Shown: positions 1 to 64,000 of the stretch, one piece after another
Layout: every line of letters starts with the position of its first letter
How positions within the stretch are numbered: the first letter of the stretch is position 1
Assembly (NCBI RefSeq): GCF_000025625.1
Contig: NC_013922.1
Coordinates: 1,984,001-2,048,000, forward strand
Length of the DNA stretch: 64,000 nt
Source of the DNA: Natrialba magadii ATCC 43099
GTDB taxonomy: Archaea > Halobacteriota > Halobacteria > Halobacteriales > Natrialbaceae
Direction of reading: 5' to 3'
Position numbers and translations under genes: made by a program
Notes under the pieces: generated by a model
Told to the model about the DNA's origin: nothing
Databases searched by the model: none
The model's input: the letters and a program-made list of their open reading frames with translations, nothing else

Positions 1-4
1 GCAA

Positions 5-427
5 ATGAGGCAGACAGTCGACCCCGACTTCGAGTTCGACCGCGGACCCGTGCTCTGGGGAGCGATTGCAGTCGTGATCCTGGGGTTCGCCGTGAACTTT
101 CTCCTGAATCGACCGCTGTGGCTCGTTCTGGTCGCGCTGGTCGGCGGTGGCGTTGCGGCCGCCCGGAGTGACTTCTACGAGGTCCCGGCCAACAACGGCG
201 CTGTCGCAGCAGTCCTCGGAACGCTCGTATTGATTCCGTTTCTGGCGTTCGCACGCGTCTCCTGGTTGTTCGGTATCGAGGGCAGCGGGGATACGCTATT
301 TCTTTCGGCTGTTCTCGGTCTTGCCTGGGTCGCCATCGTCCTCATCGTGCTCGCGCCGCTCGGATACGTTGGCGGGATGCTGGTCGATATAATCCGTCGC
401 CGGGTCGGTGGACCGATCGGTTACTGA
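5..427 (+). CDS. Haloarchaeal small membrane protein (DUF5518-like)
   Basis: A 140-residue protein with a short acidic N-terminus followed by four hydrophobic stretches (about residues 18-34, 39-52, 65-84 and 98-125) and a basic C-terminal tail (IIRRR), so it should lie in the cytoplasmic membrane. The organisation (small, four helices, glycine-rich turns such as GGGVAAARS) resembles haloarchaeal DUF5518-type proteins; this assignment is by general appearance and no function is known. The ATG at base 5 is the first visible start, but the window begins just upstream so a longer N-terminus cannot be excluded. No partner gene is visible on its left. Confidence 0.75.
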   Translation: MRQTVDPDFEFDRGPVLWGAIAVVILGFAVNFLLNRPLWLVLVALVGGGVAAARSDFYEVPANNGAVAAVLGTLVLIPFLAFARVSWLFGIEGSGDTLFLSAVLGLAWVAIVLIVLAPLGYVGGMLVDIIRRRVGGPIGY

Positions 428-607
428 TCACGACGTAGTTCGTGCCCTTCCAGCCACTGCTTTCGTGTCCTTCCAGTCACCGCTTCCAACTTTGGGTCGG
501 GTCCCCAACTCCACCCCCACTCTTGCTCTCCTGTCTCCGCTTATCCCCGCGCTCCCCGCTCACTACGATAGCATCCTTTTTCGGCTCCGTTTCCCTACAC
601 TTGTCCG

Positions 608-1000
608 ATGTCGGAGCCAGACGTCACAGGCGACTCGGCCGGTGGGGGAAAGCCGGAGAGCAATGGGACCGGCACCAGCACCGGGACCAGCACCAGCACC
701 AGCACCGGGACCAGCACCAGCACCGGCACCGACCCCGACACCGAAGCCGCCGCCAACCGCCACGTCGTCTACGTACTCGAGTGCGCCGACGGCTCGCTTT
801 ACACCGGCTACACGACCGACCTCGAAAGACGGGTCGCCGAACACAACGCGGGTGAGGGTGCGAAGTACACCCGCGGGCGAACGCCAGTCGAGGTCTGCTA
901 TCACGAGCGCTACGAGACGCGTTCGGCCGCCATGTCTCGTGAGTACGAGATCAAGCAGTTGACCCGCACACAGAAGGAGCGACTCGTTGGCCTCGAGTGA
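608..1000 (+). CDS. GIY-YIG domain protein (UPF0213-like)
   Basis: A 130-residue protein whose C-terminal 80 residues form a GIY-YIG nuclease-like domain: [17 protein letters not shown] gives the two signature strands, followed by the conserved arginine in ERRVAEHN and the KYT/EVCYHE core. Such stand-alone domains (UPF0213 type) are common in haloarchaea and their substrate is unknown. The first 45 residues are a low-complexity Gly/Thr/Ser stretch encoded by a near-perfect tandem of ggcaccagcacc-like units, probably a disordered tail. ATG at 608 is the first start upstream of this tail. The stop codon TGA overlaps the first base of a palindromic repeat element at 1000-1080. Confidence 0.85.
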
Positions 1001-1080
1001 TACGGTCTGCTGTAACGGCTACCGGCCTGACCGCAGGATGGCTCGCGGTGGGGCCGGAAATGAGTTACAGTAGTCCGTAT
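1000..1080. repeat. Palindromic MITE-like element, family 1, copy 1
   Basis: An 81-base element bounded by imperfect terminal inverted repeats: ATACGGTCTGCTGTAAC at the left and GTTACAGTAGTCCGTAT at the right. Its reverse complement aligns along its full length with the element at 6936-7017, sharing the inner block TCATTTCCGG and CCGCGA. The left end overlaps the stop codon of the GIY-YIG gene. No open reading frame is contained. It may be a non-autonomous mobile element, a transcription terminator, or both. Confidence 0.75.
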
Positions 1081-1326
1081 GAGGCCCCGATTGTGGTGCA
1101 CTTCGAGTCCGGGAGTCGGTCGCCACAGGTGAGTTCGGAAAACAGCCATGAGACGACCCGATCTCTTTGGAAACCCACCGGTGAGCGTTCGTTGCCCGCG
1201 GCTACTGCCCACCGTCGAACGGCGTCCGGACTGCTCCGCAATCGACGCAATCGTGGTCTTCAGATAGTATTTCTTGGAACCTCTTCGAAAAATAGATAGT
1301 GTCGGTTGCTGTCCGTACGGACGATA
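1081..1326. other. Intergenic region with likely promoter for the downstream gene
   Basis: No supported gene lies here. The last 45 bases contain an AT-rich stretch (gaaaaatagatag, about 1286-1298) roughly 30 bases before the ATG at 1327, a position expected for a haloarchaeal TATA element of a leaderless transcript. The rest shows nothing recognisable. Confidence 0.4.
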
Positions 1327-2400
1327 ATGGACATTGACGGTCTCAAACAGCCGGAGTATACTGGCGAGAATCGCTGCCTGCCGTGTACGCTGGTCAACCT
1401 GGCGATTGCTGCGGTTGCTGGCTGGCTCGTCGCTCGGAAACACAGGGCCGCTGGCGTCCTCGCGCTTGCTGTCTCGGCTGCGATAATCTACGTTCGTGGC
1501 TATCTCGTCCCCGGAACACCGACGTTGACCAAACGGTATCTGCCGGCCGACGTATTACGCCTGTTTGGCAAGGAGCAGGACCCCGAGATCGCTGGCGGTT
1601 TCCAGGGCGTCGATGCCGGTACGGTCTCGAGCGGAGCCGACATCGACTTGCTGACCGACGAGCAGATCGGTATCGACACCACTGATGCTCACGCTGGTGT
1701 TGACACGACCGACCCAGACGACGCGACCGACTACTTCGATGCGCTGGTTGATCCGCCCGGACCCGACGCAACGGTGCAGTCTGAACCGCCCGCTCACTAT
1801 GTCGACGGCGATGGCGACGGTGACGGTGACGGTGACGGCGACGGTGACGGCGACGGCGACGGTGGTTCCGATTTCGGAGCCATCGACCTCGAGGCGTACT
1901 TCCTCGAGCACGAGGTCCTTGAGCCCTGCGAGGACATCGATGGTCTCTGTCTCACCGCAGCATTCGACCGAGTCTGGTTCAACGAGATCGACGCTGTTGA
2001 CGTGGAATCCATCGAGCTTGCCGACGTCGTCGAGGCATTCGGCTTCGAGGCCGACCTCGACGAGTTGGACTTCGAGCCTCACGGTGATGGCCTGATGCTC
2101 CAGGCAAACCGTCAGGCCGTTGGACGGTGGCCCTCCCGGACGGCGTTACTCGCCGATGTCGCCGCGAGCCGCACCCTCGCGGAGTGGATGCCCGATTGGG
2201 ACACACACGACCCACAGCTGAAGGGCGAGATCTGTAATGCGCTCCGAGTATTCTTAGAGGAGTGTCCGACCGGCGGCGACGTACACATCACGGAGGGGGT
2301 TGTCGAGTCCTGCTGTAGCTCCCACGACGTGATCGCCGTGATCTGCGAGAAGTCAGGCGATCGGCTGTTCGAGCATCGCATCGACGCGGACGAGGCCTAA
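1327..2400 (+). CDS. Haloarchaeal membrane-anchored acidic protein of unknown function
   Basis: A 357-residue protein beginning at the ATG at 1327; an in-frame TTG 21 bases upstream is less likely. Residues 1-20 contain a CLPC pair, followed by two hydrophobic segments (about 22-37 and 41-60) that should anchor it in the membrane. The middle is strongly acidic and contains a Gly-Asp run encoded by gacggc/gacggt hexamers (about 1801-1863). The C-terminal 160 residues are predicted globular and contain several cysteines (CEDIDGLC, ECPTGGD, SCCSSHD) that could bind metal. I do not recognise a named family. The TAA stop abuts a family 1 palindromic element. Confidence 0.75.
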   Translation: MDIDGLKQPEYTGENRCLPCTLVNLAIAAVAGWLVARKHRAAGVLALAVSAAIIYVRGYLVPGTPTLTKRYLPADVLRLFGKEQDPEIAGGFQGVDAGTVSSGADIDLLTDEQIGIDTTDAHAGVDTTDPDDATDYFDALVDPPGPDATVQSEPPAHYVDGDGDGDGDGDGDGDGDGDGGSDFGAIDLEAYFLEHEVLEPCEDIDGLCLTAAFDRVWFNEIDAVDVESIELADVVEAFGFEADLDELDFEPHGDGLMLQANRQAVGRWPSRTALLADVAASRTLAEWMPDWDTHDPQLKGEICNALRVFLEECPTGGDVHITEGVVESCCSSHDVIAVICEKSGDRLFEHRIDADEA

Positions 2401-2483
2401 TACGGACTGCCATACCGACGTTTCAGTTCGACCGTCGCCGTATTGCAGTTGGGCCGGCAATGATGTCCAGTAAACTGTCTGCG
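2400..2483. repeat. Palindromic MITE-like element, family 1, degenerate copy
   Basis: Starts with ATACGGACTGC immediately at the stop codon of the preceding gene and, read on the minus strand, carries a TTTACTG end followed by a CATCATTGCCGGCCCAACTGC inner block that matches the two better-preserved copies at 1000-1080 and 6936-7017 with substitutions and small indels. The right terminus is less well preserved, so the end coordinate is approximate. Confidence 0.55.
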
Positions 2484-2515
2484 TTGCGTTCGTCTCGTGT
2501 TGAACCGGTCGTCGG

Positions 2516-3109
2516 TCAATCGTCGCCGGCCGCCCGCGTCGACGTAACGCTGGGATCGATGAACGCGTACTCGGTGAGGCTCCACCCAAGTTTTTCCACC
2601 CGCTCCTGCAGGTCGGTGTCGCGGAACCGACGCCCGTCGATCGCGTCAGGATCCTTCTCGAACTTCTTATTCGCATTGCGAAGGCCGACCTGGTGGGGCA
2701 GTACCCAGCCGTGGACGCCCCGGACCGTGATCCGTAGGTGGTCGAGTGTCGACCCATAACTGCCGCCGCCGGCAGTCGCAAGCAGGCCGACGGTGGTGTC
2801 TTCGTACTCGTCCCAGCCACAGTAGTCGTGAAAGTTCTTCAGCGCGCCCGAGTACGAGCCGTGGTAGACCGGTGTGCCGAGTGCCACGGCGTCTGCCTCC
2901 CGCATGAGGGCCTTCACCTCCTGTTCGTCACCCTGTTCGTCGACGTTGGGATCGTAGAGCGGCAGGTCGTACTCGCGGAGGTCGAGCAGCGTCGTTTCGG
3001 CACCGGCCTCAGCAGCTGCTCGCAGGGCGTACTGCAGCGCGGTTCGCGTGTAACTCTCGTCGCGGAGGCTCCCGCTAACCGCGAGGACGGAGGGTGTGGA
3101 GCGACTCAT
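2516..3109 (-). CDS. NADPH-dependent FMN reductase family protein
   Basis: A 197-residue flavodoxin-fold protein. The N-terminal segment SVLAVSGSLRDESYTRTAL is the phosphate-binding loop of NADPH-dependent FMN reductases, and residues GTPVYHGSYSGALKNFHDY form the second flavin-binding loop. Family members reduce flavins, quinones or azo compounds with NAD(P)H in the cytoplasm; the substrate here is unknown. The ATG at 3109 is chosen; an in-frame TTG at 3136 only adds a non-conserved tail. It stands alone, convergent with the gene on its left and divergent from the phosphohexomutase gene. Confidence 0.88.
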   Translation of the reverse strand: MSRSTPSVLAVSGSLRDESYTRTALQYALRAAAEAGAETTLLDLREYDLPLYDPNVDEQGDEQEVKALMREADAVALGTPVYHGSYSGALKNFHDYCGWDEYEDTTVGLLATAGGGSYGSTLDHLRITVRGVHGWVLPHQVGLRNANKKFEKDPDAIDGRRFRDTDLQERVEKLGWSLTEYAFIDPSVTSTRAAGDD

Positions 3110-3268
3110 TGGTCGACCTAATGTGAACTGGCCCAATGTGCGTGTCGCTTCGATGCGCGTGGGGCCCTCGTCTGGAACCTGCGCACGGATGGTCTCTCTC
3201 CCACCCTACCGTCTCGACCAGTGGACTGCAGCGTCGCTTTTTTCGCACCCGGCGGTGAGTCCACGCCT

Positions 3269-4780
3269 ATGGACGCCATCACGTTCGGCACCGACGGCTG
3301 GCGAGCGACACTCGAGACGTTCACGACGCCACGCGTCCGCATGGTCGGCCAGGGCGTCGCAACGTACCTCGCTGACGAGGGTCGGGACGCCCCCGTCGTC
3401 GTCGGGTACGACGCCCGCGAGAGTTCGCGTGGCTTCGCCGAAGAACTCGCCAGAGTGCTGTGTGCGAACGGCTTCGACGTGTTGCTCCCCGAGCGAGACT
3501 GTCCGACGCCGCTCGTGGCTCACGCGATCGTTGAGCGCGACCTCGCCGGTGGCCTTGCGATTACGGCCTCGCACAATCCGCCGGAGTACAACGGCGTGAA
3601 GTTCATTCCACATACCGGCGCGCCGGCACTTCCAGAAGTCACGGACGCGATTGCCGACCGTCTTGCGGAACCGGACCCACTCCCCGAATCCGAGCACGGC
3701 ACCGTCCGGGAGGTTGATCTCGAGACACCACACGCCGATGCGGTGTTCGATCTCGTCGGGTCGATTACCGCGGGCGATGATAGCGCTATCAGCCACAGCG
3801 ACACCGATTCACGTGACAGCACGGCCGGCGACACCGATTCACGTGACAGCAAGGCCGGGGACAGCGCGCCCGACGACGCAATCATCGAATCGGACTTCAC
3901 CGTCGCCTACGACGCCATGCACGGCAGCGGCCGCGGCGTCACGGACGCCGCCCTCGAGCGCGCCGGCCTCACTGTCGAACGCCTGCGCTGTGAGCGTGAC
4001 CCCGATTTCGGCGGCGGCGCACCCGAACCGGCCGCGGAGCACCTCACCGAACTGATCGACCGCGTCACCGACCCCAATAGTGCGCCCGTCCTCGGCCTCG
4101 CAAACGACGGCGACGCCGACCGCCTCGCCATCGTCACACCTGCCCGCGGCTACCTCGACGAGAACCTCTTTTTCGCCGCGCTGTACGAGTACCTACTCGA
4201 GTCCGACGCTGGCTCGGCGGTCCGCTCGGTCTCGACGACGTACCTCATCGACCGCGTCGCCGAGGCACACGCTGAGGCTGTCCACGAGGTCCCGGTCGGT
4301 TTCAAATGGGTCGCACAGGCGATGGCCGACCACGACGCCCTCGTCGGCGGCGAGGAGTCCGGCGGCTTCACCGTCCGCGGACACGTCCGCGAGAAAGACG
4401 GCGTCCTCGTGGCGCTGCTCGCAGCCGCCATGCACGCCGCGGAACCGATCGACGACCGGGTCGACCGACTGCTCGACACCCACGGCACCGTCGTGCAAGA
4501 CAAGATCAGCGTCGACTGTCCCGACGAAGAGAAGGGTCGTGTACTCGGTGCACTCGAGTCCGAAATTCCCGAGACTGTTGCCGGCACGACGGTTGCGGAC
4601 GTGAACACTGCGGATGGATTCAAGCTGCTACTCGAGGACGGCTCGTGGCTACTCGTTCGGCCGAGCGGGACGGAGCCCGTGTTACGTGTTTATGCGGAGG
4701 CCGAGACGGACGAGCGTGTAGCGACGCTACTCGACGCTGGCGAGTCGTTGGTCGAACCGCTCGTCGAGTCACGCGGCTAA
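3269..4780 (+). CDS. Phosphomannomutase/phosphoglucomutase family
   Basis: A 503-residue alpha-D-phosphohexomutase that interconverts hexose 1- and 6-phosphates. All four signature sites are present: the phosphoserine loop TASHNPPEYNG (Ser101), the magnesium loop NDGDADR, the sugar loop GGEESGGF and the phosphate-binding loop RPSGTEP near the C-terminus. Glucose, mannose or glucosamine specificity cannot be decided. ATG at 3269 is preferred over an upstream in-frame start at 3221 because FGTDGWRA begins the conserved fold. Unusual: about residues 171-207 are an acidic low-complexity insert containing two tandem copies of a DTDSRDS unit, encoded by an almost exact 30-base direct repeat, between the first two domains. 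Confidence 0.93.
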   Translation: MDAITFGTDGWRATLETFTTPRVRMVGQGVATYLADEGRDAPVVVGYDARESSRGFAEELARVLCANGFDVLLPERDCPTPLVAHAIVERDLAGGLAITASHNPPEYNGVKFIPHTGAPALPEVTDAIADRLAEPDPLPESEHGTVREVDLETPHADAVFDLVGSITAGDDSAISHSDTDSRDSTAGDTDSRDSKAGDSAPDDAIIESDFTVAYDAMHGSGRGVTDAALERAGLTVERLRCERDPDFGGGAPEPAAEHLTELIDRVTDPNSAPVLGLANDGDADRLAIVTPARGYLDENLFFAALYEYLLESDAGSAVRSVSTTYLIDRVAEAHAEAVHEVPVGFKWVAQAMADHDALVGGEESGGFTVRGHVREKDGVLVALLAAAMHAAEPIDDRVDRLLDTHGTVVQDKISVDCPDEEKGRVLGALESEIPETVAGTTVADVNTADGFKLLLEDGSWLLVRPSGTEPVLRVYAEAETDERVATLLDAGESLVEPLVESRG

Positions 4781-4866
4781 GCGATTGGGCCGGTGACCAG
4801 TTAGCCGGCGGGCTGGTTGCGTGTTCCGGGCTTGTACTTACCGGTCCTGTCGTCGATAGGTCAAAC

Positions 4867-5277
4867 ATGGATAGTCGACGCGAGGATGCCGCCTACACCG
4901 AACTGGATCCCGACACCTGGCACCAGAACGACGGGGGCAACTACTACATCGACTGCCCCGAGTGTGGTTCGGCGGCGACGCTGATGAACGTGGTCCAGCA
5001 CGGCCGCTGTAACGGGTATCTCGACCAGCGAGAGGGGGAGACTGAACTCGACGAGGAGGCGATGGGCTGTACGGCGAGGCTCTGGTTCGAACTCGGCTAC
5101 GTTTCGGATCCAGAGCCTGCGGACGAGACGGCGGCTGGTGACGATGCAGTCGCTGGTGATGCCACAGCGAATGCCGATCAGGATACGGAGACGAGTGTCG
5201 AGACGGGCAACGGTGTGCCAGCAGAAGGAGAACCTGCGGGCGCGGACGGAACGGTCGACGAGAGCCAGGAGAACTGA
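4867..5277 (+). CDS. Haloarchaeal zinc-finger protein of unknown function
   Basis: A 136-residue acidic protein starting at ATG 4867. Residues 25-65 contain CPECG, a further cysteine in HGRCNGYL and one in MGCTARLWFELGY, a pattern suggesting a single zinc site. The C-terminal 50 residues are low-complexity Ala/Asp/Glu/Gly. The fold and function are not recognised. It follows the phosphohexomutase gene on the same strand after an 86-base gap that contains tcgataggtcaaac just before the start, so an independent promoter is possible. Confidence 0.75.
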   Translation: MDSRREDAAYTELDPDTWHQNDGGNYYIDCPECGSAATLMNVVQHGRCNGYLDQREGETELDEEAMGCTARLWFELGYVSDPEPADETAAGDDAVAGDATANADQDTETSVETGNGVPAEGEPAGADGTVDESQEN

Positions 5278-5297
5278 CCTACCTCTCCCTCTCGGTC

Positions 5298-5352
5298 AGT
5301 CGCCTTCACTCGTCGGCCGCCTCACTCATTAGTCGCCTTCACTCGTCGGCCG
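5298..5352. repeat. 22-base direct repeat between convergent genes
   Basis: Two identical copies of a 22-base sequence beginning AGTCGCCTTCACTCG (5298-5319 and 5331-5352), with a 33-base period, lie between the ends of two convergent genes. A third, diverged partial copy (cactcgtcagtcgtc) follows. No function is apparent. Confidence 0.7.
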
Positions 5353-5361
5353 GCCCACTCG

Positions 5362-5874
5362 TCAGTCGTCAATTCGCCGTGCCGGAACACCAACTACTGT
5401 CGCGCCGGCCTCAACGTCGTCGGTGACGACCGACCCCGCACCGACGGCAGCATCCTCACCGATCGTGATATCGCCGAGCAGCGTCGCGTTCGCACCGATC
5501 TTCACACCGTCTTCGACCGTCGGGTGTCGCTTCACCGGCTCGTTCGTATCACCGCCAAGCGTGACGCCGTGGTACATGTGCACGTCGTCGCCGACTTCGG
5601 CGGTTTCGCCGATGACGACGCCCATCCCGTGATCGATCGTCACTCGTCGTCCAACCGTCGCGGCGGGGTGGACCTCGACGCCCGTCAAAAGTCGCACGAG
5701 ATGCGACAGGAGTCGAGCGAGCAGTCGAAAACCGCTGTTCCAGAGCCGGTGGGTGACTCTGTGCCCCCAGACGGCGTGGACTCCGGGATAGGTGAGCGCG
5801 ACCTCGAGACACCGTCGCGCGGCCGGATCCCGGTCGCACATCGCCCGCGTGTCCTCACGCAGTCGTCCGATCAT
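5362..5874 (-). CDS. cysE: Serine O-acetyltransferase
   Basis: A 170-residue protein of the short CysE/EpsC type, which acetylates L-serine to O-acetylserine, the first step of cysteine synthesis from sulfide. The N-terminal half is helical ([24 protein letters not shown]) and the C-terminal half is a left-handed beta helix of hexapeptide repeats, including the catalytic region [18 protein letters not shown] and HGVTLGG. The archaeal-length protein lacks the long N-terminal domain of enteric CysE. No cysteine synthase gene is next to it. Confidence 0.93.
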
Positions 5875-6181
5875 CTACCAGTAGCCTCCGTGCTGCCGCC
5901 GAGACGGTTCGGCCGCCCATCCTGGTGGTCGGCTACTATCGCTCGCTTGCGTGTGCCATCGACAACACCGGCGCTCGGCGTGTCGTGGTCGATTCCTGCC
6001 GGTACACGCGCGGTCGCCGGAGACAACCATACGCCACTCTATATCGGTATCCTGCCTAAAAGGTTCGATTCGACTGCTCTTCGGGGCCGTGTACCGGTTC
6101 TCACAGTTGGTCCCACTCACCGACGCGGTATTCACTTACCCGCTCACTCTCTCCTGTACCGTGCCGATACGCACTCCCTTC
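5875..6181. other. Intergenic region without a recognisable gene
   Basis: About 300 bases between the cysE start and the 3' end of the phosphoesterase gene. Frames in both directions give only arginine- and serine-rich shadow translations. An AT-rich patch near 6035-6065 (tatatcggtatcctgcctaaaaggttc) could hold the cysE promoter but is far from its start. Confidence 0.4.
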
Positions 6182-6850
6182 TCACTTCCCTCGCGCAAGT
6201 CGGCTCCCGATTCGCTCCGGTAGCCCTACCTCCCCGACTTCCTCTTGCACCGTCTCTACGTCGTACTCGACACGATGCGTCTCGACGGTCATCGCCGCCA
6301 GATCGACGACCGCGTAGCCCGCCCGCGGATCACCATCTCGTGGCTGGCCGACGCTCCCGGGATTGACAACGATCCCCTCAGCGAAGCGTTCGACCCCTTG
6401 TACGTGCGTGTGGCCGAGCACCAGCACGTCCTCTTCGTCGAGTAACTGCGCCGAGAAGTCCTTGGGATACGTGTACCGCGAGTAGCGCTGTGGATCGTCG
6501 GGATGCCCATGGACAAGCTTGATGCGCCCGTCGCACTCGAGTCGCTCCGTCGGCAACCCCTCGAGCCATGCACACTGCCCTTCCGTCAGTTGGGAGCGGG
6601 CGTACTCGACGCCTGCCTGCGCCATCCCGTTGAACCGGAACGGCGTCTCGCCGGCGACAGCGGCGTCGTGGTTCCCGAGCACGGTTGGGACGTCTCGCTC
6701 GCGCAGTTCGTCGACGCAGTCTCCCGGCCAGGGGTTGTAGCCGACGACGTCGCCGGCACAGCAGAGTTCGTCGACCGGTGGCATGTCCGCGAGGACCGTC
6801 TCGAGGGCGACCCGATTCCCGTGGACGTCCGAGATGAGACCGACCTTCAT
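6182..6850 (-). CDS. Metallophosphoesterase (YfcE/MJ0936-like)
   Basis: A 222-residue calcineurin-like phosphoesterase. The five metal-binding motifs are visible in order: ISDVHGN, AGDVVGY, LGNHDA, HGHP and LGHTHVQ, followed by the family-typical NPGSVGQPRDGDPR. Relatives hydrolyse phosphodiester or phosphomonoester substrates in the cytoplasm using two divalent metals; the natural substrate is unknown. Start ATG at 6850 gives MKVGLISDVHGN, the usual family N-terminus. It is followed downstream (on its 5' side) by a palindromic repeat and the purO gene in the same orientation, but the 166-base gap argues against one operon. Confidence 0.92.
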   Translation of the reverse strand: MKVGLISDVHGNRVALETVLADMPPVDELCCAGDVVGYNPWPGDCVDELRERDVPTVLGNHDAAVAGETPFRFNGMAQAGVEYARSQLTEGQCAWLEGLPTERLECDGRIKLVHGHPDDPQRYSRYTYPKDFSAQLLDEEDVLVLGHTHVQGVERFAEGIVVNPGSVGQPRDGDPRAGYAVVDLAAMTVETHRVEYDVETVQEEVGEVGLPERIGSRLARGK

Positions 6851-6935
6851 GGCAGTTACTCACCATTCACTGTCGCGAGACAGTTGTAGGTTGCTCACGC
6901 AGCGCACAATAGACAGCGTCGGGCAGCGCCGCCTC

Positions 6936-7017
6936 ATACGGTTTACTGTAAGTCATTTCCGGCGCAACCGCGATCCAGGCGGCAGTTGCACCGGTAAATC
7001 GTTACAGCAATCCGTAT
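6936..7017. repeat. Palindromic MITE-like element, family 1, copy 2
   Basis: An 82-base element with terminal inverted repeats ATACGGTTTACTGTAA and CGTTACAGCAATCCGTAT. It aligns end to end with the reverse complement of the copy at 1000-1080. Its right terminus overlaps the TGA stop codon of purO (minus strand), just as the other two copies sit on or at a stop codon. Confidence 0.75.
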
Positions 7018-7613
7018 CAGTCCCCGTTCTCGATCGCCGTTTCGAAGCCGTCCTCGGTTCGGGAAACCCCTGCCGCACACACTGCGTGTTCGAACTCGAG
7101 TGCGTAGCTCTCGCTGGCTGCCGCCGTAGCACTCTCGGCATCGAACTCGATCGGTTCCGGTGTGTCCTTCTCGTAGGTCGCCACGAGCGTCGGTTCGTCG
7201 ACGGTCTCGACGAGCAGCGCGTCCTTGCGGACGGTACCGATCAGTGCCTCGCCATCGTCAGTGATCGTCGCCGCTATCCGCGGCGTGTCGTAGTCGTCCT
7301 TCTCGTAGTCGAGCGCGAGCAGACTCTCCGCGAGCGCGTCCCGCGCGGGATAGCCCAACTCGAGTTTCTCCGCGATCGGGTCGACGTGCGAGCCGTTGCC
7401 GAAGGCGACCGTCTCGCCAGTCGGCGTCTCGACGACGCGCAGGCAGTTGTAGGAGACGTACGGGTTGTCGGTGTCCGGCGCATCCTCGGTCGGGCCGACA
7501 GTAAGCGCCTCAGCATCGTCTCGCGCAGTAATTGCTCGGTTCGGGAACGACCGGGAGGAGACGCGGTACGCGCCACCCTCCGGGCCAACGACGACGAATC
7601 GTCCGACGTACAT
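7017..7613 (-). CDS. purO: IMP cyclohydrolase, archaeal PurO type
   Basis: A 198-residue protein matching the archaeal IMP cyclohydrolase PurO, which closes formyl-AICAR to IMP in the last step of purine synthesis and is unrelated in sequence to bacterial PurH. Recognisable family segments are the N-terminal [46 protein letters not shown] and the C-terminal [29 protein letters not shown]. Length is normal. ATG at 7613 is preceded on the minus strand by an AT-rich accactattctc about 30 bases upstream. The stop codon overlaps a family 1 palindrome. Confidence 0.92.
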
Positions 7614-7698
7614 ACTCGAATGTGCTCGGGTCGGGAGAATAGTGGTATCGGTTCGTGATCACACGAGTAGCGTACTCCCATCCGGTTTCCGTCTGCGG

Positions 7699-7707
7699 GT
7701 TTATATC
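7699..7707 (+). promoter_or_regulatory. TATA-like promoter element
   Basis: The sequence gtttatatc is centred about 27 bases before the GTG start at 7730, the expected spacing for a leaderless haloarchaeal transcript. It is the main reason for choosing that GTG. Confidence 0.55.
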
Positions 7708-7729
7708 ACATGCCGGAACGAACGGCGGT

Positions 7730-8515
7730 GTGACTACGGAAGACGAGTGTCTCGAGGCACTCCGGGAGGCTGCCGAACGACTTGGTGAGTCGCCGACGAA
7801 AGCACAGTACGAGGAACTCGGGCTGACACCCGCCTCTGCGACGATTATTCGAACGTGTGGTGGCTGGAACGACGCGAAGGAACGGGCCGGGCTCGAGACA
7901 TCGTACTCGAGGGGGTCTCGAGTAAGACGGAAGCCAGACGAGATCGAACTTCCCGAGGGACTGTCCTGGGATGCGCTCTCTGTGGATCAGCGGTGGCACT
8001 ACCGAAACACCGACTGGAACACGGAGCGGACGTTACGCCGCCGTTCTCGATTGCGATCCTGGCTCGACGAACAAAAGCGAGAACGCGGCTGTTCTCGGTG
8101 CGACGTGAACACTGCAGCCTGTCTCGATTTCCATCACGTCGATGCGACAACAAAACGGATGGCAGTCGGACGAATGGTAACCTTCGGATACGGCCGGGAC
8201 GCACTTCGAAACGAGATTGCAAAGTGTACCGTCGTCTGTGCGAATTGCCACCGAGCAATTCATCATACGCCACCGGAGCGAGAACTCCGGACATGGACGG
8301 ACAATCAAAAACGTGCTGCTGGCTGTAATCGATGCGGAGAATCGGACCCCGCCTGTTTAGACTTCCACCACGTAGGGGACGTGAAGGAGGCAACTGTCGC
8401 ACAACTGGTCGCAAACGACCAACCAAAAGAGCGAATCAGGGCTGAAATCGAGCGATGCCACGTTCTCTGTGCAAACTGTCATCGAAAGGAACACCACGAC
8501 TCGACGATGTGCTAA
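7730..8515 (+). CDS. Tandem HNH-type zinc-finger protein
   Basis: A 261-residue protein with three parts. Residues 1-55 resemble the homing-endonuclease-associated repeat (SPTKAQYEELGLTPASATIIRTCGGWNDAKERAGL). Residues about 107-179 and 187-257 are two copies of a diverged HNH module, each with CxxC, CLDFHHV and a second C(x)3-CANCHR pair. Both copies retain the FHHV and CHR signatures, so both may bind zinc and one or both could cut DNA; no target is known. GTG at 7730 is chosen for the promoter spacing and the conserved start TTEDECLEALREAAERLG; an upstream GTG at 7655 would add an unconserved tail. Confidence 0.85.
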   Translation: MTTEDECLEALREAAERLGESPTKAQYEELGLTPASATIIRTCGGWNDAKERAGLETSYSRGSRVRRKPDEIELPEGLSWDALSVDQRWHYRNTDWNTERTLRRRSRLRSWLDEQKRERGCSRCDVNTAACLDFHHVDATTKRMAVGRMVTFGYGRDALRNEIAKCTVVCANCHRAIHHTPPERELRTWTDNQKRAAGCNRCGESDPACLDFHHVGDVKEATVAQLVANDQPKERIRAEIERCHVLCANCHRKEHHDSTMC

Positions 8516-8648
8516 CAGCTTCCGACCTAGAGACTGTTAATCGAGTTCGTTCGAGAACGCGTTCGCGTTCGAGTTCGTAACACTCTAATACGAACCCCAA
8601 CTACAGACTGGTACGACGTTGGTAACTGACGCCGCCGGCGTCATGTCA
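8516..8648. other. Intergenic region upstream of the tRNA gene
   Basis: Contains an imperfect cluster of cgagttcg/gttcga words (8543-8576) that can pair with itself, and an AT-containing patch (cactctaatacgaa, 8581-8594) 60 bases before the tRNA that could be its promoter. Nothing else is recognisable. Confidence 0.35.
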
Positions 8649-8721
8649 AGTCCATTAGGGTAGTGGCCAATCCTTCGAGCTTCTGGGGCTCGAGACGCTG
8701 GTTCGAATCCAGCATGGACTA
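8649..8721 (+). tRNA. tRNA-Gln (anticodon CTG)
   Basis: A 73-base cloverleaf. The acceptor stem pairs AGTCCAT with ATGGACT, followed by discriminator A at 8721. The D arm carries TAGGGTAGTGGCCAATCC. The anticodon stem CGAGC/GCTCG closes a loop TTCTGGG, giving anticodon CTG for the glutamine codon CAG. The T arm is GCTGGTTCGAATCCAGC. No intron is visible and CCA is not encoded. Confidence 0.95.
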
Positions 8722-8855
8722 CTTCTCTCATTTCAACTCGAGTTCACTCGGAGTCTCTTCTCCGAGTCTCCAGTTGAAACGAAGGGGTCTGGTCAGGTAT
8801 CTCATCCAGTGACGACGAAACAGGTCGCGAGTGCTCCCAGCGGCGACCCCAATGG

Positions 8856-8864
8856 CTATAATTA
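8856..8864 (+). promoter_or_regulatory. TATA-like promoter element
   Basis: The sequence ctataatta is centred 25 bases before the ATG at 8885, consistent with a leaderless transcript for the rhodanese lipoprotein gene. Confidence 0.6.
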
Positions 8865-8884
8865 GTGGACGTGTTCCCTGAATT

Positions 8885-9619
8885 ATGAAGAGACGAACGC
8901 TTCTCCGAGCGACTGGTGGCGCGGTTCTCGGTGGCTCGGTCGGTCTCGCCGGGTGTCTGGACCAGTTTTCGGATTCTGAGTCCGACAACACCGACTCTCA
9001 CGACTTCCCGCCAGAATACGAAACCGAGACGTTCAACGGTCAGACCGTCCCGTTCGCGCCGCTCGAGGACGTCGCTGAGTGGTGGGAGGACGACGAGGCG
9101 TACTTTGTCGATACACGAACGCAGCCACAATACGACGAGGCACACATCGAGGGTGCCGTCTTCAGCCCGGCACCGGACGGACTGGAGTCGAGCGACCCGG
9201 TCTCCGACTGGGGTACCGACACGCGAATCGTCACCTACTGTGTCTGCCCGATTGCACAGGCAGGCCAACGCGCGGCGGTTCTTCTCGATAACGGCTACAC
9301 GGATGTCTACGGTCTCGCGGACGGGTTTAATCCCTGGCGCGAGAACGGCCACCCCGTTGAGAGCAACGATGGCCAGGCGTCACTATCGACCTACGAAATC
9401 GAGGGCGAGACGGACCCCGCAGACGCCGGCGAGTACGCACTCGCGGTCCACCCCGACACCGGTCAGCGTGAAGCCAGTCGCATCGACGCGAACGGCGGGT
9501 ACGAACTGTCGCTACACTTCGTCGACGTTCCCGACTCGTCGCTACTCGAGTTGCGGACGCCGAGCTACGAACTCGAGGGGACGATCGAGGAGTTCTCGTC
9601 GGCGACTGTTCGCGCCTGA
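8885..9619 (+). CDS. Tat-exported rhodanese-domain lipoprotein
   Basis: A 244-residue protein. The N-terminus has a twin-arginine signal (KRRTLLRATGG) and a lipobox ending at Cys24 (GLAGC), so it is probably a membrane-anchored lipoprotein outside the cell. Residues about 48-155 form a rhodanese domain with VDTRTQPQYDEAHIEGAV and a cysteine active-site loop YCVCPIAQAGQRA, longer than the usual six-residue loop. Rhodaneses transfer sulfane sulfur or sense redox state. The C-terminal 80 residues form a beta-rich extension I do not recognise. A TATA-like box lies 25 bases upstream. Confidence 0.9.
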   Translation: MKRRTLLRATGGAVLGGSVGLAGCLDQFSDSESDNTDSHDFPPEYETETFNGQTVPFAPLEDVAEWWEDDEAYFVDTRTQPQYDEAHIEGAVFSPAPDGLESSDPVSDWGTDTRIVTYCVCPIAQAGQRAAVLLDNGYTDVYGLADGFNPWRENGHPVESNDGQASLSTYEIEGETDPADAGEYALAVHPDTGQREASRIDANGGYELSLHFVDVPDSSLLELRTPSYELEGTIEEFSSATVRA

Positions 9620-9647
9620 GTCGTGGGGGTCAGTCGTTGCGTCGTTC

Positions 9648-11054
9648 CTATTCGCGCGTTTCTGTTTCCTCACTGCTCGCGTACGCACCAGCACGCTCGA
9701 GTACCCCCCGCTGTTGCAGCACGCTGGGTGTGCGACAGATACCGGGTGCGCCGGTGGCCTGCGGCACGGTGCAGTTGTTGCAGCTGTCACAGAGGACTCG
9801 CGGTGTGGTATCCTCGGCAATGAGAGTGGCGTTTGCGTCCGTATCGAGTAGTCGCGCGCCGAGTCGCGGTTCGGCATAGAACGGACGGGCCAGGCCGACC
9901 ATATCGCATGCAGGCTCGGTTTCCTGCCCCGATTCGCCGCCGCCGTTCCCCTCGCCTGCCCCAAGCAATCGATCCATCTCCCTGCGCTCACGAATCCCAC
10001 CTTCTGCGAGTACCGGAATCGACACCGCTTCGCGAACCCGTCGGCAGAACGCTTCGTTCCAGGCCGGCTCGAACCCGTACTGCAGCGACTGGACCCAGTT
10101 TGCGAGCGAGACGAGTCGTCGTCGCGCCGGCCCGCCGAAGGCCGCGTCGTACGCCTCTTGCAGGTTTTCGTTTTCCCATGCTCGCGCGGGATACTCGCCG
10201 CGGACAATGCTCATATCCCAGACGACCGATGTCTGGACCGGTACCACGGCGTCGTAGCCGATCCGCTCGAGTCGGCGCGCAATTTCGACGCCGTCCGAGA
10301 GCGAGAGCTTCCGCCGGACGATCGGCGTGGGTGGTGCAGGCGTCTCCGCCGGGACCTTGGTTACGATCGGAACGTCGCCCGCCCGTCCGCGAATCTCGTC
10401 GTGGACCAGCGCGAGGAACGCGAGTCGGGCTTCGGGTGAGCCGCCGAACTCGTCGTCGCGGCGGTTGTAGAACGGCGAGAGGAACTGCTGGATAATGCCC
10501 ATGTTCGCTGCGGCGAGATGGATGCCGTCGTAGCCCGCTTCCACGGCTGACGCGGCCGCACGGCCGAAATCCCCTGCGAGATCGTACACCTCGTCGGTTG
10601 AGAGCACCTGTGGCTCGTACGAGAGAAAGCCGAGGCGGTCGAGCAACTGAAGCTGCCACGGCGGCTTTGATACCGCCAGTTGCTCGAGGTCGGGATGGCC
10701 GGCGCGATACTCGGCGTTCCAGGTCTCCATACTCCGCAGACCGCCGTGCTCGAGTTGGATAAAAATCCGCCCGCCGTGGTCGTGAATCCGGTCGGTCAGT
10801 CGCGACAGCTGCGAGACGAACGCGGGATCGTGCACGCGGGTCATACCAGGTGCGGCACAGCCGCCCTCGCCGCGGACGATGGTCGCACCCTGAAAAATGA
10901 GCCCTACTCCCGACGCTGCGGCCGGTTCGAGGTCGTCGATCAACGCGTCGACTGCGTCGGGGCCGCTGCCCGCGCACTCGAGTAGCGGTGCGCGGTAGAG
11001 CCGGTTGGGGATCGTCACGCCGCCGATGGTGAGGGGGTCCTCGAGGGTCGCCAT
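9648..11054 (-). CDS. NADH:flavin oxidoreductase, Old Yellow Enzyme family
   Basis: A 468-residue protein with an N-terminal FMN-binding TIM barrel (MATLEDPLTIGGVTIPNRLYRAPL; LEHGGLRS; GYDGIHLAAANMGIIQQFLSP; NRRDDEFGGSPEAR). Past the barrel is a cysteine cluster CDSCNNC followed by C in APGIC, similar to the iron-sulfur site of 2,4-dienoyl-CoA reductase-like members, but the long second (FAD/NADH) domain of those enzymes is absent. A glycine/glutamate low-complexity insert (GAGEGNGGGESGQE) interrupts the barrel's last part. The substrate is unknown. It is convergent with the rhodanese gene. Confidence 0.88.
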   Translation of the reverse strand: MATLEDPLTIGGVTIPNRLYRAPLLECAGSGPDAVDALIDDLEPAAASGVGLIFQGATIVRGEGGCAAPGMTRVHDPAFVSQLSRLTDRIHDHGGRIFIQLEHGGLRSMETWNAEYRAGHPDLEQLAVSKPPWQLQLLDRLGFLSYEPQVLSTDEVYDLAGDFGRAAASAVEAGYDGIHLAAANMGIIQQFLSPFYNRRDDEFGGSPEARLAFLALVHDEIRGRAGDVPIVTKVPAETPAPPTPIVRRKLSLSDGVEIARRLERIGYDAVVPVQTSVVWDMSIVRGEYPARAWENENLQEAYDAAFGGPARRRLVSLANWVQSLQYGFEPAWNEAFCRRVREAVSIPVLAEGGIRERREMDRLLGAGEGNGGGESGQETEPACDMVGLARPFYAEPRLGARLLDTDANATLIAEDTTPRVLCDSCNNCTVPQATGAPGICRTPSVLQQRGVLERAGAYASSEETETRE

Positions 11055-11176
11055 CTGTGCTGTTGACGGCGGTTCAACGGGGATGGATAAGAGTGTGCTG
11101 CCGGGTTGTCGGTTTTCGGTTGCCTGTACCGACTTGGGGACAGTCTTGGGTCACCAGGTGCCAGTACAGTACTCTA

Positions 11177-11704
11177 TTACTTCTCGACTTCGAGCAACGC
11201 CACCCGCTCACGAACCAGTGCCTCGAGTGAGGCGTCCGTCGCGGCGCGTTCGGCGTCGGTGATGTCGAAGAACGATTGCAAGGTTTCCTCGTCGGTGTCG
11301 TCGAGCGTCGGTTCGGGTCCGACGAACGACTCGAGTTCGGTGATCGCCTCGCGGGCGGCCTCGAGGTCGCCGTGTTCGTTCTCCGTTGACCCAGCGTGGT
11401 CGATGAGGACGACGGCGCGAGTCTCGTCCTCGCTAACGCCCATCTCGAGTGCCTGGTCGATCTGTCGCCGGCCAGCAGCGTAGAGCAGTATTTCGACTGC
11501 TCGGTCGCGTGCGACGTTCTCGCCGCGGTCGATCGCACGGTCGGCCAACTCGACGGCCCGCTGGAGGTGTTGCCGTCCAGCCACGTATCGTGCGTCGAAG
11601 GCCTGTATCGTCACGCCGTGGCGCTCGCCGATCTTGCCTACGTCGGTGACGAACGCATCGAGGTCGTCGACTGCGAGGCGACACTCGAGTAGCTCCGGGG
11701 CCAC
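11177..11704 (-). CDS. cgi121: KEOPS complex subunit Cgi121
   Basis: A 175-residue protein that matches archaeal Cgi121, the KEOPS subunit that binds tRNA and helps Kae1/Bud32 make the t6A modification at position 37 of ANN-decoding tRNAs. Supporting segments are VTIQAFDARYVAGRQHLQRAVELA and AVEILLYAAGRRQIDQALEMG, characteristic of the family. Start GTG at 11704 shares one base with the hel308 stop codon (TAGTG on the minus strand), so the two genes are translationally linked. The hel308-cgi121 pairing is a familiar haloarchaeal arrangement. Confidence 0.9.
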   Translation of the reverse strand: MAPELLECRLAVDDLDAFVTDVGKIGERHGVTIQAFDARYVAGRQHLQRAVELADRAIDRGENVARDRAVEILLYAAGRRQIDQALEMGVSEDETRAVVLIDHAGSTENEHGDLEAAREAITELESFVGPEPTLDDTDEETLQSFFDITDAERAATDASLEALVRERVALLEVEK

Positions 11705-14103
11705 TAGAAGTCACCCAGGCTGGATTGGTTGTCGTCTGCGTCGTCCTCGGTTGCGTTCGCATCGGCATTCGGTTCGCTGGAGCCACTCGAGTTGGACGAC
11801 CCCGATCCGGAGCCACCCTCGACCGGAATCGGCTCGACGCCGTCCATCGACGGCTCCTCGCGGCCGGCGTTCTCGAGGATGTTCTCGGCCGTCTTCTCGC
11901 CTTTGAGGACGTGCAGGATGACGCCCTTGTCAGCGGATCGGAGGGCTGCGGGCTCTTCGATGCCGGCCGCGTAGAGCCGCCGTGCGCGCTTGCGGCCAAT
12001 GCCGCTCACCGAAACGAGCTCGAGTAGCTCCTCGCCGACACCGTGTTCGACGCGGGCGCGGGCCTCGCGGACCGCGACGGCCCACTCACTGTCGATCTCA
12101 CTCGCGAGCGACTCTGCCGCACCGAGTAGCCACTCGGCGGTGTCAACCTTGCCGCGGAGGTCGCCGGGACCGATTTTGTACCGCTCGGTGATCTGTTCCT
12201 CGTCGTCCTCGGTCGCCCAGTCTTCGAGTAGTTTGCCGGTCTTGAGAGCGGCGAGCCAATCCTCGAAGCGCTCTTCTTCGAACTCGCTGGGCGCGTCGCC
12301 GAGCAGTTCGCGTTCACGTTCGTAGTAGAGTTCACCGAATTTTTCGTCCTCACCCGAGCGCAGGTAGAGTTCGTACATGTCGGGCGTGCGCGAGACGAGC
12401 TGGTAGAGCCCGAGAGCGGTCGGGCGCTCGTCGGCGTCCTCGAGTCCGTGGACGATTTCGGCGGCGCTCATCGGATCGAGGTAGAGCCGTGAGACGGTGT
12501 GGCCGAGGCTGGTGGCCTCGAGGTCCTCTTCTTGACCGGTTGTGCCCCCGCTGTCACCGCCATCGCTATCGGCCAGGTCAGCCGCCGATGTGAACGCACT
12601 CGCCGCGTCGGCCTCGCTGTTGAGCGTGTCCTCGGGACCGCCGCTTCGTTCGATGAAATCGTTCCGTTCTAGGTAGCTCAACACGTCGTCAGTCACCCGC
12701 TCGAGCCGTCCCCCCTCGCTCGACTGGCTCGCGTAGAGCGTGGCCTCGAGGAACTCGAGTAACCCCTCGCGTGTGCGGGCAAATCCGGAGGCGATGGTGG
12801 CGAGCACGTGGGTTCGTAGTGCGGGCTCGGCAGCCAGTTTCGAGCGGACGGGTTCGGGGTCGGCCCAGACGTAGCGGTCGAACAGCTCCTGGCTCTCGTC
12901 GTGGCTCTTCGCGAGCAGGACGGCCTCGCCGTAGGGGTCGAGACCGGGGCGGCCGGCCCGGCCCATCATCTGGTGGACCTCGAGTACGTCGAGAGGGGCC
13001 ATTCCGCCTGCGCTCGGGTCGAAGCGCCGCCAGTCGCGGACGATGACACGCCGGGCTGGCGTGTTCACACCGGCGGCGAGCGTCGGCGTCGCGGAGATGA
13101 CCTTCAGCAGGCGGTCGCGGAACGCGTCCTCGACCAGACTGCGCTGGGTACTCGAGAGCCCCGCGTGGTGAAACGCCGCGCCGCGTTCGACGCAGTCGGC
13201 GAGGTCCTGGCTGGTCTCGGTGTCGCTGTCCTCGCGGATCTCGGTAGCCAGCGCTGCCAGATCGTTTTGCTCGCCGGCGGTCAGTTCGCGACTCGAGACC
13301 TGTCCGAGTCTGCGGGCGGCGGCCTCGGCGTTTCGGCGGGAGTTCACGAAGACGAGCGAGGAGCCGCCCTCTTGAAGGATATCGCGAACGAGTGCGGCCT
13401 CTTGCTTCTCGCCGGCCTCGACCGGGACCTCCCGCGTCTCGCCATCGTCGAAGTTGAGCGCGTTGCCGTAGTGGACGCCCATCTGGAGGTCGATCGGCCG
13501 CCAGTCGGTGTCGACCAGCTCGGCGTCGAGCCAGTCGGCGAGTTCGTCCGCGTTGCCGACGGTTGCAGAGAGTGCGACGACCTGCAGTTGCGGGTTGAGC
13601 CGCCGGAGTTTGGCGAGGGTCACCTCGAGTGTCGGGCCGCGGTTTCGGTCGTCGATCAGGTGCACCTCATCGCTGACGACGCACGTCAGGTCCGAGAGCC
13701 AGTCCGCACCGTTGCGTACGAGCGAGTCGACCTTCTCGCTGGTCGCGACGATGATGTCCTTCGTGGCGAGCCACTCGCTGGTCGACTCGTAGTTGCCGGT
13801 GGCGACGCCGGTCGTGACGCCGAACTCCTCGTAGGCGTCGAACTCGGCCTTCTTCTCGCTCGCCAGGGCTCGCAGCGGGACGATGTATAGCGCCTTCCCG
13901 CCGCGCTGTACGGCAGAGAGCATCGATAACGCGGCGATCATGGTCTTGCCGCTGGCGGTGGGGACGGCGGCGACGAGGTTCTCACCCTCGGTTGCGCCGG
14001 CTTCGACGGCCTCGGCCTGCGGCGGGTAGAGCTCCTCGATGCCTTGCTCCTGGAAGTGCGAGCGGGCACCGGGTGGGAGCCCCGACAGCTCCTCGACGTT
14101 CAT
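11704..14103 (-). CDS. hel308: ATP-dependent DNA helicase Hel308
   Basis: A 799-residue superfamily 2 helicase that acts on stalled replication forks. Motifs seen in order: Walker A PTASGKT, DEVH box SDEVHLIDD, motif [20 protein letters not shown], and motif [17 protein letters not shown]. The C-terminus has the winged-helix/ratchet region and a helix-hairpin-helix ([25 protein letters not shown]) and ends in an acidic serine-rich tail ([13 protein letters not shown]) with a PIP-box-like QSSLGDF, which could contact PCNA. ATG at 14103 ([10 protein letters not shown]) is the conserved start; the frame continues upstream only by chance. An acidic insert near residues 500-540 is not conserved. 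Confidence 0.95.
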
Positions 14104-14212
14104 TACCCGTGATTGGCGCGTCTTTCGGTTTAAACTGTCGTCTTGCGGAGTCGCTCTCCAATCTCTCGTCCACGATTTGAACTCTGCCCGGCGTCTGCGC
14201 GCCGACAGACCG

Positions 14213-14698
14213 ATGAACGAGGCGACCGAACCCGCCCGTATGACCGCTACGGGCCCCGACCGCGTCCTCGTCCCCACGCTTGGCCGTCCGGGAGAGGACG
14301 AGGCGCTCGCGTACGCCCTCGAGATGTTTCCCGACGCCGAGGTCATCCTGCTGGCCGTCGTGATGCCGCTCGATGCGCCGCTCAGTGAAGGGAACATCCT
14401 CAAGCGCGACGAAACGCGAACGGAGGAGGCCCGACGGACGACGACGGAGCTACTCGAGTCGGTGTCCGCGGACGTGCCGTCAGCGTCCGATCGGATTCGC
14501 ATCGAGACGACCGAGGGACGGCCCTGGACGGTTATTCCGCGGTACGCGAGCGATGCGGATGTCGATCACGTCGTCATGTACGGCCACGAGAAGGGGTCGG
14601 GAACCGGAACGCCGGGGTTCGTTCGGCGATTTCTCGGACGCACGATCGCGACGACCGTCGTCGACCGTACCGACCGGCCGGTGACCGTACTCGAGTGA
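14213..14698 (+). CDS. Universal stress protein family (UspA-like)
   Basis: A protein of up to 161 residues with a single Usp domain: [21 protein letters not shown] opens the fold and [30 protein letters not shown] closes it with an ATP-binding-like G-x2-R/G-x-S/T region that is only partly canonical. The start may be ATG 14213 or ATG 14240; the latter begins closer to the conserved strand. It is divergent from hel308. Function unknown; such proteins are soluble and often dimeric. Confidence 0.85.
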
Positions 14699-14725
14699 GC
14701 ACCCCGAGGTGATGGGAGTGGACGT

Positions 14726-14953
14726 ATGAAACCGGTGTATATCTGCAGTCGTTGCGGGGAAGAGATCTCACGAACCGTCGACGAGTGTCCACACTGCGGT
14801 TATCACCCGCAGTCGATCGTCTGGCGGGTCGGTGTCGGAGCGCTCATCTTCGGCGCCGCGGCCGCGCTCGTCTTCCCGCCGGTCGGACTCATCGGGATCT
14901 TCGCTGGCGTTCTCGCCGTCGGCGGGAGCTACCTCCTGTCGCCGGCGGGGTGA
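14726..14953 (+). CDS. Small zinc-ribbon membrane protein
   Basis: A 75-residue protein. Residues 7-24 form a zinc ribbon (CSRCGEEISRTVDECPHCG) and residues 33-70 contain two hydrophobic stretches, so it is likely a membrane protein with a cytoplasmic zinc finger. It follows the universal stress protein gene by 27 bases on the same strand. Function unknown. Confidence 0.75.
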   Translation: MKPVYICSRCGEEISRTVDECPHCGYHPQSIVWRVGVGALIFGAAAALVFPPVGLIGIFAGVLAVGGSYLLSPAG

Positions 14954-14994
14954 AGCGACGGTGGTGTGTTGTGGTGTGACCGGTACCGACCGGG

Positions 14995-16203
14995 TTATCC
15001 GCCGATCAGCGCCGCGAGCAGCTGATAAAGCCCGTAGCCGACTCCGATCGACGTTCCGAGCGTGAGCAGCCAGAATACGATCGTAAACCCGATCTTCTGC
15101 TTCGAGACACCGGCTGATCCCGCAGCCAGCCCACCGCCGATGACTCCCGAGAGGATGATGTTGTTGAGCGAGATGGGGATTCCGAGGGCGATCGCCAGCT
15201 GTGCGATGATGAAGCCGGGAACGAGTGCCGCGATCGACCGGCGGACACCGAGCTGTGCGTACTCCCGCGAGGTCGCTTGCAGCAGCCGCGGTGCCCCCAT
15301 CCAGGCGCCGGCGAGAATGCCGGTTGCACCCAGTGCTAGCAGTGTGATTCCCGGCAGACCGAGTTCGATCCGAAAGAGGTTCTCGAGCGGACCGGTCGCG
15401 AGTCCGACCTGCGACCCACCCGACGAGAACGCGACGATTCCGCCGAGGACGAGCAAGAACGACCGAATCCCGTGATCGACGGAGTCGAGGACGTGCTTGC
15501 GAATCCAGTAGAACGCCAGTGCTCCGATTCCGATCGTCACGAAGATCATTCCGAGATCGACGTCTCCCACGAGCACCGGGCCGCCGCCGAACGGCTGAGA
15601 GAGAAACCGTGCAAGCGTCCCCTGTTCGGCTGCTGGATCGGGAATCGCGCCGAGTCGAATATTCGCGACGATTGCTCCGACGATGGCTGCGAGCAACGGT
15701 ACGCCGACTGATTCGGGAATGTCGTCACGTCGCAGCGTGACCGCGGTCGCATACGCCAGCCCGCCGGACATGAACGGCACGAGCAGCCAGAACGTTCCGA
15801 GACGCTGGTACGTCGCCATTGCGGGGTCGCCGCCCAGTGAGAGTCCGACGCCAACCATCGCGCCCGTTGTTGCGAACGCCGCGGGGATCGGATACCGCGT
15901 GTAGATCCCGATCGCCATGAACGTCGCCGCCGTCAACAGGCCGGCGGTGGCTGCGAGCGGCGTAATGGTCACGCCGTCGATCAGATCCGCTCCGACGGTC
16001 TCGGAGATGCTCCCGCCTTGCATGAGCGCACCAGCGGCTGCGAGCAGTCCGATGACGAAGGCAGCCCGCATCGTCGAAATCGCGTTCGCGCCGATCGCGG
16101 GGGCAAACGGCGGCGAGTTGCTGTTCGCTCCGAGCACCCACGCCATAAACAGGCAGGTGATGATGGCGGCCCCGACGAGGACGGCGAACGATAGTGCGAC
16201 CAT
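14995..16203 (-). CDS. PiT-family inorganic phosphate transporter
   Basis: A 402-residue membrane protein with about ten hydrophobic segments. The duplicated PiT signature is visible: GANSNSPPFAPAIGANAIS near residues 26-43 and, in the C-terminal repeat, GIPISLNNIILSGVIGGGLA. The family couples phosphate (or sulfate) uptake to cations across the cytoplasmic membrane. No PhoU-like protein lies next to it; the neighbouring upstream genes are a DICT/winged-helix pair transcribed in the same direction, 215 bases away. Confidence 0.9.
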   Translation of the reverse strand: MVALSFAVLVGAAIITCLFMAWVLGANSNSPPFAPAIGANAISTMRAAFVIGLLAAAGALMQGGSISETVGADLIDGVTITPLAATAGLLTAATFMAIGIYTRYPIPAAFATTGAMVGVGLSLGGDPAMATYQRLGTFWLLVPFMSGGLAYATAVTLRRDDIPESVGVPLLAAIVGAIVANIRLGAIPDPAAEQGTLARFLSQPFGGGPVLVGDVDLGMIFVTIGIGALAFYWIRKHVLDSVDHGIRSFLLVLGGIVAFSSGGSQVGLATGPLENLFRIELGLPGITLLALGATGILAGAWMGAPRLLQATSREYAQLGVRRSIAALVPGFIIAQLAIALGIPISLNNIILSGVIGGGLAAGSAGVSKQKIGFTIVFWLLTLGTSIGVGYGLYQLLAALIGG

Positions 16204-16268
16204 TCACTCGAGTATAATTCGTGCTATCGACACAAAAACGGTCGTCCGATTCTTGATCGGCAACCGGT

Positions 16269-16308
16269 CTCTCGTGCTCTCATGCTCTCGTGCTCTCATG
16301 CTCTCGTG
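16269..16308. repeat. 8-base tandem repeat (ctctcgtg/ctctcatg)
   Basis: Five consecutive 8-base units alternating between CTCTCGTG and CTCTCATG lie in the intergenic region upstream of the phosphate transporter start. It is a simple microsatellite and could vary in length. Confidence 0.8.
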
Positions 16309-16418
16309 TCTCGAGTTCGACCGTGTGTCTGTTCCTGAATCCCGAACAACAGCCGTCCCGTGTCGAGGGACGATAGTCGTCCGACGGTCGGCACAGCCGT
16401 TGCCTCGGTGGTTCGGTG

Positions 16419-17153
16419 CTACGCGCTCTGAACGCCATCGATATCCTCGAGGCACGCCACCAGTTCGCCGACCAACTCGGGATCGTACGTCCAGAAGCCG
16501 TAGTACCGTCCGGGCTGTCGTTCTTCGGCGACCAGCGCACACGCTTGCTGCGTGTTCCCTGCACCGTCGAAGACGACGAACCAGAACTGTCCGATCTCGC
16601 CCAAAGCGGAGACGACCGCGAGACCCTCCGTCGGCGCGTCCCACGCGGCATCGAGGAATACCGTCACCGAGAGGGCTCCACGGGAGGAGAGGCGGTCGTA
16701 CACCTCTCGCTGCTTCTCGAAGGCCGCTTTGCGCTCGAAACCGGCGTACAGCGCCCCCTCACCGAGACGCCAGGCCCGCTCTTCGATCTCCCGCGAGACC
16801 GCGAGCAACTGTCGGCGATCGTAGGAGGAAAAGAGCGTATTCTCGAGGAAGTCGAACACCTGCCGCGTCTCGATACCGGAATTCTCGAGCGTCCACGGCG
16901 GATAACTGTCGGGGGAGAGGATAGCGCCGAAGTACTCGATTCCCAGCGCCCCTCGAAAGCTGCCGTCGGCGCCCCGGATCACCACGAAGCCGTCGTCGAA
17001 CGCAGCGGCCTGTCGGTGCTCGACGGTCACGTTTCTGGTCGTGAACTGCTGCTGAAGCTCGGCCGCGACGTCGGTCTCGGCAGTGTAGACCGCGAGATGC
17101 TTTCGCTCGTTTTCGACGATTTCGAGCGCCTCTTCCAGCCCACTGATCGTCAT
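16419..17153 (-). CDS. DICT sensory domain protein
   Basis: A 244-residue cytoplasmic protein resembling haloarchaeal DICT-domain proteins (domain named from diguanylate cyclases and two-component systems). Segments RKHLAVYTAETDVAAELQQQF, SYDRRQLLAVSREIEERAWRLG and VYDRLSSRGALSVTVFLDAAW support this. The DICT domain is a predicted ligand sensor often linked with light or redox signalling; no catalytic domain is attached here. Its ATG overlaps the stop of the winged-helix gene by four bases (17150-17153), so the two are one operon and likely act together. Confidence 0.85.
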   Translation of the reverse strand: MTISGLEEALEIVENERKHLAVYTAETDVAAELQQQFTTRNVTVEHRQAAAFDDGFVVIRGADGSFRGALGIEYFGAILSPDSYPPWTLENSGIETRQVFDFLENTLFSSYDRRQLLAVSREIEERAWRLGEGALYAGFERKAAFEKQREVYDRLSSRGALSVTVFLDAAWDAPTEGLAVVSALGEIGQFWFVVFDGAGNTQQACALVAEERQPGRYYGFWTYDPELVGELVACLEDIDGVQSA

Positions 17154-17506
17154 TCGCCGATCCCGAGAACGGTGTAGATCGCCGGCGGAACGTCCACGTC
17201 CCGAACGGTCTGCTCCTCGGCGTCGAACTCGAGTAACTCATGGTCGTCGAGTCGCGGCAGTATCGAATGGTACAGATAGATGTACGCGTCGTCGTAGTCC
17301 GATTCGGCTGCGATCCGACCCTCCTCGGCGGCGGTTTTTCCAGCGATTGCCGTGGCGAGTTCGTTGACTGTCGTCTTCGGATGATCGTACAGATAGGCGA
17401 GCGTGATCTGCATCTCTCGGTTGGCGAGTAACCCGAGCCACTCGTCGAGCGCTCGTCCGGAGACGGCGTCTGCGAGCGGAGAGAGGTCATCGATCTCGTT
17501 CTTCAT
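17150..17506 (-). CDS. Haloarchaeal winged-helix domain protein (DUF7344-like)
   Basis: A 118-residue protein with a winged-helix fold suggested by LLANREMQITLAYLYDHPKTTVNELATAIAG (recognition helices) and YLYHSILPRLDDHELLEFDAEEQTVR (wing). This type commonly partners DICT-domain genes in haloarchaea and is a candidate DNA-binding output for the downstream sensor. The stop codon overlaps the start of the DICT gene (ATGA). Targets are unknown. Confidence 0.82.
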   Translation of the reverse strand: MKNEIDDLSPLADAVSGRALDEWLGLLANREMQITLAYLYDHPKTTVNELATAIAGKTAAEEGRIAAESDYDDAYIYLYHSILPRLDDHELLEFDAEEQTVRDVDVPPAIYTVLGIGE

Positions 17507-17626
17507 GGTTGTTGCTATAGAATACGATTGCTGCTAAGATAAGCCACGTCCCGGATTCGACCGACTGTCTCGGTAAGTAGCTAGTAGCCACTGCAAGTCA
17601 ATGCACACCTGATCGCACGACGGCAG

Positions 17627-17703
17627 CGCGGTTCGGAGCGAGCGCGGTTCGGAGCGAGCGCGGTTCGGAGCGAGCGCGGTTCGGAGCGAGCGCGGTTCGG
17701 AAC
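17627..17703. repeat. 16-base tandem repeat, five copies
   Basis: Five near-identical head-to-tail copies of AGCGCGGTTCGGAGCG occupy the left part of the expanded element; the last copy runs into the 55-base repeat. Confidence 0.85.
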
Positions 17704-18005
17704 GAACGAAGTGAGTGAGAACCGCGGACGCGAGCGGGGAACAACGTGACCCGCGAGCGAACGAAGTGAGTGAGAACCGCGGACGCGAGCGGGGAACAAC
17801 GTGACCCGCGAGCGAACGAAGTGAGTGAGAACCGCGGACGTGAGCGGGGAACAACGTGACCCGCGAGCGAACGAAGTGAGTGAGAACCGCGGACGTGAGC
17901 GGGGAACAACGTGACCCGCGAGCGAACGAAGTGAGTGAGAACCGCGGACGCGAGCGGGGAACAACGTGACCCGCAAGCGAGTGGAACGAGTGAGAACCGC
18001 GGAAG
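17704..18005. repeat. 55-base minisatellite, five full copies plus a partial
   Basis: Units begin at 17704, 17759, 17814, 17869 and 17924 and start GAACGAAGTGAGTGAGAACC. They differ at one position (gacgcgag versus gacgtgag). A diverged partial sixth unit follows from 17979. The unit contains the gaacgaagtgagtgag word often seen in haloarchaeal intergenic DNA. Confidence 0.9.
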
Positions 18006-18037
18006 CGCGATCAGTGTGTGAATAGTTGCAGTTGTTA

Positions 18038-18124
18038 CTATAGTAGCTACTGCAAGTCAGTCCACAGCCCATCGCATAGCGCACAGCTGTCGGGCTATCG
18101 GTGTGTGACTTGTTTCAGTGGCAC
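18038..18124. repeat. Palindromic element, family 2, degenerate adjacent copy
   Basis: Sharing CTATAG with the end of the previous element, this stretch begins tatagtagctactgcaagtca, continues with a diverged centre, and ends ggtgtgtgacttgtttcagtggca, matching both arms of the family with many changes. It therefore appears to be a second insertion or a tandem duplication. Confidence 0.55.
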
Positions 18125-18270
18125 GTATTCATGTCCGTTGCACGTCGTCGGGTTCGTCTGCAGACGGCATCCTGGTCCGGGCTCTCCTGACAGTCTCCGA
18201 TCGCTGGCGGCGGGCGCTGTCTCCTCTCCCGACCGCTAACGATTTACCACGATCACCCCAATCTTCGCTC

Positions 18271-18516
18271 ATGAAAGTCGAGTTCGACGAGGACACCTGT
18301 ATCGGGATGTACCAGTGCGTCGCCGAGTGGGAGGGATTCACGAAAGACAAGTCGAAAGGGAAGGCGATTCTCGAGGACAGCGAGGAGGTCGAAGACGGCG
18401 TTTTCGTTCGCGAGATTCCCGAAGACGCAGAACTGGACGCGAAGTTCGCCGCCCGCACGTGTCCCGTCGATGCCATCAAAATCTACGACGACGATGGCGA
18501 GCAGTTGATTCCCTGA
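18271..18516 (+). CDS. Ferredoxin, single-cluster type
   Basis: An 81-residue acidic ferredoxin starting at ATG 18271. The cluster motif is CIGMYQC plus CPVDAI near the C-terminus, so only three of the four usual cysteines are present: the second position of the CxxCxxC motif is methionine. Families with this change often carry a [3Fe-4S] cluster or a [4Fe-4S] cluster with an external ligand. It is a probable soluble electron carrier; the cytochrome P450 gene 750 bases downstream is a possible but unproven partner. Confidence 0.88.
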   Translation: MKVEFDEDTCIGMYQCVAEWEGFTKDKSKGKAILEDSEEVEDGVFVREIPEDAELDAKFAARTCPVDAIKIYDDDGEQLIP

Positions 18517-18540
18517 TCAGTCGCTCAGTCACCACCGCTT

Positions 18541-19200
18541 CTATCGTTGCACTGCAGCATCGACCAGTTTCGACTCCGCCGTTCGGAGCAACGTCGAGGC
18601 CGCACTCTCCGAGCACTCGAGTTCGGCTGCCACCGTTGCAAGGTCGCCACTCCGTGGCACGTCGTAGTACCCCGCGTTGCGGGCGACCGTGAGCGCCTCG
18701 AACTGTCTGGCAGTGAGCCGACCGGCCAGCGTCTCCGAGCGGCGCTGGTGCTCGCTTATGCGCTCGACCTCGATCTCGACACCGTCCGGCGCTCTTTCGA
18801 GCAGCTGCGACATCGCTTCTGGTTCGCCAAGCACGGTGATGCGGGCGTTTTGTCGCCCCGTGTAGACCATCGGCGGGACGATCACCAGACCGGGGACATC
18901 GAACGTTCCCAGCAGCGTGGCGTCGGCGGCCCGCAGGTCCATCTCGACGTAGCCGTAGAAGGCGTCGTCATCGATGGGTGTCGCATCGTAGCGGTGAACG
19001 GCGTCGAGCTCGTCGGCCAGCGTTCCGAGTGCTCCGACATCACCGACGATTAGCGAGAGAAAGCGAACGGTGCCGGCTTCGGGATCGACCTCCCAGGAGA
19101 GCACCTCCTCGCGCTGGAACGCTGTGAGGCCCTCGGGTCCTGGCAACTGCATCGACGGGGGGAGGCGGAGCGTGAGGTCTGCTGACTGCATACCGGACAT
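18541..19200 (-). CDS. HTH-10 family transcription regulator (Bat-like)
   Basis: A 219-residue haloarchaeal regulator. The C-terminal 60 residues form the HTH-10 domain (LTARQFEALTVARNAGYYDVPRSGDLATVAAELECSESAASTLLRTAE) found in bacterio-opsin activator-like proteins. The N-terminal 140 residues correspond to the associated beta-rich sensor region, here without PAS or GAF domains. It is divergent from the P450 gene (71 bases between starts), and convergent with the ferredoxin gene, so it may control either. Ligand unknown. Confidence 0.88.
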   Translation of the reverse strand: MSGMQSADLTLRLPPSMQLPGPEGLTAFQREEVLSWEVDPEAGTVRFLSLIVGDVGALGTLADELDAVHRYDATPIDDDAFYGYVEMDLRAADATLLGTFDVPGLVIVPPMVYTGRQNARITVLGEPEAMSQLLERAPDGVEIEVERISEHQRRSETLAGRLTARQFEALTVARNAGYYDVPRSGDLATVAAELECSESAASTLLRTAESKLVDAAVQR

Positions 19201-19271
19201 TCTCCTCCACTATATAAAGAAGTTCAGTGCTTCGGGAGATCACCGACGGTTGTACACGTCGAAGAACGAGT

Positions 19272-20849
19272 ATGACCGACCCGCAGTCGACAGCAGACGA
19301 CCGAAGCCCGAGGACAGACGCCGAAGCCGGAACTGAGCCGGCGCGAAACGACGGTGAGACCGGATCGATGCGAGCCACTGCTCGGACACCGCCACCCGGC
19401 CCGCGCGGGCTCCCGCTGATCGACAGCACCCTCACCTTCGTTCGCGAGCCACTCGAGTTCCTCTCCGATCTCAGTACGTACGGCGATGTCGCCGGATACG
19501 AAGCCTTCGGTCGTGAGTTCGTCGCGGTTTCGGATCCCGGGCTCGTCGAGGAGGTCCTGGTTTCCCGCGACGACGAGTTCTGGCGTGGCGAGTTCGAGAA
19601 CGAGTTCAGTGACGCGGTCGCTATCGAGGGGGTGTTCTTCGCGGAAGGCGACCGCTGGCGACGACAGCGTGTGCTCCTCCAGAACGCGTTCACACCGGCC
19701 AGAATACAGTCCTACGCCGACGATATGGTCGACGAGACGACTCGGCTCGTCGAGCGCTGGTCCGACGGCGACGTTGTCGACCTTCGTGAGGCGTCCTCAA
19801 CGTTGACGCTCCGGGCGTTGACCCGGTCTCTGTTCGATCTCGAGTTCGGGGACGACCGTGCTGAGCGCGTGCGACGCTGGGTTCACGCGATGGGTGTGTA
19901 CAACGACACCGAGTTCTTCGGCGTTCGGGCCGTGTTGCCGACGTGGCTCCCCAGCGGGGCCGAACGCGAGTACCGGCGTGCGACGGCCGATGTCGAAGCG
20001 CTCGTCGAGGGTCTGGTCGCCGACCGCCGCCAGTCGGGTACAGACGGCGACGACCTGCTCTCGCTGCTCGCGACGGGTGCGTATCCCGACGGTTCGAGAC
20101 CATCGGCCGAGGAGATTACTGACCAGCTCCTGCTCTTCTTGCTTGCTGGGCACGAAACGACTGCGACTGCGCTGACGTACGCCTGCTGGCTGCTGGCTGG
20201 GGACGACGCTGATGTAGATGTCGACGCTGATATCGATGCCGATGCCGACGCTGGTGCCGATTTCGACGTTGATGTCGATGGTGGTGCCGACGCTGATGCC
20301 GATTTCGACACCGCCAGCGTTCGCTCACAGCTCGAACGGGAGGTCGACGCGGTCTGTGGCGATCGAAACCCGACGTTCACGGACCTCCCGGAGCTCTCCG
20401 TCACCGAGGCTGTCAGCCGCGAGGCGCTGCGTCTCTACCCGCCGCTGCCGTTCCTCCAGCGCGAACCTCACGAAAGCACTGCGGTCGGCGGCTACCGAAT
20501 CGACCCGGGAACGACAGTCCAGCTCAATATGTACGGAATCCACCGGGACGACCGGTGGTGGTCCGAGCCAGACGCGTTCCGTCCGGCTCGCTGGCTCTCC
20601 GCCGACGAGGACGGGCGACCCGTGCTCGATGCTCGTACTGATACTAACCGTCCCGAGTACGCCTACTTCCCCTTCGGTGGCGGCCCACGCCACTGTATCG
20701 GGATGCGGTTCGCGATGACCGAACTCCAGCTCTCGCTGGCGACGTTGGTCCAACACGCTGATTTTGACCGAATTACGGAGTCGATCGATCCTTCGTTCAA
20801 GGTATCACTCGATCCCGGACCGGTCGAGATGCGGGTCCGAAAACGGTAG
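19272..20849 (+). CDS. Cytochrome P450
   Basis: A 525-residue soluble P450. Hallmarks in order: oxygen-binding I-helix LLAGHETTATALTYACW, ExxR in SREALRLYPPLPF, and the heme-thiolate loop FPFGGGPRHCIGMRFAMTE with the axial cysteine. The N-terminus (ATG 19272) is a disordered acidic stretch without a membrane anchor. Unusual: just after the I-helix there is a 35-residue insert of alternating Asp/Ala/Val/Gly (encoded by gatgtcgac-like hexamers at 20208-20310) that most P450s lack. Redox partner may be the nearby ferredoxin. Substrate unknown. Confidence 0.93.
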   Translation: MTDPQSTADDRSPRTDAEAGTEPARNDGETGSMRATARTPPPGPRGLPLIDSTLTFVREPLEFLSDLSTYGDVAGYEAFGREFVAVSDPGLVEEVLVSRDDEFWRGEFENEFSDAVAIEGVFFAEGDRWRRQRVLLQNAFTPARIQSYADDMVDETTRLVERWSDGDVVDLREASSTLTLRALTRSLFDLEFGDDRAERVRRWVHAMGVYNDTEFFGVRAVLPTWLPSGAEREYRRATADVEALVEGLVADRRQSGTDGDDLLSLLATGAYPDGSRPSAEEITDQLLLFLLAGHETTATALTYACWLLAGDDADVDVDADIDADADAGADFDVDVDGGADADADFDTASVRSQLEREVDAVCGDRNPTFTDLPELSVTEAVSREALRLYPPLPFLQREPHESTAVGGYRIDPGTTVQLNMYGIHRDDRWWSEPDAFRPARWLSADEDGRPVLDARTDTNRPEYAYFPFGGGPRHCIGMRFAMTELQLSLATLVQHADFDRITESIDPSFKVSLDPGPVEMRVRKR

Positions 20850-20865
20850 GCTGCGTTCCCCTTCG

Positions 20866-21540
20866 TTACCGGTGGGCGAGCTGCCTCACTCCGTACAAAT
20901 CCTCGACCTCGTACGTCGGTTCGACTCCCAGCTCGACCTCGTGACAGTGGGGCCGGCGAACGAAGACGGACTCGAGTCCCGCTCGTTCTGCAGCGAGGAT
21001 ATCGCTCTCGCTGTCGCCGATGTAGAGTGCTGACTCGGCGGAGACGGACAGATCGTCCAGTGCCCGATCGAGGTAGTGCGTGTTCGGTTTCTTCAGTTGA
21101 AGGCTCTCGATGGTCATCTCGCGACCGTAGTAGGTGTCGAAGAACGGGCCGAGTTCGAAGTGCTCTAAGACAAACTCGATGGTGCTGTGGTGGTTGTTGC
21201 TCACGACGCCGCAGTTCACCTCCATTGGAAGGCCGGAAAGCGCGGCGACGTCGTCGTATTGCGTTCGGGTTCCGTTTCTGAACTCGACCAGTTGGGAATC
21301 CTCGTCGTGTCGCTCGCGCGCGGCCCAGAACGTCGCTGGCTCGAGGTCGTACGCCGAGCAAATCTCCTGAAGCGTCTCGGTCGTCACGCCGCCCACAATA
21401 GCGTCGACGTGCTGGCGGTCCGGGTCCTCGACGCCGACCGCACGAAAGGCGGCCCGCGTGGCGTTCGTCTGGGTTTCCACCGGCGGCGGTTCGACGAGCA
21501 CACCGTCGCTGTCGAAGAGCACGGCGTCGTATGCTGTCAC
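20866..21540 (-). CDS. HAD-superfamily hydrolase
   Basis: A 224-residue HAD hydrolase with the four motifs: FDSDGVLV (nucleophile and acid/base Asp), VVSNNHHS (motif II), the lysine in LQLKKPN (motif III) and IGDSESDILAAERAG (motif IV). The helical cap follows motif I, as in phosphoglycolate phosphatase or beta-phosphoglucomutase relatives. Natural substrate unknown. It is convergent with the P450 gene (16 bases between stops). Confidence 0.9.
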   Translation of the reverse strand: MTAYDAVLFDSDGVLVEPPPVETQTNATRAAFRAVGVEDPDRQHVDAIVGGVTTETLQEICSAYDLEPATFWAARERHDEDSQLVEFRNGTRTQYDDVAALSGLPMEVNCGVVSNNHHSTIEFVLEHFELGPFFDTYYGREMTIESLQLKKPNTHYLDRALDDLSVSAESALYIGDSESDILAAERAGLESVFVRRPHCHEVELGVEPTYEVEDLYGVRQLAHR

Positions 21541-21699
21541 GCGCTAGTGGTATTCTAAACGGGTAGGTTACCGTTTCGGTCGGGAAGCCGAACGCGGTGA
21601 GAAAATCGGTCGCGGTTGCCCGTGGTCCGATCCAACTGATCCGAATCGAGGGCAGTTCGCAATTCTCGCAGCTCTACAGATCTCGCTGTACTGCGCCGA

Positions 21700-22614
21700 T
21701 CAGGCGATCTTGTCGTACTGGTCCGAGAGCTTCTCGGCGGCCTCGCCGAGCTGGTTGCGCTCGTACTCCGTGAGATCCCACTCGACGACTTCCTCGACGC
21801 CGTTCGAGCCGAGTTTGACGGGCACGCCGAAGGCAGTGTCCTCGTGGCCGAACTCGCCCTCGAGTGTGACGCTCGCGGGCAGCACTTCGCCGGTGTCGCG
21901 GAGGATGGCCTCGACCATGTGGCCGACGCCGGTCGCTGGTCCCCACTCCGTCGCGCCCTTCTTCTCGATGACGTTCATCGCGGAGGTCTGGAGCTCTTCG
22001 AGGAGTTCGTCCTTCTCGTCGTCAGTGAACTCGAGATCCTGGCCGTTGACGCGGACCTTCGAGAAGACCGGGACCTGCGCGTCGCCGTGCTCGCCAAGGA
22101 TCGTCGCCTCGACGTTCTGGACGGGAACGTCGTAGCGCTGGGAGATCACGTAGCGGAAGCGGGCGGAGTCGAGTCGCCCGCCGAAGCCGATCACCTTGTC
22201 GCGTGCGCGGTTGCCCGCCTCGTAGAGGTGGCGGTTGAGCAGGTCGACCGGGTTCGAGGTTGTGACGGTGATGAAGTCGTCGTTGTACTCCGCGATCGAG
22301 GAGCCGATGTCCTCCATGATCGGCGCGTTGTCGCCCGCGAGGTCGATTCGCGTCTGTCCAGGCTGGCGCGGGATGCCGGCCGTGATGACGACGACGTCCG
22401 AGCCCTCGGTGGCCTCGTAGCCGCCCTGACGGATCGTAGTGTTCGAGTCGTAGGCTGCGCCGTGGTTCGCGTCGGCGGCCTGACCGATCGTGTCGTCTTC
22501 CTTGTCCGGGATGTCGACGAAGACGAGTTCGTCTGCGATGTCCCGAAGCGCGATGTTGTACCCTGCGGCGGCCCCGACCGTTCCGGCCGCGCCGACCACG
22601 CTAACTTTCGTCAT
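21700..22614 (-). CDS. mdh: Malate dehydrogenase, LDH-like
   Basis: A 304-residue NAD(P)-dependent malate dehydrogenase of the lactate/malate family. The Rossmann loop is [14 protein letters not shown], the substrate-specificity loop is [13 protein letters not shown] where Arg83 indicates malate rather than lactate, TSNPVDLL is conserved, and the catalytic histidine is in [13 protein letters not shown]. It catalyses oxaloacetate/malate interconversion in the citric acid cycle. The acidic surface is typical of halophilic tetrameric enzymes. An AT-rich gatttaacgc lies about 30-40 bases upstream on the minus strand. Confidence 0.96.
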
Positions 22615-22788
22615 ACCACGTAACGATCCGCTTGCCCTTGCGTTAAATCCGTCGAATCCCGCTCTTCTCGCACGATATGACGATATTTCTATCGACGACT
22701 GTCGAACCCTTGCCGTTGGTTCTTTTCCACATCACGCAGCACAGCCACGTCCCGAACCGATATGAGCCAGCGCCGCCGTCTCACCCAT

Positions 22789-23238
22789 ATGCGAGTGAGC
22801 GTCATCGGCGGCGGAACGATCACGAACGACGAAGCCGACCGCGCCGAGGCAGTCGGCCGCGAACTCGGTCGGCGCGGCCACACGGTCGTCTGTGGCGGTC
22901 TCGGTGGAACGATGGAGGCCGTCTGCCGCGGTGCAAAGGACGCGGGCGGAACCACCATCGGCATCCTCCCGGGCGATCGCCGGGCCGCCGCAAACGAGCA
23001 CGTCGACATCCCAATCGCAACCGGCCTCGCCCACGCCCGGAACGCGCTCGTTCCGATGAACGGTGATGCAGTCATCGCGCTCTCCGGCGGCGTCGGCACG
23101 CTCTCCGAGATCGGGTTTGCTGGCATCTACGACCGTCCTATTGTGGGTCTCGAAACCCACGCCATCGCCGGCGTTGAGATCGAGACCGTCGAGACACCCA
23201 CGGCCGCCGTCGATGCCGTGGAGGCGGCACTCGAGTAG
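22789..23238 (+). CDS. TIGR00725-like Rossmann-fold nucleotide-binding protein
   Basis: A 149-residue protein (158 if the ATG at 22762 is used) related to the LOG/lysine-decarboxylase-like fold: MRVSVIGGGTI opens the fold, VVCGGLGGTMEAVCRGAKDAGGTTIGILPG is the middle nucleotide loop and ALSGGVGTLSEIG gives the conserved GGxGTxxE motif. Relatives bind nucleotides, and some are phosphoribohydrolases; no activity is assigned to this small group. It is divergent from mdh. Confidence 0.87.
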   Translation: MRVSVIGGGTITNDEADRAEAVGRELGRRGHTVVCGGLGGTMEAVCRGAKDAGGTTIGILPGDRRAAANEHVDIPIATGLAHARNALVPMNGDAVIALSGGVGTLSEIGFAGIYDRPIVGLETHAIAGVEIETVETPTAAVDAVEAALE

Positions 23239-23349
23239 CCCTGTCGCGACCTGATTCCTGGCTCGTTGTAGGACAGGCACCATCGGTACTCGGCATCGCT
23301 GCCAGACCGAATCGGTACCGGCTTTGTGTATCCTCTCCTCGGCTCACCT

Positions 23350-23790
23350 ATGACTGATTCGAGCACCGCCGACGCCACTGCTGATTCGTACACCATTCGC
23401 GAGGAACTCCCTGATCCCGAGACGTTCGCCGCACTGCGCGACGCCGCCGACATGCCGCCACGCTCGCCCGAAGGTATCGAACAGGGGCTCCCCAACTCCG
23501 TCTACGGCGTGATCGTCGTCCACGAACCGACGGGCGAAACGGTCGGCATGGGTCGCATCGTCGGCGACGGCGGCACCGTCTACCAGATTTCAGATATGGT
23601 CGTCCACCCAGACCATCAACGCCAGGGACTTGGCACGCGAATTATGACCCAGCTCGAGTCCTATCTCGAGTCGGAAGCGCCGCCGCAGGCGTACGTCAAC
23701 CTCATAGCCGACGTTGACGGCTTCTACGAGTCGTTCGGCTACGAGGAGACGCAACCGGCGTCGAAGGGGATGTACCGGCGGATCGAGTGA
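23350..23790 (+). CDS. GNAT-family N-acetyltransferase
   Basis: A 146-residue protein with a GNAT fold: GETVGMGRIVGDGGTVYQISDMVVHPDHQ precedes the acetyl-CoA loop RQGLGTRIM, and the C-terminal YVNLIADVDGFYESFGYEETQPASKGMYRRIE is typical of a subgroup of small cytosolic acetyltransferases. ATG at 23350 is chosen over an upstream in-frame start at 23326. Substrate unknown. Confidence 0.9.
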   Translation: MTDSSTADATADSYTIREELPDPETFAALRDAADMPPRSPEGIEQGLPNSVYGVIVVHEPTGETVGMGRIVGDGGTVYQISDMVVHPDHQRQGLGTRIMTQLESYLESEAPPQAYVNLIADVDGFYESFGYEETQPASKGMYRRIE

Positions 23791-23847
23791 CGGTTCGTCG
23801 AGTCCGCCTTCGCAGCTTTTTCGACGGATGCCACCGTTCTGGTGGGT

Positions 23848-24618
23848 ATGAGCGACTTCGATAAGGAGGCCGAGCGCGAGAAGCTTCGGGAGAAGTACGA
23901 GCGCGACAAGGAAGAGCGACAGGCGACCCAGCGCATGAGCGACCTGCTGCTCAAGGGGGCGACGATGACGAACTCCCACTGTGGCACCTGTGGGGACCCG
24001 CTGTTTCAGGAGAGCGGGACGACGTTCTGTCCAAGCTGTCACGGGAGTCCGGACGCTGTGCAGGGGACCGGGCTGGAGGCGGACGCGGCTGACGCGGATG
24101 CAGCCGACGATGCTGCGCCCGAAGAGACTGCGCCCGAGGCCGGGACTGGGGCCGAGACCGCCACAGACGAGCGAAACGCCGCCGCGGACTCGTCCGAGAT
24201 GGCCGACCGCGCCGACACCGACGCGCCAAGAGATCCCAAAGTCACGTCTCAGCCGTCGGATGAGACTGATTCGGACCGTACGGATGCAGACCGGTCACGG
24301 CCAACGTCGGGGTCGTACTCTCAGTCTCAGCCGCAGACTCAGTCTCAGTCTCAGCCTCAGAGTCGGACCCAGACCCAGAACCAGACCAAGGCCCACCCAC
24401 AGTCACCACCTCGCCGCGACGAGCCAACACCTGCCAGCAGCGTCGACACGAACGCCACTGATAGCAGCGCCGGCGACCGCTCCGCTGCTCGCGACTCGCT
24501 GACGCGTGCACTCGAGAAGTTCGCCGCCGAGGCAGCGGCTACCGACGACCCGCGGTACGCGAAAGAGTGTCTCGAGGCAGCCCGTGAAGCGAGCGAGGCG
24601 CTAGAGTCGCTTCGCTGA
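23848..24618 (+). CDS. Sjogren's syndrome/scleroderma autoantigen 1-like zinc protein
   Basis: A 256-residue protein. Residues 1-25 are a charged helix, 26-36 are MSDLLLKGATM and residues about 42-66 form the zinc ribbon CGTCGDPLFQESGTTFCPSC, a combination characteristic of archaeal homologues of autoantigen p27 (SSSCA1). A long acidic and then Ser/Gln/Pro low-complexity region (including SQSQPQTQSQSQPQS) links to a C-terminal helical hairpin (LTRALEKFAAEAAA... YAKECLEAAREASEALESL). The role in archaea is unknown. ATG at 23848 is preferred over a GTG two codons upstream. Confidence 0.87.
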   Translation: MSDFDKEAEREKLREKYERDKEERQATQRMSDLLLKGATMTNSHCGTCGDPLFQESGTTFCPSCHGSPDAVQGTGLEADAADADAADDAAPEETAPEAGTGAETATDERNAAADSSEMADRADTDAPRDPKVTSQPSDETDSDRTDADRSRPTSGSYSQSQPQTQSQSQPQSRTQTQNQTKAHPQSPPRRDEPTPASSVDTNATDSSAGDRSAARDSLTRALEKFAAEAAATDDPRYAKECLEAAREASEALESLR

Positions 24619-24671
24619 GTTCGCCCGTCGTCGCTGTCGCGATTGCTGACGTTGCCGACCACCGGTGGCGA

Positions 24672-26801
24672 TCAGGAGAACCGGAGGAACTGCCGGTCGT
24701 CCGTTTGCTCTGCCACCGCCGGATACAGTATCACGAAGTTCCCCTCGGTGAGCCGCGCGATTCGCGCTGGCAGTGTCTGGAGCTCCGGATGCCATCCCGT
24801 GTCTGTCCGGCGAGAGCTCAGACAGATGATCAGGTCGCCCGCCTCACCTGCGCTGCGAAGCGGTTGGGTCAGGTCATCCCAGTCCGCGACCGTGTCGAAC
24901 TCGACTGGCTGCTCCGGTGCAATGGCCTCCATCAGCCGTTCGAACTGCGGCGACTCCTCGCCAACCATAACGCCGTGGATCGGCGCTCCCGTCTGCTCGG
25001 CGACGAGAGCCACCGTGTGCAGCGCTTCGGCGATCCCGTCGTTGCGAGCCACGTTCGGCGGGAGCACGAGCACGATCCGCTGTGTCGTATTGAGACGGTC
25101 GCGAATCCGCGCCACGAGCGCGAGCTGCGTCGTTCGCCGGAGCACTTGATCGATCACGTGACCGAACACCCGCTGCGTCCGCGCTCGAGCCCCATCCCAG
25201 CCGATCACCAGCGTCGTGATGCGATTGTCGAGCACCGAGCCGACGATCCCCGAAGCGATATTGTGGTTTACGCGAGTGTGCGTCTCGAGTGGCACCTCTG
25301 CAGCCGCGGTTTCGTCTGCTAGCGTTTCGAGCCGCGTCTCCGCATCACCGACTGCAGCGGCGGTCTGCGTGACCGTCTCGGGACGGACGACGGTGACCGC
25401 GTGGATCGGTTCGTCGGCTCGCTCGTCGCGAATCGCCATCGCGAGTCCGAGCAGTGAGCGGGGGTCTCTCGAGTCGTGTGCCGCCGGGACGAGAATTCGC
25501 TGTGGGGCCGTCGCCGGGTCGTACGGTTCACGCTCGCGCGCACGAGCAATCTCTGCACCAGTTCGCTGGACGAGCGTGGGGCTGAACAGGCTGACGACGA
25601 GGATCATCACCACGACGCCGTTGATCATGTGCTGGCCGAATCCGTCGACGCCGGCGTCGAACCCGATCTGGACGATCGCAAGCGCCGCCGCGGCCTGGCC
25701 GACGGAGAGGCCGAACATGCTGTAGACCTCGTTGCGGTCGTAGTCGTACAGTCGACCGGTCGCCCACGCGGCGAGGTACTTCGTAGTGACGACCATCCCG
25801 AGCAGCGAGCCAGCGATGAGGAGCGTTTCGGTCCCCTCGAAGAAGACCCGTGCATCGACGAGCATGCCGACTGACAACAGAAAGAACGGGATGAATAGCG
25901 CGTTGCCGACGAACTCGATGCGGTTCATCAGCGGCCCAGTTTCGGGAATGAGGCGATTGAGCGCCAATCCGGCGAGGAACGCGCCGATAATGTGCTCGAC
26001 GCCGACGAGTTCGGCGAGGATTGCACAACCGAACAGGACGGCGAGGACGAACAGGTATTCGAAGTAGCTCTCCTCGCTATGAATGCGAAAGAACCAGCGC
26101 CCGAGCCGTGGCACGACGAGCCAGACGCCGACGAAGAACACGGCGAGCCCGGCCGTCAACTGCACCCAGAACGCGGCGTCTAGGTCGCCGCCGACTGCGG
26201 CGATCACGATCGCAAGCACGAGCAGCGCGAGGGTGTCGGTCAGGATCGTTCCGCCGATGGTCGCAGTAATGGCCTCGTTTTTCGCGATGCCGAGCTGGGT
26301 GACGACCGGATACGCGAGCAGCGTGTGTGAGGAAAAGATCGCCGCGAACAGCGACGCGGCGGCAACGGACAGGTCAAGCACTGCGACGCCGACCACAGTG
26401 CCTACAACCTGTGGAATCGTGAACGAGAGCAGTCCGAAGACGATACTTCGGTCTCTGTACGCGACGAACTGCGTGAGGTTGATCTCGAGTCCGGCGATGA
26501 ATAGCAAGTAGATCAGGCCAACCTCGCCGAGCACCTGGATCGTCTCGCCGCGCTCGAGGAGGTGGAGCCCGTTCGGGCCGATTACCGCGCCGACGAGTAT
26601 GATGCCGACGATGCCCGGCAGCCGATATCGTTTGAGGACCAGCGGTGCGATCAGGAAAATCGTCACTGCGAGCCCGAAGATCGCAACGGGGTCGTCGAAC
26701 GGAAGGGTCAACGCTACGGAACCCTCGAGTAACCACGTCAGCGGTAACTCCGCGCTGAGCGGCGACGTTGTCGACAAGCTGTCTGATCCGGCGAGTGACA
26801 C
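24672..26801 (-). CDS. CPA2-family cation:proton antiporter with Usp-like domains
   Basis: A 709-residue membrane protein. Residues about 30-430 contain roughly twelve hydrophobic segments of the Kef/Nha-type exchanger fold, with [28 protein letters not shown] and [17 protein letters not shown]. The cytoplasmic C-terminal 270 residues contain two universal-stress-protein-like domains ([43 protein letters not shown]), a regulatory arrangement seen in halophile exchangers. It probably exchanges sodium or potassium for protons. The start is a GTG at 26801; a shorter start at an internal residue cannot be ruled out. Confidence 0.88.
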
Positions 26802-26917
26802 TGGCTGCTGTTATCGTCTACGGCAGGGCCTGTAACGGGTTCGCGTGCATATGCCCGCTGCCTGCTTTCAGACCGAACAATAACTGTGGCTACCGAGCAC
26901 TCACAATCAACACCGCA

Positions 26918-27003
26918 CTATAGTAACAACTGCAACTAGTTACACACTGCTCGCCGAGCAGGCTGGCGATCAGGTGTGCAGTGGCTTGCAGTGGCTACTA
27001 TAG
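26918..27003. mobile_element. Palindromic element, family 2, compact copy A
   Basis: An 86-base element with 18-base imperfect terminal inverted repeats CTATAGTAACAACTGCAA and TTGCAGTGGCTACTATAG and an internal GC-rich hairpin (ctgctcgccgagcag). Its reverse complement is about 97% identical to the element at 36354-36439. It has no coding capacity and is a candidate MITE. Confidence 0.85.
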
Positions 27004-27041
27004 TTGAGCAGTATGCGCAATTTCCTCCTGATACGGTACCG

Positions 27042-27066
27042 ACCACGGCTAAAGCCGTAGGTTTCC
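27042..27066. other. Hairpin resembling an IS200/IS605-type element end
   Basis: The sequence accacggctaaagccgtagg contains a short stem (acggc/gccgt) with a taaa loop followed by tttcc. Very similar hairpins are found at the ends of haloarchaeal IS200/IS605/IS1341-group elements. No transposase is next to it, so at most it is a solo relic. Confidence 0.35.
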
Positions 27067-27155
27067 GCGCTGCTCCTGTATGAACTGCACGGGGTCGGCA
27101 CAGAGACTGCAGCCCCCGTCAGAGAGGCAGGTTGGCGCATCGCTCGGACTCCCGT

Positions 27156-27232
27156 CGGTCATCGGTCATCGGTCATCGGTCATCGGTCATCGGTCATCGG
27201 TCATCGGTCATCGGTCATCGGTCATCGGTCAC
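27156..27232. repeat. 7-base tandem repeat CGGTCAT, ten perfect copies
   Basis: Ten exact head-to-tail copies of CGGTCAT (27156-27225) followed by one variant copy CGGTCAC. It lies between the antiporter gene and the 3' end of the HTTM gene and is a simple microsatellite likely to vary by slippage. Confidence 0.95.
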
Positions 27233-27285
27233 ACCCATGTAGCCTCGCCAATTCGGGGTTCCAGTGTTGACAGCGTGCTTCGCCC

Positions 27286-28881
27286 TCACTCGCGTGGCAG
27301 AGGAATTGTCTCGGGTTCCTCACCGTGGCAGTGATATTCATAGATGATACCGCTGCGGGAGTCGCGTTCATCCGGGTCGGAAATCGTGTCCATCGTAATC
27401 GACTCGACGATCCGATGTACCGTGAGTTGCTCAAGCTCTGCGCCGTTGTCACTCTGCCAGGTTTCACAGTAGTGTGCTGCCAGATGGGACGGAGCGTCGT
27501 TTCTGTCGTGGAGACCGCCGCGGCGAACGCTGTTCATATAGAAGCGCTCGCGATAGGTGCTGTACTGTTGCTGTAGCTCGTCGTAGGGCCGCTCTCGAGT
27601 TACTTCCCTGTCGTCGTTGTAGACGTCGACGTACTCGCCGTCAGTTGTCTCTGCTGCGAAGACGAAGTAGTTATCGCTGGTTCGTGGTGTCGGGGCGAAA
27701 ACGCTCCATTCCGGTTGATCGATGTTCAACGCTACGGCGCGGTCTTCGATCTGTTCGTCCGGTGAGACGGCTTCGTTCACGGCGTTTCCAGCTGGAAGGT
27801 ATGCAAAGAGTGTAACGATGATCAGCGAGAGCACGATAACGCCGACGCCGACATTGTACAGGTGTGCTTTCGCCGTCGTTATCTGTGGCTCGTCGATCCG
27901 CACTCGCGGAACGCGAGCGGCAATTCGCTCGAGGTCGGCTGTCCACTCGGTGTACGCTGCTGGGTCGATACCGAGTCGCCTGGCGGCTAGCTCGGCATCA
28001 CGCCAGAGCTGTGGCTGGAAGAATAACACGAGCCCTGCCAACGCGACGTACGGGAACGCGCCGATACGGACAGTCACAGCGAACATCGCGTGGCCGCCGA
28101 CGAACAACAGAATCAGCGGGTATCGTTGTCGGCCGATTAGGATGATCAGAAGCGGTGAGAGCATGAGCATGTAGTACCACAACAATCCGCCGTACTCGAG
28201 CAACGTCGGGAACTCGCGGACGTACTCCGCGAGCAAGAACGTCATATCGTCGAGTCCCATGATGAGCGGCGTCGCCTCACCGCTGGTCCACAGACTTTCT
28301 TGGGACTTGTGGTACCAGTTAAGAAAGTACATATAGACCATCTGTCCCATCGCGAAGAAAGCCATGATGCCGGCGAATGACGGTCGTGGCTCGCGGTCAG
28401 CGTGGACGGCGTCGACCGACCAGCGCTCGCCAAGCGGGAGGAAGATCGCCCAGAAGAAAAGCAGGCGAAACAGCGTATCGGCATAGCTCAACACGAGCGG
28501 ATTGTGGTGGTCGAGCGAGATGACGAACAGAAACGACAGAATTGTTGCCAGTCGCGTTTTGTAGCCGACAATCAACTGTAGTGCAAACAGCGCCTGTATG
28601 ACCATCAACGCCGCAATCTGTGTCGGACTCGAGGCGTAGTAGTAGAGCGAAAACGCGTTTTCCGCGGTCATCTCGACTGCTAACTCCTGGGGAACGACCC
28701 CTTCTCCCGAGTAGAAAAAGGCGAAGTTTCTCGAGCGCAACACAAGATCGGCGAGGACGAGCGCGCCGAGGAATATCCGGAAGACAGCAAGTGAGCGGGT
28801 GTCGATCCGGATGCAGTCACGGAAGTTCGTCTGGATCCGTTCGCCGATCGCCCGAGCCTGCTGTGATAGTTCGCGTGACAT
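27286..28881 (-). CDS. HTTM-domain membrane protein
   Basis: A 531-residue integral membrane protein of the HTTM family (horizontally transferred transmembrane domain, related to vitamin K-dependent gamma-carboxylase). Family features are the early segment IDTRSLAVFRIFLGALVLADL, YSGEGVVP, LDHHNPLVLSYADTLFRLLFFWAIFLPLGERW, and NWYHKSQESLWTSGEA. About eight to ten hydrophobic segments are seen up to residue 365; the C-terminal 160 residues are a hydrophilic domain outside the bilayer. Enzyme activity of haloarchaeal members is unproven. ATG at 28881 is the first start of the conserved N-terminus. Confidence 0.9.
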   Translation of the reverse strand: MSRELSQQARAIGERIQTNFRDCIRIDTRSLAVFRIFLGALVLADLVLRSRNFAFFYSGEGVVPQELAVEMTAENAFSLYYYASSPTQIAALMVIQALFALQLIVGYKTRLATILSFLFVISLDHHNPLVLSYADTLFRLLFFWAIFLPLGERWSVDAVHADREPRPSFAGIMAFFAMGQMVYMYFLNWYHKSQESLWTSGEATPLIMGLDDMTFLLAEYVREFPTLLEYGGLLWYYMLMLSPLLIILIGRQRYPLILLFVGGHAMFAVTVRIGAFPYVALAGLVLFFQPQLWRDAELAARRLGIDPAAYTEWTADLERIAARVPRVRIDEPQITTAKAHLYNVGVGVIVLSLIIVTLFAYLPAGNAVNEAVSPDEQIEDRAVALNIDQPEWSVFAPTPRTSDNYFVFAAETTDGEYVDVYNDDREVTRERPYDELQQQYSTYRERFYMNSVRRGGLHDRNDAPSHLAAHYCETWQSDNGAELEQLTVHRIVESITMDTISDPDERDSRSGIIYEYHCHGEEPETIPLPRE

Positions 28882-29115
28882 GCTGCTGTGAGGTGTCGAC
28901 GGTCCCGTGGTCGGTCTCAGTGCAGTCGGTTGCAGTCCGAATTTCGGACGTTCGCTGATGGATGCGGAAGAACCGAACTGTTGAATCGCGGGCCGTATTG
29001 GTTGTTCAGTCGACTCGTTATTCTAATTATAAATGCCTTCTGTTTCAGCGAACTCGACAGACAGTGTTCGTGGTGCCGGACGGTATACAGACCGCTGATC
29101 ACACCAGAACTGCGG
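28882..29115. other. Intergenic region between the HTTM gene and hef
   Basis: About 230 bases with no supported gene. An AT-rich block at 29015-29050 (ttattctaattataaatgcct) is a plausible promoter, but the nearest start downstream on either strand is distant. Nothing else stands out. Confidence 0.35.
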
Positions 29116-31605
29116 TTAAGAGTAGTTGCTGTAGTCGCTCCCAATCACTTCGCGCATCCGTTCAGCAGTCACCTGTCCGACGCCGTCGGCCGCCTGCAAC
29201 TCGTCTTCGGTCGCGATCATCACCGCTTCAACCGTGCCGAACTCCTCGAGTAGCGAGCGCGCCGTCACCGGTCCAATTTCTGCGATCGAGGAGACGACGT
29301 ACTCCTGTTGTTCGGCCAGTGTCTTCGACTGCTTCTCGCCGTGGACCGAGACCTCACGGTCTGAGAGTTTCTGTTCCCGACCTGCGATCACCGCGAACAA
29401 TTCCATCGTCTCCGCTTCTCCCTCGGTTCGGAGCACGCTCGCGCCGAAGTCGACAGCCAGACTCGAAAGCGACCCACGAATCGCGTTCGGGTGGATGTCC
29501 CGCTGTTCGTACAGGCCGTCGCCCTCGACGACGACGATGGGCCGGGCGTAGTGGCGAGCCATCGCACCGACCTGCTCGAAGACGGAGCGGTCACCGCCGA
29601 CCAGCGAGTCGACGAAGTCGGCGACGGACTTGCGTTCGACGACGACGCGATCCGAGAGGACGTAGTCGCCCACGTCGAGCGTCTCGAGTCGAACCTCGAT
29701 CTCCTCACGTCGGGAGAGGTCGCGGGCGATGTTGGCGTCCATCTCGCGCTGGTCGGCGACGATTTCGATCGCGTCGCCCTCGGCCGACGGCTCGTGCGTC
29801 TCCACGTTGTCGGTCTCGCTGTCCGAGTCGCCGTCCGCCGTTTCATCGTCGTCGCTGGCCGCATCGAACTCCCGCAGCCCTGGCTGATCCGAACCCCCTC
29901 CGCTTCCACTGGAAGAGTCGGAGACTGCGTCGGGATTGGTGGTGTTTTCGTCTACTTTCACTTCGCTTTCGTTTTCGTTGTCAGCAGCACCACTGGCGCT
30001 ACTCGAGTCCCCGCCGAAATCGGCGAGCGACTGCTGGGACTCGTCGAGTTCCTCGGCGAGGTCGTCGGCCATCCCTTTCAGTTCGCGCAGTTCGGATTCC
30101 ATCTCCTTCTCGCGGCGGCGGGAGATCCAGAAGTAGGCCTCGTCGCGGGTGTCTTCGGCCATGAGGACGACGACACGGCCCTCGGACTGGCGGCCGGTCC
30201 GGCCCTTGCGCTGAATGGACCGAATCGCCGTGGGGACCGGTTCGTAGAAGAGCACGAGGTCGACTTCGGGCACGTCGAGCCCCTCTTCGGCAACCGACGT
30301 GGAGACGAGCACCTCGAACTCGGCGGCGCGGAACTCGTCGAGCACTTCCTGTTGCTGTTTCTGCGTCATACCGTCTGACCCCTCGCGGTCGCCTTGCCCG
30401 ACGAAGCGCTTCGCGTCGAAGCTATCCGAGAGGAACGCCGTCAGCGCCTCCGCCGTGTCTCGGGACTCGGTGAAGACGATCACGCGCTCGCCGCCCTCGA
30501 GTCCGAGCGTTTCCGCGAGGAGCATCCGCGTCTTGCGGTACTTGGGATGTAACTCGTCGAAGCTTTCGGCCTTTCGCATGGCCTCACGAACGCGCGGGTC
30601 CGAGACCATCCGCTGGCTGGCCTTCGACGCGCCTGAGGAGCGGGCCTGGTTGCGCTGGCGGTCGAAGTACCGCCGCAGAGCCTCGACGCTCTGTGTTTCG
30701 ACGAGCGTGACCGCCTGGCGGAGCTTCATCACCTCCGCGTGAACCGACATTCCCTTGAACCCCTCCGACTGGTCGTTGTTGATTAACTGCTGTAACTCGG
30801 CGCGCATCCGGTTCAGGTCCTTCTGGGATTGGTCGGGCTGGGTCGACTTCGCGACGCCCAGTTCTTTGAGTTTCTCGAGTCGGTCTGTGATCACCTCGTT
30901 CAGCGCGTCGCGGATCTCCAGCACGTCGTCGGGGAGGTCGATCCGCTCCCATTCGACCTCCGTGTCGTGGGTGAACTCGTCGACGTCTGCGTCCTCCTCG
31001 GTCATCACCTCGACTTCCTGTAGGCCGAGGTTCTCACAGACCTCGAGGATCGCCTCCTCGTCGCCGCCGGGCGAGGCCGACATCCCCGTCACGAGCGGGT
31101 CCGTCGCGTCCGCGTGGTAGCGCTCGGCGATGTAGTTGTAGGCGTAGTCGCCGGTCGCGCGGTGGCACTCGTCGAACGTCAGGTGGGTCACGTCGGCGAG
31201 CGAGATTCGGCTCCCGACGAGGTCGTTCTCGATCACCTGCGGAGTGGCCATCACGATCGTCGCCTCCTCCCACAGTTCGGCGCGGTTGTCCGGGCTCACG
31301 TCGCCGGTGAAGACGACGATTTCCTCATCGGGTATCTGGAGCGCTTCGCGGTAGAAGTCGGCGTGTTGCTGGACGAGGGGCTTTGTCGGCGCGAGCATCA
31401 GCGACGTGCCGCCGACCTCGTCGAGTCGTCGCGCCGTCACGAGCAGGCTTACGGTCGTCTTGCCGAGGCCCGTCGGGAGACAGACGAGCGTGTGACCGTT
31501 CGCGGCGGTCCCGGCGAGTTTCAGCTGGTAGAGGCGGCGCTCGAGAAAGTTGGACTCGAGTAGCGGGTGATCGATTGAGGGCGGCTCCTCGTCCTGGGCT
31601 GCCAT
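29116..31605 (-). CDS. hef: Hef helicase/nuclease (XPF family)
   Basis: An 829-residue fusion of an SF2 helicase and an XPF nuclease, which processes stalled forks. Helicase motifs: LPTGLGKTT (Walker A), FDECHRATGDYAYNYIAER (DECH), MSASPGGDEE, VIVFTESRDTAEAL and QRKGRTGR. After an acidic linker (about residues 545-640) comes the ERCC4 nuclease with ADQRE, GDYVLSD and ERKSVADFVDSL, all catalytic residues present, then tandem helix-hairpin-helices (AADGVGQVTAERMREVIG). ATG at 31605 is chosen over ATG 31650 because a TATA-like cttaacc box on the minus strand lies about 27 bases upstream. It is divergent from the flavin reductase-like gene. Confidence 0.95.
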   Translation of the reverse strand: MAAQDEEPPSIDHPLLESNFLERRLYQLKLAGTAANGHTLVCLPTGLGKTTVSLLVTARRLDEVGGTSLMLAPTKPLVQQHADFYREALQIPDEEIVVFTGDVSPDNRAELWEEATIVMATPQVIENDLVGSRISLADVTHLTFDECHRATGDYAYNYIAERYHADATDPLVTGMSASPGGDEEAILEVCENLGLQEVEVMTEEDADVDEFTHDTEVEWERIDLPDDVLEIRDALNEVITDRLEKLKELGVAKSTQPDQSQKDLNRMRAELQQLINNDQSEGFKGMSVHAEVMKLRQAVTLVETQSVEALRRYFDRQRNQARSSGASKASQRMVSDPRVREAMRKAESFDELHPKYRKTRMLLAETLGLEGGERVIVFTESRDTAEALTAFLSDSFDAKRFVGQGDREGSDGMTQKQQQEVLDEFRAAEFEVLVSTSVAEEGLDVPEVDLVLFYEPVPTAIRSIQRKGRTGRQSEGRVVVLMAEDTRDEAYFWISRRREKEMESELRELKGMADDLAEELDESQQSLADFGGDSSSASGAADNENESEVKVDENTTNPDAVSDSSSGSGGGSDQPGLREFDAASDDDETADGDSDSETDNVETHEPSAEGDAIEIVADQREMDANIARDLSRREEIEVRLETLDVGDYVLSDRVVVERKSVADFVDSLVGGDRSVFEQVGAMARHYARPIVVVEGDGLYEQRDIHPNAIRGSLSSLAVDFGASVLRTEGEAETMELFAVIAGREQKLSDREVSVHGEKQSKTLAEQQEYVVSSIAEIGPVTARSLLEEFGTVEAVMIATEDELQAADGVGQVTAERMREVIGSDYSNYS

Positions 31606-31723
31606 TGGCGGCGGCTTCGACGCGGGTCCGGTTAAGGATTGAGAAAGCATGGTGAAAGTGAACTGTGCTGGTCGGGTTGCCCCAGTGCGAACATCTACCA
31701 CGACCGGGACGAATGGACCGGAC

Positions 31724-32317
31724 ATGCCGGAACACGACATCGAGTCGCTGACGCCCCGTGAGCGCGCCCGAATCATCAAGTCTGCCGTCGCACCGCGGCC
31801 TATCGCCTGGATCAGCACGACGAGTGTCGATGGCGTCGACAACCTCGCACCGTTCAGCAGCTACAATTATATTTCCTCCGCGGAGCCGGTCGTCCTCTTC
31901 AACACGCCGTACGCGGAGGGCGACGACCAGAAGGACACGCCGCGGAACGTACTCGAGACGGAGGCGTTCGCGGTCAACGTTGTGCCCGAGGCGCTGGCCG
32001 AGCAGATGGACACGACCTCCGCCGACCTCGACGCCGACGAGAGCGAGTTCGAGTTCGCTGGCGTCGAGCGGGCCGACTGCGAGCGCATCGATGCGCCGCG
32101 AGTCGCGGACGCTGCGGTCACGATGGAGTGTACGCTGTACGACTCGCTGCGCGTCCGCGACCGACTCGTAATTCTGGGTGACGTCGAGTACGTCCACGTC
32201 GACGAGTCGGTGCTGACGGACGGGCAAATCGACGCCGCGAAGATCGATACGGTGGCTCGCCTCGGCGGGCCCTACTACACTGACAGCGAGCCGATCGAAC
32301 TCGAGCGCCAGTTCTGA
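31724..32317 (+). CDS. Flavin reductase-like (FMN-binding split barrel) protein
   Basis: A 197-residue protein of the flavin reductase-like family. The FMN-binding region is KSAVAPRPIAWISTTSVDGVDNLAPFSSYNYISSAEPVVLF, and the C-terminal LGDVEYVHVDESVLTDGQID is typical. Members reduce or bind FMN in the cytoplasm and may supply reduced flavin to oxygenases. ATG 31724 starts the conserved part; an upstream GTG/ATG at 31649 overlaps the hef promoter and is less likely. Confidence 0.9.
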   Translation: MPEHDIESLTPRERARIIKSAVAPRPIAWISTTSVDGVDNLAPFSSYNYISSAEPVVLFNTPYAEGDDQKDTPRNVLETEAFAVNVVPEALAEQMDTTSADLDADESEFEFAGVERADCERIDAPRVADAAVTMECTLYDSLRVRDRLVILGDVEYVHVDESVLTDGQIDAAKIDTVARLGGPYYTDSEPIELERQF

Positions 32318-32346
32318 TTTACATCTCTCGTTCCGATTCTGACGCG

Positions 32347-33558
32347 CTACCCCTCCGGCAACCAGTAGACGAGCACCATCGCACCGACCGCGAGGACGGC
32401 CAGCAGGATGTACCCCTCGTTGAAGAAGCCGCGGTCGGCGAGCGCGCCGAACAGGACCGGACTCGCCGCGCCGATGGTCATGTAGAACGTCCGCAGGAAA
32501 CCGAGCCCCGTCCCCTTCATGTCCGCCGGAAACGCCGCCGTCATGTACGTCAGCGTCATCGTCCCGTAGCCGAGGATACTGCTGAGGAGGATGGTGCCAC
32601 CCACGATGGGCCAGAATCCCTCCAGAAACGGCAGCGCTGCGAGTGCGAACGCGATGACGCCGAGCACGGCCGGCAGCGAACGCCGAATGCCAAACCGGTC
32701 GTACAGATTCCCCGTCACCGGCTGGACGACGATGCCGAGCGCGAAGAAGGCGCTGAACAGCCCCGTCGCGACCGTCGGTGAGAACGCCTTGATCTCGATC
32801 AGATACGTCGGGTAGAAGCCCGTAAATGCCTGCCAGATGCAGTAGGTGAGAATCTGGATTGCCGTGACGACGATGATCGCCCGCCGGCGCAACTGGACGG
32901 CGACGTAGCGGACCGTCTCGAGTGACATGCTGTCGACCGCGCTTGACTCGCTGGAGGTACGGTTCGGGACCACGAGCCAGAGAAAGAGGGCAGCGAGTCC
33001 GAAGACGGGGACGGCGAGACCGAAGCCGAACTGCCAGGCGAGCGTCGCTGCAATCGCGCCGGCGACGAGCGGCAGGACGGCGTTGCCGACCTCACCCGCG
33101 GCCATCGTGACGCCGATTGCGGTGCCGTCGTTGTTGGGGAAGACAGCGGAAAGGATCGTGAACCGGGCGACGCCGTAGAGTGCGGTTCCGAAGCCGAAAC
33201 AGGCCGTTGCGACGAAGACGACCGGTGCTGAACTGGCGACGGCGACGAGTCCGAGCGTCACTGCTGAGATGACTGTGCTGGTGACGAGGACGTTCCCCTC
33301 GCCAAGCCGATCCGCGAGGATGCCACCCGGAAGCTGTCCGAGCGCGTACGCGAGCCAGAGCACGGTCAGCAGGAAGCCGGCCGTCGTCAGATCAAGTCCA
33401 TAGGCCTCCTGAAGGTACGGCAGTAAGACGGGATACGCGAGACGTACACCGATCGAGAGGAACCAGCCGGCCGCGACGGCGGCGAGGATCTTGCCACGCC
33501 TGCCGGTCAGAAACGTTCTCGCACTCGATAACGATTCGGACCGAAACAGGTGTGCCAC
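32347..33558 (-). CDS. Major facilitator superfamily transporter
   Basis: A protein of about 403 residues with twelve hydrophobic segments. The MFS loop 2-3 motif is visible as GQLPGGILADRLGEGNVL, and the second half repeats it weakly as QPVTGNLYDRFGIRRSLP. Substrate unknown. The GTG at 33558 gives a normal-length N-terminus (VAHLFRSESLSS) before the first membrane helix; the frame stays open upstream to 33705 with a possible ATG at 33651, so the start is uncertain. It is convergent with the flavin reductase-like gene. Confidence 0.85.
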   Translation of the reverse strand: MAHLFRSESLSSARTFLTGRRGKILAAVAAGWFLSIGVRLAYPVLLPYLQEAYGLDLTTAGFLLTVLWLAYALGQLPGGILADRLGEGNVLVTSTVISAVTLGLVAVASSAPVVFVATACFGFGTALYGVARFTILSAVFPNNDGTAIGVTMAAGEVGNAVLPLVAGAIAATLAWQFGFGLAVPVFGLAALFLWLVVPNRTSSESSAVDSMSLETVRYVAVQLRRRAIIVVTAIQILTYCIWQAFTGFYPTYLIEIKAFSPTVATGLFSAFFALGIVVQPVTGNLYDRFGIRRSLPAVLGVIAFALAALPFLEGFWPIVGGTILLSSILGYGTMTLTYMTAAFPADMKGTGLGFLRTFYMTIGAASPVLFGALADRGFFNEGYILLAVLAVGAMVLVYWLPEG

Positions 33559-33740
33559 AGTCTGGCTCAGCCGTTGGCTTTCGCTGCCTATGATAGCATC
33601 TTTCCGGTACGATGTTGCCGATATCGATACTCGAACTCGATGGAGTTTCATTCGATGCAGTTCTACTACCAGCCCACTTCTTCGGTACTGCACGCCACCG
33701 ACCAATGCTTTTGTTGCTCCCTCTCGTACGTCGTGATACC

Positions 33741-33875
33741 ATGTGCCACTGCTTCGACGCAGTCGACGACCTGTCCGAGACGGAACGTGCGGACATCCGC
33801 GCCGAACACAGTATCGACGAGCTCCGGGCGGAGTACTCCGCCGACGAACTCGAGAAGCTCGGTGTCAGTGGTTGA
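33741..33875 (+). CDS. Small acidic protein, 44 residues
   Basis: A 44-residue ORF (MCHCFDAVDDLSETERADI...), acidic and helical with an N-terminal CHC pair. Codon use is strongly haloarchaeal and a T-rich box (tgctttt) lies about 30 bases upstream, so it is probably a real small gene. Similar very short proteins starting MCxxFDAV are known in haloarchaea, with no function. It is divergent from the MFS gene and convergent with the peptidase gene. Confidence 0.6.
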   Translation: MCHCFDAVDDLSETERADIRAEHSIDELRAEYSADELEKLGVSG

Positions 33876-33925
33876 ATCGCTTCACGACTGCACCGGCAGT
33901 CGCTCGACACTGATTTTGTCGCGGC

Positions 33926-35452
33926 TCAGCCGCTTTCCTCAGCGATCGCTGTGACGAGTTCGTCCACTCGTGGTGACGCACCGTTGGCCCGTTCGCCCGT
34001 TAGATTCGCCGCGAGTACCGCGAAACTCGTCGCGGGTTCGCCGTCGTCTTCGATGACGCCCGCGAGACACGTTACGCCGCGAAGCGAGCCGGTTTTCCCA
34101 CGAATCGTCGCGTCGACATCTCCGAGCCGGTTCCGAAGTGTGCCGTCCTCGCCGGCGACTGCCATCGTCCCGTAGAACTCCTCGCCCCAGTCGGCGTCGA
34201 GTCCCCACTCGATCATCGAGACCACGTCGCGCGCCGAAGCCAGGTCGTGTCTGGACAGCCCGGAACCGTCGCGGATCTGTGGCGTCTCCGCGCCGGCCGC
34301 CGCGAGCGTCTCGTCGAGATACGCCTCCCAGACAGACCAGGAGCCGTTTCCGGTTCCCTCGCGCTCGTAGGCAACCGTTCTGGCGATGTTCTCCGCAACC
34401 ATGTTGTACGACCAGTGGTTGACCCCTTCCGCAATGTCGGACAGCGGTGCCGACTCGTGAGTCGCCACCTCCTCTGTGAGTTCGATCGGCACGTCAGTGA
34501 TCTCGATTTCGGGCTCCGGACCGCCGCCACCCGGCGTGATCTCGACGCCCTCGTCCGCGAGCGCCCGCGCGAAGACCCTCGCAGCGTGCTCGTTCGGCGT
34601 GGCAACCGGGACCGACGCCGTCGCCTCGTCGTCCGGCACCATCCGCCCGTTCACCTCGGCTGTATTTGTCCAGTGGTTGGGCGTCGTTATCGTCACGAAC
34701 CGGTCGCTGTCGACGCACTCGAGTTCGATCTCGACATCGACGAGCCCCGAGTCGGGTTCGACCGTGTGTTCGAACTCGCAGGTGTCACCCTGCCGAGAGA
34801 CCGTTATTTCGGCCTCGTTGTGGTTGACGACGAACGCCGAACTCTTCGAGCCGTACGTGTTCACCGCGTCGCCGAGCGTCCATGCTGGCGGGTACTCACC
34901 GTCGTCGAACGCGGAGACGTCGACGACGAGTCGATCGGTGACGCGCTCGATGCCGGCGTCGGCGACGGCTGCTGCGAGTGCTTCGAGATCCGACGCCGTG
35001 AGATCCGGATCGCCGCTGGCGACGACGCCGAGCGATTCGACGACGCGCTGATTTCGGCGGTCGCCGACGACGCCGACGGTCGTCTCGTACCGATAGTCGG
35101 GGCCGAGTTCGTCGAACGCGGCCGCAGTGGTCAACAGCTTCGCCGTCGACGCCGGCTGAACGGGCCGTTCGGATCCACTATCAGCGATTACGTCCCCGGT
35201 TTCGATGTCGCGTGCGAAGACACTGATTGCTGCCTGATCGAGATGGTCGAACACGTCGCCGGCGTCGACCGGTGGTCCCTGGTGGGCTTGCTGAGTCTGC
35301 TCGCCTTGCTGCTCCTGGTCGCTCTCCTCTGTCTGTTCTTCTTCCCCCTCATCCGCGGCGCTGGCCTGACTCCCTGCTACCAGCCCCGTAACCGCTGCTA
35401 GTCCCGTTGCCTGTACGAATCGCCGTCTATCGAGCGTGAACGCGCTGAACAT
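33926..35452 (-). CDS. D-Ala-D-Ala carboxypeptidase/PBP4 (DacB) family, Tat-exported
   Basis: A 508-residue exported protein. The N-terminus is a twin-arginine signal (LDRRRFVQATGLAAVTGLVAG) followed by a glutamine/glutamate-rich linker. The catalytic triad motifs of class C penicillin-binding proteins are intact: SxxK at Ser102-Lys105 (STAK), SxN at Ser348-Asn350 (SYN) and KTG at 453-455, plus DGSGLSR typical of PBP4/DacB. Haloarchaea have no murein, so the substrate cannot be the classical one; peptides or D-amino acid derivatives are possible. A perfect palindrome CTAGCATGCTAG lies 44 bases upstream. Confidence 0.92.
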   Translation of the reverse strand: MFSAFTLDRRRFVQATGLAAVTGLVAGSQASAADEGEEEQTEESDQEQQGEQTQQAHQGPPVDAGDVFDHLDQAAISVFARDIETGDVIADSGSERPVQPASTAKLLTTAAAFDELGPDYRYETTVGVVGDRRNQRVVESLGVVASGDPDLTASDLEALAAAVADAGIERVTDRLVVDVSAFDDGEYPPAWTLGDAVNTYGSKSSAFVVNHNEAEITVSRQGDTCEFEHTVEPDSGLVDVEIELECVDSDRFVTITTPNHWTNTAEVNGRMVPDDEATASVPVATPNEHAARVFARALADEGVEITPGGGGPEPEIEITDVPIELTEEVATHESAPLSDIAEGVNHWSYNMVAENIARTVAYEREGTGNGSWSVWEAYLDETLAAAGAETPQIRDGSGLSRHDLASARDVVSMIEWGLDADWGEEFYGTMAVAGEDGTLRNRLGDVDATIRGKTGSLRGVTCLAGVIEDDGEPATSFAVLAANLTGERANGASPRVDELVTAIAEESG

Positions 35453-35495
35453 AGCCCGGACTCGAATGGGTGATACTAATTACTAACCACCATCC

Positions 35496-35507
35496 CTAGC
35501 ATGCTAG
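35496..35507. promoter_or_regulatory. Perfect 12-base palindrome upstream of the PBP4-like gene
   Basis: CTAGCATGCTAG is a perfect inverted repeat located 44-55 bases before the start of the PBP4-like gene, flanked by AT-rich tactaattacta. CTAG is rare in many prokaryotic genomes, so two in one palindrome is unusual. It could be an operator; no regulator is known. Confidence 0.35.
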
Positions 35508-35655
35508 TTGGTAACGAATACAGTCACGAAGCGCAACTGATTGTGTCCGGCCGCTGCTCAGTGTCGGCCAGCGAAATCAAAAACAGCCCAGACCGAATCG
35601 ACCCGCTTCAAATCGGAACGGCCCCAATTCAGACCGAGATGAATCCGAACCCGCT

Positions 35656-36246
35656 TCAGACCGGGACGAACTCGAGTACAACCCACGCGAGCACGCCGGC
35701 GTAGATCGGAATCGTCAGGTTGTCGTCGACGATGAAGTCGCCGATCTGGACCTTCACGCCGTCGGCGATGGTCGCGCCGAGGGCGGCCGCGAGGACGGCG
35801 AGCGGGGTTTCATACAAGAAGGGCGCGGCGATGATCGCGCTGACGACGAACATCGTGACGAGTACCTTCGTGCTCTTGACCCGCCGCAGCGTGTTGTCCG
35901 ACACGGCACCGCTAATCGGATCGCCGATCGCGAGCATCAACATCGCCGGCAGCGCGATTTCCTCCGGGAAGAGCAAGACCACGATGGTCATACTCACCAT
36001 GTAGTAGCCATAGCCCGCGAACTGGTCCTGTTCGTAGTCGCGAGTCAACTTCTCGTAAATCCAGAGGTCGAGTCCGACGTTCAATCGGACGAACTCGAGT
36101 GCAATCGTGCCGACGGCGAGGACCGTCATCAGGACGCCAAAGCGTTCCCAGGTGAGGCCGAGGTCGAGGTAGGCTGCGAGCAGGTAGAGGGCGACCAGGC
36201 CGGCCCCACTCGAGTGGACGAGTCGTCGTTTGAGTTCGTCGGCCAT
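35656..36246 (-). CDS. Dolichol kinase-like membrane protein
   Basis: A 196-residue membrane protein with six hydrophobic segments, related to dolichol kinase/CTP-dependent phytol kinase. Supporting segments are ELKRRLVHSSGAGLVALYLL near the N-terminus, MLMLAIGDPISGAVSD and LAAALGATIADGVKVQIGDFIVDDNLTIPIYAG. The family phosphorylates isoprenoid alcohols using CTP in the membrane. ATG 36246 is chosen; the frame extends upstream into the palindromic element at 36354-36439, which is not coding. Confidence 0.83.
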   Translation of the reverse strand: MADELKRRLVHSSGAGLVALYLLAAYLDLGLTWERFGVLMTVLAVGTIALEFVRLNVGLDLWIYEKLTRDYEQDQFAGYGYYMVSMTIVVLLFPEEIALPAMLMLAIGDPISGAVSDNTLRRVKSTKVLVTMFVVSAIIAAPFLYETPLAVLAAALGATIADGVKVQIGDFIVDDNLTIPIYAGVLAWVVLEFVPV

Positions 36247-36353
36247 CGTTTCGTTTCTGTCTCTTCCGTCGGAGGTGGTGACCTTCAGTGCGTCGGTTAC
36301 GTTTGGGACGTGACTGTCGCCTCTGTGGTTTGTTCTGGTTTGTTGGTCGTGAT

Positions 36354-36439
36354 CTATAGTAGCCACTGCAAGTCACTGCACACCTGATCGCCAGCCTGCT
36401 CGGCGATCAGTGTGTAACTAGTTGCAGTTGTTACTATAT
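36354..36439. mobile_element. Palindromic element, family 2, compact copy B
   Basis: An 86-base element, CTATAGTAGCCACTGCAAG at the left and TTGCAGTTGTTACTATAT at the right, in inverted orientation to and about 97% identical with the copy at 26918-27003. It lies between two minus-strand membrane-protein genes. High identity implies recent spread or ongoing gene conversion. Confidence 0.85.
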
Positions 36440-36451
36440 TATCTGAATCCG

Positions 36452-36916
36452 TTACGCAGACCGTCGCTTCTTGGTGAGGCGGTAGGATAGCCACCGACCG
36501 ATATACGCGCCGATGCCCCCGATCAGTGCCCCGAACCCGGCGGCAACGGGGTACGCAATGAGTAGCAAGACGATCGATTCGAAGACAACGGCCTCGATGC
36601 CGAACGTCAGTGCGCGTTCCGTCATGGTGAGAAGCAGCGTAATCGGCCCGAGAACGAGGACCGGAACTGCACCCGCACAGCTACCGGCTTTCAGCGCCTC
36701 CTGTCGCGGCCCGGCGTAGAGTGCGCCGGCGAGAGCGCCACCAACGAGTTGTCCATAACCGACCGAGTACGAACTTGTGAGGTGCCCAGTCATATTGTAC
36801 TCGACGATGTTCAGGAGGGAACACACGATTGCACCCCAGAGAACGGCCGCCGCGAACGTGCCGCTCGTTATCGAGCGAACAATTTCGTCCTGCAGGGTGG
36901 ACTGCTGGTGGGCCAT
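36452..36916 (-). CDS. Haloarchaeal membrane protein (DUF5518-like)
   Basis: A 154-residue protein with four hydrophobic segments (about residues 17-36, 48-66, 78-98 and 108-140) and a basic C-terminus. The VGGALAGALYAGPRQEALKAG loop is typical of haloarchaeal DUF5518-type proteins; function unknown. ATG at 36916 is preferred because the upstream extension to 37273 overlaps the divergent gene. Confidence 0.7.
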   Translation of the reverse strand: MAHQQSTLQDEIVRSITSGTFAAAVLWGAIVCSLLNIVEYNMTGHLTSSYSVGYGQLVGGALAGALYAGPRQEALKAGSCAGAVPVLVLGPITLLLTMTERALTFGIEAVVFESIVLLLIAYPVAAGFGALIGGIGAYIGRWLSYRLTKKRRSA

Positions 36917-37083
36917 CGCTTGTCGAAACCGTCGCCACCAACTGATAAAAGTCCTCTGTTCACGTATCACAGTCGACAACTCTGGTCCGACGAGGGTTGG
37001 TCGAGGTACGTTCGATTCCCTCTTCCGAGTGTCGTGTCTGATACCCAACACACTTTTCGTATCGGGTGGAAAACCGTTACAAA

Positions 37084-37503
37084 ATGAACTCGACTGTATT
37101 GCGCGCGGTGTTTCCGGATCGCCCGCCGACGAAAACCGATGTCGTCTCAGGAGGCCTCGCTGGTGGCCTTGCACTCCTTCACGGAACCTGGCCCGCTCCG
37201 GGTAACGGGTTACGCTGGGAGTGGATTGCGCTCGGGTTCGTCCTCGGTGCAATCGTACTGGGACCGGTCGCACAATCGCCGGTCGGGAAGCGGATCGGGG
37301 CGATGGCTCGCGATCTCAGCATTGCCGCCCGTCTCGTCGTGATGGCGATCGTCATCACAGTGACGCTCGTACTCGCTACTGTCGTTTTTCCAGACGTGAT
37401 CTTTCGCAACGTCTCCATCGGTATCCTTGCAGTGATCCCGTTCTACGTCGTCGGACACGTTGTCGTTGCCAGAGAACTCGGCGGCTGGCAGACAGCGTCG
37501 TAG
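37084..37503 (+). CDS. Small haloarchaeal membrane protein
   Basis: A 139-residue protein with about four hydrophobic segments (LAGGLALLHG, WIALGFVLGAIVLGPV, AARLVVMAIVITVTLVLATVVF, VSIGILAVIPFYVVGHVVV). It begins at ATG 37084. No family is recognised. It is divergent from the preceding membrane protein and convergent with glyS. Confidence 0.72.
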   Translation: MNSTVLRAVFPDRPPTKTDVVSGGLAGGLALLHGTWPAPGNGLRWEWIALGFVLGAIVLGPVAQSPVGKRIGAMARDLSIAARLVVMAIVITVTLVLATVVFPDVIFRNVSIGILAVIPFYVVGHVVVARELGGWQTAS

Positions 37504-37602
37504 TCGGACTCGGAGTCCCCTGTTCTCCGACCGCTGTCCCCGCTTCTTTTGTTGACCCTATTCCCCATCCTGTTCCGTTCTATCGCTCTTCCATTCCCTC
37601 TG

Positions 37603-39495
37603 TCAAAGTTCGTCGAACTCGAGTTCTCCAGCCCGAAGCTCCGCCATGATTCCGGGGAGCTCCGACACCGACAATCGCTTCTGGTCCGTCGTATCACGTT
37701 CGCGGACGGTTACGGTGGTCTCCTCGTTCTCGAGTGTCTCGTAATCCACGGTCACGCAGAACGGCGTGCCGACCTCGTCCTGGCGGCGGTAGCGCCGACC
37801 GATGTTACCCGAGTCGTCGTAGGTGACCGAGAGGCCCACGTCCCGGAGGTCTGCGACGATTTCGTCCGCGGTGGACTCGAGTTCGTCGTCGTTCTGGAGC
37901 GGGAAGACGCCGACGAAGGTGGGTGCGACTTCGGGGTCGAGCGCGAGGTAGGTGCGCTCCTCGCCGTCGACCTCGTCCTCCGCGTAGGCGTGGTGAAGGA
38001 CGGTGTAGACGAGTCGGTCCACACCGAAGGAGGGTTCGACGACGTGTGGGAGGATGTGCTCGCCGGCCTCGGTCTGTTCCTCAACCGCGAAGCCGGTCTT
38101 CTCGACAGGGATCTCGTGGCGCTCGCCGTCGAGTTCGATCTCGACGCTGTCGCTGTCTCGCGGCTCCGTCCCGTCGCCGCTCGACTCTTCCGCGGCGTCC
38201 TGCGCCGCGCTCTCGAACGCAGTCCGGTCTCGGCCGGCGAGGGACTCGAGTTCGTCAACAACGTCCTGTGCTGCGCCGCCGAACTCTGGACCCAGATAAC
38301 TCATGTCGGGATCGACGGTCGCGCGCTCGACAGTCTTCGGTTCGTCGTACTGCCGGAAGACGGTAAAGCGGTCCTCGGAGTACTCGGCGTGTTTCGAGAG
38401 GTCGTAGTCGCTACGGTAGGCGAAGCCAGCCATCTCGATCCAGTTGCCATCAATCTCGCTTTCGGCGTCCCAGCAGTCCGCTGCGTAGTGGGCGCGCTCA
38501 CCGGAGAGATGCTGACGGAACCGGAACCGGTCCATGTCGACGCCGACGGCGTCGTACCACGGTTTCGCGACGCCGAGGAAGTAGGCGACCCACTCGTCAC
38601 CGATGATGCCCTCGTCGACGGCCTCTCCGATGGTCGTCTCGATTTCATCGCCGTCCGCTGCGTTCTGCTCGGCCGCCGGATAGAGCGTCACCTCGACGTC
38701 CGCGACCGCTTCGAGGTCCGGTTCGTCCTCCTCGGGATCGACGAAGTACTCGAGTTCGGCCTGCGTAAATTCACGCGTCCGAATGATGGATCGGCGGGGG
38801 CTGATCTCGTTGCGGTAGGCGCGGCCGATCTGGGTGACACCAAATGGAAGTTGGTTCCGGGCGTACTCCTTGAGTCGCGGGAACTCGACGAAGATGCCCT
38901 GTGCGGTCTCGGGGCGGAGATAGCCGGGCTGGGAGTCGCCGGGGCCGATGTTCGTCGCGAACATGAGGTTGAACGTCTCGACGGCCTGGTCCGCCAGACC
39001 GGCACCGCAGGAGGGGCAGACGAGTTCGTACTCGGCGATGACCTCCTCGACTTCGGGGATGGGGAGGCTCTCGGCGTCCTCGTACTCCGTATTGTCTTCG
39101 ACGACGTGGTCCGCGCGGTGACTCTCGCCACACTCGGGACACTCGACCAGCATGTCGTCGAAGCCGTCGAGGTGGCCCGAGGCCTCAAAGACGGGTTCGG
39201 GCATGATCGTCGGCGCGTCGATCTCCATGTTGCCTTCGGCGACCGCGAAGCGGTCGCGCCAGGCGTCCTCGACGTTGCCCTTCAGGGCTGCGCCCTGCGG
39301 ACCGAAGGTGTAGAAGCCGCCGACGCCGCCGTACGCGCCCGACGACTGGAAGAAGTAGCCCCGGCGCTTTGCGAGTTCGACGAGTTTCTCGCTGGTCTGT
39401 TCGTCTGGCGCGGCTGGTTCTGCATCTGCGTCCGTCTCTGTGTCTGGCGCTGCCTCTGCATCCGTATCCGCCGTTTCCTGCTGTTGTTCACTCAT
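37603..39495 (-). CDS. glyS: Glycyl-tRNA synthetase
   Basis: A 630-residue class II alpha2-type glycyl-tRNA synthetase. Evidence: KRRGYFFQSSGAYGGVGGFYTFGP at the N-terminus, the zinc insert with CPECGESH and CPSCGAG, GYLRPETAQGIFVEF, motif 2 QIGRAYRNEISPRRSIIRTREFTQAE, and motif 3 EPSFGVDRLVYTVL, followed by an anticodon-binding domain. A 30-residue acidic extension (about residues 5-35) precedes the conserved start. ATG at 39495 lies inside the last eight bases of the CBS gene, so they form one operon. Confidence 0.96.
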   Translation of the reverse strand: MSEQQQETADTDAEAAPDTETDADAEPAAPDEQTSEKLVELAKRRGYFFQSSGAYGGVGGFYTFGPQGAALKGNVEDAWRDRFAVAEGNMEIDAPTIMPEPVFEASGHLDGFDDMLVECPECGESHRADHVVEDNTEYEDAESLPIPEVEEVIAEYELVCPSCGAGLADQAVETFNLMFATNIGPGDSQPGYLRPETAQGIFVEFPRLKEYARNQLPFGVTQIGRAYRNEISPRRSIIRTREFTQAELEYFVDPEEDEPDLEAVADVEVTLYPAAEQNAADGDEIETTIGEAVDEGIIGDEWVAYFLGVAKPWYDAVGVDMDRFRFRQHLSGERAHYAADCWDAESEIDGNWIEMAGFAYRSDYDLSKHAEYSEDRFTVFRQYDEPKTVERATVDPDMSYLGPEFGGAAQDVVDELESLAGRDRTAFESAAQDAAEESSGDGTEPRDSDSVEIELDGERHEIPVEKTGFAVEEQTEAGEHILPHVVEPSFGVDRLVYTVLHHAYAEDEVDGEERTYLALDPEVAPTFVGVFPLQNDDELESTADEIVADLRDVGLSVTYDDSGNIGRRYRRQDEVGTPFCVTVDYETLENEETTVTVRERDTTDQKRLSVSELPGIMAELRAGELEFDEL

Positions 39496-40339
39496 AGAGA
39501 GCCTCCAGAATATCCACGTCACAGACGATGCCGACGAGTTGCTCGCCGGTCACCATCGGAATCTGCTCGATATCGTTGCTGATCATCTGCTGTGCGGCCT
39601 CCTGAATCGTCTTCTCGGTCGAGACCGTCACCACGTCCTCGCTCATGAACTCCCGTACAGGACCGTTTGGAATCTCGATATCCCGCGTCGGGAGGTAGCG
39701 ACTGCCGACGCCCTTGATCCCCTCCCAGGACCACTCCGAGTCCTGATCCGGGAAATTGTTCCCAGTCTCTTCTTCGCCCTCGACGATGCGGGCGACCTCG
39801 ATGATGTCGACCTCCGTGAGGACACCGCTCATCCCACCCTCGTCGTCCAGTGCGATCGTGTAGGGAACGTTCGCGTACGACAGCCCACGCTCGGCGACCG
39901 ACAGCGGCGCGCCCTCGTAGGTCGTGTTCACGTCCTCGCTCGCGTAGCCGCCGACGGTGTCGTCTGTCTCCTGGTCGCCCGTCGCGATCGCGTGGATCAC
40001 GTCCGTCACCGTGATGATCCCCTCGAACTCGCCGTCGACGACCGGAACGCGGCGCGCGCCCTCCTCGACCATCGTTCGAGCGACCTCCTCGAGTGCCGTC
40101 TCGCGCGTCGTCGTTGGCACCTCGTCCATCAGCATGACCAGCTGGTCCTCGTCGGGCTGTTCGATCAGCGTATCTCGGGAGACCAGTCCGCGGTACTCGG
40201 GGCCGTTGTCCGTCGGTTTTACGACCGGCACTGACGAGAACGACCGCTCCTGAAGGTACTCGAGTACGTCCGAGCGAGTGCCTGGCAGGTCGACGGTCAC
40301 CACGTCCTCGCGGGGTGTCATCGCGTCGGCTACGTTCAT
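39488..40339 (-). CDS. Four-CBS-domain protein
   Basis: A 283-residue cytoplasmic protein made of four CBS motifs in two Bateman pairs: residues about 1-60 (ADAMTPREDVVTVD), 63-125, 130-195 (SEDVNTTYEGAPLSVAE) and 222-283 (REFMSEDVVTVSTEKTIQEA). CBS pairs bind adenine nucleotides and usually regulate a partner. Its overlap by eight bases with glyS suggests co-translation. ATG 40339 is preceded on the minus strand by a TATA box (tttatactca, 40361-40370) 26 bases away. Confidence 0.9.
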   Translation of the reverse strand: MNVADAMTPREDVVTVDLPGTRSDVLEYLQERSFSSVPVVKPTDNGPEYRGLVSRDTLIEQPDEDQLVMLMDEVPTTTRETALEEVARTMVEEGARRVPVVDGEFEGIITVTDVIHAIATGDQETDDTVGGYASEDVNTTYEGAPLSVAERGLSYANVPYTIALDDEGGMSGVLTEVDIIEVARIVEGEEETGNNFPDQDSEWSWEGIKGVGSRYLPTRDIEIPNGPVREFMSEDVVTVSTEKTIQEAAQQMISNDIEQIPMVTGEQLVGIVCDVDILEALYE

Positions 40340-40360
40340 GTCCCCACAGTAGGGCAAAAA

Positions 40361-40370
40361 TGAGTATAAA
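40361..40370 (-). promoter_or_regulatory. TATA-like promoter of the CBS-glyS operon
   Basis: On the minus strand, tttatactca is centred 26 bases before the ATG at 40339, the spacing of a leaderless promoter. Confidence 0.6.
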
Positions 40371-40444
40371 CCCAGTGTTTCGTGCGCCCGCGCTCGGCGT
40401 TCGTGTCAGTTCATTTGTGTCTTCTGACGGGTCGATTCGACGAG

Positions 40445-40452
40445 CTTATATG
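40445..40452 (+). promoter_or_regulatory. TATA-like promoter element
   Basis: cttatatg is centred about 27 bases before the ATG at 40475 and supports the reality of the small gene there. Confidence 0.55.
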
Positions 40453-40474
40453 TCTCGGGTTGTCACTCTCTACC

Positions 40475-40636
40475 ATGGTGTCGAAACCCCACACCACAGC
40501 GGCAGACGAGACGGTCGTCGGCTCGATCGATTCGACGGATTCGAGCGACGAATACGTCATTGCGGATATTTCGGCCGACGACGCATGGCTCTCCATGCGA
40601 GCGGACGAGGCGATGACACTTCCAGCGTGGCGATAG
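40475..40636 (+). CDS. Small acidic haloarchaeal protein, 53 residues
   Basis: A 53-residue acidic protein (MVSKPHTTAADETVVGSIDS...) with conserved-looking tail EYVIADISADDAWLSMRADEAMTLPAWR. The promoter spacing and codon use support it. Very similar short proteins with this C-terminus are familiar from haloarchaeal genomes, but no function is known. Confidence 0.72.
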   Translation: MVSKPHTTAADETVVGSIDSTDSSDEYVIADISADDAWLSMRADEAMTLPAWR

Positions 40637-40756
40637 GGGGGTTTCGATCGCTCGACACGGTGGGGGCCTGTCGGGCTGCGGTGCGGTGGGGTCTTTCGTC
40701 CACGCTGTCGATATTCTGAGATAGCGTTTAGTACGTCCTCGATGACGTCGTAGTCG

Positions 40757-41344
40757 ATGGTCGATCACCAGCGCACAGACAGCGGACGTGACGGCGGTCG
40801 AACCGGCGGAGGACGGCCGCGTGGGTCCAGCGTCGGCTCTGGTCCCGGTCCCGGAGCCGCGCCTGGTTCCAACTCTGGAACCGGACTGGAGTCCGCGTCC
40901 GATTCTCGGTACTCGATCACGTCGTTGCTCTCGTCGCCCGTCCCCGGGCCACTCGCTCGGCGAGCGATTTCGGTGTCGGTGACGAGCGACCGCGACGTCT
41001 ATGCACAGGACGAAGCCGTCTCGTTCACCGTCGCGTTCCGAAACCGACTCCCGGTTTCGGTCGCCGTGCCGACGCCGCGTCGCCGACGCTGGGACTGGTC
41101 CGTCGACGGCGAACTGGAGGCGAGCGACGAGCGCCGCGACTTCCAGTCCGTTCCCTCTACGTTTCGATTTAGCGCGGGCGAGCGAAAAGAGATCCGCGTG
41201 ACCTGGAACGGCCGATTCGAGCGGACCGTGGACTGCCACGAGTACGTCGTCCCAGAACCGGGTGAGTACGAGATTCGGGCGTTTGTCGCGACCGAGGACG
41301 GCCGGTGTCAGCCGAGTGATTCGACTCTTATCTGCATTCGGTGA
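40757..41344 (+). CDS. Beta-rich cytosolic protein, BsuPI-like domain
   Basis: A 195-residue protein. The first 60 residues are Gly/Ser/Pro low-complexity. The C-terminal 125 residues are a beta sandwich with VTSDRDVYAQDEAVSFTVAFRNRLPVSVAVPT, WDWSVDG and FSAGERKEIRVTWNGRF, resembling the intracellular proteinase-inhibitor (BsuPI) fold. No signal peptide is seen. Function unknown. ATG 40757 is the first in frame after a stop. Confidence 0.72.
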   Translation: MVDHQRTDSGRDGGRTGGGRPRGSSVGSGPGPGAAPGSNSGTGLESASDSRYSITSLLSSPVPGPLARRAISVSVTSDRDVYAQDEAVSFTVAFRNRLPVSVAVPTPRRRRWDWSVDGELEASDERRDFQSVPSTFRFSAGERKEIRVTWNGRFERTVDCHEYVVPEPGEYEIRAFVATEDGRCQPSDSTLICIR

Positions 41345-42288
41345 CTGGCCTCGCTGTGCAGTAGTTCACTGGAGAGGGTATCTCGGGGGACGGCGTGTAG
41401 CAATTTGCCACATCCCACGTCGTGTGTCAGTTCGATTTCGCCGTCCACAATTCCAACTCCGTATTCTGGCTGCCATCATCACGCAGCCAACTGCTTGCAG
41501 GTGTGTGCTGTGGGAGACGAGACAGAGAGCGTTGAACACCGGAGGGCGGGTCGCCAGCGGGTGGTGCATCGGCCCGCAGCCGTTGGTCGGGAGTGTCGGC
41601 TGTCACTTACCCGGTGAGGAAGCCGCCCGGCGGAATGCGCGTCGATGGGCGACCGTCCTCGTCAGCGCTGTTGTCGTCGCCGAATTCGGGTGAGTGCTTG
41701 ACTGTTCGTCGAGCCTTTGCGACCGTGCGGTTGCAGGTGGCAACCATAGCGAGGATATTACTCATACACGAGTTAATAGCGACGCTGTCGATATAAGTAT
41801 TTATGAGATGGAAGATCATGTGCTTCTCGAACGTGCCTTTCTGGTCTTTCTGAACGGCAACTGGATAGAACGTTATCTAGAGGGACTAAGATGCTATATC
41901 CGAACTAACTACTTCTAGAGTAAATAGTACCCCTCTCACTGTATGCATTGTGACCATTCTGTCTCGGCACTCGACCAATCACACCACGATCAGTGACGAA
42001 CATGACAGGCAATGAACTGCGACCCACCGCCATACTCCGGGTCACTCTCGGAGACAGACCGCTCTCGCGTACGACTGTTTGCAGGCGACCTCGACGATAT
42101 TGCCTGTTCAGCATCGACTCGAGTAGCAACGTCGTCGCAGACGACCAGGCCACCACTCGCGACTGGCCACGACGGTGATCGTCTGCCCCCGTCGGTGGCT
42201 GTCTCGTCCGAGGCTCTCTCCACCGTCACATCATCCGCGACTGACTGGAACAGTGACCTTTTTCCACCGGCACATACAGTATCGCTGT
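41345..42288. other. Long intergenic region, partly AT-rich, no supported gene
   Basis: Nearly 950 bases without a convincing gene. The stretch 41740-41960 is distinctly AT-rich compared with its surroundings and contains a 36-codon frame (41808-41918, MEDHVLLERAFLVFLNG...) which lacks a well-placed promoter. A frame at 42012-42380 runs into the PPC gene and has poor haloarchaeal character. The region may be a decayed insertion. Confidence 0.45.
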
Positions 42289-42708
42289 ATGAACTACCGA
42301 GCCGTCGACACCGACGCGGAGTACGTCGCCCGCCTCGACACCGGCGCGGACTGGCGCGCCGAAATCGAGTCGCTCGCTGACGAGGTCGCGGCCGATGCCG
42401 CCTGGTTTACCGCCCTCGGTGCCGTCCAGGACGCTGAACTCTGGTTCTACGACCAGGACGAGTGTGAGTACTACCCCATCGAGTTCGACGAGCCACTCGA
42501 GGTCGCAAGCTGTGTTGGCAACGTTTCCCTGCTGGACAACGAGCGCTTTGCCCACACCCACGCTGTCCTCTCGGACCCCGACGGCACCACCTACGCCGGT
42601 CACCTGAACGAGGCCACCGTCTGGGCCGGTGAGGTCCACATGCGCGTCTTCGAGGAGGGCCTCGAGCGCGAGTACGACGAGACGACCGAGCTCGACCTCT
42701 GGCTCTGA
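42289..42708 (+). CDS. PPC-domain (DUF296) protein
   Basis: A 139-residue single-domain PPC/DUF296 protein. The family segments are YVARLDTGADWRAEIESLADE, ALGAVQDAELWFYD, and GHLNEATVWAGEVHMRVFEE. In plants this domain helps DNA-binding proteins; in archaea its ligand is unknown. ATG 42289 gives the conserved start MNYRAV. Its stop is followed after one base by the polC start, an arrangement familiar in haloarchaea, which hints at a link to replication. Confidence 0.9.
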   Translation: MNYRAVDTDAEYVARLDTGADWRAEIESLADEVAADAAWFTALGAVQDAELWFYDQDECEYYPIEFDEPLEVASCVGNVSLLDNERFAHTHAVLSDPDGTTYAGHLNEATVWAGEVHMRVFEEGLEREYDETTELDLWL

Positions 42709-42709
42709 G

Positions 42710-45700
42710 ATGCGCGCGGAAGACGAACGATACTTCGAGCAACTCGAGTCCCAGCTCGAGGAGGCGTTCGACGTCGCCGAGCGAGCCAAAGAGCGCGGCG
42801 GCGACCCAGAACCCGACGTCGAGATTCCGACTGCGCGGGACATGGCCGACCGCGTCGAGAACATCCTGGGGATCGACGGCGTCGCCGAGCGCGTCAGGGA
42901 ACTCGAGGGCGAGATGTCTCGCGAAGAGGCAGCCCTCGAACTCGCGGAGGATTTCGCAGAAGGGCGCGTCGGTGACTACGAGACGAAAGCCGGCAAGGTC
43001 GAGGGCGCGGTTCGAACGGCGGTTGCCCTGCTTACGGAGGGTGTCGTCGCAGCACCGATCGAGGGGATCGACCGGGTCGAGATTCTGACGAACGACGACG
43101 GGACGGAGTTCGTCAACGTCTACTACGCCGGCCCGATCCGGTCTGCGGGTGGGACGGCACAGGCACTCTCCGTGCTGGTCGCAGACTACACACGCGCGCT
43201 CGTCGGCATCGAGCAGTACGAAGCCAGACAGGAGGAGGTCGAACGGTACGCGGAGGAAATCTCCCTCTACGACAAAGAGACCGGCCTGCAGTACTGCCCG
43301 AAGGACAAGGAGGCGAAATTCATCGCCAAACACCTCCCGATCATGCTGGACGGAGAGGCGACCGGCGACGAGGAGGTCTCTGGCTTTCGCGACCTGGAGC
43401 GAGTCGACACCAACAGCGCCCGCGGCGGGATGTGTCTCGTGCTTGGTGAGGGGATCGCGCTCAAAGCCCCCAAGATCCAGCGCTACACCCGAAATCTGGA
43501 CGAGATCGACTGGCCGTGGCTGCAGGATCTGATCGACGGTAATTACGCAGCTGACGCAAGTGATGGAGACGACACAGCTGACGCAGCTGGCTCAGATGAC
43601 GGAAGCAACGAAGCAGATACGGACGAGAACGCTGAGAACGACGGCGATGATACCGACGGTGACGAAACAGAAGCCGACGAAAGCAGCGACGAAGCCGCTG
43701 TCACCGACGAGACAGATACCTCCGACAGCGAACCGGTCGGCCCACCCCGGGCCGAACCGTCGAAGAAGTTCCTCCGGGACCTGATCGCCGGCCGCCCAGT
43801 CTTCACGCACCCCAGTTCGCCGGGTGGTTTCCGACTCCGGTACGGCCGCGCGCGAAACCACGGCTTCGCGACCGGCGGCATCCACCCCGCGACGATGCAC
43901 CTCGTCGACGACTTCCTCGCGACGGGGACCCAGATCAAGACGGAACGACCCGGAAAGGCCCACGGGATCATCCCCGTCGACAGTATCGACGGCCCCACGG
44001 TCAAACTCGCAAACGGCGACGTTCGCCGAATCGACGACCCCGAAGAGGCCAAAGAGATCAGAAACGGCGTCGAGAAAATCCTCGATACCGGCGAGTATCT
44101 GGTCAACTACGGCGAGTTCGTCGAGAACAACCATCCGCTCGCCCCCGCCTCCTACGTCTACGAGTGGTGGATCCAGGACATGGCGACCGCCGGCGCGGAC
44201 GTGCAAGCCCTCGAGGACGACCCCCGAATTGACCTCGAGTTTCCCGACCCAGCGGAGGCACTCGAGTGGGCCACGGAATACGACGCACCGTTGCACCCCC
44301 AGTACACCTACCTCTGGCACGACATCTCGGTCGAGTCGTTTTGCACCCTTGCCGACGCTGTCGCGGAGGGGTGGGTCGAGGCTGAACCCAGGGAGGGTGC
44401 AGGTACGGGAGCGAACGATGACACCCTGGTACTCGAGTGCACCGAGTCAGTGCAGGAGGCACTCGAGACGCTCATCCTCGAACACCGCCAGCGACCGGAC
44501 GAGAATCGAATCGAGATCGACGACTGGCGGCCGTTCGCTCGAACGCTCGGCTGTGAGCCACGGCAGGCGGTTGCGGACGGTGCGGCGCTGGATTCTGATG
44601 TGGGGGATGCAGATTCGGACCAGGCCTCGGACTCGAACTCGAACTCGAACTCGGACTCGAACCCGAACGCAGCCCACGACAACACGCTCCCCATCGAACT
44701 CGAGCGCACCTGGGACGACGACGACCTCTCGGAACGCGCCCGCACCTGGGGCCACGAGGACGAAGCCGACGGCGCCAACGCGATCGAGGCAGTCAACGAG
44801 GTTGCCCCCTTCGAGGTTCGCGAACGCGCACCCACACGAATCGGGAACCGGATGGGTCGTCCGGAGAAATCCGAGCGCCGCGACCTCAGCCCACCGGTCC
44901 ACACCCTGTTCCCCATCGGCGAGGCCGGCGGCGCACAGCGCAACGTTGCCGACGCGGCTAAACACGCCGAAACCATGTCGGACACGCCCGGCATCGTCGA
45001 GATCCAGATCGGCCGCCAGCAGTGTCCCAGCTGTGGGACGGAGACGTTCAAAAACCGCTGTCCCGACTGCGAAACGCGAACCGAACCCGACTACCGCTGT
45101 CCCGACTGCGACCAGTCGCTCGAGCCAGACGATTCCGGCCGCGTCGAATGCGGCCGCTGTGAGATCGAAGGCACCTGTGTCGAACCCCGCGAGATCGACA
45201 TCAACGACGAATTCCGGAGTGCACTCGAGTCCGTCGGCGAGCGAGAGAACGCCTTCGAGATCCTGAAGGGTGTCAAGGGGCTGACCTCGCAGAACAAGAT
45301 TCCCGAGCCGATCGAGAAGGGGATCTTGCGCGCCAAACACGACGTCTCGGCGTTCAAGGACGGGACTGTCCGCTACGACATGACGGACTTGCCAGTTACG
45401 TCCGTCCGTGCAAACGAACTCGATATCGACGTCGGGCAGCTACAGGCGCTCGGCTACGAGGAGGATATCCACGGTGACCCGCTCACCCACGAGGATCAGT
45501 TGGTCGAACTCAACGTACAGGACATCGTCCTCTCGGACGGCGCAGCCGAACACATGATGCAGACGGCCGACTTCATCGACGACCTGCTGGAGCAGTACTA
45601 CGGACTCGAGCCGTTCTACGAGATCGATGACCGCCAGGAACTCGTCGGCGAGTTGGTGTTCGGGATGGCACCCCACACGAGTGCTGCAACTGTCGGTCGG

Positions 45701-47155
45701 GTGATTGGTTTCACGAGCGCAGCGGTCGGATACGCTCATCCGTACTTTCACGCCGCGAAACGCCGGAACTGCTTCCATCCCGAGACGGAGATCGTTTATC
45801 GTGAAGGGGAGTCGCGGTCTATTTACGACAAGCAGCAGCTCGAATCCGATGACGGGTTGCCACCCGAGGAACGTCCACAACGGGACAGTATTCGCACCTT
45901 CGTCGAGGATCGACTCGAGAACCCGGAGCAAGACGATTTCGGTACGGAATATCAGGAGCTCGATGACGATGTCTGGGTACTCTCGTACACAGGTGTGTGC
46001 TGTCCGAAACGCGTGACGACCGTCTCGAAGCATCCGGCACCGGATCATCTTCTCTCGATCACGACCGAAAGCGGCCGCAAACTCCGAGTGACACCGGATC
46101 ACACGATGCTTCGGTTCGACGAAGATTCCTCGGATCGCCTCTCACAAGAATACTGGAAGGCAGAGACGGTATCGGCTCAGGAACTCTCCCCTGGTGACGA
46201 ACTTCCAACGCCGTCGCCTGTCGGGGAGCGTACAGTCGATGACTTCCTGTTCGGTCCCGTCAAGGAGATCAACGACTTCCCGCCTGCTGTCACAGGCTGG
46301 GATGTGATCTCTGATATCGAAATTATTGAATCGGATACTGATTACGTATATTGTCTGGAAGTAGAGAGTTCGAACACGCTCTCAGCGAATGGAATAATCA
46401 CAGGACAGTGTGATGGCGACGAAGACTGTGTAATGTTATTGCTCGACGGACTATTGAATTTCAGTAAATCATTCTTGCCTGATAAGAGGGGTGGTAAGAT
46501 GGACGCACCCCTGGTCATGTCCTCCCGGATCGATCCCTCCGAAATCGACGACGAGGCCCACAACATGGACATCGTCTCCCAGTACCCTCGCGAGTTTTAC
46601 CTCGCAACCCGCGAACAGGCCGATCCGGAGGAAGTCGATATCCAGATTGGCGAGGACACGCTCGGAACCGACGGCGAGTACACCGGCTTCGAGCACACCC
46701 ACGACACCACCGACATCGCGATGGGACCGGACCTCTCGGCGTACAAGACGCTCGGCTCGATGATGGACAAGATGGACGCCCAGCTCGAACTCTCGCGGAA
46801 ACTCGCCGCCGTCGACGAAACTGACGTGGCCGAGCGAGTCATCGAATACCACTTCCTTCCGGACCTCATCGGAAACCTTCGCGCGTTCTCTCGGCAGGAA
46901 ACCCGCTGTCTCGACTGCGGCGAGAAGTTCCGACGGATGCCACTGACCGGCGACTGTCGGGAGTGTGGCGGTCGCGTCAATCTCACCGTCCACCAGGGAT
47001 CGGTCAACAAGTACATGCAGACGGCGATTCAGGTCGCCGAGGAGTACGACTGCCGGGACTATACCAAGCAGCGACTGGAAGTACTCGAGAAGTCACTCGA
47101 GAGTATCTTCGAGAACGACAAGAACAAACAGTCCGGTATCGAGGACTTCATGTAA
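42710..47155 (+). CDS. polC: DNA polymerase II (PolD) large subunit DP2, intein-containing
   Basis: A 1481-residue precursor of the catalytic subunit of archaeal replicative DNA polymerase D; about 1268 residues after splicing. The N-terminus ([20 protein letters not shown]) and [20 protein letters not shown] are characteristic. Two acidic/Asn-Ser low-complexity inserts lie at residues about 280-345 and 625-657. Zinc modules are seen near 770-825 (CPSCG, CPDC, CPDCD, CGRC) and 1397-1424 (CLDCG, CRECG). A mini-intein (residues 1021-1233) interrupts the catalytic-site motif, which resumes as CDGDED with the two metal-binding aspartates. The small subunit gene is not in the window. Confidence 0.96.
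   Translation: [1481 protein letters not shown]
45770..46408 (+). mobile_element. Mini-intein in PolD DP2
   Basis: Encodes 213 residues, from Cys1021 ([13 protein letters not shown], block A) to Gln1233. Block B is [19 protein letters not shown] with the TxxH motif, block F is [18 protein letters not shown]. The C-terminal block G is ITGQ before Cys+1: the usual His-Asn is replaced by Gly-Gln, a substitution known in archaeal PolII inteins. No LAGLIDADG endonuclease is present, so it cannot home by itself. The insertion site lies immediately before CDGDED in the polymerase active site. Confidence 0.92.
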
Positions 47156-47469
47156 CTGCCATCGGCTGATTTTGGCCTGGCGTAGACTGCTCGAGGTCGT
47201 TTTTGGCGGTCGTTCCCTGGCCGCAGGCAGTGAACGTGTGTCTGTGTGTGTCTGTGTGTGTCTGTGTGTGTCTGTGTGTGTCTGTCGTCCCCTGCACTCT
47301 GTGCGGAGTTGCTCGTGGCACGTTCTGTCCCCTAGGCACTGTTTCGCTGGCCTATGTCCGTTCAGGTCGCCTTTTCTAATACCTGGTCCTATGTTAGCGG
47401 GGATAATTCCAACCAACTACAACCTCATCCGGTACTTATTTGGATGTTTGATTGTGTTATAGTCACGCA
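47156..47469. other. Intergenic region after polC
   Basis: No gene is supported. It contains a 10-base tandem repeat (47236-47285) and, near the end, AT-rich sequence (gtacttatttggatg, about 47432-47446) that is the likely promoter for the transporter gene starting at 47470. Confidence 0.5.
47236..47285. repeat. 10-base tandem repeat (tctgtgtgtg)
   Basis: Four exact copies of TCTGTGTGTG with partial copies on both sides. A simple GT-rich microsatellite that could form Z-DNA. Confidence 0.9.
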
Positions 47470-48456
47470 ATGACGACAATGGATGGAGTGAAGAAGGGCA
47501 GCCAACTCGTGACGAAGTTCTTCGTTCTCTGGGTGATTATTGCGGCGGTGTTAGCATTTGCACAGCCAGAGAGTTTCGCCTGGCTTGGTGATTACATCTC
47601 CTACCTGTTAGCGATCGTAATGCTGGGGATGGGGATGACGCTTACCATCGAAGACTTCAGACGGATTCTCGAGCGACCACGGGACGTCGTTCTTGGAGCG
47701 GTCGCTCAGTGGGTCATCATGCCTATTTCTGCGTACGCGCTGGTCGTCTTCCTCTCGCTTCCGGCAGAGATTGGAATTGGGCTTATTCTCCTCGGTGCAG
47801 CACCGGGTGGGACAGCATCGAACGTGTACACTTATCTCGGCAAGGGGGACGTGGCGCTCTCGGTGACGGTGACGTCGGTGACGACGCTCGCGGCACCGAT
47901 CGTGATGCCCGCCTGGATTATCCTCTTCGTCGGCGAACAGATCAACGTCACCTTCGGTGAGATGTTCCAGGAAATCGTTCTCATCGTCGTGATTCCGGTT
48001 ATTCTCGGCATTATCCTTCGCCGTGCTCTCGACAAACGTGCACCGCGGGCCGCAGAAGCGGGGCTGACGGTGTTCCCAGCGATCAGCGTGCTTGCAATCG
48101 TGACGATCGTTGCTGCCGTCATCGGCGGGACTGTCGATAATCTCCTCACAGCGAGCGGTATTGTGATTCTCGCTGTCCTGATCCACCACGCGATCGGCCT
48201 CGCGTCGGGGTACGGCACCGGCTATCTCACGAATATGTCTGATGCGCGCTCGCGTGCGCTCTCGTTCGAGGTTGGGATGCAAAACAGCGCGCTGGCAGTC
48301 GCAATCGCCGCTACGTTCTTTTCACCGCTCGCGTCACTGGTTCCCGCCGTCGCGGTCGTACTCCATCAGATCGCAGGTCCTGCAGTGGCGTCCTACTACG
48401 CCAGTCAGGACGACGAAACGCTCTACGAGGCGACGACTGACGCTATCGGCGACTGA
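47470..48456 (+). CDS. BASS-family (bile acid:sodium symporter-like) transporter
   Basis: A 328-residue membrane protein with about ten hydrophobic segments. Family motifs: AIVMLGMGMTLTIEDFRRIL, ILLGAAPGGTASNVYTYLGKGDVALSVTVTSVTTLAAPI and SFEVGMQNSALAVAIAATFF, containing the crossover helices that bind sodium. Some bacterial BASS members (PanS) move ketopantoate or pantoate; the presence of a PanE-like gene nearby makes such a substrate worth considering. ATG 47470 or the one at 47479 could be used. Confidence 0.9.
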   Translation: MTTMDGVKKGSQLVTKFFVLWVIIAAVLAFAQPESFAWLGDYISYLLAIVMLGMGMTLTIEDFRRILERPRDVVLGAVAQWVIMPISAYALVVFLSLPAEIGIGLILLGAAPGGTASNVYTYLGKGDVALSVTVTSVTTLAAPIVMPAWIILFVGEQINVTFGEMFQEIVLIVVIPVILGIILRRALDKRAPRAAEAGLTVFPAISVLAIVTIVAAVIGGTVDNLLTASGIVILAVLIHHAIGLASGYGTGYLTNMSDARSRALSFEVGMQNSALAVAIAATFFSPLASLVPAVAVVLHQIAGPAVASYYASQDDETLYEATTDAIGD

Positions 48457-48531
48457 CGTTCGGTTTCCGTTTTCAACATCGATAGTCACACTTCAGTGTC
48501 ACTTCGTTTCTCAAATTGTCCGCATCACCAC

Positions 48532-48538
48532 GTTTAAT
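48532..48538 (+). promoter_or_regulatory. TATA-like promoter element
   Basis: gtttaat is centred 27 bases before the ATG at 48562 and indicates that the oxidoreductase gene has its own promoter. Confidence 0.5.
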
Positions 48539-48561
48539 GGAGCATATTCGAATTATTATGC

Positions 48562-49962
48562 ATGTCAGAACGTTTGGAACAGATCTGTGAGGAACTGGAT
48601 CCCGGACAGTATTCGTTCACCGATGCGGATCGATTCGAACGGTCCCACGACTGGGGGACTGACGAGGAAGACGGCGTCTATCCGGACGTCGTCATCTGGC
48701 CCGAAAGCACTGCCGACGTTTCGGCCGTTCTCGCAGCGGCAAACGATGCGGGGATCCCAGTGACACCGTACGCGGCCGGGACGAGCCTCGAAGGAAACGC
48801 CGTTCCACTGCACGGCGGCATTAGCCTCGACCTGACTCGGATGGACGCAATACACGATATCCGGCCGGATGCGCTGCAGATCGATGTTGGACCCGGAATC
48901 TACGGCGACGAGATCAACGCCGCACTCGAAAATCACGGACTGATCCTTCCGTCGCTTCCGTCCTCCGGGAAGATATCCACGATCGGCGGAATGATCGCAA
49001 ACGACGCCTCCGGCATGAAGACGGTGAAGTACGGTGAAGTCGCAGATTGGCTGCTCGAGGCCGAGGCTGTGCTCCCCTCTGGCGAGGTACTCACAGTTGG
49101 GAGCAAGGCAGCAAAGACTTCCTCGGGGTACAACGTTCTCGATCTCCTCGTCGGGAGCGAGGGTACCCTCGCGGTCGTCACCCGTCTCACGCTTCGCTTG
49201 ACCGGCCGACCCGAACAGATCTGGGCTGGCCGCGCAACCTTTTCGAATCTGCACGACGCTGCTGACGCCGTGTTCGACGCCATCCGTTCGGGCGTCGACG
49301 TGGCCAAGATCGAACTGATCGACTCACTCAGTGCCGAGATTGCAAACACACGACTCGATACCGATCTCCCCAACTCGCCGATGGTCTTTCTCGAGTTCCA
49401 CGCGAATCAGCACATCGAAGCCGAAGTCGACTTCTGCCGGACGGTGTTCGACGCACACGACATCGACTCGTTCGAAATCGCCGAACAGGATCAGGAGATG
49501 GCGGCGCTCTGGGAAGCGCGCCGCGAACTGGCCGACGCGGTTGAGCCGTACGACCCTGACCTCTCGCCGCTCACCCCCGGCGACGTCACCGTTCCGATCG
49601 ACCGGTTGCCCGATATCGTCGACTACATCAAAACGCTTGGCGAGGAACACGACATCATGATTCCTTGCTTCGGGCACGCTGGTGATGGGAACATCCACTA
49701 CTTCGTGATGGTAGATCCTGACGATCCGGCGATGGTCTCGACCGGGCAGGACGTGTCCAAGCAGATCGTCGCTCGTGCAGTCGAAATGGGGGGAACTGCG
49801 ACCGGGGAACACGGCATCGGCATTGGAAAGCGGGAGTACGTTCCGACCGAGCACGACGAGGCACTGGTCGCCACGATGCGCTCGATCAAGTCGACGTTCG
49901 ACCCGAACGGAATTCTCAACCCGGGGAAGATTTTCCCTGATGAGTCGGACTCTCAGCGGTAG
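48562..49962 (+). CDS. FAD-binding 2-hydroxyacid dehydrogenase (GlcD/D-LDH family)
   Basis: A 466-residue flavoprotein of the VAO/PCMH family. The FAD-binding half has PVTPYAAGTSLEGNAVPLHGGISLDLTRMD and ISTIGGMIANDASGMKTVKYGEV, GSKAAKTSSGYNVLDLLVGSEGTLAVVT; the C-terminal catalytic half ends CFGHAGDGNIHYFV, GTATGEHGIGIGK and NPGKIFP, characteristic of glycolate oxidase subunit GlcD and D-lactate dehydrogenase. It oxidises a D-2-hydroxyacid, probably passing electrons to the membrane. No GlcE/GlcF partner lies beside it. Confidence 0.93.
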   Translation: MSERLEQICEELDPGQYSFTDADRFERSHDWGTDEEDGVYPDVVIWPESTADVSAVLAAANDAGIPVTPYAAGTSLEGNAVPLHGGISLDLTRMDAIHDIRPDALQIDVGPGIYGDEINAALENHGLILPSLPSSGKISTIGGMIANDASGMKTVKYGEVADWLLEAEAVLPSGEVLTVGSKAAKTSSGYNVLDLLVGSEGTLAVVTRLTLRLTGRPEQIWAGRATFSNLHDAADAVFDAIRSGVDVAKIELIDSLSAEIANTRLDTDLPNSPMVFLEFHANQHIEAEVDFCRTVFDAHDIDSFEIAEQDQEMAALWEARRELADAVEPYDPDLSPLTPGDVTVPIDRLPDIVDYIKTLGEEHDIMIPCFGHAGDGNIHYFVMVDPDDPAMVSTGQDVSKQIVARAVEMGGTATGEHGIGIGKREYVPTEHDEALVATMRSIKSTFDPNGILNPGKIFPDESDSQR

Positions 49963-50206
49963 GCGCTGACGCACTGTCGTCTGCACCTGATTCTATATCT
50001 CGATATACGATTTATGGCCTGCAGAGCTGCCTGTATCGAAGCACCGATATCGACCCGTCCACACCGTCCAGGCCGTCGTCTCGACTTTGTATCCCTTCGA
50101 GCGTGTCTTCGACCGATGGCGACAGAGTAACTCGATCTGGACTTTGGAAGTGCGGTCTGGACGGAAGACTAGCAGTTTATCGCGCTGGCGACCCGCCATT
50201 TGCATA

Positions 50207-51139
50207 ATGGAGGTCGTGGTCTTCGGAGCCGGTAGTCTCGGCAGTCTCGTCGGTGGCACACTCACCCGAGTCGACGAACACACGGTGACGCTCGTCGCAC
50301 GCGAGCCACACGCGAGCACAATCCGTGCATCCGGGCTCCAACTCAGTGGTGAGTTCGGCCAAACGGTTACGCCCGACGCGACGACGGACGGCAGAAATCT
50401 CGAGGCCGACCTCGCGATCGTGACGGTCAAGTCCTTCGATACGCCCGCTGCAGCCGAGACGCTCGCGACTGGCGCGTTCGACACTGTCCTCTCGTTGCAA
50501 AACGGGATGGGGAACGAGGAGACACTCGCCGCTGCGATCGATGCGCCGGTTCTGGCGGGAACAGCGACGTACGGCGCGGTTCTTCAGGAACCGGGTGTCG
50601 TCGAGTGTACCGGACCCGGCAAGATCGTACTCGGCTCGCTCGAGGAGGGATCAACCGGGAACGGTTCCAACTCGAGTACCCGCGCGACGAGCATCGAGGC
50701 AGCATTCGAGCGGGCGGGACTCGAGACGGTCGTCGCGGACGACATGTCGCGACGGCTGTGGACGAAACTCGCGATTAACGCGGGCATCAATCCGGTAACG
50801 GCACTTACGGGAACAACGAACGAGGCCGTTACGTCCGGCCCTGCTGGCGAACTGGCAAGGGAAGCAGCCCGTGAGACGGCACGGGTTGCACAGGCTGCGG
50901 GGGTTTCACTTCGTGAACGGGATGCGGTTGCGGCAATGGACAACGTGGCGACAGAGACGGCTGCGAACACGTCGTCGATGGCCCAGGACGTCGCTGCGGG
51001 GCGACGGACTGAAATCGACTCGATCAACGGCTACGTGGTGGATCAAGCGGCAGCGCTTGGGGTGGACGTACCGACGAATCGAGTTCTCACGACGCTGGTC
51101 CGGACGTGGGAGCGAGGGAGCGGTGCTCGATCAGACTAG
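50207..51139 (+). CDS. panE: Ketopantoate reductase (PanE/ApbA family)
   Basis: A 310-residue NADPH-dependent reductase. The Rossmann loop is VVFGAGSLGSLVGG; LQNGMGNEE and the catalytic lysine region RRLWTKLAINAGINPVTALTG, followed by the conserved glutamate/serine segment SSMAQDVAAGRRTEIDSINGYV, identify ketopantoate reductase. It converts 2-ketopantoate to pantoate for coenzyme A synthesis. ATG 50207 lies about 29 bases after a gtttatc box, so it has its own promoter. Paralogues with other substrates exist, hence the moderate confidence for the symbol. Confidence 0.9.
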   Translation: MEVVVFGAGSLGSLVGGTLTRVDEHTVTLVAREPHASTIRASGLQLSGEFGQTVTPDATTDGRNLEADLAIVTVKSFDTPAAAETLATGAFDTVLSLQNGMGNEETLAAAIDAPVLAGTATYGAVLQEPGVVECTGPGKIVLGSLEEGSTGNGSNSSTRATSIEAAFERAGLETVVADDMSRRLWTKLAINAGINPVTALTGTTNEAVTSGPAGELAREAARETARVAQAAGVSLRERDAVAAMDNVATETAANTSSMAQDVAAGRRTEIDSINGYVVDQAAALGVDVPTNRVLTTLVRTWERGSGARSD

Positions 51140-51173
51140 CGACTGCTGGCGCTGCTGACGGGGGATGGACACA

Positions 51174-51189
51174 TGGTTAGCCCTAACCA
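51174..51189. terminator. Inverted repeat after panE
   Basis: TGGTTAG and CTAACCA form a perfect 7-base stem around a 2-base loop, 35 bases after the panE stop. It could be a terminator or an operator; no poly-T tract follows. Confidence 0.3.
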
Positions 51190-51305
51190 CGGAATTCATC
51201 TGTAGAACGTACGCTTGTCGTCTGTAGCCGTCGGAATCAGTGAATCGTTGCCCGTCTCGCCGTCTCGAGTCGACGTGACGAACCCACTCCGAGGCGGACG
51301 GCGCG

Positions 51306-51665
51306 TTAGAAGGGTGCTTCCGGACCTTCGTCGGCTTCGCCGTCGTCGTCGACGGTTTCGCCGGGGAAGGAAGGACTCATGCCACCGCCCATGTCGCCAC
51401 CGCCGTCCATGCCGGTGTGTGCGTTGACCTTCTCGATCTCGGGGATTTCCTTGACCATGCGGCTCTTGATTGCCTGAATTGTCATCGGGGAGATGCCACA
51501 GCCACTGCAGGCGCCACCGAGTGCGATGGTGACCTCACCGCTCTCGCGGTCGAGTTCCTGAATTGCTGCGCTGCCGCCGTGCATCTGGATCTGTGGGAAG
51601 TTTCGTCGCAGGAAGTTTGCAACGCGGTCCTCGAGATCGTCTCCGCCCTGGGTTTCGGTACTCAT
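51306..51665 (-). CDS. NifU C-terminal domain protein (Nfu-type)
   Basis: A 119-residue iron-sulfur scaffold/carrier protein. The NifU-type domain is DLEDRVANFLRRNFPQIQMHGG ... VTIALGGACSGCGISPMTIQAIK with the CxxC cluster-binding pair. The C-terminal 35 residues are a Gly/Met/Asp-rich tail. Such proteins deliver Fe-S clusters in the cytoplasm. No other Fe-S assembly gene is adjacent. Confidence 0.93.
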   Translation of the reverse strand: MSTETQGGDDLEDRVANFLRRNFPQIQMHGGSAAIQELDRESGEVTIALGGACSGCGISPMTIQAIKSRMVKEIPEIEKVNAHTGMDGGGDMGGGMSPSFPGETVDDDGEADEGPEAPF

Positions 51666-51797
51666 GTATCGGCGTTGGGGGCGAACCTCCCTAAACCTTC
51701 CGTCGTTTCCCGCTGGCGATCATCGGTATCCCGTCTCATCCCCACTCGGAACCCGGATAGCTCGTTGTTCAGGTTGTTTTACGAGTCAGTCCCTGAC

Positions 51798-52142
51798 TCA
51801 GGCCAGACCGAACACACGCTCGAGTTCGGTCTCGATCTCTCCGACGTGGATCTCGAGTACTTCCTCGAATCGCTCCTGTTCGACAACGACACCAGTGAGC
51901 CGGCCGTAGGGTTCCTCCGGGAGCTCAACGCGGAACTCGCCGTCGGTGTCGTTCTCGTTGCCCACGTAGAACGGCTCGCTTTCGTTCAGCACTTGCTGGT
52001 CGATTGCGTGCACCAGTTCGGAGTCGTACTGGTCGTTCATCCGGTTGAACGCGTTTTTGTAGGCCTGCTGCAGTTCGGGGAAGTAGTTCGCGTACTTGTC
52101 CTCGAACTTCTCGGGATCGAACTCGGTGTTCGTATGTGCCAT
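51798..52142 (-). CDS. Haloarchaeal DUF5783-like protein
   Basis: A 114-residue acidic soluble protein (MAHTNTEFDPEKFEDKYANYFPELQQAYKNAF...) resembling the haloarchaeal DUF5783 family; function unknown. ATG 52142 is well supported by the sharp onset of conserved-looking sequence. Confidence 0.82.
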   Translation of the reverse strand: MAHTNTEFDPEKFEDKYANYFPELQQAYKNAFNRMNDQYDSELVHAIDQQVLNESEPFYVGNENDTDGEFRVELPEEPYGRLTGVVVEQERFEEVLEIHVGEIETELERVFGLA

Positions 52143-52310
52143 ACTGGCTCTACGGGCGAGCGAGGACAAAAGTCGGACGATCAGTCCCGCTCTGCGAGTG
52201 TTCGCCGAGAGACTGTCGCGCGAGCTGATACCGTACGGTGGGCCTCTAGAGCAGGGTGCGTATGCAAGGCGAACGGACACGCCGTCAAGTAGCGGTAACG
52301 ATACCCATCT

Positions 52311-52700
52311 ATGTCCCGCGACCACCATCCTATTCCATGGGAACAGCTCCCACCGGAATGGGGGCCATCTGAGTACGATGATGGCCACTTTGCCTACCGA
52401 CACAATCAGTCGCCGACTGTTCTCGTCGCCAATCGGACTCCCGCAGGGGACTCTCACCCCGGTTTCGGTCTCTGTTGCTACTGGGAACTGCGCTATCGAT
52501 ACTCGCTTGGCGACCGTTCGCTTTCCGAGGCGATTACTCGCGTCTCCACCCGCAGTGCCGCCGTCGAGGGACTACTCGAGTGCATGCATCGTGTCCACGA
52601 TTCAGTCGATCAGCCAGCGGATCCGATCGAGGTAGTGGACGCGCTGCGTGGCGTTTCGGTGTCCGATCTCGTCCCGGAGCGACGGTTTTCGCGCAGGTAA
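52311..52700 (+). CDS. Haloarchaeal conserved hypothetical protein
   Basis: A 129-residue protein (MSRDHHPIPWEQLPPEWGPSEYDDGHFAYRH...) with a beta-rich N-terminal half and a helical C-terminal half (SEAITRVSTRSAAVEGLLECMHRVHD). The sequence has haloarchaeal character and looks like a conserved family, but I cannot name a function. Confidence 0.7.
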   Translation: MSRDHHPIPWEQLPPEWGPSEYDDGHFAYRHNQSPTVLVANRTPAGDSHPGFGLCCYWELRYRYSLGDRSLSEAITRVSTRSAAVEGLLECMHRVHDSVDQPADPIEVVDALRGVSVSDLVPERRFSRR

Positions 52701-53651
52701 TCCGGAGTTTGCGTTGCAGGGCCTCCTGGCCTGTGTTCTGTATAGCACAATTGAATATATCCTCGTTGAGTGTACGGTGCTCCTACTCTCATCTCTCATT
52801 CCGGTCAGTGGCTCTCTCCACCCTGCCAGGGTGCGTTGCAGCCAAGGAATGGCAGTGCTCTCAGCAGTTCTCACTTTGAAACGGACCGTACTCGAGTGCC
52901 ACGACCCGTACGGTGCCCGTTCCGTGAAGAGAAACTGTCTAGCATCCTTGTGCTGCCAGCGCCACCGCAGTTCAGTTTCGTGTCTCTGATCGCGAACGCC
53001 TAACCTGCTATTCCAACGGCTAGCCGCGATCTGAGTGGCAGCGCCGCTGAATCGACTGTCTTGCTCGATGGCAAGCACGTTGCCTGATAGTTTGGCCGAC
53101 GACCAACACGTCGTCTCCGCATTTTGTGCGATGTCCAGCGTGAGTGGCTTGTTGTGCTTGAGCCGTCACGAGCGGGTGTCTGGTTTGGCGGGTACTGGCT
53201 CCTCGGCTGGCAGGGCCGGGATGAACAGCTCTGGAGCGCACATCTCGATGTGCTACTGGAAGGCGGAAACGATCGAAAGTGGAGTGGCGTTACCGTCACG
53301 GGTCGCTGTCGGAGATCAGACTCAACGTCATCTGTCATAAACGGCTTTTCGAGTTGATCAGCTAGCGCAGAAATTTCGTTCTGTCACAGTTACCGGCCGC
53401 TTGTAAACTCTATGGTACGATACAAAATGTTGGGGATCGGGCGAGAACGAGCCGCCGAATAGTTTGCATCTACAGCGTACGTTCTGGCGGTATCGAACCG
53501 GCAGATGGTCGGCATGCAGGTCGGCAGTTAACAGTGCTATTGCCTGAAACGTTCCGTTGTCTGGTTTTCTCCACCCAGAATATGTTCCCTTAGACGTATT
53601 AAAACTACCGCAGACAATAACAATTTTAAACAACCTCTCGGAATGAGGGCC
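52701..53651. other. Long region without a convincing gene; possible decayed DNA
   Basis: About 950 bases between two plus-strand genes. All frames are short and poorly haloarchaeal; a 77-codon frame at 53124-53357 (containing GVWFGGYWLLGWQGRDEQLW) could be a gene remnant. GC content falls toward the right end. The last 40 bases contain the promoter of the next gene (ttttaaa at 53624-53630). Confidence 0.45.
53624..53630 (+). promoter_or_regulatory. TATA-like promoter element
   Basis: ttttaaa is centred about 26 bases before the ATG at 53652, supporting that start over the ATG at 53643 and suggesting a leaderless transcript at the left end of the metal locus. Confidence 0.55.
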
Positions 53652-54248
53652 ATGGAGCTAACACGACGAAAGGCGCTCACGACGAGTTTTAGTGGCCTTG
53701 TGATGGGAACCATCGCTGGTTGCACAGATGATACCCCCGAAGATGAAGAAGAACCGGATACTGCGGACAGTCCAGACTCCGATTCAGCGTCGGCAGACCA
53801 GGAGAGCGATGGGAACGATGGGGCGGATGACGAATCAGATTCTGCCGACGAAACGAACGACGAAGCGGATACAGAAACGCACACTCTGGAGTTGCTAGCC
53901 GAAGAAAAAATCGATCACAACCACGCGTGCCTTCATGCCGAGTTTGATGAGCGAGAGCCCCTGGAGGCTGGTGAGTCGCCTGATACGTCCCCAACGGAAG
54001 ACGAGACACACGTGATCTGGGAGGTGACCTACGAAGGCGACGCTGGTTACGTTGCGTTCGATGCAGACGAACACGAGTATGACGGACCGTTCGTGTTCTA
54101 CACAGCAGAGGGTTCAGCGCTTGCTACTACCGGTACGGAAGTTGACCGGGACACCGTTGGTGATGATGACTGTGCTGACCTGGACGAATACGTTCAGGTC
54201 GAACCTGACGACGGACAGATTGTACTCGAACTGACGAGTTCGTCCTGA
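53652..54248 (+). CDS. Tat lipoprotein with one copy of domain A
   Basis: A 198-residue exported lipoprotein. The signal (TRRKALTTSFSGLVMG) ends in a lipobox with Cys24 (TIAGC). An acidic serine-rich linker (residues 27-75) precedes a single domain (about 78-196) that recurs three more times in the next two genes. Key features of this domain A are a KIDHNHACLH motif (His89, His91, His95), HVIWEVTYEGDAGYVAF, GPFVFYTAEG and a second cysteine (Cys174) in DDDCADLDEY. The histidine cluster suggests metal binding. No known family is recognised. Confidence 0.85.
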   Translation: MELTRRKALTTSFSGLVMGTIAGCTDDTPEDEEEPDTADSPDSDSASADQESDGNDGADDESDSADETNDEADTETHTLELLAEEKIDHNHACLHAEFDEREPLEAGESPDTSPTEDETHVIWEVTYEGDAGYVAFDADEHEYDGPFVFYTAEGSALATTGTEVDRDTVGDDDCADLDEYVQVEPDDGQIVLELTSSS

Positions 54249-54444
54249 TCGGCCGAGGTGATCAAAGGTCTGACTGGGGCCTCGGATGGAGTCCCACCCA
54301 GAAGTTCCCATAGGTCTTCATTTTACAAATTTTCACCGTAGTTTCGGATATTGGCTGCCAAAAGGTTCCTGGCGACGACTACAGCTGTCAAACTCATATC
54401 ACTGAAAAAGAAATAAGAAACCTATATTAATATGGTGTCTCATC

Positions 54445-54482
54445 ATAACATTCTTGAATAGGAAGGGTTCTTTTGTTAATAG
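54445..54482 (+). promoter_or_regulatory. Shared upstream motifs (gene 54484)
   Basis: Contains ATAACATTCTTG (54445-54456) and TTGTTAATAG (54473-54482). Both motifs recur exactly upstream of the metal-binding lipoprotein gene at 59164, in the opposite order. A TATA-like tatattaat lies at 54423-54431. Candidate sites for a common regulator. Confidence 0.4.
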
Positions 54483-54483
54483 A

Positions 54484-57309
54484 ATGGCTCACAAAACCCA
54501 TCCGTCGGCTGAACAGGCACTCAAGCTCGGAGTTGTTCTGATAGCGGTGATGTTATTTGCTAGCACAGCTTTCGCAGCTGGGGTCGGCGCTGTTGGAGAT
54601 GTTCCGCCCGAAGAGGCTGAGGGTCCTGAATTGCTCATCGAAACAAGCGTCGATAACGATCATGCATGTACACATGACGAATACGACGACAGGACAGCGC
54701 TCGATGCGGGTGACTCACCCGATGATGCACCTGTTGTAACGGACGATCACGTCATCTGGAACGTCACCGTTGACGGGGGCGAAGGATTTGTTCAGTTCGA
54801 TAATACTGAGCACGATGTGTACCCTGGCCTCGACTCGTGGGTCTTCTACTACGCTGACGGTGACCTAGAGCCCACTGACGGCGAGGTTCTGGAGACTGGA
54901 GACGTGCCCGAGTGTGGCCTCGACAGCTACGCCGAGGTAGAGACGCCCGAAGACGGTGTGTTCAACCTCCAGCTCACGAGTGATGAACACGATGATGGCG
55001 ACGACGCTGACGGCGAAATCAGCGTCGAGGACGACATCAACGCTGACGACGAGAGCTTCGACGTGACGACGTCGGACTACACGGAGCTCACTGACGGGGT
55101 CGTGCTCGTCGAGGACGGCCAGGATAACGGGGAAACCTACGACCCAGTCGGCGAGGGTGAGACGCTCACCGTTGACGTTGGTGACGCTGGACTCGACCTC
55201 AACGACGGAGAGGACGTTACCGCAACGCTGTACGAAAGCGATAGTCAGGAGAACGAACTCGACACCGACAGCACGACCGTCGAGGAGGCCGTCGGTGACG
55301 AAATTGAGGAGGTCGAAATCGTTGACCGCAGCACAGACGAAGTAGCTGCGTACGTCCACGACGACCACTGGCACGATGAACTGCCACATGTCGACGAGGG
55401 AGAGCACATCTCACTCGGTGCGAATATCGAGACCGCCGACGGCGAGGAAATCGACCTGAGCGACGAGGAATACTCGCTCGATGTTGAACTTGCCGACGAA
55501 GCTAATGAAGATGTCGTCACCTTCGACGAGCACGGCGACCACGTCCACATCGAGGGTGAGGAAGAAGGCCACACCGACGTTGTGTTCCAGCTCGTTCACG
55601 ACGACCACGTCGAGTACGAGACGCCCTCGATAGCAGTCGAGGTCGAAAACCACAACGACGGTGATGGGAGCGAATTCGACGAAGTCAGCGTCTTTGAACT
55701 CCACCAGGACGGAGAGGAAGTCGCTTCGGTCGATGACGGCGAATGGGATGGCGAGGTGCCCGGCATCGTCTACGAGCCGGGAGAGGAGAGGTACGGTAAC
55801 TTCATCGCTGTTACTCTTCATGCCTCTGCTGAAGATGAACACGGGAACGAAATCGAGCTCGGTCCCGACTCTCCCTACGAACTCGGCGTTGAACCCGCCG
55901 ACGAAACTGCTGAAGAACTGTTGAGCATCGATGAACGCGGAGACAGCGTCGTACTGGGTGGTGAAGGGAGCGCTACGGCCGATGTTACCTTCCAGATCCG
56001 CGACGCGGATGGCGTCGAATATGAGACACCAGTCACTAGCGTCGATATTGACGCGCCCAAGGGAGTCAAACTTCTTGCAGAAACAGAAGTTGACCACGAC
56101 CATGCTGCCTTCCACGGTGAAATCGATCCGCGGACGCCGATCGACGCTGGTGCTGCACCCGGTGACGGGCCAGTACTAGAGGAGGATCACGTTTACTGGA
56201 ACGTAACGTACGACGGCACTGCCGGCTACGTCACGTTCGACGCTCACTCGGATGAAACGATCATTGATGGTCCGTTCGTCTTCTATACCGCTGATGGTTC
56301 AGTAGAACCTGTTAACGCAGAGGTTCTCGAACGCGGTGAAGTCGGCGAGATCGAACAACCCTCGGGTGGAACATACGAGACCGACACCATCGAAGAATAC
56401 ATCAAAGTCGAAACGCCCGAAGATGGACAGATTCACTTCCAGGTCAGCAGGAACCTCTCGGCTAACAGTACCACTACAGAGAACGACTTCGCTGGTATCG
56501 TTGCTGACGACGAGCCGTTGCCGGTCGCTGCCGATGGCCTCATCGACGAAGATGGGGCCACTATCGATGACGACGAGGCAACGGTTCAGCTAGTTCGCGA
56601 CGGGACAGTACTCGCTCAAACGCACGGCGTATCGATCGACGACGGCCAAATCTCCGACGCGACGATCGACACCGAAGCGATCGCCGACGATGTCGAACCC
56701 GGACCGGCGACGGTCGAGATTGCGGGAGTCGAGACCGAGACCGAGGCGCAGGTCGAACTCGTCCACGAAGCGCACTCCCTCGAAAACGAGTTCACCACTA
56801 CATCGCTTCCCCAGCCGGCAACCCTGCACACTGAATCGGTAGACACGATCGATCGGTGGGACACCGACAACCAGAGTTACGTCAGTCTCGGAGCACAGTA
56901 CGGCGACGGTGACACTATCGCTAACCCAGATGACCTGCACCGCGGATTGTACATCGGGGCAGCAGATGATGCGAGACTCGGGTACGAATTCGAGACCGAT
57001 AGCAGACCGGCCCCGAGTGACACCCACCTCTCCAACGGATGGCATCTCGCGAGTTCCAACTTCGCAGTCGGTGAGAACGATGGAAATCGAACCCTCGAGA
57101 AGGATCTGGTGAACGTCGATCCGGCTGCCGACGGTGTCACGATCTTCGACTACGAGCAGCGGACACAGCTAGATCCATCGGCATCGATCGCTGGATTTGA
57201 CACGTACTGGGTGTACGTCGACGATCCCGACCGAACCGACCGTGGGATCGTCAGACCGAACTACGATCCAGTTGAGCGTTCGGATATTCTCCACGGAACG
57301 GACGAATAA
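54484..57309 (+). CDS. Large exported multidomain protein with two A and two B domains
   Basis: A 941-residue exported protein with an N-terminal hydrophobic signal (LKLGVVLIAVMLFASTAFA). Layout: domain A1 (49-167, VDNDHACTH), a DUF7282-like beta domain (178-270), domain B1 (277-388, HDDHWHDELPHVDEGEH, very His-rich), domain B2 (398-522, in which the histidines are mostly lost), domain A2 (529-657, VDHDHAAFH), a further beta region, and a C-terminal domain (about 780-941) ending without a membrane anchor. Domain B is also inserted in the neighbouring metal-binding lipoprotein at 59164. A role in binding a metal and passing it on is inferred. ATG 54484 is chosen; an in-frame TTG lies at 54454. 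Confidence 0.85.
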   Translation: MAHKTHPSAEQALKLGVVLIAVMLFASTAFAAGVGAVGDVPPEEAEGPELLIETSVDNDHACTHDEYDDRTALDAGDSPDDAPVVTDDHVIWNVTVDGGEGFVQFDNTEHDVYPGLDSWVFYYADGDLEPTDGEVLETGDVPECGLDSYAEVETPEDGVFNLQLTSDEHDDGDDADGEISVEDDINADDESFDVTTSDYTELTDGVVLVEDGQDNGETYDPVGEGETLTVDVGDAGLDLNDGEDVTATLYESDSQENELDTDSTTVEEAVGDEIEEVEIVDRSTDEVAAYVHDDHWHDELPHVDEGEHISLGANIETADGEEIDLSDEEYSLDVELADEANEDVVTFDEHGDHVHIEGEEEGHTDVVFQLVHDDHVEYETPSIAVEVENHNDGDGSEFDEVSVFELHQDGEEVASVDDGEWDGEVPGIVYEPGEERYGNFIAVTLHASAEDEHGNEIELGPDSPYELGVEPADETAEELLSIDERGDSVVLGGEGSATADVTFQIRDADGVEYETPVTSVDIDAPKGVKLLAETEVDHDHAAFHGEIDPRTPIDAGAAPGDGPVLEEDHVYWNVTYDGTAGYVTFDAHSDETIIDGPFVFYTADGSVEPVNAEVLERGEVGEIEQPSGGTYETDTIEEYIKVETPEDGQIHFQVSRNLSANSTTTENDFAGIVADDEPLPVAADGLIDEDGATIDDDEATVQLVRDGTVLAQTHGVSIDDGQISDATIDTEAIADDVEPGPATVEIAGVETETEAQVELVHEAHSLENEFTTTSLPQPATLHTESVDTIDRWDTDNQSYVSLGAQYGDGDTIANPDDLHRGLYIGAADDARLGYEFETDSRPAPSDTHLSNGWHLASSNFAVGENDGNRTLEKDLVNVDPAADGVTIFDYEQRTQLDPSASIAGFDTYWVYVDDPDRTDRGIVRPNYDPVERSDILHGTDE

Positions 57310-57338
57310 GCTGACCGAAATCTACAATTCACACTTTC

Positions 57339-59093
57339 ATGAAGTACTTCAGAATACTCGTCGTTGCAATCGTGGTCGTATCCGTAGCCACAGCTGGTGG
57401 TATGGCTGTTGCAGTCGCACAGGACGATCCACCAGGACCACCGGCAAGTTTCTACGGTGAAGCCATCGACGAAGATGGGAACGCTGCAGACAGTGATACA
57501 ACGATCGTCGCTGTCGTTGAGGGAGAGGTTGAGGGACAGATTACTGTCGAAACCGCAGGTGAGTACGGTGGCCCTGATACCTTCGACGAAAAACTCAGTC
57601 TCGACAGTGCTGCAGGTGACGAGGTATCGTTCCACGCCGGAAATGCATCCGGTCCGGCAGCTCTCGAGAGTCCAGTCGATCTAGACCCTGGACTGAGCGA
57701 ACGAGACCTCACGTTCCCGGCAGGGACGTTCGACGACAGTCCAGACGACCCAGACGACGGCGATGATGAAGATAACGGTGACGACGCAGACGAGGGTGAC
57801 GACGCAGACGAGGGTGACGACGCAGACAACGGCGATGATGAAGACAACGGTGACGACGCAGATGTCGGTTCTGGGAACGTCGAGTTCCTCATTGAAACAG
57901 ACATCGACAACGACCATGCATGCACTCATGGGGAGTACGACGAGCGCACACCGCTTGAAGCGGGCAACTCACCTGACGATGCACCTGTGGTTGTAGAAGA
58001 CCACGTAATCTGGGATGTCACCTACGAGGGTGACGAAGGGTACATCCGGTTTGATAACACCGAGCATTCTATCTATCCTGGTCTCGACTCGTGGGTCTTC
58101 TACCAGGCCGGTGCCGACCTGTCGCCCACCGACGGAACCGTTCTCGAAACTGGTGACGTAGATGAGTGTCCATCGCTTGATGGGTACATGGAGGTCGAGA
58201 CACCATCCGATGGGGTCTTCGATATCGAAGTTACCGAAGATGGCGACGTCACAGGACCTGCCAGCGATCGAGAAGACGATCAAGAAGAGCAACTCGAGGC
58301 AGCCTTCGATGTCGAGCCATCGGAACCGGTTGTCAACGAGACTGTGGCGCTAAACGCCAGCAACGCTACGAGCGGTGAGGCAGGTATCGTTGCATACGAG
58401 TGGGTTGTTGCCGACACGGAGTTGACCGGCGAACAGGTCAATACGACCTTCGATAGTCCTGGCGAGATCGACATCGAACTGACAGTCGAGAACGATGACG
58501 GTGACACAGATACGACCAATAAAACGATTCCCGTCTCGACGGAATCTGAGCCTCGTTTTGAGGTAACTGAGGTCGATACTCCTGAGACCGTCCCACCGGG
58601 GACTCAATTCAACGTAACAGCGACGATTGTGAATACCGGTGAAAAGAACGGAACGGCAGCGGTTGCACACACATTCGATGGCGAACCAGAGACCGAGCGG
58701 ACGATTGAACTCGCCAGCAACGAGACCGGCGTCGTTCCCTTCAACGTCAGTGCACCAGAGACAGAAGGAGAATACCGGCACACGATTAGCACACCCATCC
58801 ACAACAAATCAGTGACAACAGCAGTCGAAAAGACGAGCGGAGCAGACGAGGAAACGGACCCAGAATCAGAAGACGGACCTGAACCCGAAGAGGAAGGGGA
58901 CGGTGAAGAAAATGGTGTAGAAACGGACGAAACAGCCGAAGCGGAATCGGATGCAGAGGATGAGACTGATGATTCCGTTCCTGGCTTTGGTATTGTGACC
59001 ATGGCGGGAGTCGTTCTCGTGCTCATCGTTTCTTTCCATAGCCAGCAGCGGATTAGGCGTAGAAGGCAGTCACTTATTAAAAACTCCTTCTGA
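57339..59093 (+). CDS. PGF-CTERM surface protein with domain A, PKD and CARDB-like domains
   Basis: A 584-residue exported surface protein. After a signal peptide (residues 1-27) come a beta domain beginning PGPPASFYGEAIDEDGN (33-130), an acidic Asp/Gly repeat linker (134-178), domain A (182-300, IDNDHACTH), a PKD domain (about 318-402), a CARDB-like domain (405-500) and a long acidic stalk. The C-terminus is PGFGIVTMAGVVLVLIVSF followed by basic residues, a PGF-CTERM signal for archaeosortase processing and lipid attachment. It follows the large protein gene by 29 bases and is probably co-transcribed. Confidence 0.88.
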   Translation: MKYFRILVVAIVVVSVATAGGMAVAVAQDDPPGPPASFYGEAIDEDGNAADSDTTIVAVVEGEVEGQITVETAGEYGGPDTFDEKLSLDSAAGDEVSFHAGNASGPAALESPVDLDPGLSERDLTFPAGTFDDSPDDPDDGDDEDNGDDADEGDDADEGDDADNGDDEDNGDDADVGSGNVEFLIETDIDNDHACTHGEYDERTPLEAGNSPDDAPVVVEDHVIWDVTYEGDEGYIRFDNTEHSIYPGLDSWVFYQAGADLSPTDGTVLETGDVDECPSLDGYMEVETPSDGVFDIEVTEDGDVTGPASDREDDQEEQLEAAFDVEPSEPVVNETVALNASNATSGEAGIVAYEWVVADTELTGEQVNTTFDSPGEIDIELTVENDDGDTDTTNKTIPVSTESEPRFEVTEVDTPETVPPGTQFNVTATIVNTGEKNGTAAVAHTFDGEPETERTIELASNETGVVPFNVSAPETEGEYRHTISTPIHNKSVTTAVEKTSGADEETDPESEDGPEPEEEGDGEENGVETDETAEAESDAEDETDDSVPGFGIVTMAGVVLVLIVSFHSQQRIRRRRQSLIKNSF

Positions 59094-59104
59094 CAGCACA
59101 TAGA

Positions 59105-59140
59105 TTGTTAATAGGAGTAGAATGGATAATAACATTCTTG
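59105..59140 (+). promoter_or_regulatory. Shared upstream motifs (gene 59164)
   Basis: Contains TTGTTAATAG (59105-59114) and ATAACATTCTTG (59129-59140), identical to motifs upstream of the gene at 54484. The ataataac part is about 34 bases before the start and may include the TATA element. Confidence 0.4.
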
Positions 59141-59163
59141 CGTAATGAGTTCGACACCTCGGT

Positions 59164-60555
59164 ATGGACGTGACACGACGGTCAGTGTTGAAACGCACTC
59201 TGGGTGGCGCGGCGCTGGGTGCTCTCGCCGGCTGTCTGAACGAACCTGACGAAACGAGTGGTACTGATGGCGGATACGCCTCGTTCTTCGCGCTCTGGGA
59301 CTGGGCTACGCAGATTGCTGGCGATGAGATGGTGTTCGAGAACCCGGTCGACACCGGAGAGATGGGACACGGCTGGGAGCCTGATGGGAATCTCGTCCCG
59401 GAAATCGCCTCGAGTGAGGTATTTCTCTACCTCGACACACCGGAGTTTGCGTGGGCACAGGACATCGTTGCTGACCTCGAGCGCGACTACGAGGACGAAA
59501 TTGTCGTCGTCGATGGACTCGAGGGAATGGATCCGTATCTCATTCCGTTCGATGGTGACAGTGAGTCGCTCCCGGAGCCCGACCACGAACACGGGTTCGA
59601 TCCAGAGAGTATCTCGAGAGACCTCTTCGACTTCTACGACCTCCGCTCGAACGACCAGCTTGGCTACTGGCATATCGATCACTGGCACGGCGGCGTTCCC
59701 GACGTTCCTGTCGATGATAGCGTCCCGATCAGCGCGGCGTTCAGAGATCAGGAAGAACGGGTCGTTCCGCTCGGGCCCAACGAGGAATTCCAGTTTGATG
59801 CTCGATTAGCTGACACTGCGCCAACCGATGTCCTCGATATCGCATCACACGGGGATTCCGTCGAGCTAATCGGCCTCGAAACAGGAGAAACGGAGATTAT
59901 CTTCCAGCTCCGCCACGACGGCGAACTCGTCTACGAAACTGATGCGGCACCGATGAGTGTCGATGTCGTTGCCGAGGTCGACGAAGCGGGCGCAGGTGTG
60001 TTCCATGACCCGCACGTATGGGTTGATCCGGTCCTCGCGAGTCGAGTTGTGGACACCATTGCGGATGGCCTTGCAGAAGTTGATCCCGAGAATGCCGAGC
60101 TGTTTGCCGAGAACGCTGCGGCGTACAAAGAACGGCTCGATGAGGTCGACCAACAGTTCGAAGCGCTCGTCGAGAACGCAGAGCGCGACGTTGCTGTCTT
60201 CGTCGCTCACGACTCGTATCGATACGTCGAACGGCGATACGGCTTCGAGTTACACACCCCGGTAGGTGTTGCACCTGATGCAGCGGAATCTCTCGAGGAC
60301 ATTAGCGATATGATCGATATTGTCGAGAAACATGATATCGATACGATTCTCTACGATCCGTTCGAAACACCGGGGGAGGACGTTCTCCCAACAGCAGCGG
60401 AGATGCTCATCGAAAACAGCTCAGCAACCGATGCTGAACCGCTCAGCCCTGCCGAGGGAACGACTCACGAGTGGGCCGAGCAGGAGTGGGGTTGGGTCGA
60501 ACAGATGGAAGAGGTGAACATTCCGTCTCTCGAGAAAGCGCTGGGGGCAGAGTAA
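59164..60555 (+). CDS. ZnuA/TroA-type metal-binding lipoprotein with domain B insertion
   Basis: A 463-residue Tat lipoprotein (TRRSVLKRTLGGAALGALAGC, Cys24), the substrate-binding protein of a cluster A-I metal ABC transporter. Likely metal ligands are His69 (EMGHGWEPD), His284 (FHDPHVWVDP), His349 (VAHDSYRY) and Asp398 (YDPFETPG). The family is normally about 300 residues; here about 115 extra residues (155-270) form domain B (YWHIDHWHGGVPD ... SHGDSVELIG ... FQLRHDGELVYET), homologous to the two B domains of the protein at 54484. The insert replaces the usual His-rich loop. Zinc is the most likely substrate; manganese is possible. Confidence 0.92.
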   Translation: MDVTRRSVLKRTLGGAALGALAGCLNEPDETSGTDGGYASFFALWDWATQIAGDEMVFENPVDTGEMGHGWEPDGNLVPEIASSEVFLYLDTPEFAWAQDIVADLERDYEDEIVVVDGLEGMDPYLIPFDGDSESLPEPDHEHGFDPESISRDLFDFYDLRSNDQLGYWHIDHWHGGVPDVPVDDSVPISAAFRDQEERVVPLGPNEEFQFDARLADTAPTDVLDIASHGDSVELIGLETGETEIIFQLRHDGELVYETDAAPMSVDVVAEVDEAGAGVFHDPHVWVDPVLASRVVDTIADGLAEVDPENAELFAENAAAYKERLDEVDQQFEALVENAERDVAVFVAHDSYRYVERRYGFELHTPVGVAPDAAESLEDISDMIDIVEKHDIDTILYDPFETPGEDVLPTAAEMLIENSSATDAEPLSPAEGTTHEWAEQEWGWVEQMEEVNIPSLEKALGAE

Positions 60556-60652
60556 ACGTGCTGTCACGTCTCTGTGGGGAACCGTCGTTCTGCACGAGTG
60601 CCTCGTTTGCTGACCGCTTCGAGTCGGAAACGAGCTTTGAACACGCTCAGCG

Positions 60653-61768
60653 ATGAGCGCTGACGAAAACGGGCCCATTGCTGCCGGTGAACCGGCCGAA
60701 TGGAGTCGCAGTCGTTTCGAACAGTGGAGCGGCTACTCACTGCGCAAGCTGATCGAACTGGTCGGTGCGGTTGTCACGATTGGCCTCGCCGTCGCCATGC
60801 TCGGATTCATCACGCTCGATTGGCTTCGGTTCGCACCGGAGTGGGCAGTCATTGGCTCCTACGCGGAGTTGTTGCTTGGGCTGTTCCTGACTGGCGGAGC
60901 GTGGCTGGATACGTCCCTGGGAACGAACGTGTTCCAGTACTTCTTCACGTGGCGGGTAATCGCAACGGGTGTCCTCGTCGGGATCGCTGCGCCACTCATC
61001 GGAACGTTTCTGATCCATCGACAGATGGCCCTTATCGGCGAAACGCTCGCACACACAGCGTTTACCGGTGTTGCTATCGGAGTACTACTCGTCGCTGTTA
61101 CCGGCTGGACTGGATCTCTCTTGTTCGTCGCACTTATCGTGAGTGTACTCGGTGCGCTTGTACTCCAGTGGTTGACCGAACACACCGCGGCCTATGGCGA
61201 CGTCCCCATCGCAATCGTCCTCAGCGGGAGTTTCGCAATCGGAACACTGCTCGTCAGTTGGAGCCGAGATTTCGCTTCGGTGTCGCTCAATATCGAGGGG
61301 TTCCTCTTTGGCAGCCTCGCAATTATCACTGCCGAAGGCACGCGGATGGTCGCCATACTCACCGTTGCCGTCGTTGCCGTTGTCGCGGTCACCTACAAGC
61401 AACTGCTGTTCATCACGTTCGACGAGCAGGCTGCCCGCGTTGCGCGGCTCAACGTCGACCGTTACAACACGCTGCTAATTGGGATGGCTGCAGTCATCGT
61501 CGTCGGTGCGATGCAAATCCTCGGTGTTATTCTCGTTGCGGCGATGCTCGTTATCCCGGTCGCAACGGCCTCACAGATTGCCAACAGCTTCCGGGAAACG
61601 TTATTGCTCTCTGTCCTGTTTGGACAGGGTGCAGTTCTCGGCGGGCTAGCGTTTTCGATCAGAACGAACCTCCCGCCTGGCGGTTCAATTGTCGTCGCCG
61701 GAATCGTCTTTTACGGGCTTACTATCGTCCTCTCAGACCGATCCGCGGTTGCAATCTCTACACACTAA
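60653..61768 (+). CDS. ABC-3 family metal transporter permease (ZnuB-like)
   Basis: A 371-residue membrane permease of the ZnuB/TroC family. The core begins at FFTWRVIATGVLVGIAAPLIGTFLIHRQMALIGETLAHTAF and continues with SFAIGTLLVSWSRDF, ITFDEQAARVARLNVDRYN and ILGVILVAAMLVIPVATASQIA. The N-terminal 100 residues add two hydrophobic segments (VGAVVTIGLAVAMLGFITLDWLR; GSYAELLLGLFLTGGAW) before the family start. It follows the binding-protein gene by 97 bases. The expected ATPase subunit gene is absent on either side. Confidence 0.92.
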   Translation: MSADENGPIAAGEPAEWSRSRFEQWSGYSLRKLIELVGAVVTIGLAVAMLGFITLDWLRFAPEWAVIGSYAELLLGLFLTGGAWLDTSLGTNVFQYFFTWRVIATGVLVGIAAPLIGTFLIHRQMALIGETLAHTAFTGVAIGVLLVAVTGWTGSLLFVALIVSVLGALVLQWLTEHTAAYGDVPIAIVLSGSFAIGTLLVSWSRDFASVSLNIEGFLFGSLAIITAEGTRMVAILTVAVVAVVAVTYKQLLFITFDEQAARVARLNVDRYNTLLIGMAAVIVVGAMQILGVILVAAMLVIPVATASQIANSFRETLLLSVLFGQGAVLGGLAFSIRTNLPPGGSIVVAGIVFYGLTIVLSDRSAVAISTH

Positions 61769-61926
61769 CGAACAGGTGGTCGGGAGACGTTTCCTTGGTT
61801 GTGGATACTCGATTCGCTCTCTTGTGTCAGTCCACGGCCGTCTGCAATGGAAGGACGTGAACTGAGTGCTAGCGGAGTGCTTATGCCGCCATCGACGGTA
61901 CAGGGAGTAGCCCCTGCTGGACCTCT

Positions 61927-62685
61927 ATGACACCGCTCCCCTTTACGATCGACTTCCACGTCCACTCGGACGACTCCTACGACGGCCACGAACCGATCGA
62001 ACTGATTCTCGAGCACGCGACGGATATCGGTCTCGACGGCGTCGTCATCACGGACCACGACGAGATCGGTGAATCACTCCGTGCGGCGGAGTTAGCACCG
62101 GAGTACGGACTCATCGGTATTCCGGGCGTCGAAGTCTCGACACGTCACGGCCACCTTCTCGCGATCGGGGTCGAAGAGCGACCGGACCCCGGTCGGCCGT
62201 TTATGGACACCGTCGAGACGGTCCGCGAATTCGGTGGGATTGCAATCGTTCCGCACCCGTTTCAGCGTAGCCGCCACGGCGTCCGCAAGCGCCACATCAA
62301 GGATGCAGACGCAATCGAGACGTACAACTCGATGCTCTTTACGGGGTATCGCAACCGCCGAGCGCGGACGTTCGCTCGCCGCCGCGGATATCCCGAGATC
62401 GGTGCGAGCGACGCTCACTATCTCCCGAACGTCGGCAAAGCGTATACTGAGATTCTCGTTACGCCGAAACCGGCCGGCAACACACCTTCGAAGGCGGAGA
62501 TCGACGGCGACGACCTCGTCGACGCGATACTCGAGGGGAGAACACAGATTCGCGGGAAGCGAACGCCGGTTCACAAGAGTACGGTTCAGTACGCCAAGGG
62601 TGCAGTTCGCAAGTCGGCCTATATGCTGACCTCGCGTGCGCCGCTCGTGCCGACGGTGCCGGCGTCAATGAATCGGTCACGATAG
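61927..62685 (+). CDS. PHP-domain phosphoesterase
   Basis: A 252-residue PHP-family protein. Metal-binding motifs: DFHVHSDDSYDG, ITDHDEIGE, GVEVSTRHGHLL, VPHPFQ and GASDAHYLPNVG. The family hydrolyses phosphate esters or nucleotides in the cytoplasm with two or three metals; the substrate is unknown. The C-terminal 50 residues are a basic extension. ATG 61927 opens the conserved strand after 6 residues. It is convergent with the RecJ-like gene. Confidence 0.9.
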   Translation: MTPLPFTIDFHVHSDDSYDGHEPIELILEHATDIGLDGVVITDHDEIGESLRAAELAPEYGLIGIPGVEVSTRHGHLLAIGVEERPDPGRPFMDTVETVREFGGIAIVPHPFQRSRHGVRKRHIKDADAIETYNSMLFTGYRNRRARTFARRRGYPEIGASDAHYLPNVGKAYTEILVTPKPAGNTPSKAEIDGDDLVDAILEGRTQIRGKRTPVHKSTVQYAKGAVRKSAYMLTSRAPLVPTVPASMNRSR

Positions 62686-62705
62686 CTATTCGTCGACGAT
62701 CACGA

Positions 62706-62812
62706 GAGCTGTTCGCCGCTGCTCACGGTAGCTGTCGCCGCTGCTCACGGTAGCTGTCGCCGCTGCTCACGGTAGCTGTTCGCCGCTGCTCACGAGAGCT
62801 GCTCGCCGACGA
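62706..62812. repeat. 22-23-base tandem repeat overlapping the 3' end of the RecJ-like gene
   Basis: Four copies of a unit starting AGCTGTTCGCCGCTGCTCAC (22 or 23 bases), the last running into the stop codon and final codons (GEQLS) of the minus-strand gene. The array thus looks like duplicated gene-end sequence. Confidence 0.8.
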
Positions 62813-64000
62813 GTTCGTCCGCGTGCTCAATAAAGTCCGCCTCGTTCCCTTTCGGGACGGTCGCACCGGCCGCCACGTCGTGTCCGCCACCATCTCCGCC
62901 GACAGCGCGTGAGGCCTGTCCCATCACGGCGGAGAGGTCGAGCCCCTTCCGAACCAGACTGTGCGTGCCGCGAGCGGAGACTTTGACCTCCTGATGCTGG
63001 TCGTCCGTTGGCTTCGGGTCTGGGTCCGGGTCCGGGTCCATCCCTGCTCCTGCGTCATCACCCGACTTATCCGCGAACGCGATGATCGGCTTCGAGCGGC
63101 TGATACCCTCGTTGCCCATCGCCATGCCGGCAACGATTCCAACGATCGTTTCACGGATGCGGTCTTCCGCGTGGAACCACTGGAGGTTGTCCGTCTGTGT
63201 CACACCTTCCTCGGTGACGAGGTCGATACCGTTCGAGAGGTTACGCCGGTGGTTCCGTAACAGGGTTCGAGCCTGCTCGAGTGCCGCTCCGCGATCACCG
63301 AGACAGACTGCCAGGCCAACGTCGGCACGCTCATAGCGTGCGGTCGCGTTGAGCAGCGTGGAAAACTCGCTGGCGTCGCGCAGTTCGGTGCCGACAGGTT
63401 CGTCGCACAGGACGTAGGCAGTGCCGACGAGTCGATCGATCTTCCCCGCCGGAACGCCGCGAGAGACGGCTCGCTTGACGAGCGCGCTGGCGACGGTCTG
63501 TTTCTCCTCGGCGGTCAGTTCCGCCCAGCGGCGCCACTCGCCGGCGTCGGAGCCAGTGGCGTCTGCCGGCCGACGCAACTCGAGTGGCAACTCGTCTAAA
63601 AACGAGAGCACCCCGCGTTCGCTGCCGGAGATGCCCGGGATACGAACGTCGGTGGCGTACTCGAGTAGCTTCGGGAGTGGGCGGGTCTGCTTGCCGTAGA
63701 GGGCGAGGTCGGTGCTGGGTTCGACGACGCCGGCGTCGACGCCTTCGGCGACGATGTGTTCGTTTGCGCCGTGGAGTTCGCCGTCGGAGTCTTGCATGTC
63801 GCCGACGGCACCGACGATGGCGAGGGCGGCGAGGTCGCGGTTGTCGGCGCGGGCTGCAGTTTCGCTGCCACCGTCGGGAATGATCGTCTCGTCCGACACC
63901 TCGGCAAGCGCCCGCGCGAGGACGTAACTCGCGCCAGCGCCCGAAAGTTCGGACGCGCCGTTGATACCGAACAGAAGCGGGTTGAGGTGGTAGTCCGTCT
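62790..64000 (-). CDS. DHH/RecJ-like phosphoesterase, 5' end outside the window
   Basis: The visible C-terminal 400 or so residues belong to a haloarchaeal RecJ-like DHH-family protein. The frame stays open to the window edge (YHLNPLLFGINGASELSGAGASYVLARALAEVSDET), so the gene starts beyond base 64000; the GTG at 63899 is internal. The middle has LAALAIVGAVGDMQD typical of the DHH domain end, and the C-terminal VKVSARGTHSLVRKGLDLSAVM ... AVGGDGGGHDVAAGATVP is the DHHA1 substrate-binding domain. The N-terminal DHH motif itself is not visible. An Asp/Pro run (MDPDPDPDPKP) interrupts DHHA1. Likely a single-strand nuclease or nanoRNase. Confidence 0.88.
   Translation of the reverse strand, partial: TDYHLNPLLFGINGASELSGAGASYVLARALAEVSDETIIPDGGSETAARADNRDLAALAIVGAVGDMQDSDGELHGANEHIVAEGVDAGVVEPSTDLALYGKQTRPLPKLLEYATDVRIPGISGSERGVLSFLDELPLELRRPADATGSDAGEWRRWAELTAEEKQTVASALVKRAVSRGVPAGKIDRLVGTAYVLCDEPVGTELRDASEFSTLLNATARYERADVGLAVCLGDRGAALEQARTLLRNHRRNLSNGIDLVTEEGVTQTDNLQWFHAEDRIRETIVGIVAGMAMGNEGISRSKPIIAFADKSGDDAGAGMDPDPDPDPKPTDDQHQEVKVSARGTHSLVRKGLDLSAVMGQASRAVGGDGGGHDVAAGATVPKGNEADFIEHADELVGEQLS

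Follow-up and report, generated by a model that had tools for sequence, protein, structure and literature searches.

A candidate zinc-starvation uptake module of Natrialba magadii whose exported proteins share domains with a ZnuA-type binding protein

Anchored-repeat transporters of actinobacteria are exemplified by the Zur-regulated cluster dip0438-dip0445 and cmrA in Corynebacterium diphtheriae (PMC6711530). In Anabaena and other bacteria, the exported zinc protein ZepA has an Ig-like beta-sandwich with the motif H-X2-9-H-F/Y-H and belongs to a zinc regulon, its neighbours including COG0523 and ZnuA; no archaeal homologue was found at the thresholds of that study (PMC10957091). In AztABCD, AztD passes zinc directly to AztC (PMC6689063, PMC7463823), and AdcA is a two-domain zinc lipoprotein with a fused ZinT domain (PMC7858048). 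As for archaea, no recognisable Fur or Zur was present in the genomes examined in 2009 (PMC2770081), and a Haloferax volcanii paper describes a zinc-linked Znu operon, ZnuA1-C1-B1, with a transcript starting 4 nt before the ATG; its searched passages do not mention the domains and the operator reported below (PMC8155600).

The window (the whole stretch of 64,000 nucleotides analysed here, from contig NC_013922.1 of Natrialba magadii ATCC 43099) contains five intact, co-oriented ORFs on the plus strand, P0001 to P0005, exactly where the initial annotation had placed three exported proteins, a ZnuA-type lipoprotein and an ABC-3 permease in a row. To our knowledge, zinc uptake and its control have barely been described in haloarchaea. 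The features are as follows.

53596..53623, plus strand: operator before P0001, GTATTAAAACTACCGCAGACAATAACAA (17.6 bits, at -57 of start 53652)
53643..54248, plus strand: P0001 (likely start 53652), Tat lipoprotein with one domain A
53892..54242, plus strand: domain A in P0001 (E 4.8e-57)
54424..54451, plus strand: weak operator before P0002, with 2 mismatches (7.2 bits, at -61 of ATG 54484)
54454..57309, plus strand: P0002 (likely start ATG 54484), secreted A-B-B-A protein
54631..54984, plus strand: first domain A of P0002
55300..55647, plus strand: first domain B of P0002, with its His triad
55684..56052, plus strand: second domain B of P0002, which has lost the His triad
56071..56454, plus strand: second domain A of P0002, which has lost both Cys
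57339..59093, plus strand: P0003, with domain A, PKD, CARDB and a PGF-CTERM-like tail, without its own operator
57885..58241, plus strand: domain A in P0003 (E 4.8e-61)
58974..59090, plus strand: PGF-CTERM-like anchor segment of P0003 (13.8 bits versus a cut-off of 24.5, below threshold)
59105..59132, plus strand: operator before P0004 (23.6 bits, at -60)
59164..60555, plus strand: P0004, ZnuA-type Tat lipoprotein in which domain B splits ZnuA
59620..59967, plus strand: domain B in P0004, at the His-rich-loop position, before FHDPHVW
60653..61768, plus strand: P0005, ABC-3 (ZnuB-type) permease

At the level of sequence families, the assignments of P0004 and P0005 to ZnuA and ABC-3 are unambiguous, with matches above the gathering scores of PF01297 (E 4.5e-44) and PF00950 (E 8.6e-53), respectively. 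An alignment to AdcA indicates that P0004 has kept a Zn-type site of three His plus an acidic residue (MGHGWEP, DPHVW, VAHDSY and YDPFE). P0001 carries a twin-arginine motif and a lipobox (TRRKALT...AGC), while P0002 has a Sec-type signal ahead of its A-B-B-A array, no family match in its C-terminal region and no membrane anchor visible in its sequence. P0003 begins with a signal peptide and ends with SVPGFG, a hydrophobic stretch and an Arg tail. The PGF-CTERM score of a B protein from another genus is above the Pfam cut-off.

The conserved histidines previously ascribed to domain A of the exported proteins are borne out, being invariant in all four copies of the window, three of which are 47-51% identical to the first. 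Domain A was found in 26 and domain B in 71 of the 391 Halobacteria genomes, so these domains are not products of chance. Domain A (E down to 1e-60) has three conserved His, a triad kept in 45/48 domains, plus a correlated Cys pair, and some A proteins have long His/Asp tracts. Its predicted model is confident (pLDDT 96.5) and has no good match in the PDB, the best one, a collagen-binding domain at a probability of 0.30, being too weak to name. "Cake" matches of domain A were dismissed, as they were partial (~35 residues) and involved artificial repeat proteins.

Domain B, with the motif H-x2-H-W-H, is indeed common to the largest exported protein, P0002 (two copies, the second without the triad), and the binding protein P0004. 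All three His are present in 46/49 of the B domains inserted in ZnuA, the remaining three having Asp at the third position, and in 52/73 of the standalone ones. Its predicted model is Ig-like and matches Rib/S-layer Ig (probability 1.0, E 2e-3), a fold class that does not by itself mean homology. Neither A nor B gave anything credible against Pfam, NCBIfam and PDB-sequence families, or any match on plasmids, and homology between the two was rejected (hhalign probability 1.4%).

Like the actinobacterial anchored-repeat system, this one has a metal ABC importer, a domain common to the binding protein and the surface proteins, and what appears to be a zinc-starvation regulon. Unlike it, archaeal lipoproteins take the place of sortase-anchored proteins, and A, B and a third domain, C, alternate in one slot. 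Among the models of the actinobacterial transporters (TIGR03769, TIGR03770 and TIGR03772), the TIGR03769 repeat matched no A or B member and nothing above cut-off in 10 genomes, so that the earlier statement that the domains are different ones holds at the sequence level. P0004 and P0005 fell far below the cut-offs of TIGR03772 (60.9 against 350.45 bits) and TIGR03770 (86.8 against 296.8 bits). By these comparisons, the A/B system is a predicted functional analogue of the anchored-repeat transporter and not a member of that family. A ZnuA-like locus in one actinobacterial record had an ordinary look.

Domain B may resemble ZepA in being exported, in the Ig-like fold of its predicted model, in its motif (H-x2-H-W-H versus H-X2-9-H-F/Y-H) and in a putative zinc regulon with COG0523, a likeness of fold class and motif; it differs in having Trp for Phe/Tyr and in occurring also inside ZnuA, and in ZepA the Ig-like domain is joined by another one with a new fold. 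As in AztABCD, the binding protein of a ZnuA-type importer would receive its zinc from an exported protein. We know of no domain shared by AztD and AztC, and P0004 is below the cut-off of the AztC model (78.8 against 350 bits). There is also a likeness to AdcA and Pht, where a ZnuA-type lipoprotein is helped by an additional domain that recruits zinc or by His proteins at the surface. The pneumococcal Pht proteins work with AdcAII, and ZinT is fused to the C-terminus of AdcA rather than inserted in the His loop; neither Pht nor ZinT matched A or B.

In P0004, the two ZnuA halves are separated by ~118 aa (domain B), exactly at the His-rich loop site of other ZnuAs. In other haloarchaea this slot holds His-rich tracts, B, A or C, and domain A has come to occupy it at least twice independently. 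Standalone A or B lipoproteins usually adjoin ZnuA-ZnuC-ZnuB, as seen in many genera; ZnuA is within roughly 10 kb in ~20/30 A loci, and none is present in the 20 kb examined for another ~10/30. The initial annotation had stated that finding A and B mostly away from metal transporter genes would refute its proposal; most A/B loci in fact adjoin ZnuA/ZnuB. The conserved downstream genes of many loci were rejected as zinc genes, as they encode acyl-CoA synthetase and DRTGG proteins.

These results suggest that haloarchaeal cells gather zinc on their surface, from where it is passed to the importer. From the domains, the insertion point, the gene linkage, the shared operator and the place of COG0523 genes in the regulon (see below), we consider it likely that the cluster serves as a zinc-starvation uptake module, with surface A/B scavengers feeding a ZnuA importer. 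In such a module: the permease would be P0005, with P0004 binding zinc at high affinity; A and B would be small exported zinc-binding beta-domains, the B domain of P0004 replacing the flexible His-rich loop, with which ZnuAs normally gather zinc above their binding site; zinc would be collected at the cell surface by the extra A/B copies of the secreted P0002, the lipoprotein P0001 and P0003, which is probably attached to the surface; it would then pass by exchange between domains to the B domain of P0004 and on to its ZnuA site; and zinc sufficiency would lead to repression through a TTATTA-N16-TAATAA operator. We infer that these domains bind zinc, that it is transferred stepwise in the direction from surface to binding protein to permease, and that a repressor acts on the operator.

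Co-regulation and linkage need no direct transfer, however, and the A/B surface proteins might act in parallel to the importer as a zinc store, buffer or shield, never passing metal directly to ZnuA, which would import free zinc with its B domain merely concentrating zinc near its own site. The A loci distant from ZnuA and the anchorless appearance of P0002 are consistent with this notion. Nevertheless, the same domain types occur both within ZnuA (in cis) and beside it (in trans), and the two independent insertions of A also favour functional contact, which makes such parallel sinks rather unlikely.

Most genes for A, B and ZnuA(A/B) proteins have the operator TTATTA-N16-TAATAA ~60 nt before the start (at about -60 in 95 of 123); there are 143 sites, versus 2 in reversed or complement controls. 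In the N. magadii genome, the plain pattern with 2 mismatches gave 38 matches versus 61 in the control, which is not above it, and the operator evidence is therefore limited to sites with 0-1 mismatches and weight-matrix scores. The position of the Haloferax transcript start agrees with an operator and TATA box located between -60 and -25. A genes distant from ZnuA (L008, L009, L047, L048, L050 and L060) also carry the operator, as do COG0523 GTPase genes in L038, L059, L062, L092 and the N. magadii genome. This supports the assignment of the A/B/ZnuA genes to a putative zinc-starvation regulon without appeal to gene proximity and, because the COG0523 GTPases have the same operator, zinc is better supported than metals in general.

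The imported metal could also be manganese, iron or another divalent ion, as cluster A-I binding proteins carry Mn and Fe too, a fusion of B with NosL (a copper chaperone family) occurs, and NikR-family regulators have the same operator in L154, L155, L202 and L221. Against this, P0004 keeps three His plus an acidic residue in its binding site, the operator is common to the COG0523 GTPases, and ZnuAs of another clade have a different, TTAG-N6-TCTAA-like dyad instead; we regard a metal other than zinc as improbable. The 6-N16-6 dyad geometry of the operator presumably matches that of NikR boxes. NikR as the general regulator was only partly supported, because among 19 genomes NikR_C genes with the operator occur only in G036 and G014 and most lack it. 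Small solo B lipoproteins (L096-L100) and the fusion of NosL with B (L108) are encoded at a distance from ZnuA, without the operator where scored, so the use of B is not confined to the zinc-uptake system.

No ABC ATPase ORF is present anywhere in the window, a point that the initial annotation did not mention, and neither a ZnuC gene nor an ATPase remnant lies between P0004 and P0005, where almost every other complete locus has an ATPase between ZnuA and ZnuB. The best ZnuC-like ATPases of N. magadii are outside the window (C1:3618005 and C1:990716), and one ZnuC of this genome shares 69% identity with the ATPase that is cognate in a close relative. Probably, P0004-P0005 borrow their ATPase from the second Znu system of the genome, whose ZnuC is the one at C1:3618005. 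In the same genome pairs, silent-site divergence is lower in P0002-P0003 than in ZnuA; P0002-P0003 look recently transferred, with a history different from and more recent than that of ZnuA, and their position beside ZnuA may therefore be recent. The cluster, with separate operators for P0001, P0002 and P0004, is composite and not a single operon. Of the metal-acquisition system originally proposed, the sharing of domains between exported proteins and binding protein stands. A locus in decay or without function, which has lost its ATPase and gained its surface genes later, would account for the missing ATPase trace and the differing silent divergence, but is quite doubtful given five intact ORFs, pN/pS of 0.19-0.27 for ZnuA and ZnuB (purifying selection) and 0.29-0.31 for P0002, intact operators before P0001 and P0004, and a close ZnuC homologue elsewhere in the genome.

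Points counted against the uptake module are the lack of ZnuC in the window, the lost His triad in one B of P0002, the weak P0002 operator, the ~10/30 A loci without a nearby ZnuA, the possibly recent arrival of P0002-P0003 beside ZnuA and the use of B elsewhere. If transfer is true, this would be an importer bearing the same domain as its own surface scavengers, with domains not matching the actinobacterial ones. The domains, the operator and the gene set are direct test objects in tractable haloarchaea. A bolder reading, which we put forward only tentatively, is that: this is an unrecognised haloarchaeal zinc-starvation regulon with its own operator; the ZnuA His-loop is a docking slot repeatedly filled by the zinc-carrier domains A, B and C, the first two of which also occur in free form at the surface; as zincophores made of protein by the cell itself, these might recognise the importer via a copy of themselves; B might be what archaea have in place of ZepA; and the repressor might be of the NikR family. 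The repeated domain swaps in one ZnuA slot would bear on the purpose of the ZnuA His-rich loop. At locus L065, a B domain lies inside A, at the position that the His/Asp tract has in others.

All five genes of the predicted metal-acquisition row were found as the initial annotation had described them, on the + strand at 53643-61768. Signals were read from the sequence, and the ZnuA and ZnuB assignments are profile matches.

P0001, + strand: lipoprotein with lipobox and twin-arginine motif, carrying one domain A
P0002, + strand: A-B-B-A protein with a Sec-type signal, carrying two copies each of domains A and B
P0003, + strand: protein with a Sec-type signal, one domain A, PKD and CARDB domains, and a PGF-CTERM-like C-terminal tail scoring below threshold
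P0004, + strand: ZnuA-type binding protein (PF01297, E = 4.5e-44) with lipobox and twin-arginine motif, its two ZnuA halves separated by one domain B
P0005, + strand: ABC-3 permease, ZnuB (PF00950, E = 8.6e-53)

The proposed sharing of A among the exported proteins, and of B between P0002 and the binding protein P0004, was thus borne out by locating the copies. Neither domain has a credible Pfam or NCBIfam model (37 and 30 members, respectively, scanned individually), and neither matches any PDB sequence.

Of 391 Halobacteria genomes spanning 86 genera, 26 (18 genera) carry domain A and 71 (27 genera) carry B, counts that are lower bounds as scoring was limited to the best first-look candidates. 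ZnuA lies within the fetched 20 kb at 20 of about 30 A-bearing loci and in 32 of 40 B regions picked from the hit list rather than randomly sampled, where the usual order is B lipoprotein, ZnuA(B), ABC ATPase, ABC-3 permease. By our own estimate, chance proximity would be 1-2% (about three Znu loci per 4-Mb genome). A and B are thus not found mostly away from metal transporter genes, the outcome that the initial annotation had named as refuting its idea. Some B proteins do stand elsewhere. Small solo B lipoproteins (~150 aa) lie distant from ZnuA at L096-L100, and L108 (8701-9777) fuses NosL, a copper chaperone family, to B and a His-rich tail. Genus g104, outside the class Halobacteria, has secreted proteins that combine two B domains and a C-terminal PGF-CTERM signal, along with other B proteins (L146 8843-9868, L148 9585-10607, L147, L149 and L150), the L148 tail matching PGF-CTERM above the Pfam cut-off; no ZnuA was found inside these fetched regions.

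The genes share an upstream motif, TTATTAA-N14-ATAATAA (inverted repeat TTATTA-N16-TAATAA), about 60 nt 5' of the start and immediately before a TATA-like CTTTTA. It scored at least 16 bits in 95 of 123 upstream regions with a weight matrix trained on those same regions; at a threshold of 17, 143 sites were found in the loci versus 2 in reversed or complement controls. Because of this training, independent finds matter most. The operator precedes COG0523 GTPases at L038, L059, L062 and L092, a COG0523 gene of CobW identity in the N. magadii genome (L170, 24.0 bits), and an FAD/NAD(P)-binding protein at L168; the presence of COG0523 proteins is an accepted sign of a zinc-starvation regulon (PMC2770081). 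At L154 and L155 it sits between a COG0523 gene and a NikR-family gene, and NikR-family regulators are preceded by it in two genomes.

L154, 15444-15908 and 18333-18722; L155, 3292-3723; L202; L221: NikR-family regulators with the operator, two divergent from COG0523
L195 (N. magadii genome), 9856-11151: FAD/NAD(P)-binding protein, its gene followed by one for a rhodanese, strong operator
L195 (N. magadii genome), 7234-7479: 81-aa ORF, strong operator

These regulators are candidate repressors, and the two L195 genes are possible new members of the zinc regulon. A paralogue of the L195 FAD protein adjoins COG0523 at L196 (8453-9721). The operator also marks A genes distant from ZnuA (L008, L009, L047, L048, L050 and L060). 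It is absent before the other-clade ZnuAs that lack A and B (L067, L156, L157, L164 and the second ZnuA of L064), where a TTAG-N6-TCTAA-like dyad, possibly a DtxR/SirR-type site, is present instead. It is likewise absent at the three scored solo B lipoproteins (L096, L098 and L100) and at the NosL fusion. In the window, clear operators precede P0001 (17.6 bits) and P0004 (23.6) and a weak one P0002 (7.2), with none scored upstream of P0003 or P0005, so we infer three transcription units: P0001, P0002-P0003 and P0004-P0005.

The His-rich loop is exactly where P0004 stops aligning to AdcA and relatives; the alignment restarts at FHDPHVW, all four metal-ligand positions being kept (MGHGWEP, DPHVW, VAHDSY and YDPFE). 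Elsewhere in Halobacteria this slot is filled by His/Asp/Glu-rich tracts, by B, by A, or by a third, ~120-aa domain. On a tree of 80 ZnuAs (C-terminal half), slot content requires at least seven changes, and the starred branches imply that the A insert must have arisen twice, separately. At L065, B interrupts domain A at the point occupied by long His/Asp tracts in other A proteins, and at L101 a standalone B protein is paired with a ZnuA that has no insert and bears a long His tract. Such exchanges suggest a similar role for A, B and the His tracts. The third domain (PWEWAGLYHL...HYVLFAQH), flanked by His-rich tracts, lies between the ZnuA halves of L154 (genome G036) and L155 (G014), and neither Pfam nor NCBIfam gave a credible match to it.

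Of 48 A domains, 45 keep three His; the Cys pair is retained jointly in 40 and lost jointly in 3, which suggests a disulfide. B carries the motif H-x2-H-W-[HD]: all 49 ZnuA-inserted copies have its first two His and 46 of them have His at the third position, and standalone copies mostly carry HGDH in addition (59/73). AlphaFold predicts both domains with confidence (A, 96.5; B, 91.7). The A model has no convincing PDB match; the B model is Ig-like, its best matches being Rib and S-layer Ig domains (E = 2e-3, probability 1.0). In motif and fold class, B resembles ZepA, an exoprotein under Zur control that has an Ig-like domain and an H-X2-9-H-F/Y-H motif; the ZepA study reported no archaeal homologue (PMC10957091).

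No ATPase gene or remnant was found between P0004 and P0005, nor any ABC ATPase gene in the 64-kb window; almost all other complete loci carry one between ZnuA and ZnuB. The most similar ZnuC of N. magadii, 69% identical to the ATPase of the close relative G063, belongs to a second Znu system (L068) that includes a B lipoprotein and ZnuA(B). Since P0002 differs from its G063 homologue by a dS of 0.38 versus 1.53 for ZnuA of the same genome pair, and since A / A-B-B-A / A genes cluster apart from ZnuA in G063, G212 and L008, we read the window as joining two modules, and P0002-P0003 probably transferred between genera. This segment (54454-59093) has a GC content of ~56% versus ~63% over most of the window, and its silent divergence from other-genus homologues, much below that of the neighbouring ZnuA, fits recent transfer. 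The pN/pS values of ZnuA, ZnuB and P0002 (0.19-0.31) argue against decay.

The sequence establishes the gene content, the B insertion and the regulon. Most likely, the A and B proteins bind and capture zinc at the cell surface during starvation; the zinc would pass to the ZnuA site via its inserted B domain, and the permease would import it using ZnuC provided in trans. The strongest rival is that the A and B proteins are a co-regulated zinc store, with no transfer to ZnuA. Under the relay reading, the system would work like the actinobacterial anchored-repeat transporters, of which the C. diphtheriae cluster is under Zur control (PMC6711530), and like AztD-AztC, but it is a member of neither.

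Two further observations concern neighbouring genes. An acyl-CoA synthetase-like protein (~700 aa; ATP-grasp, CoA-binding) recurs 3' of ZnuB (L068, L039, L041, L051, L070, L075 and L091), usually followed by a DRTGG/AAA_26 protein. Elsewhere in the window, 42629-47155 encodes DP2, the large subunit of DNA polymerase II, which contains an intein-splicing domain scoring below the Pfam cut-off.
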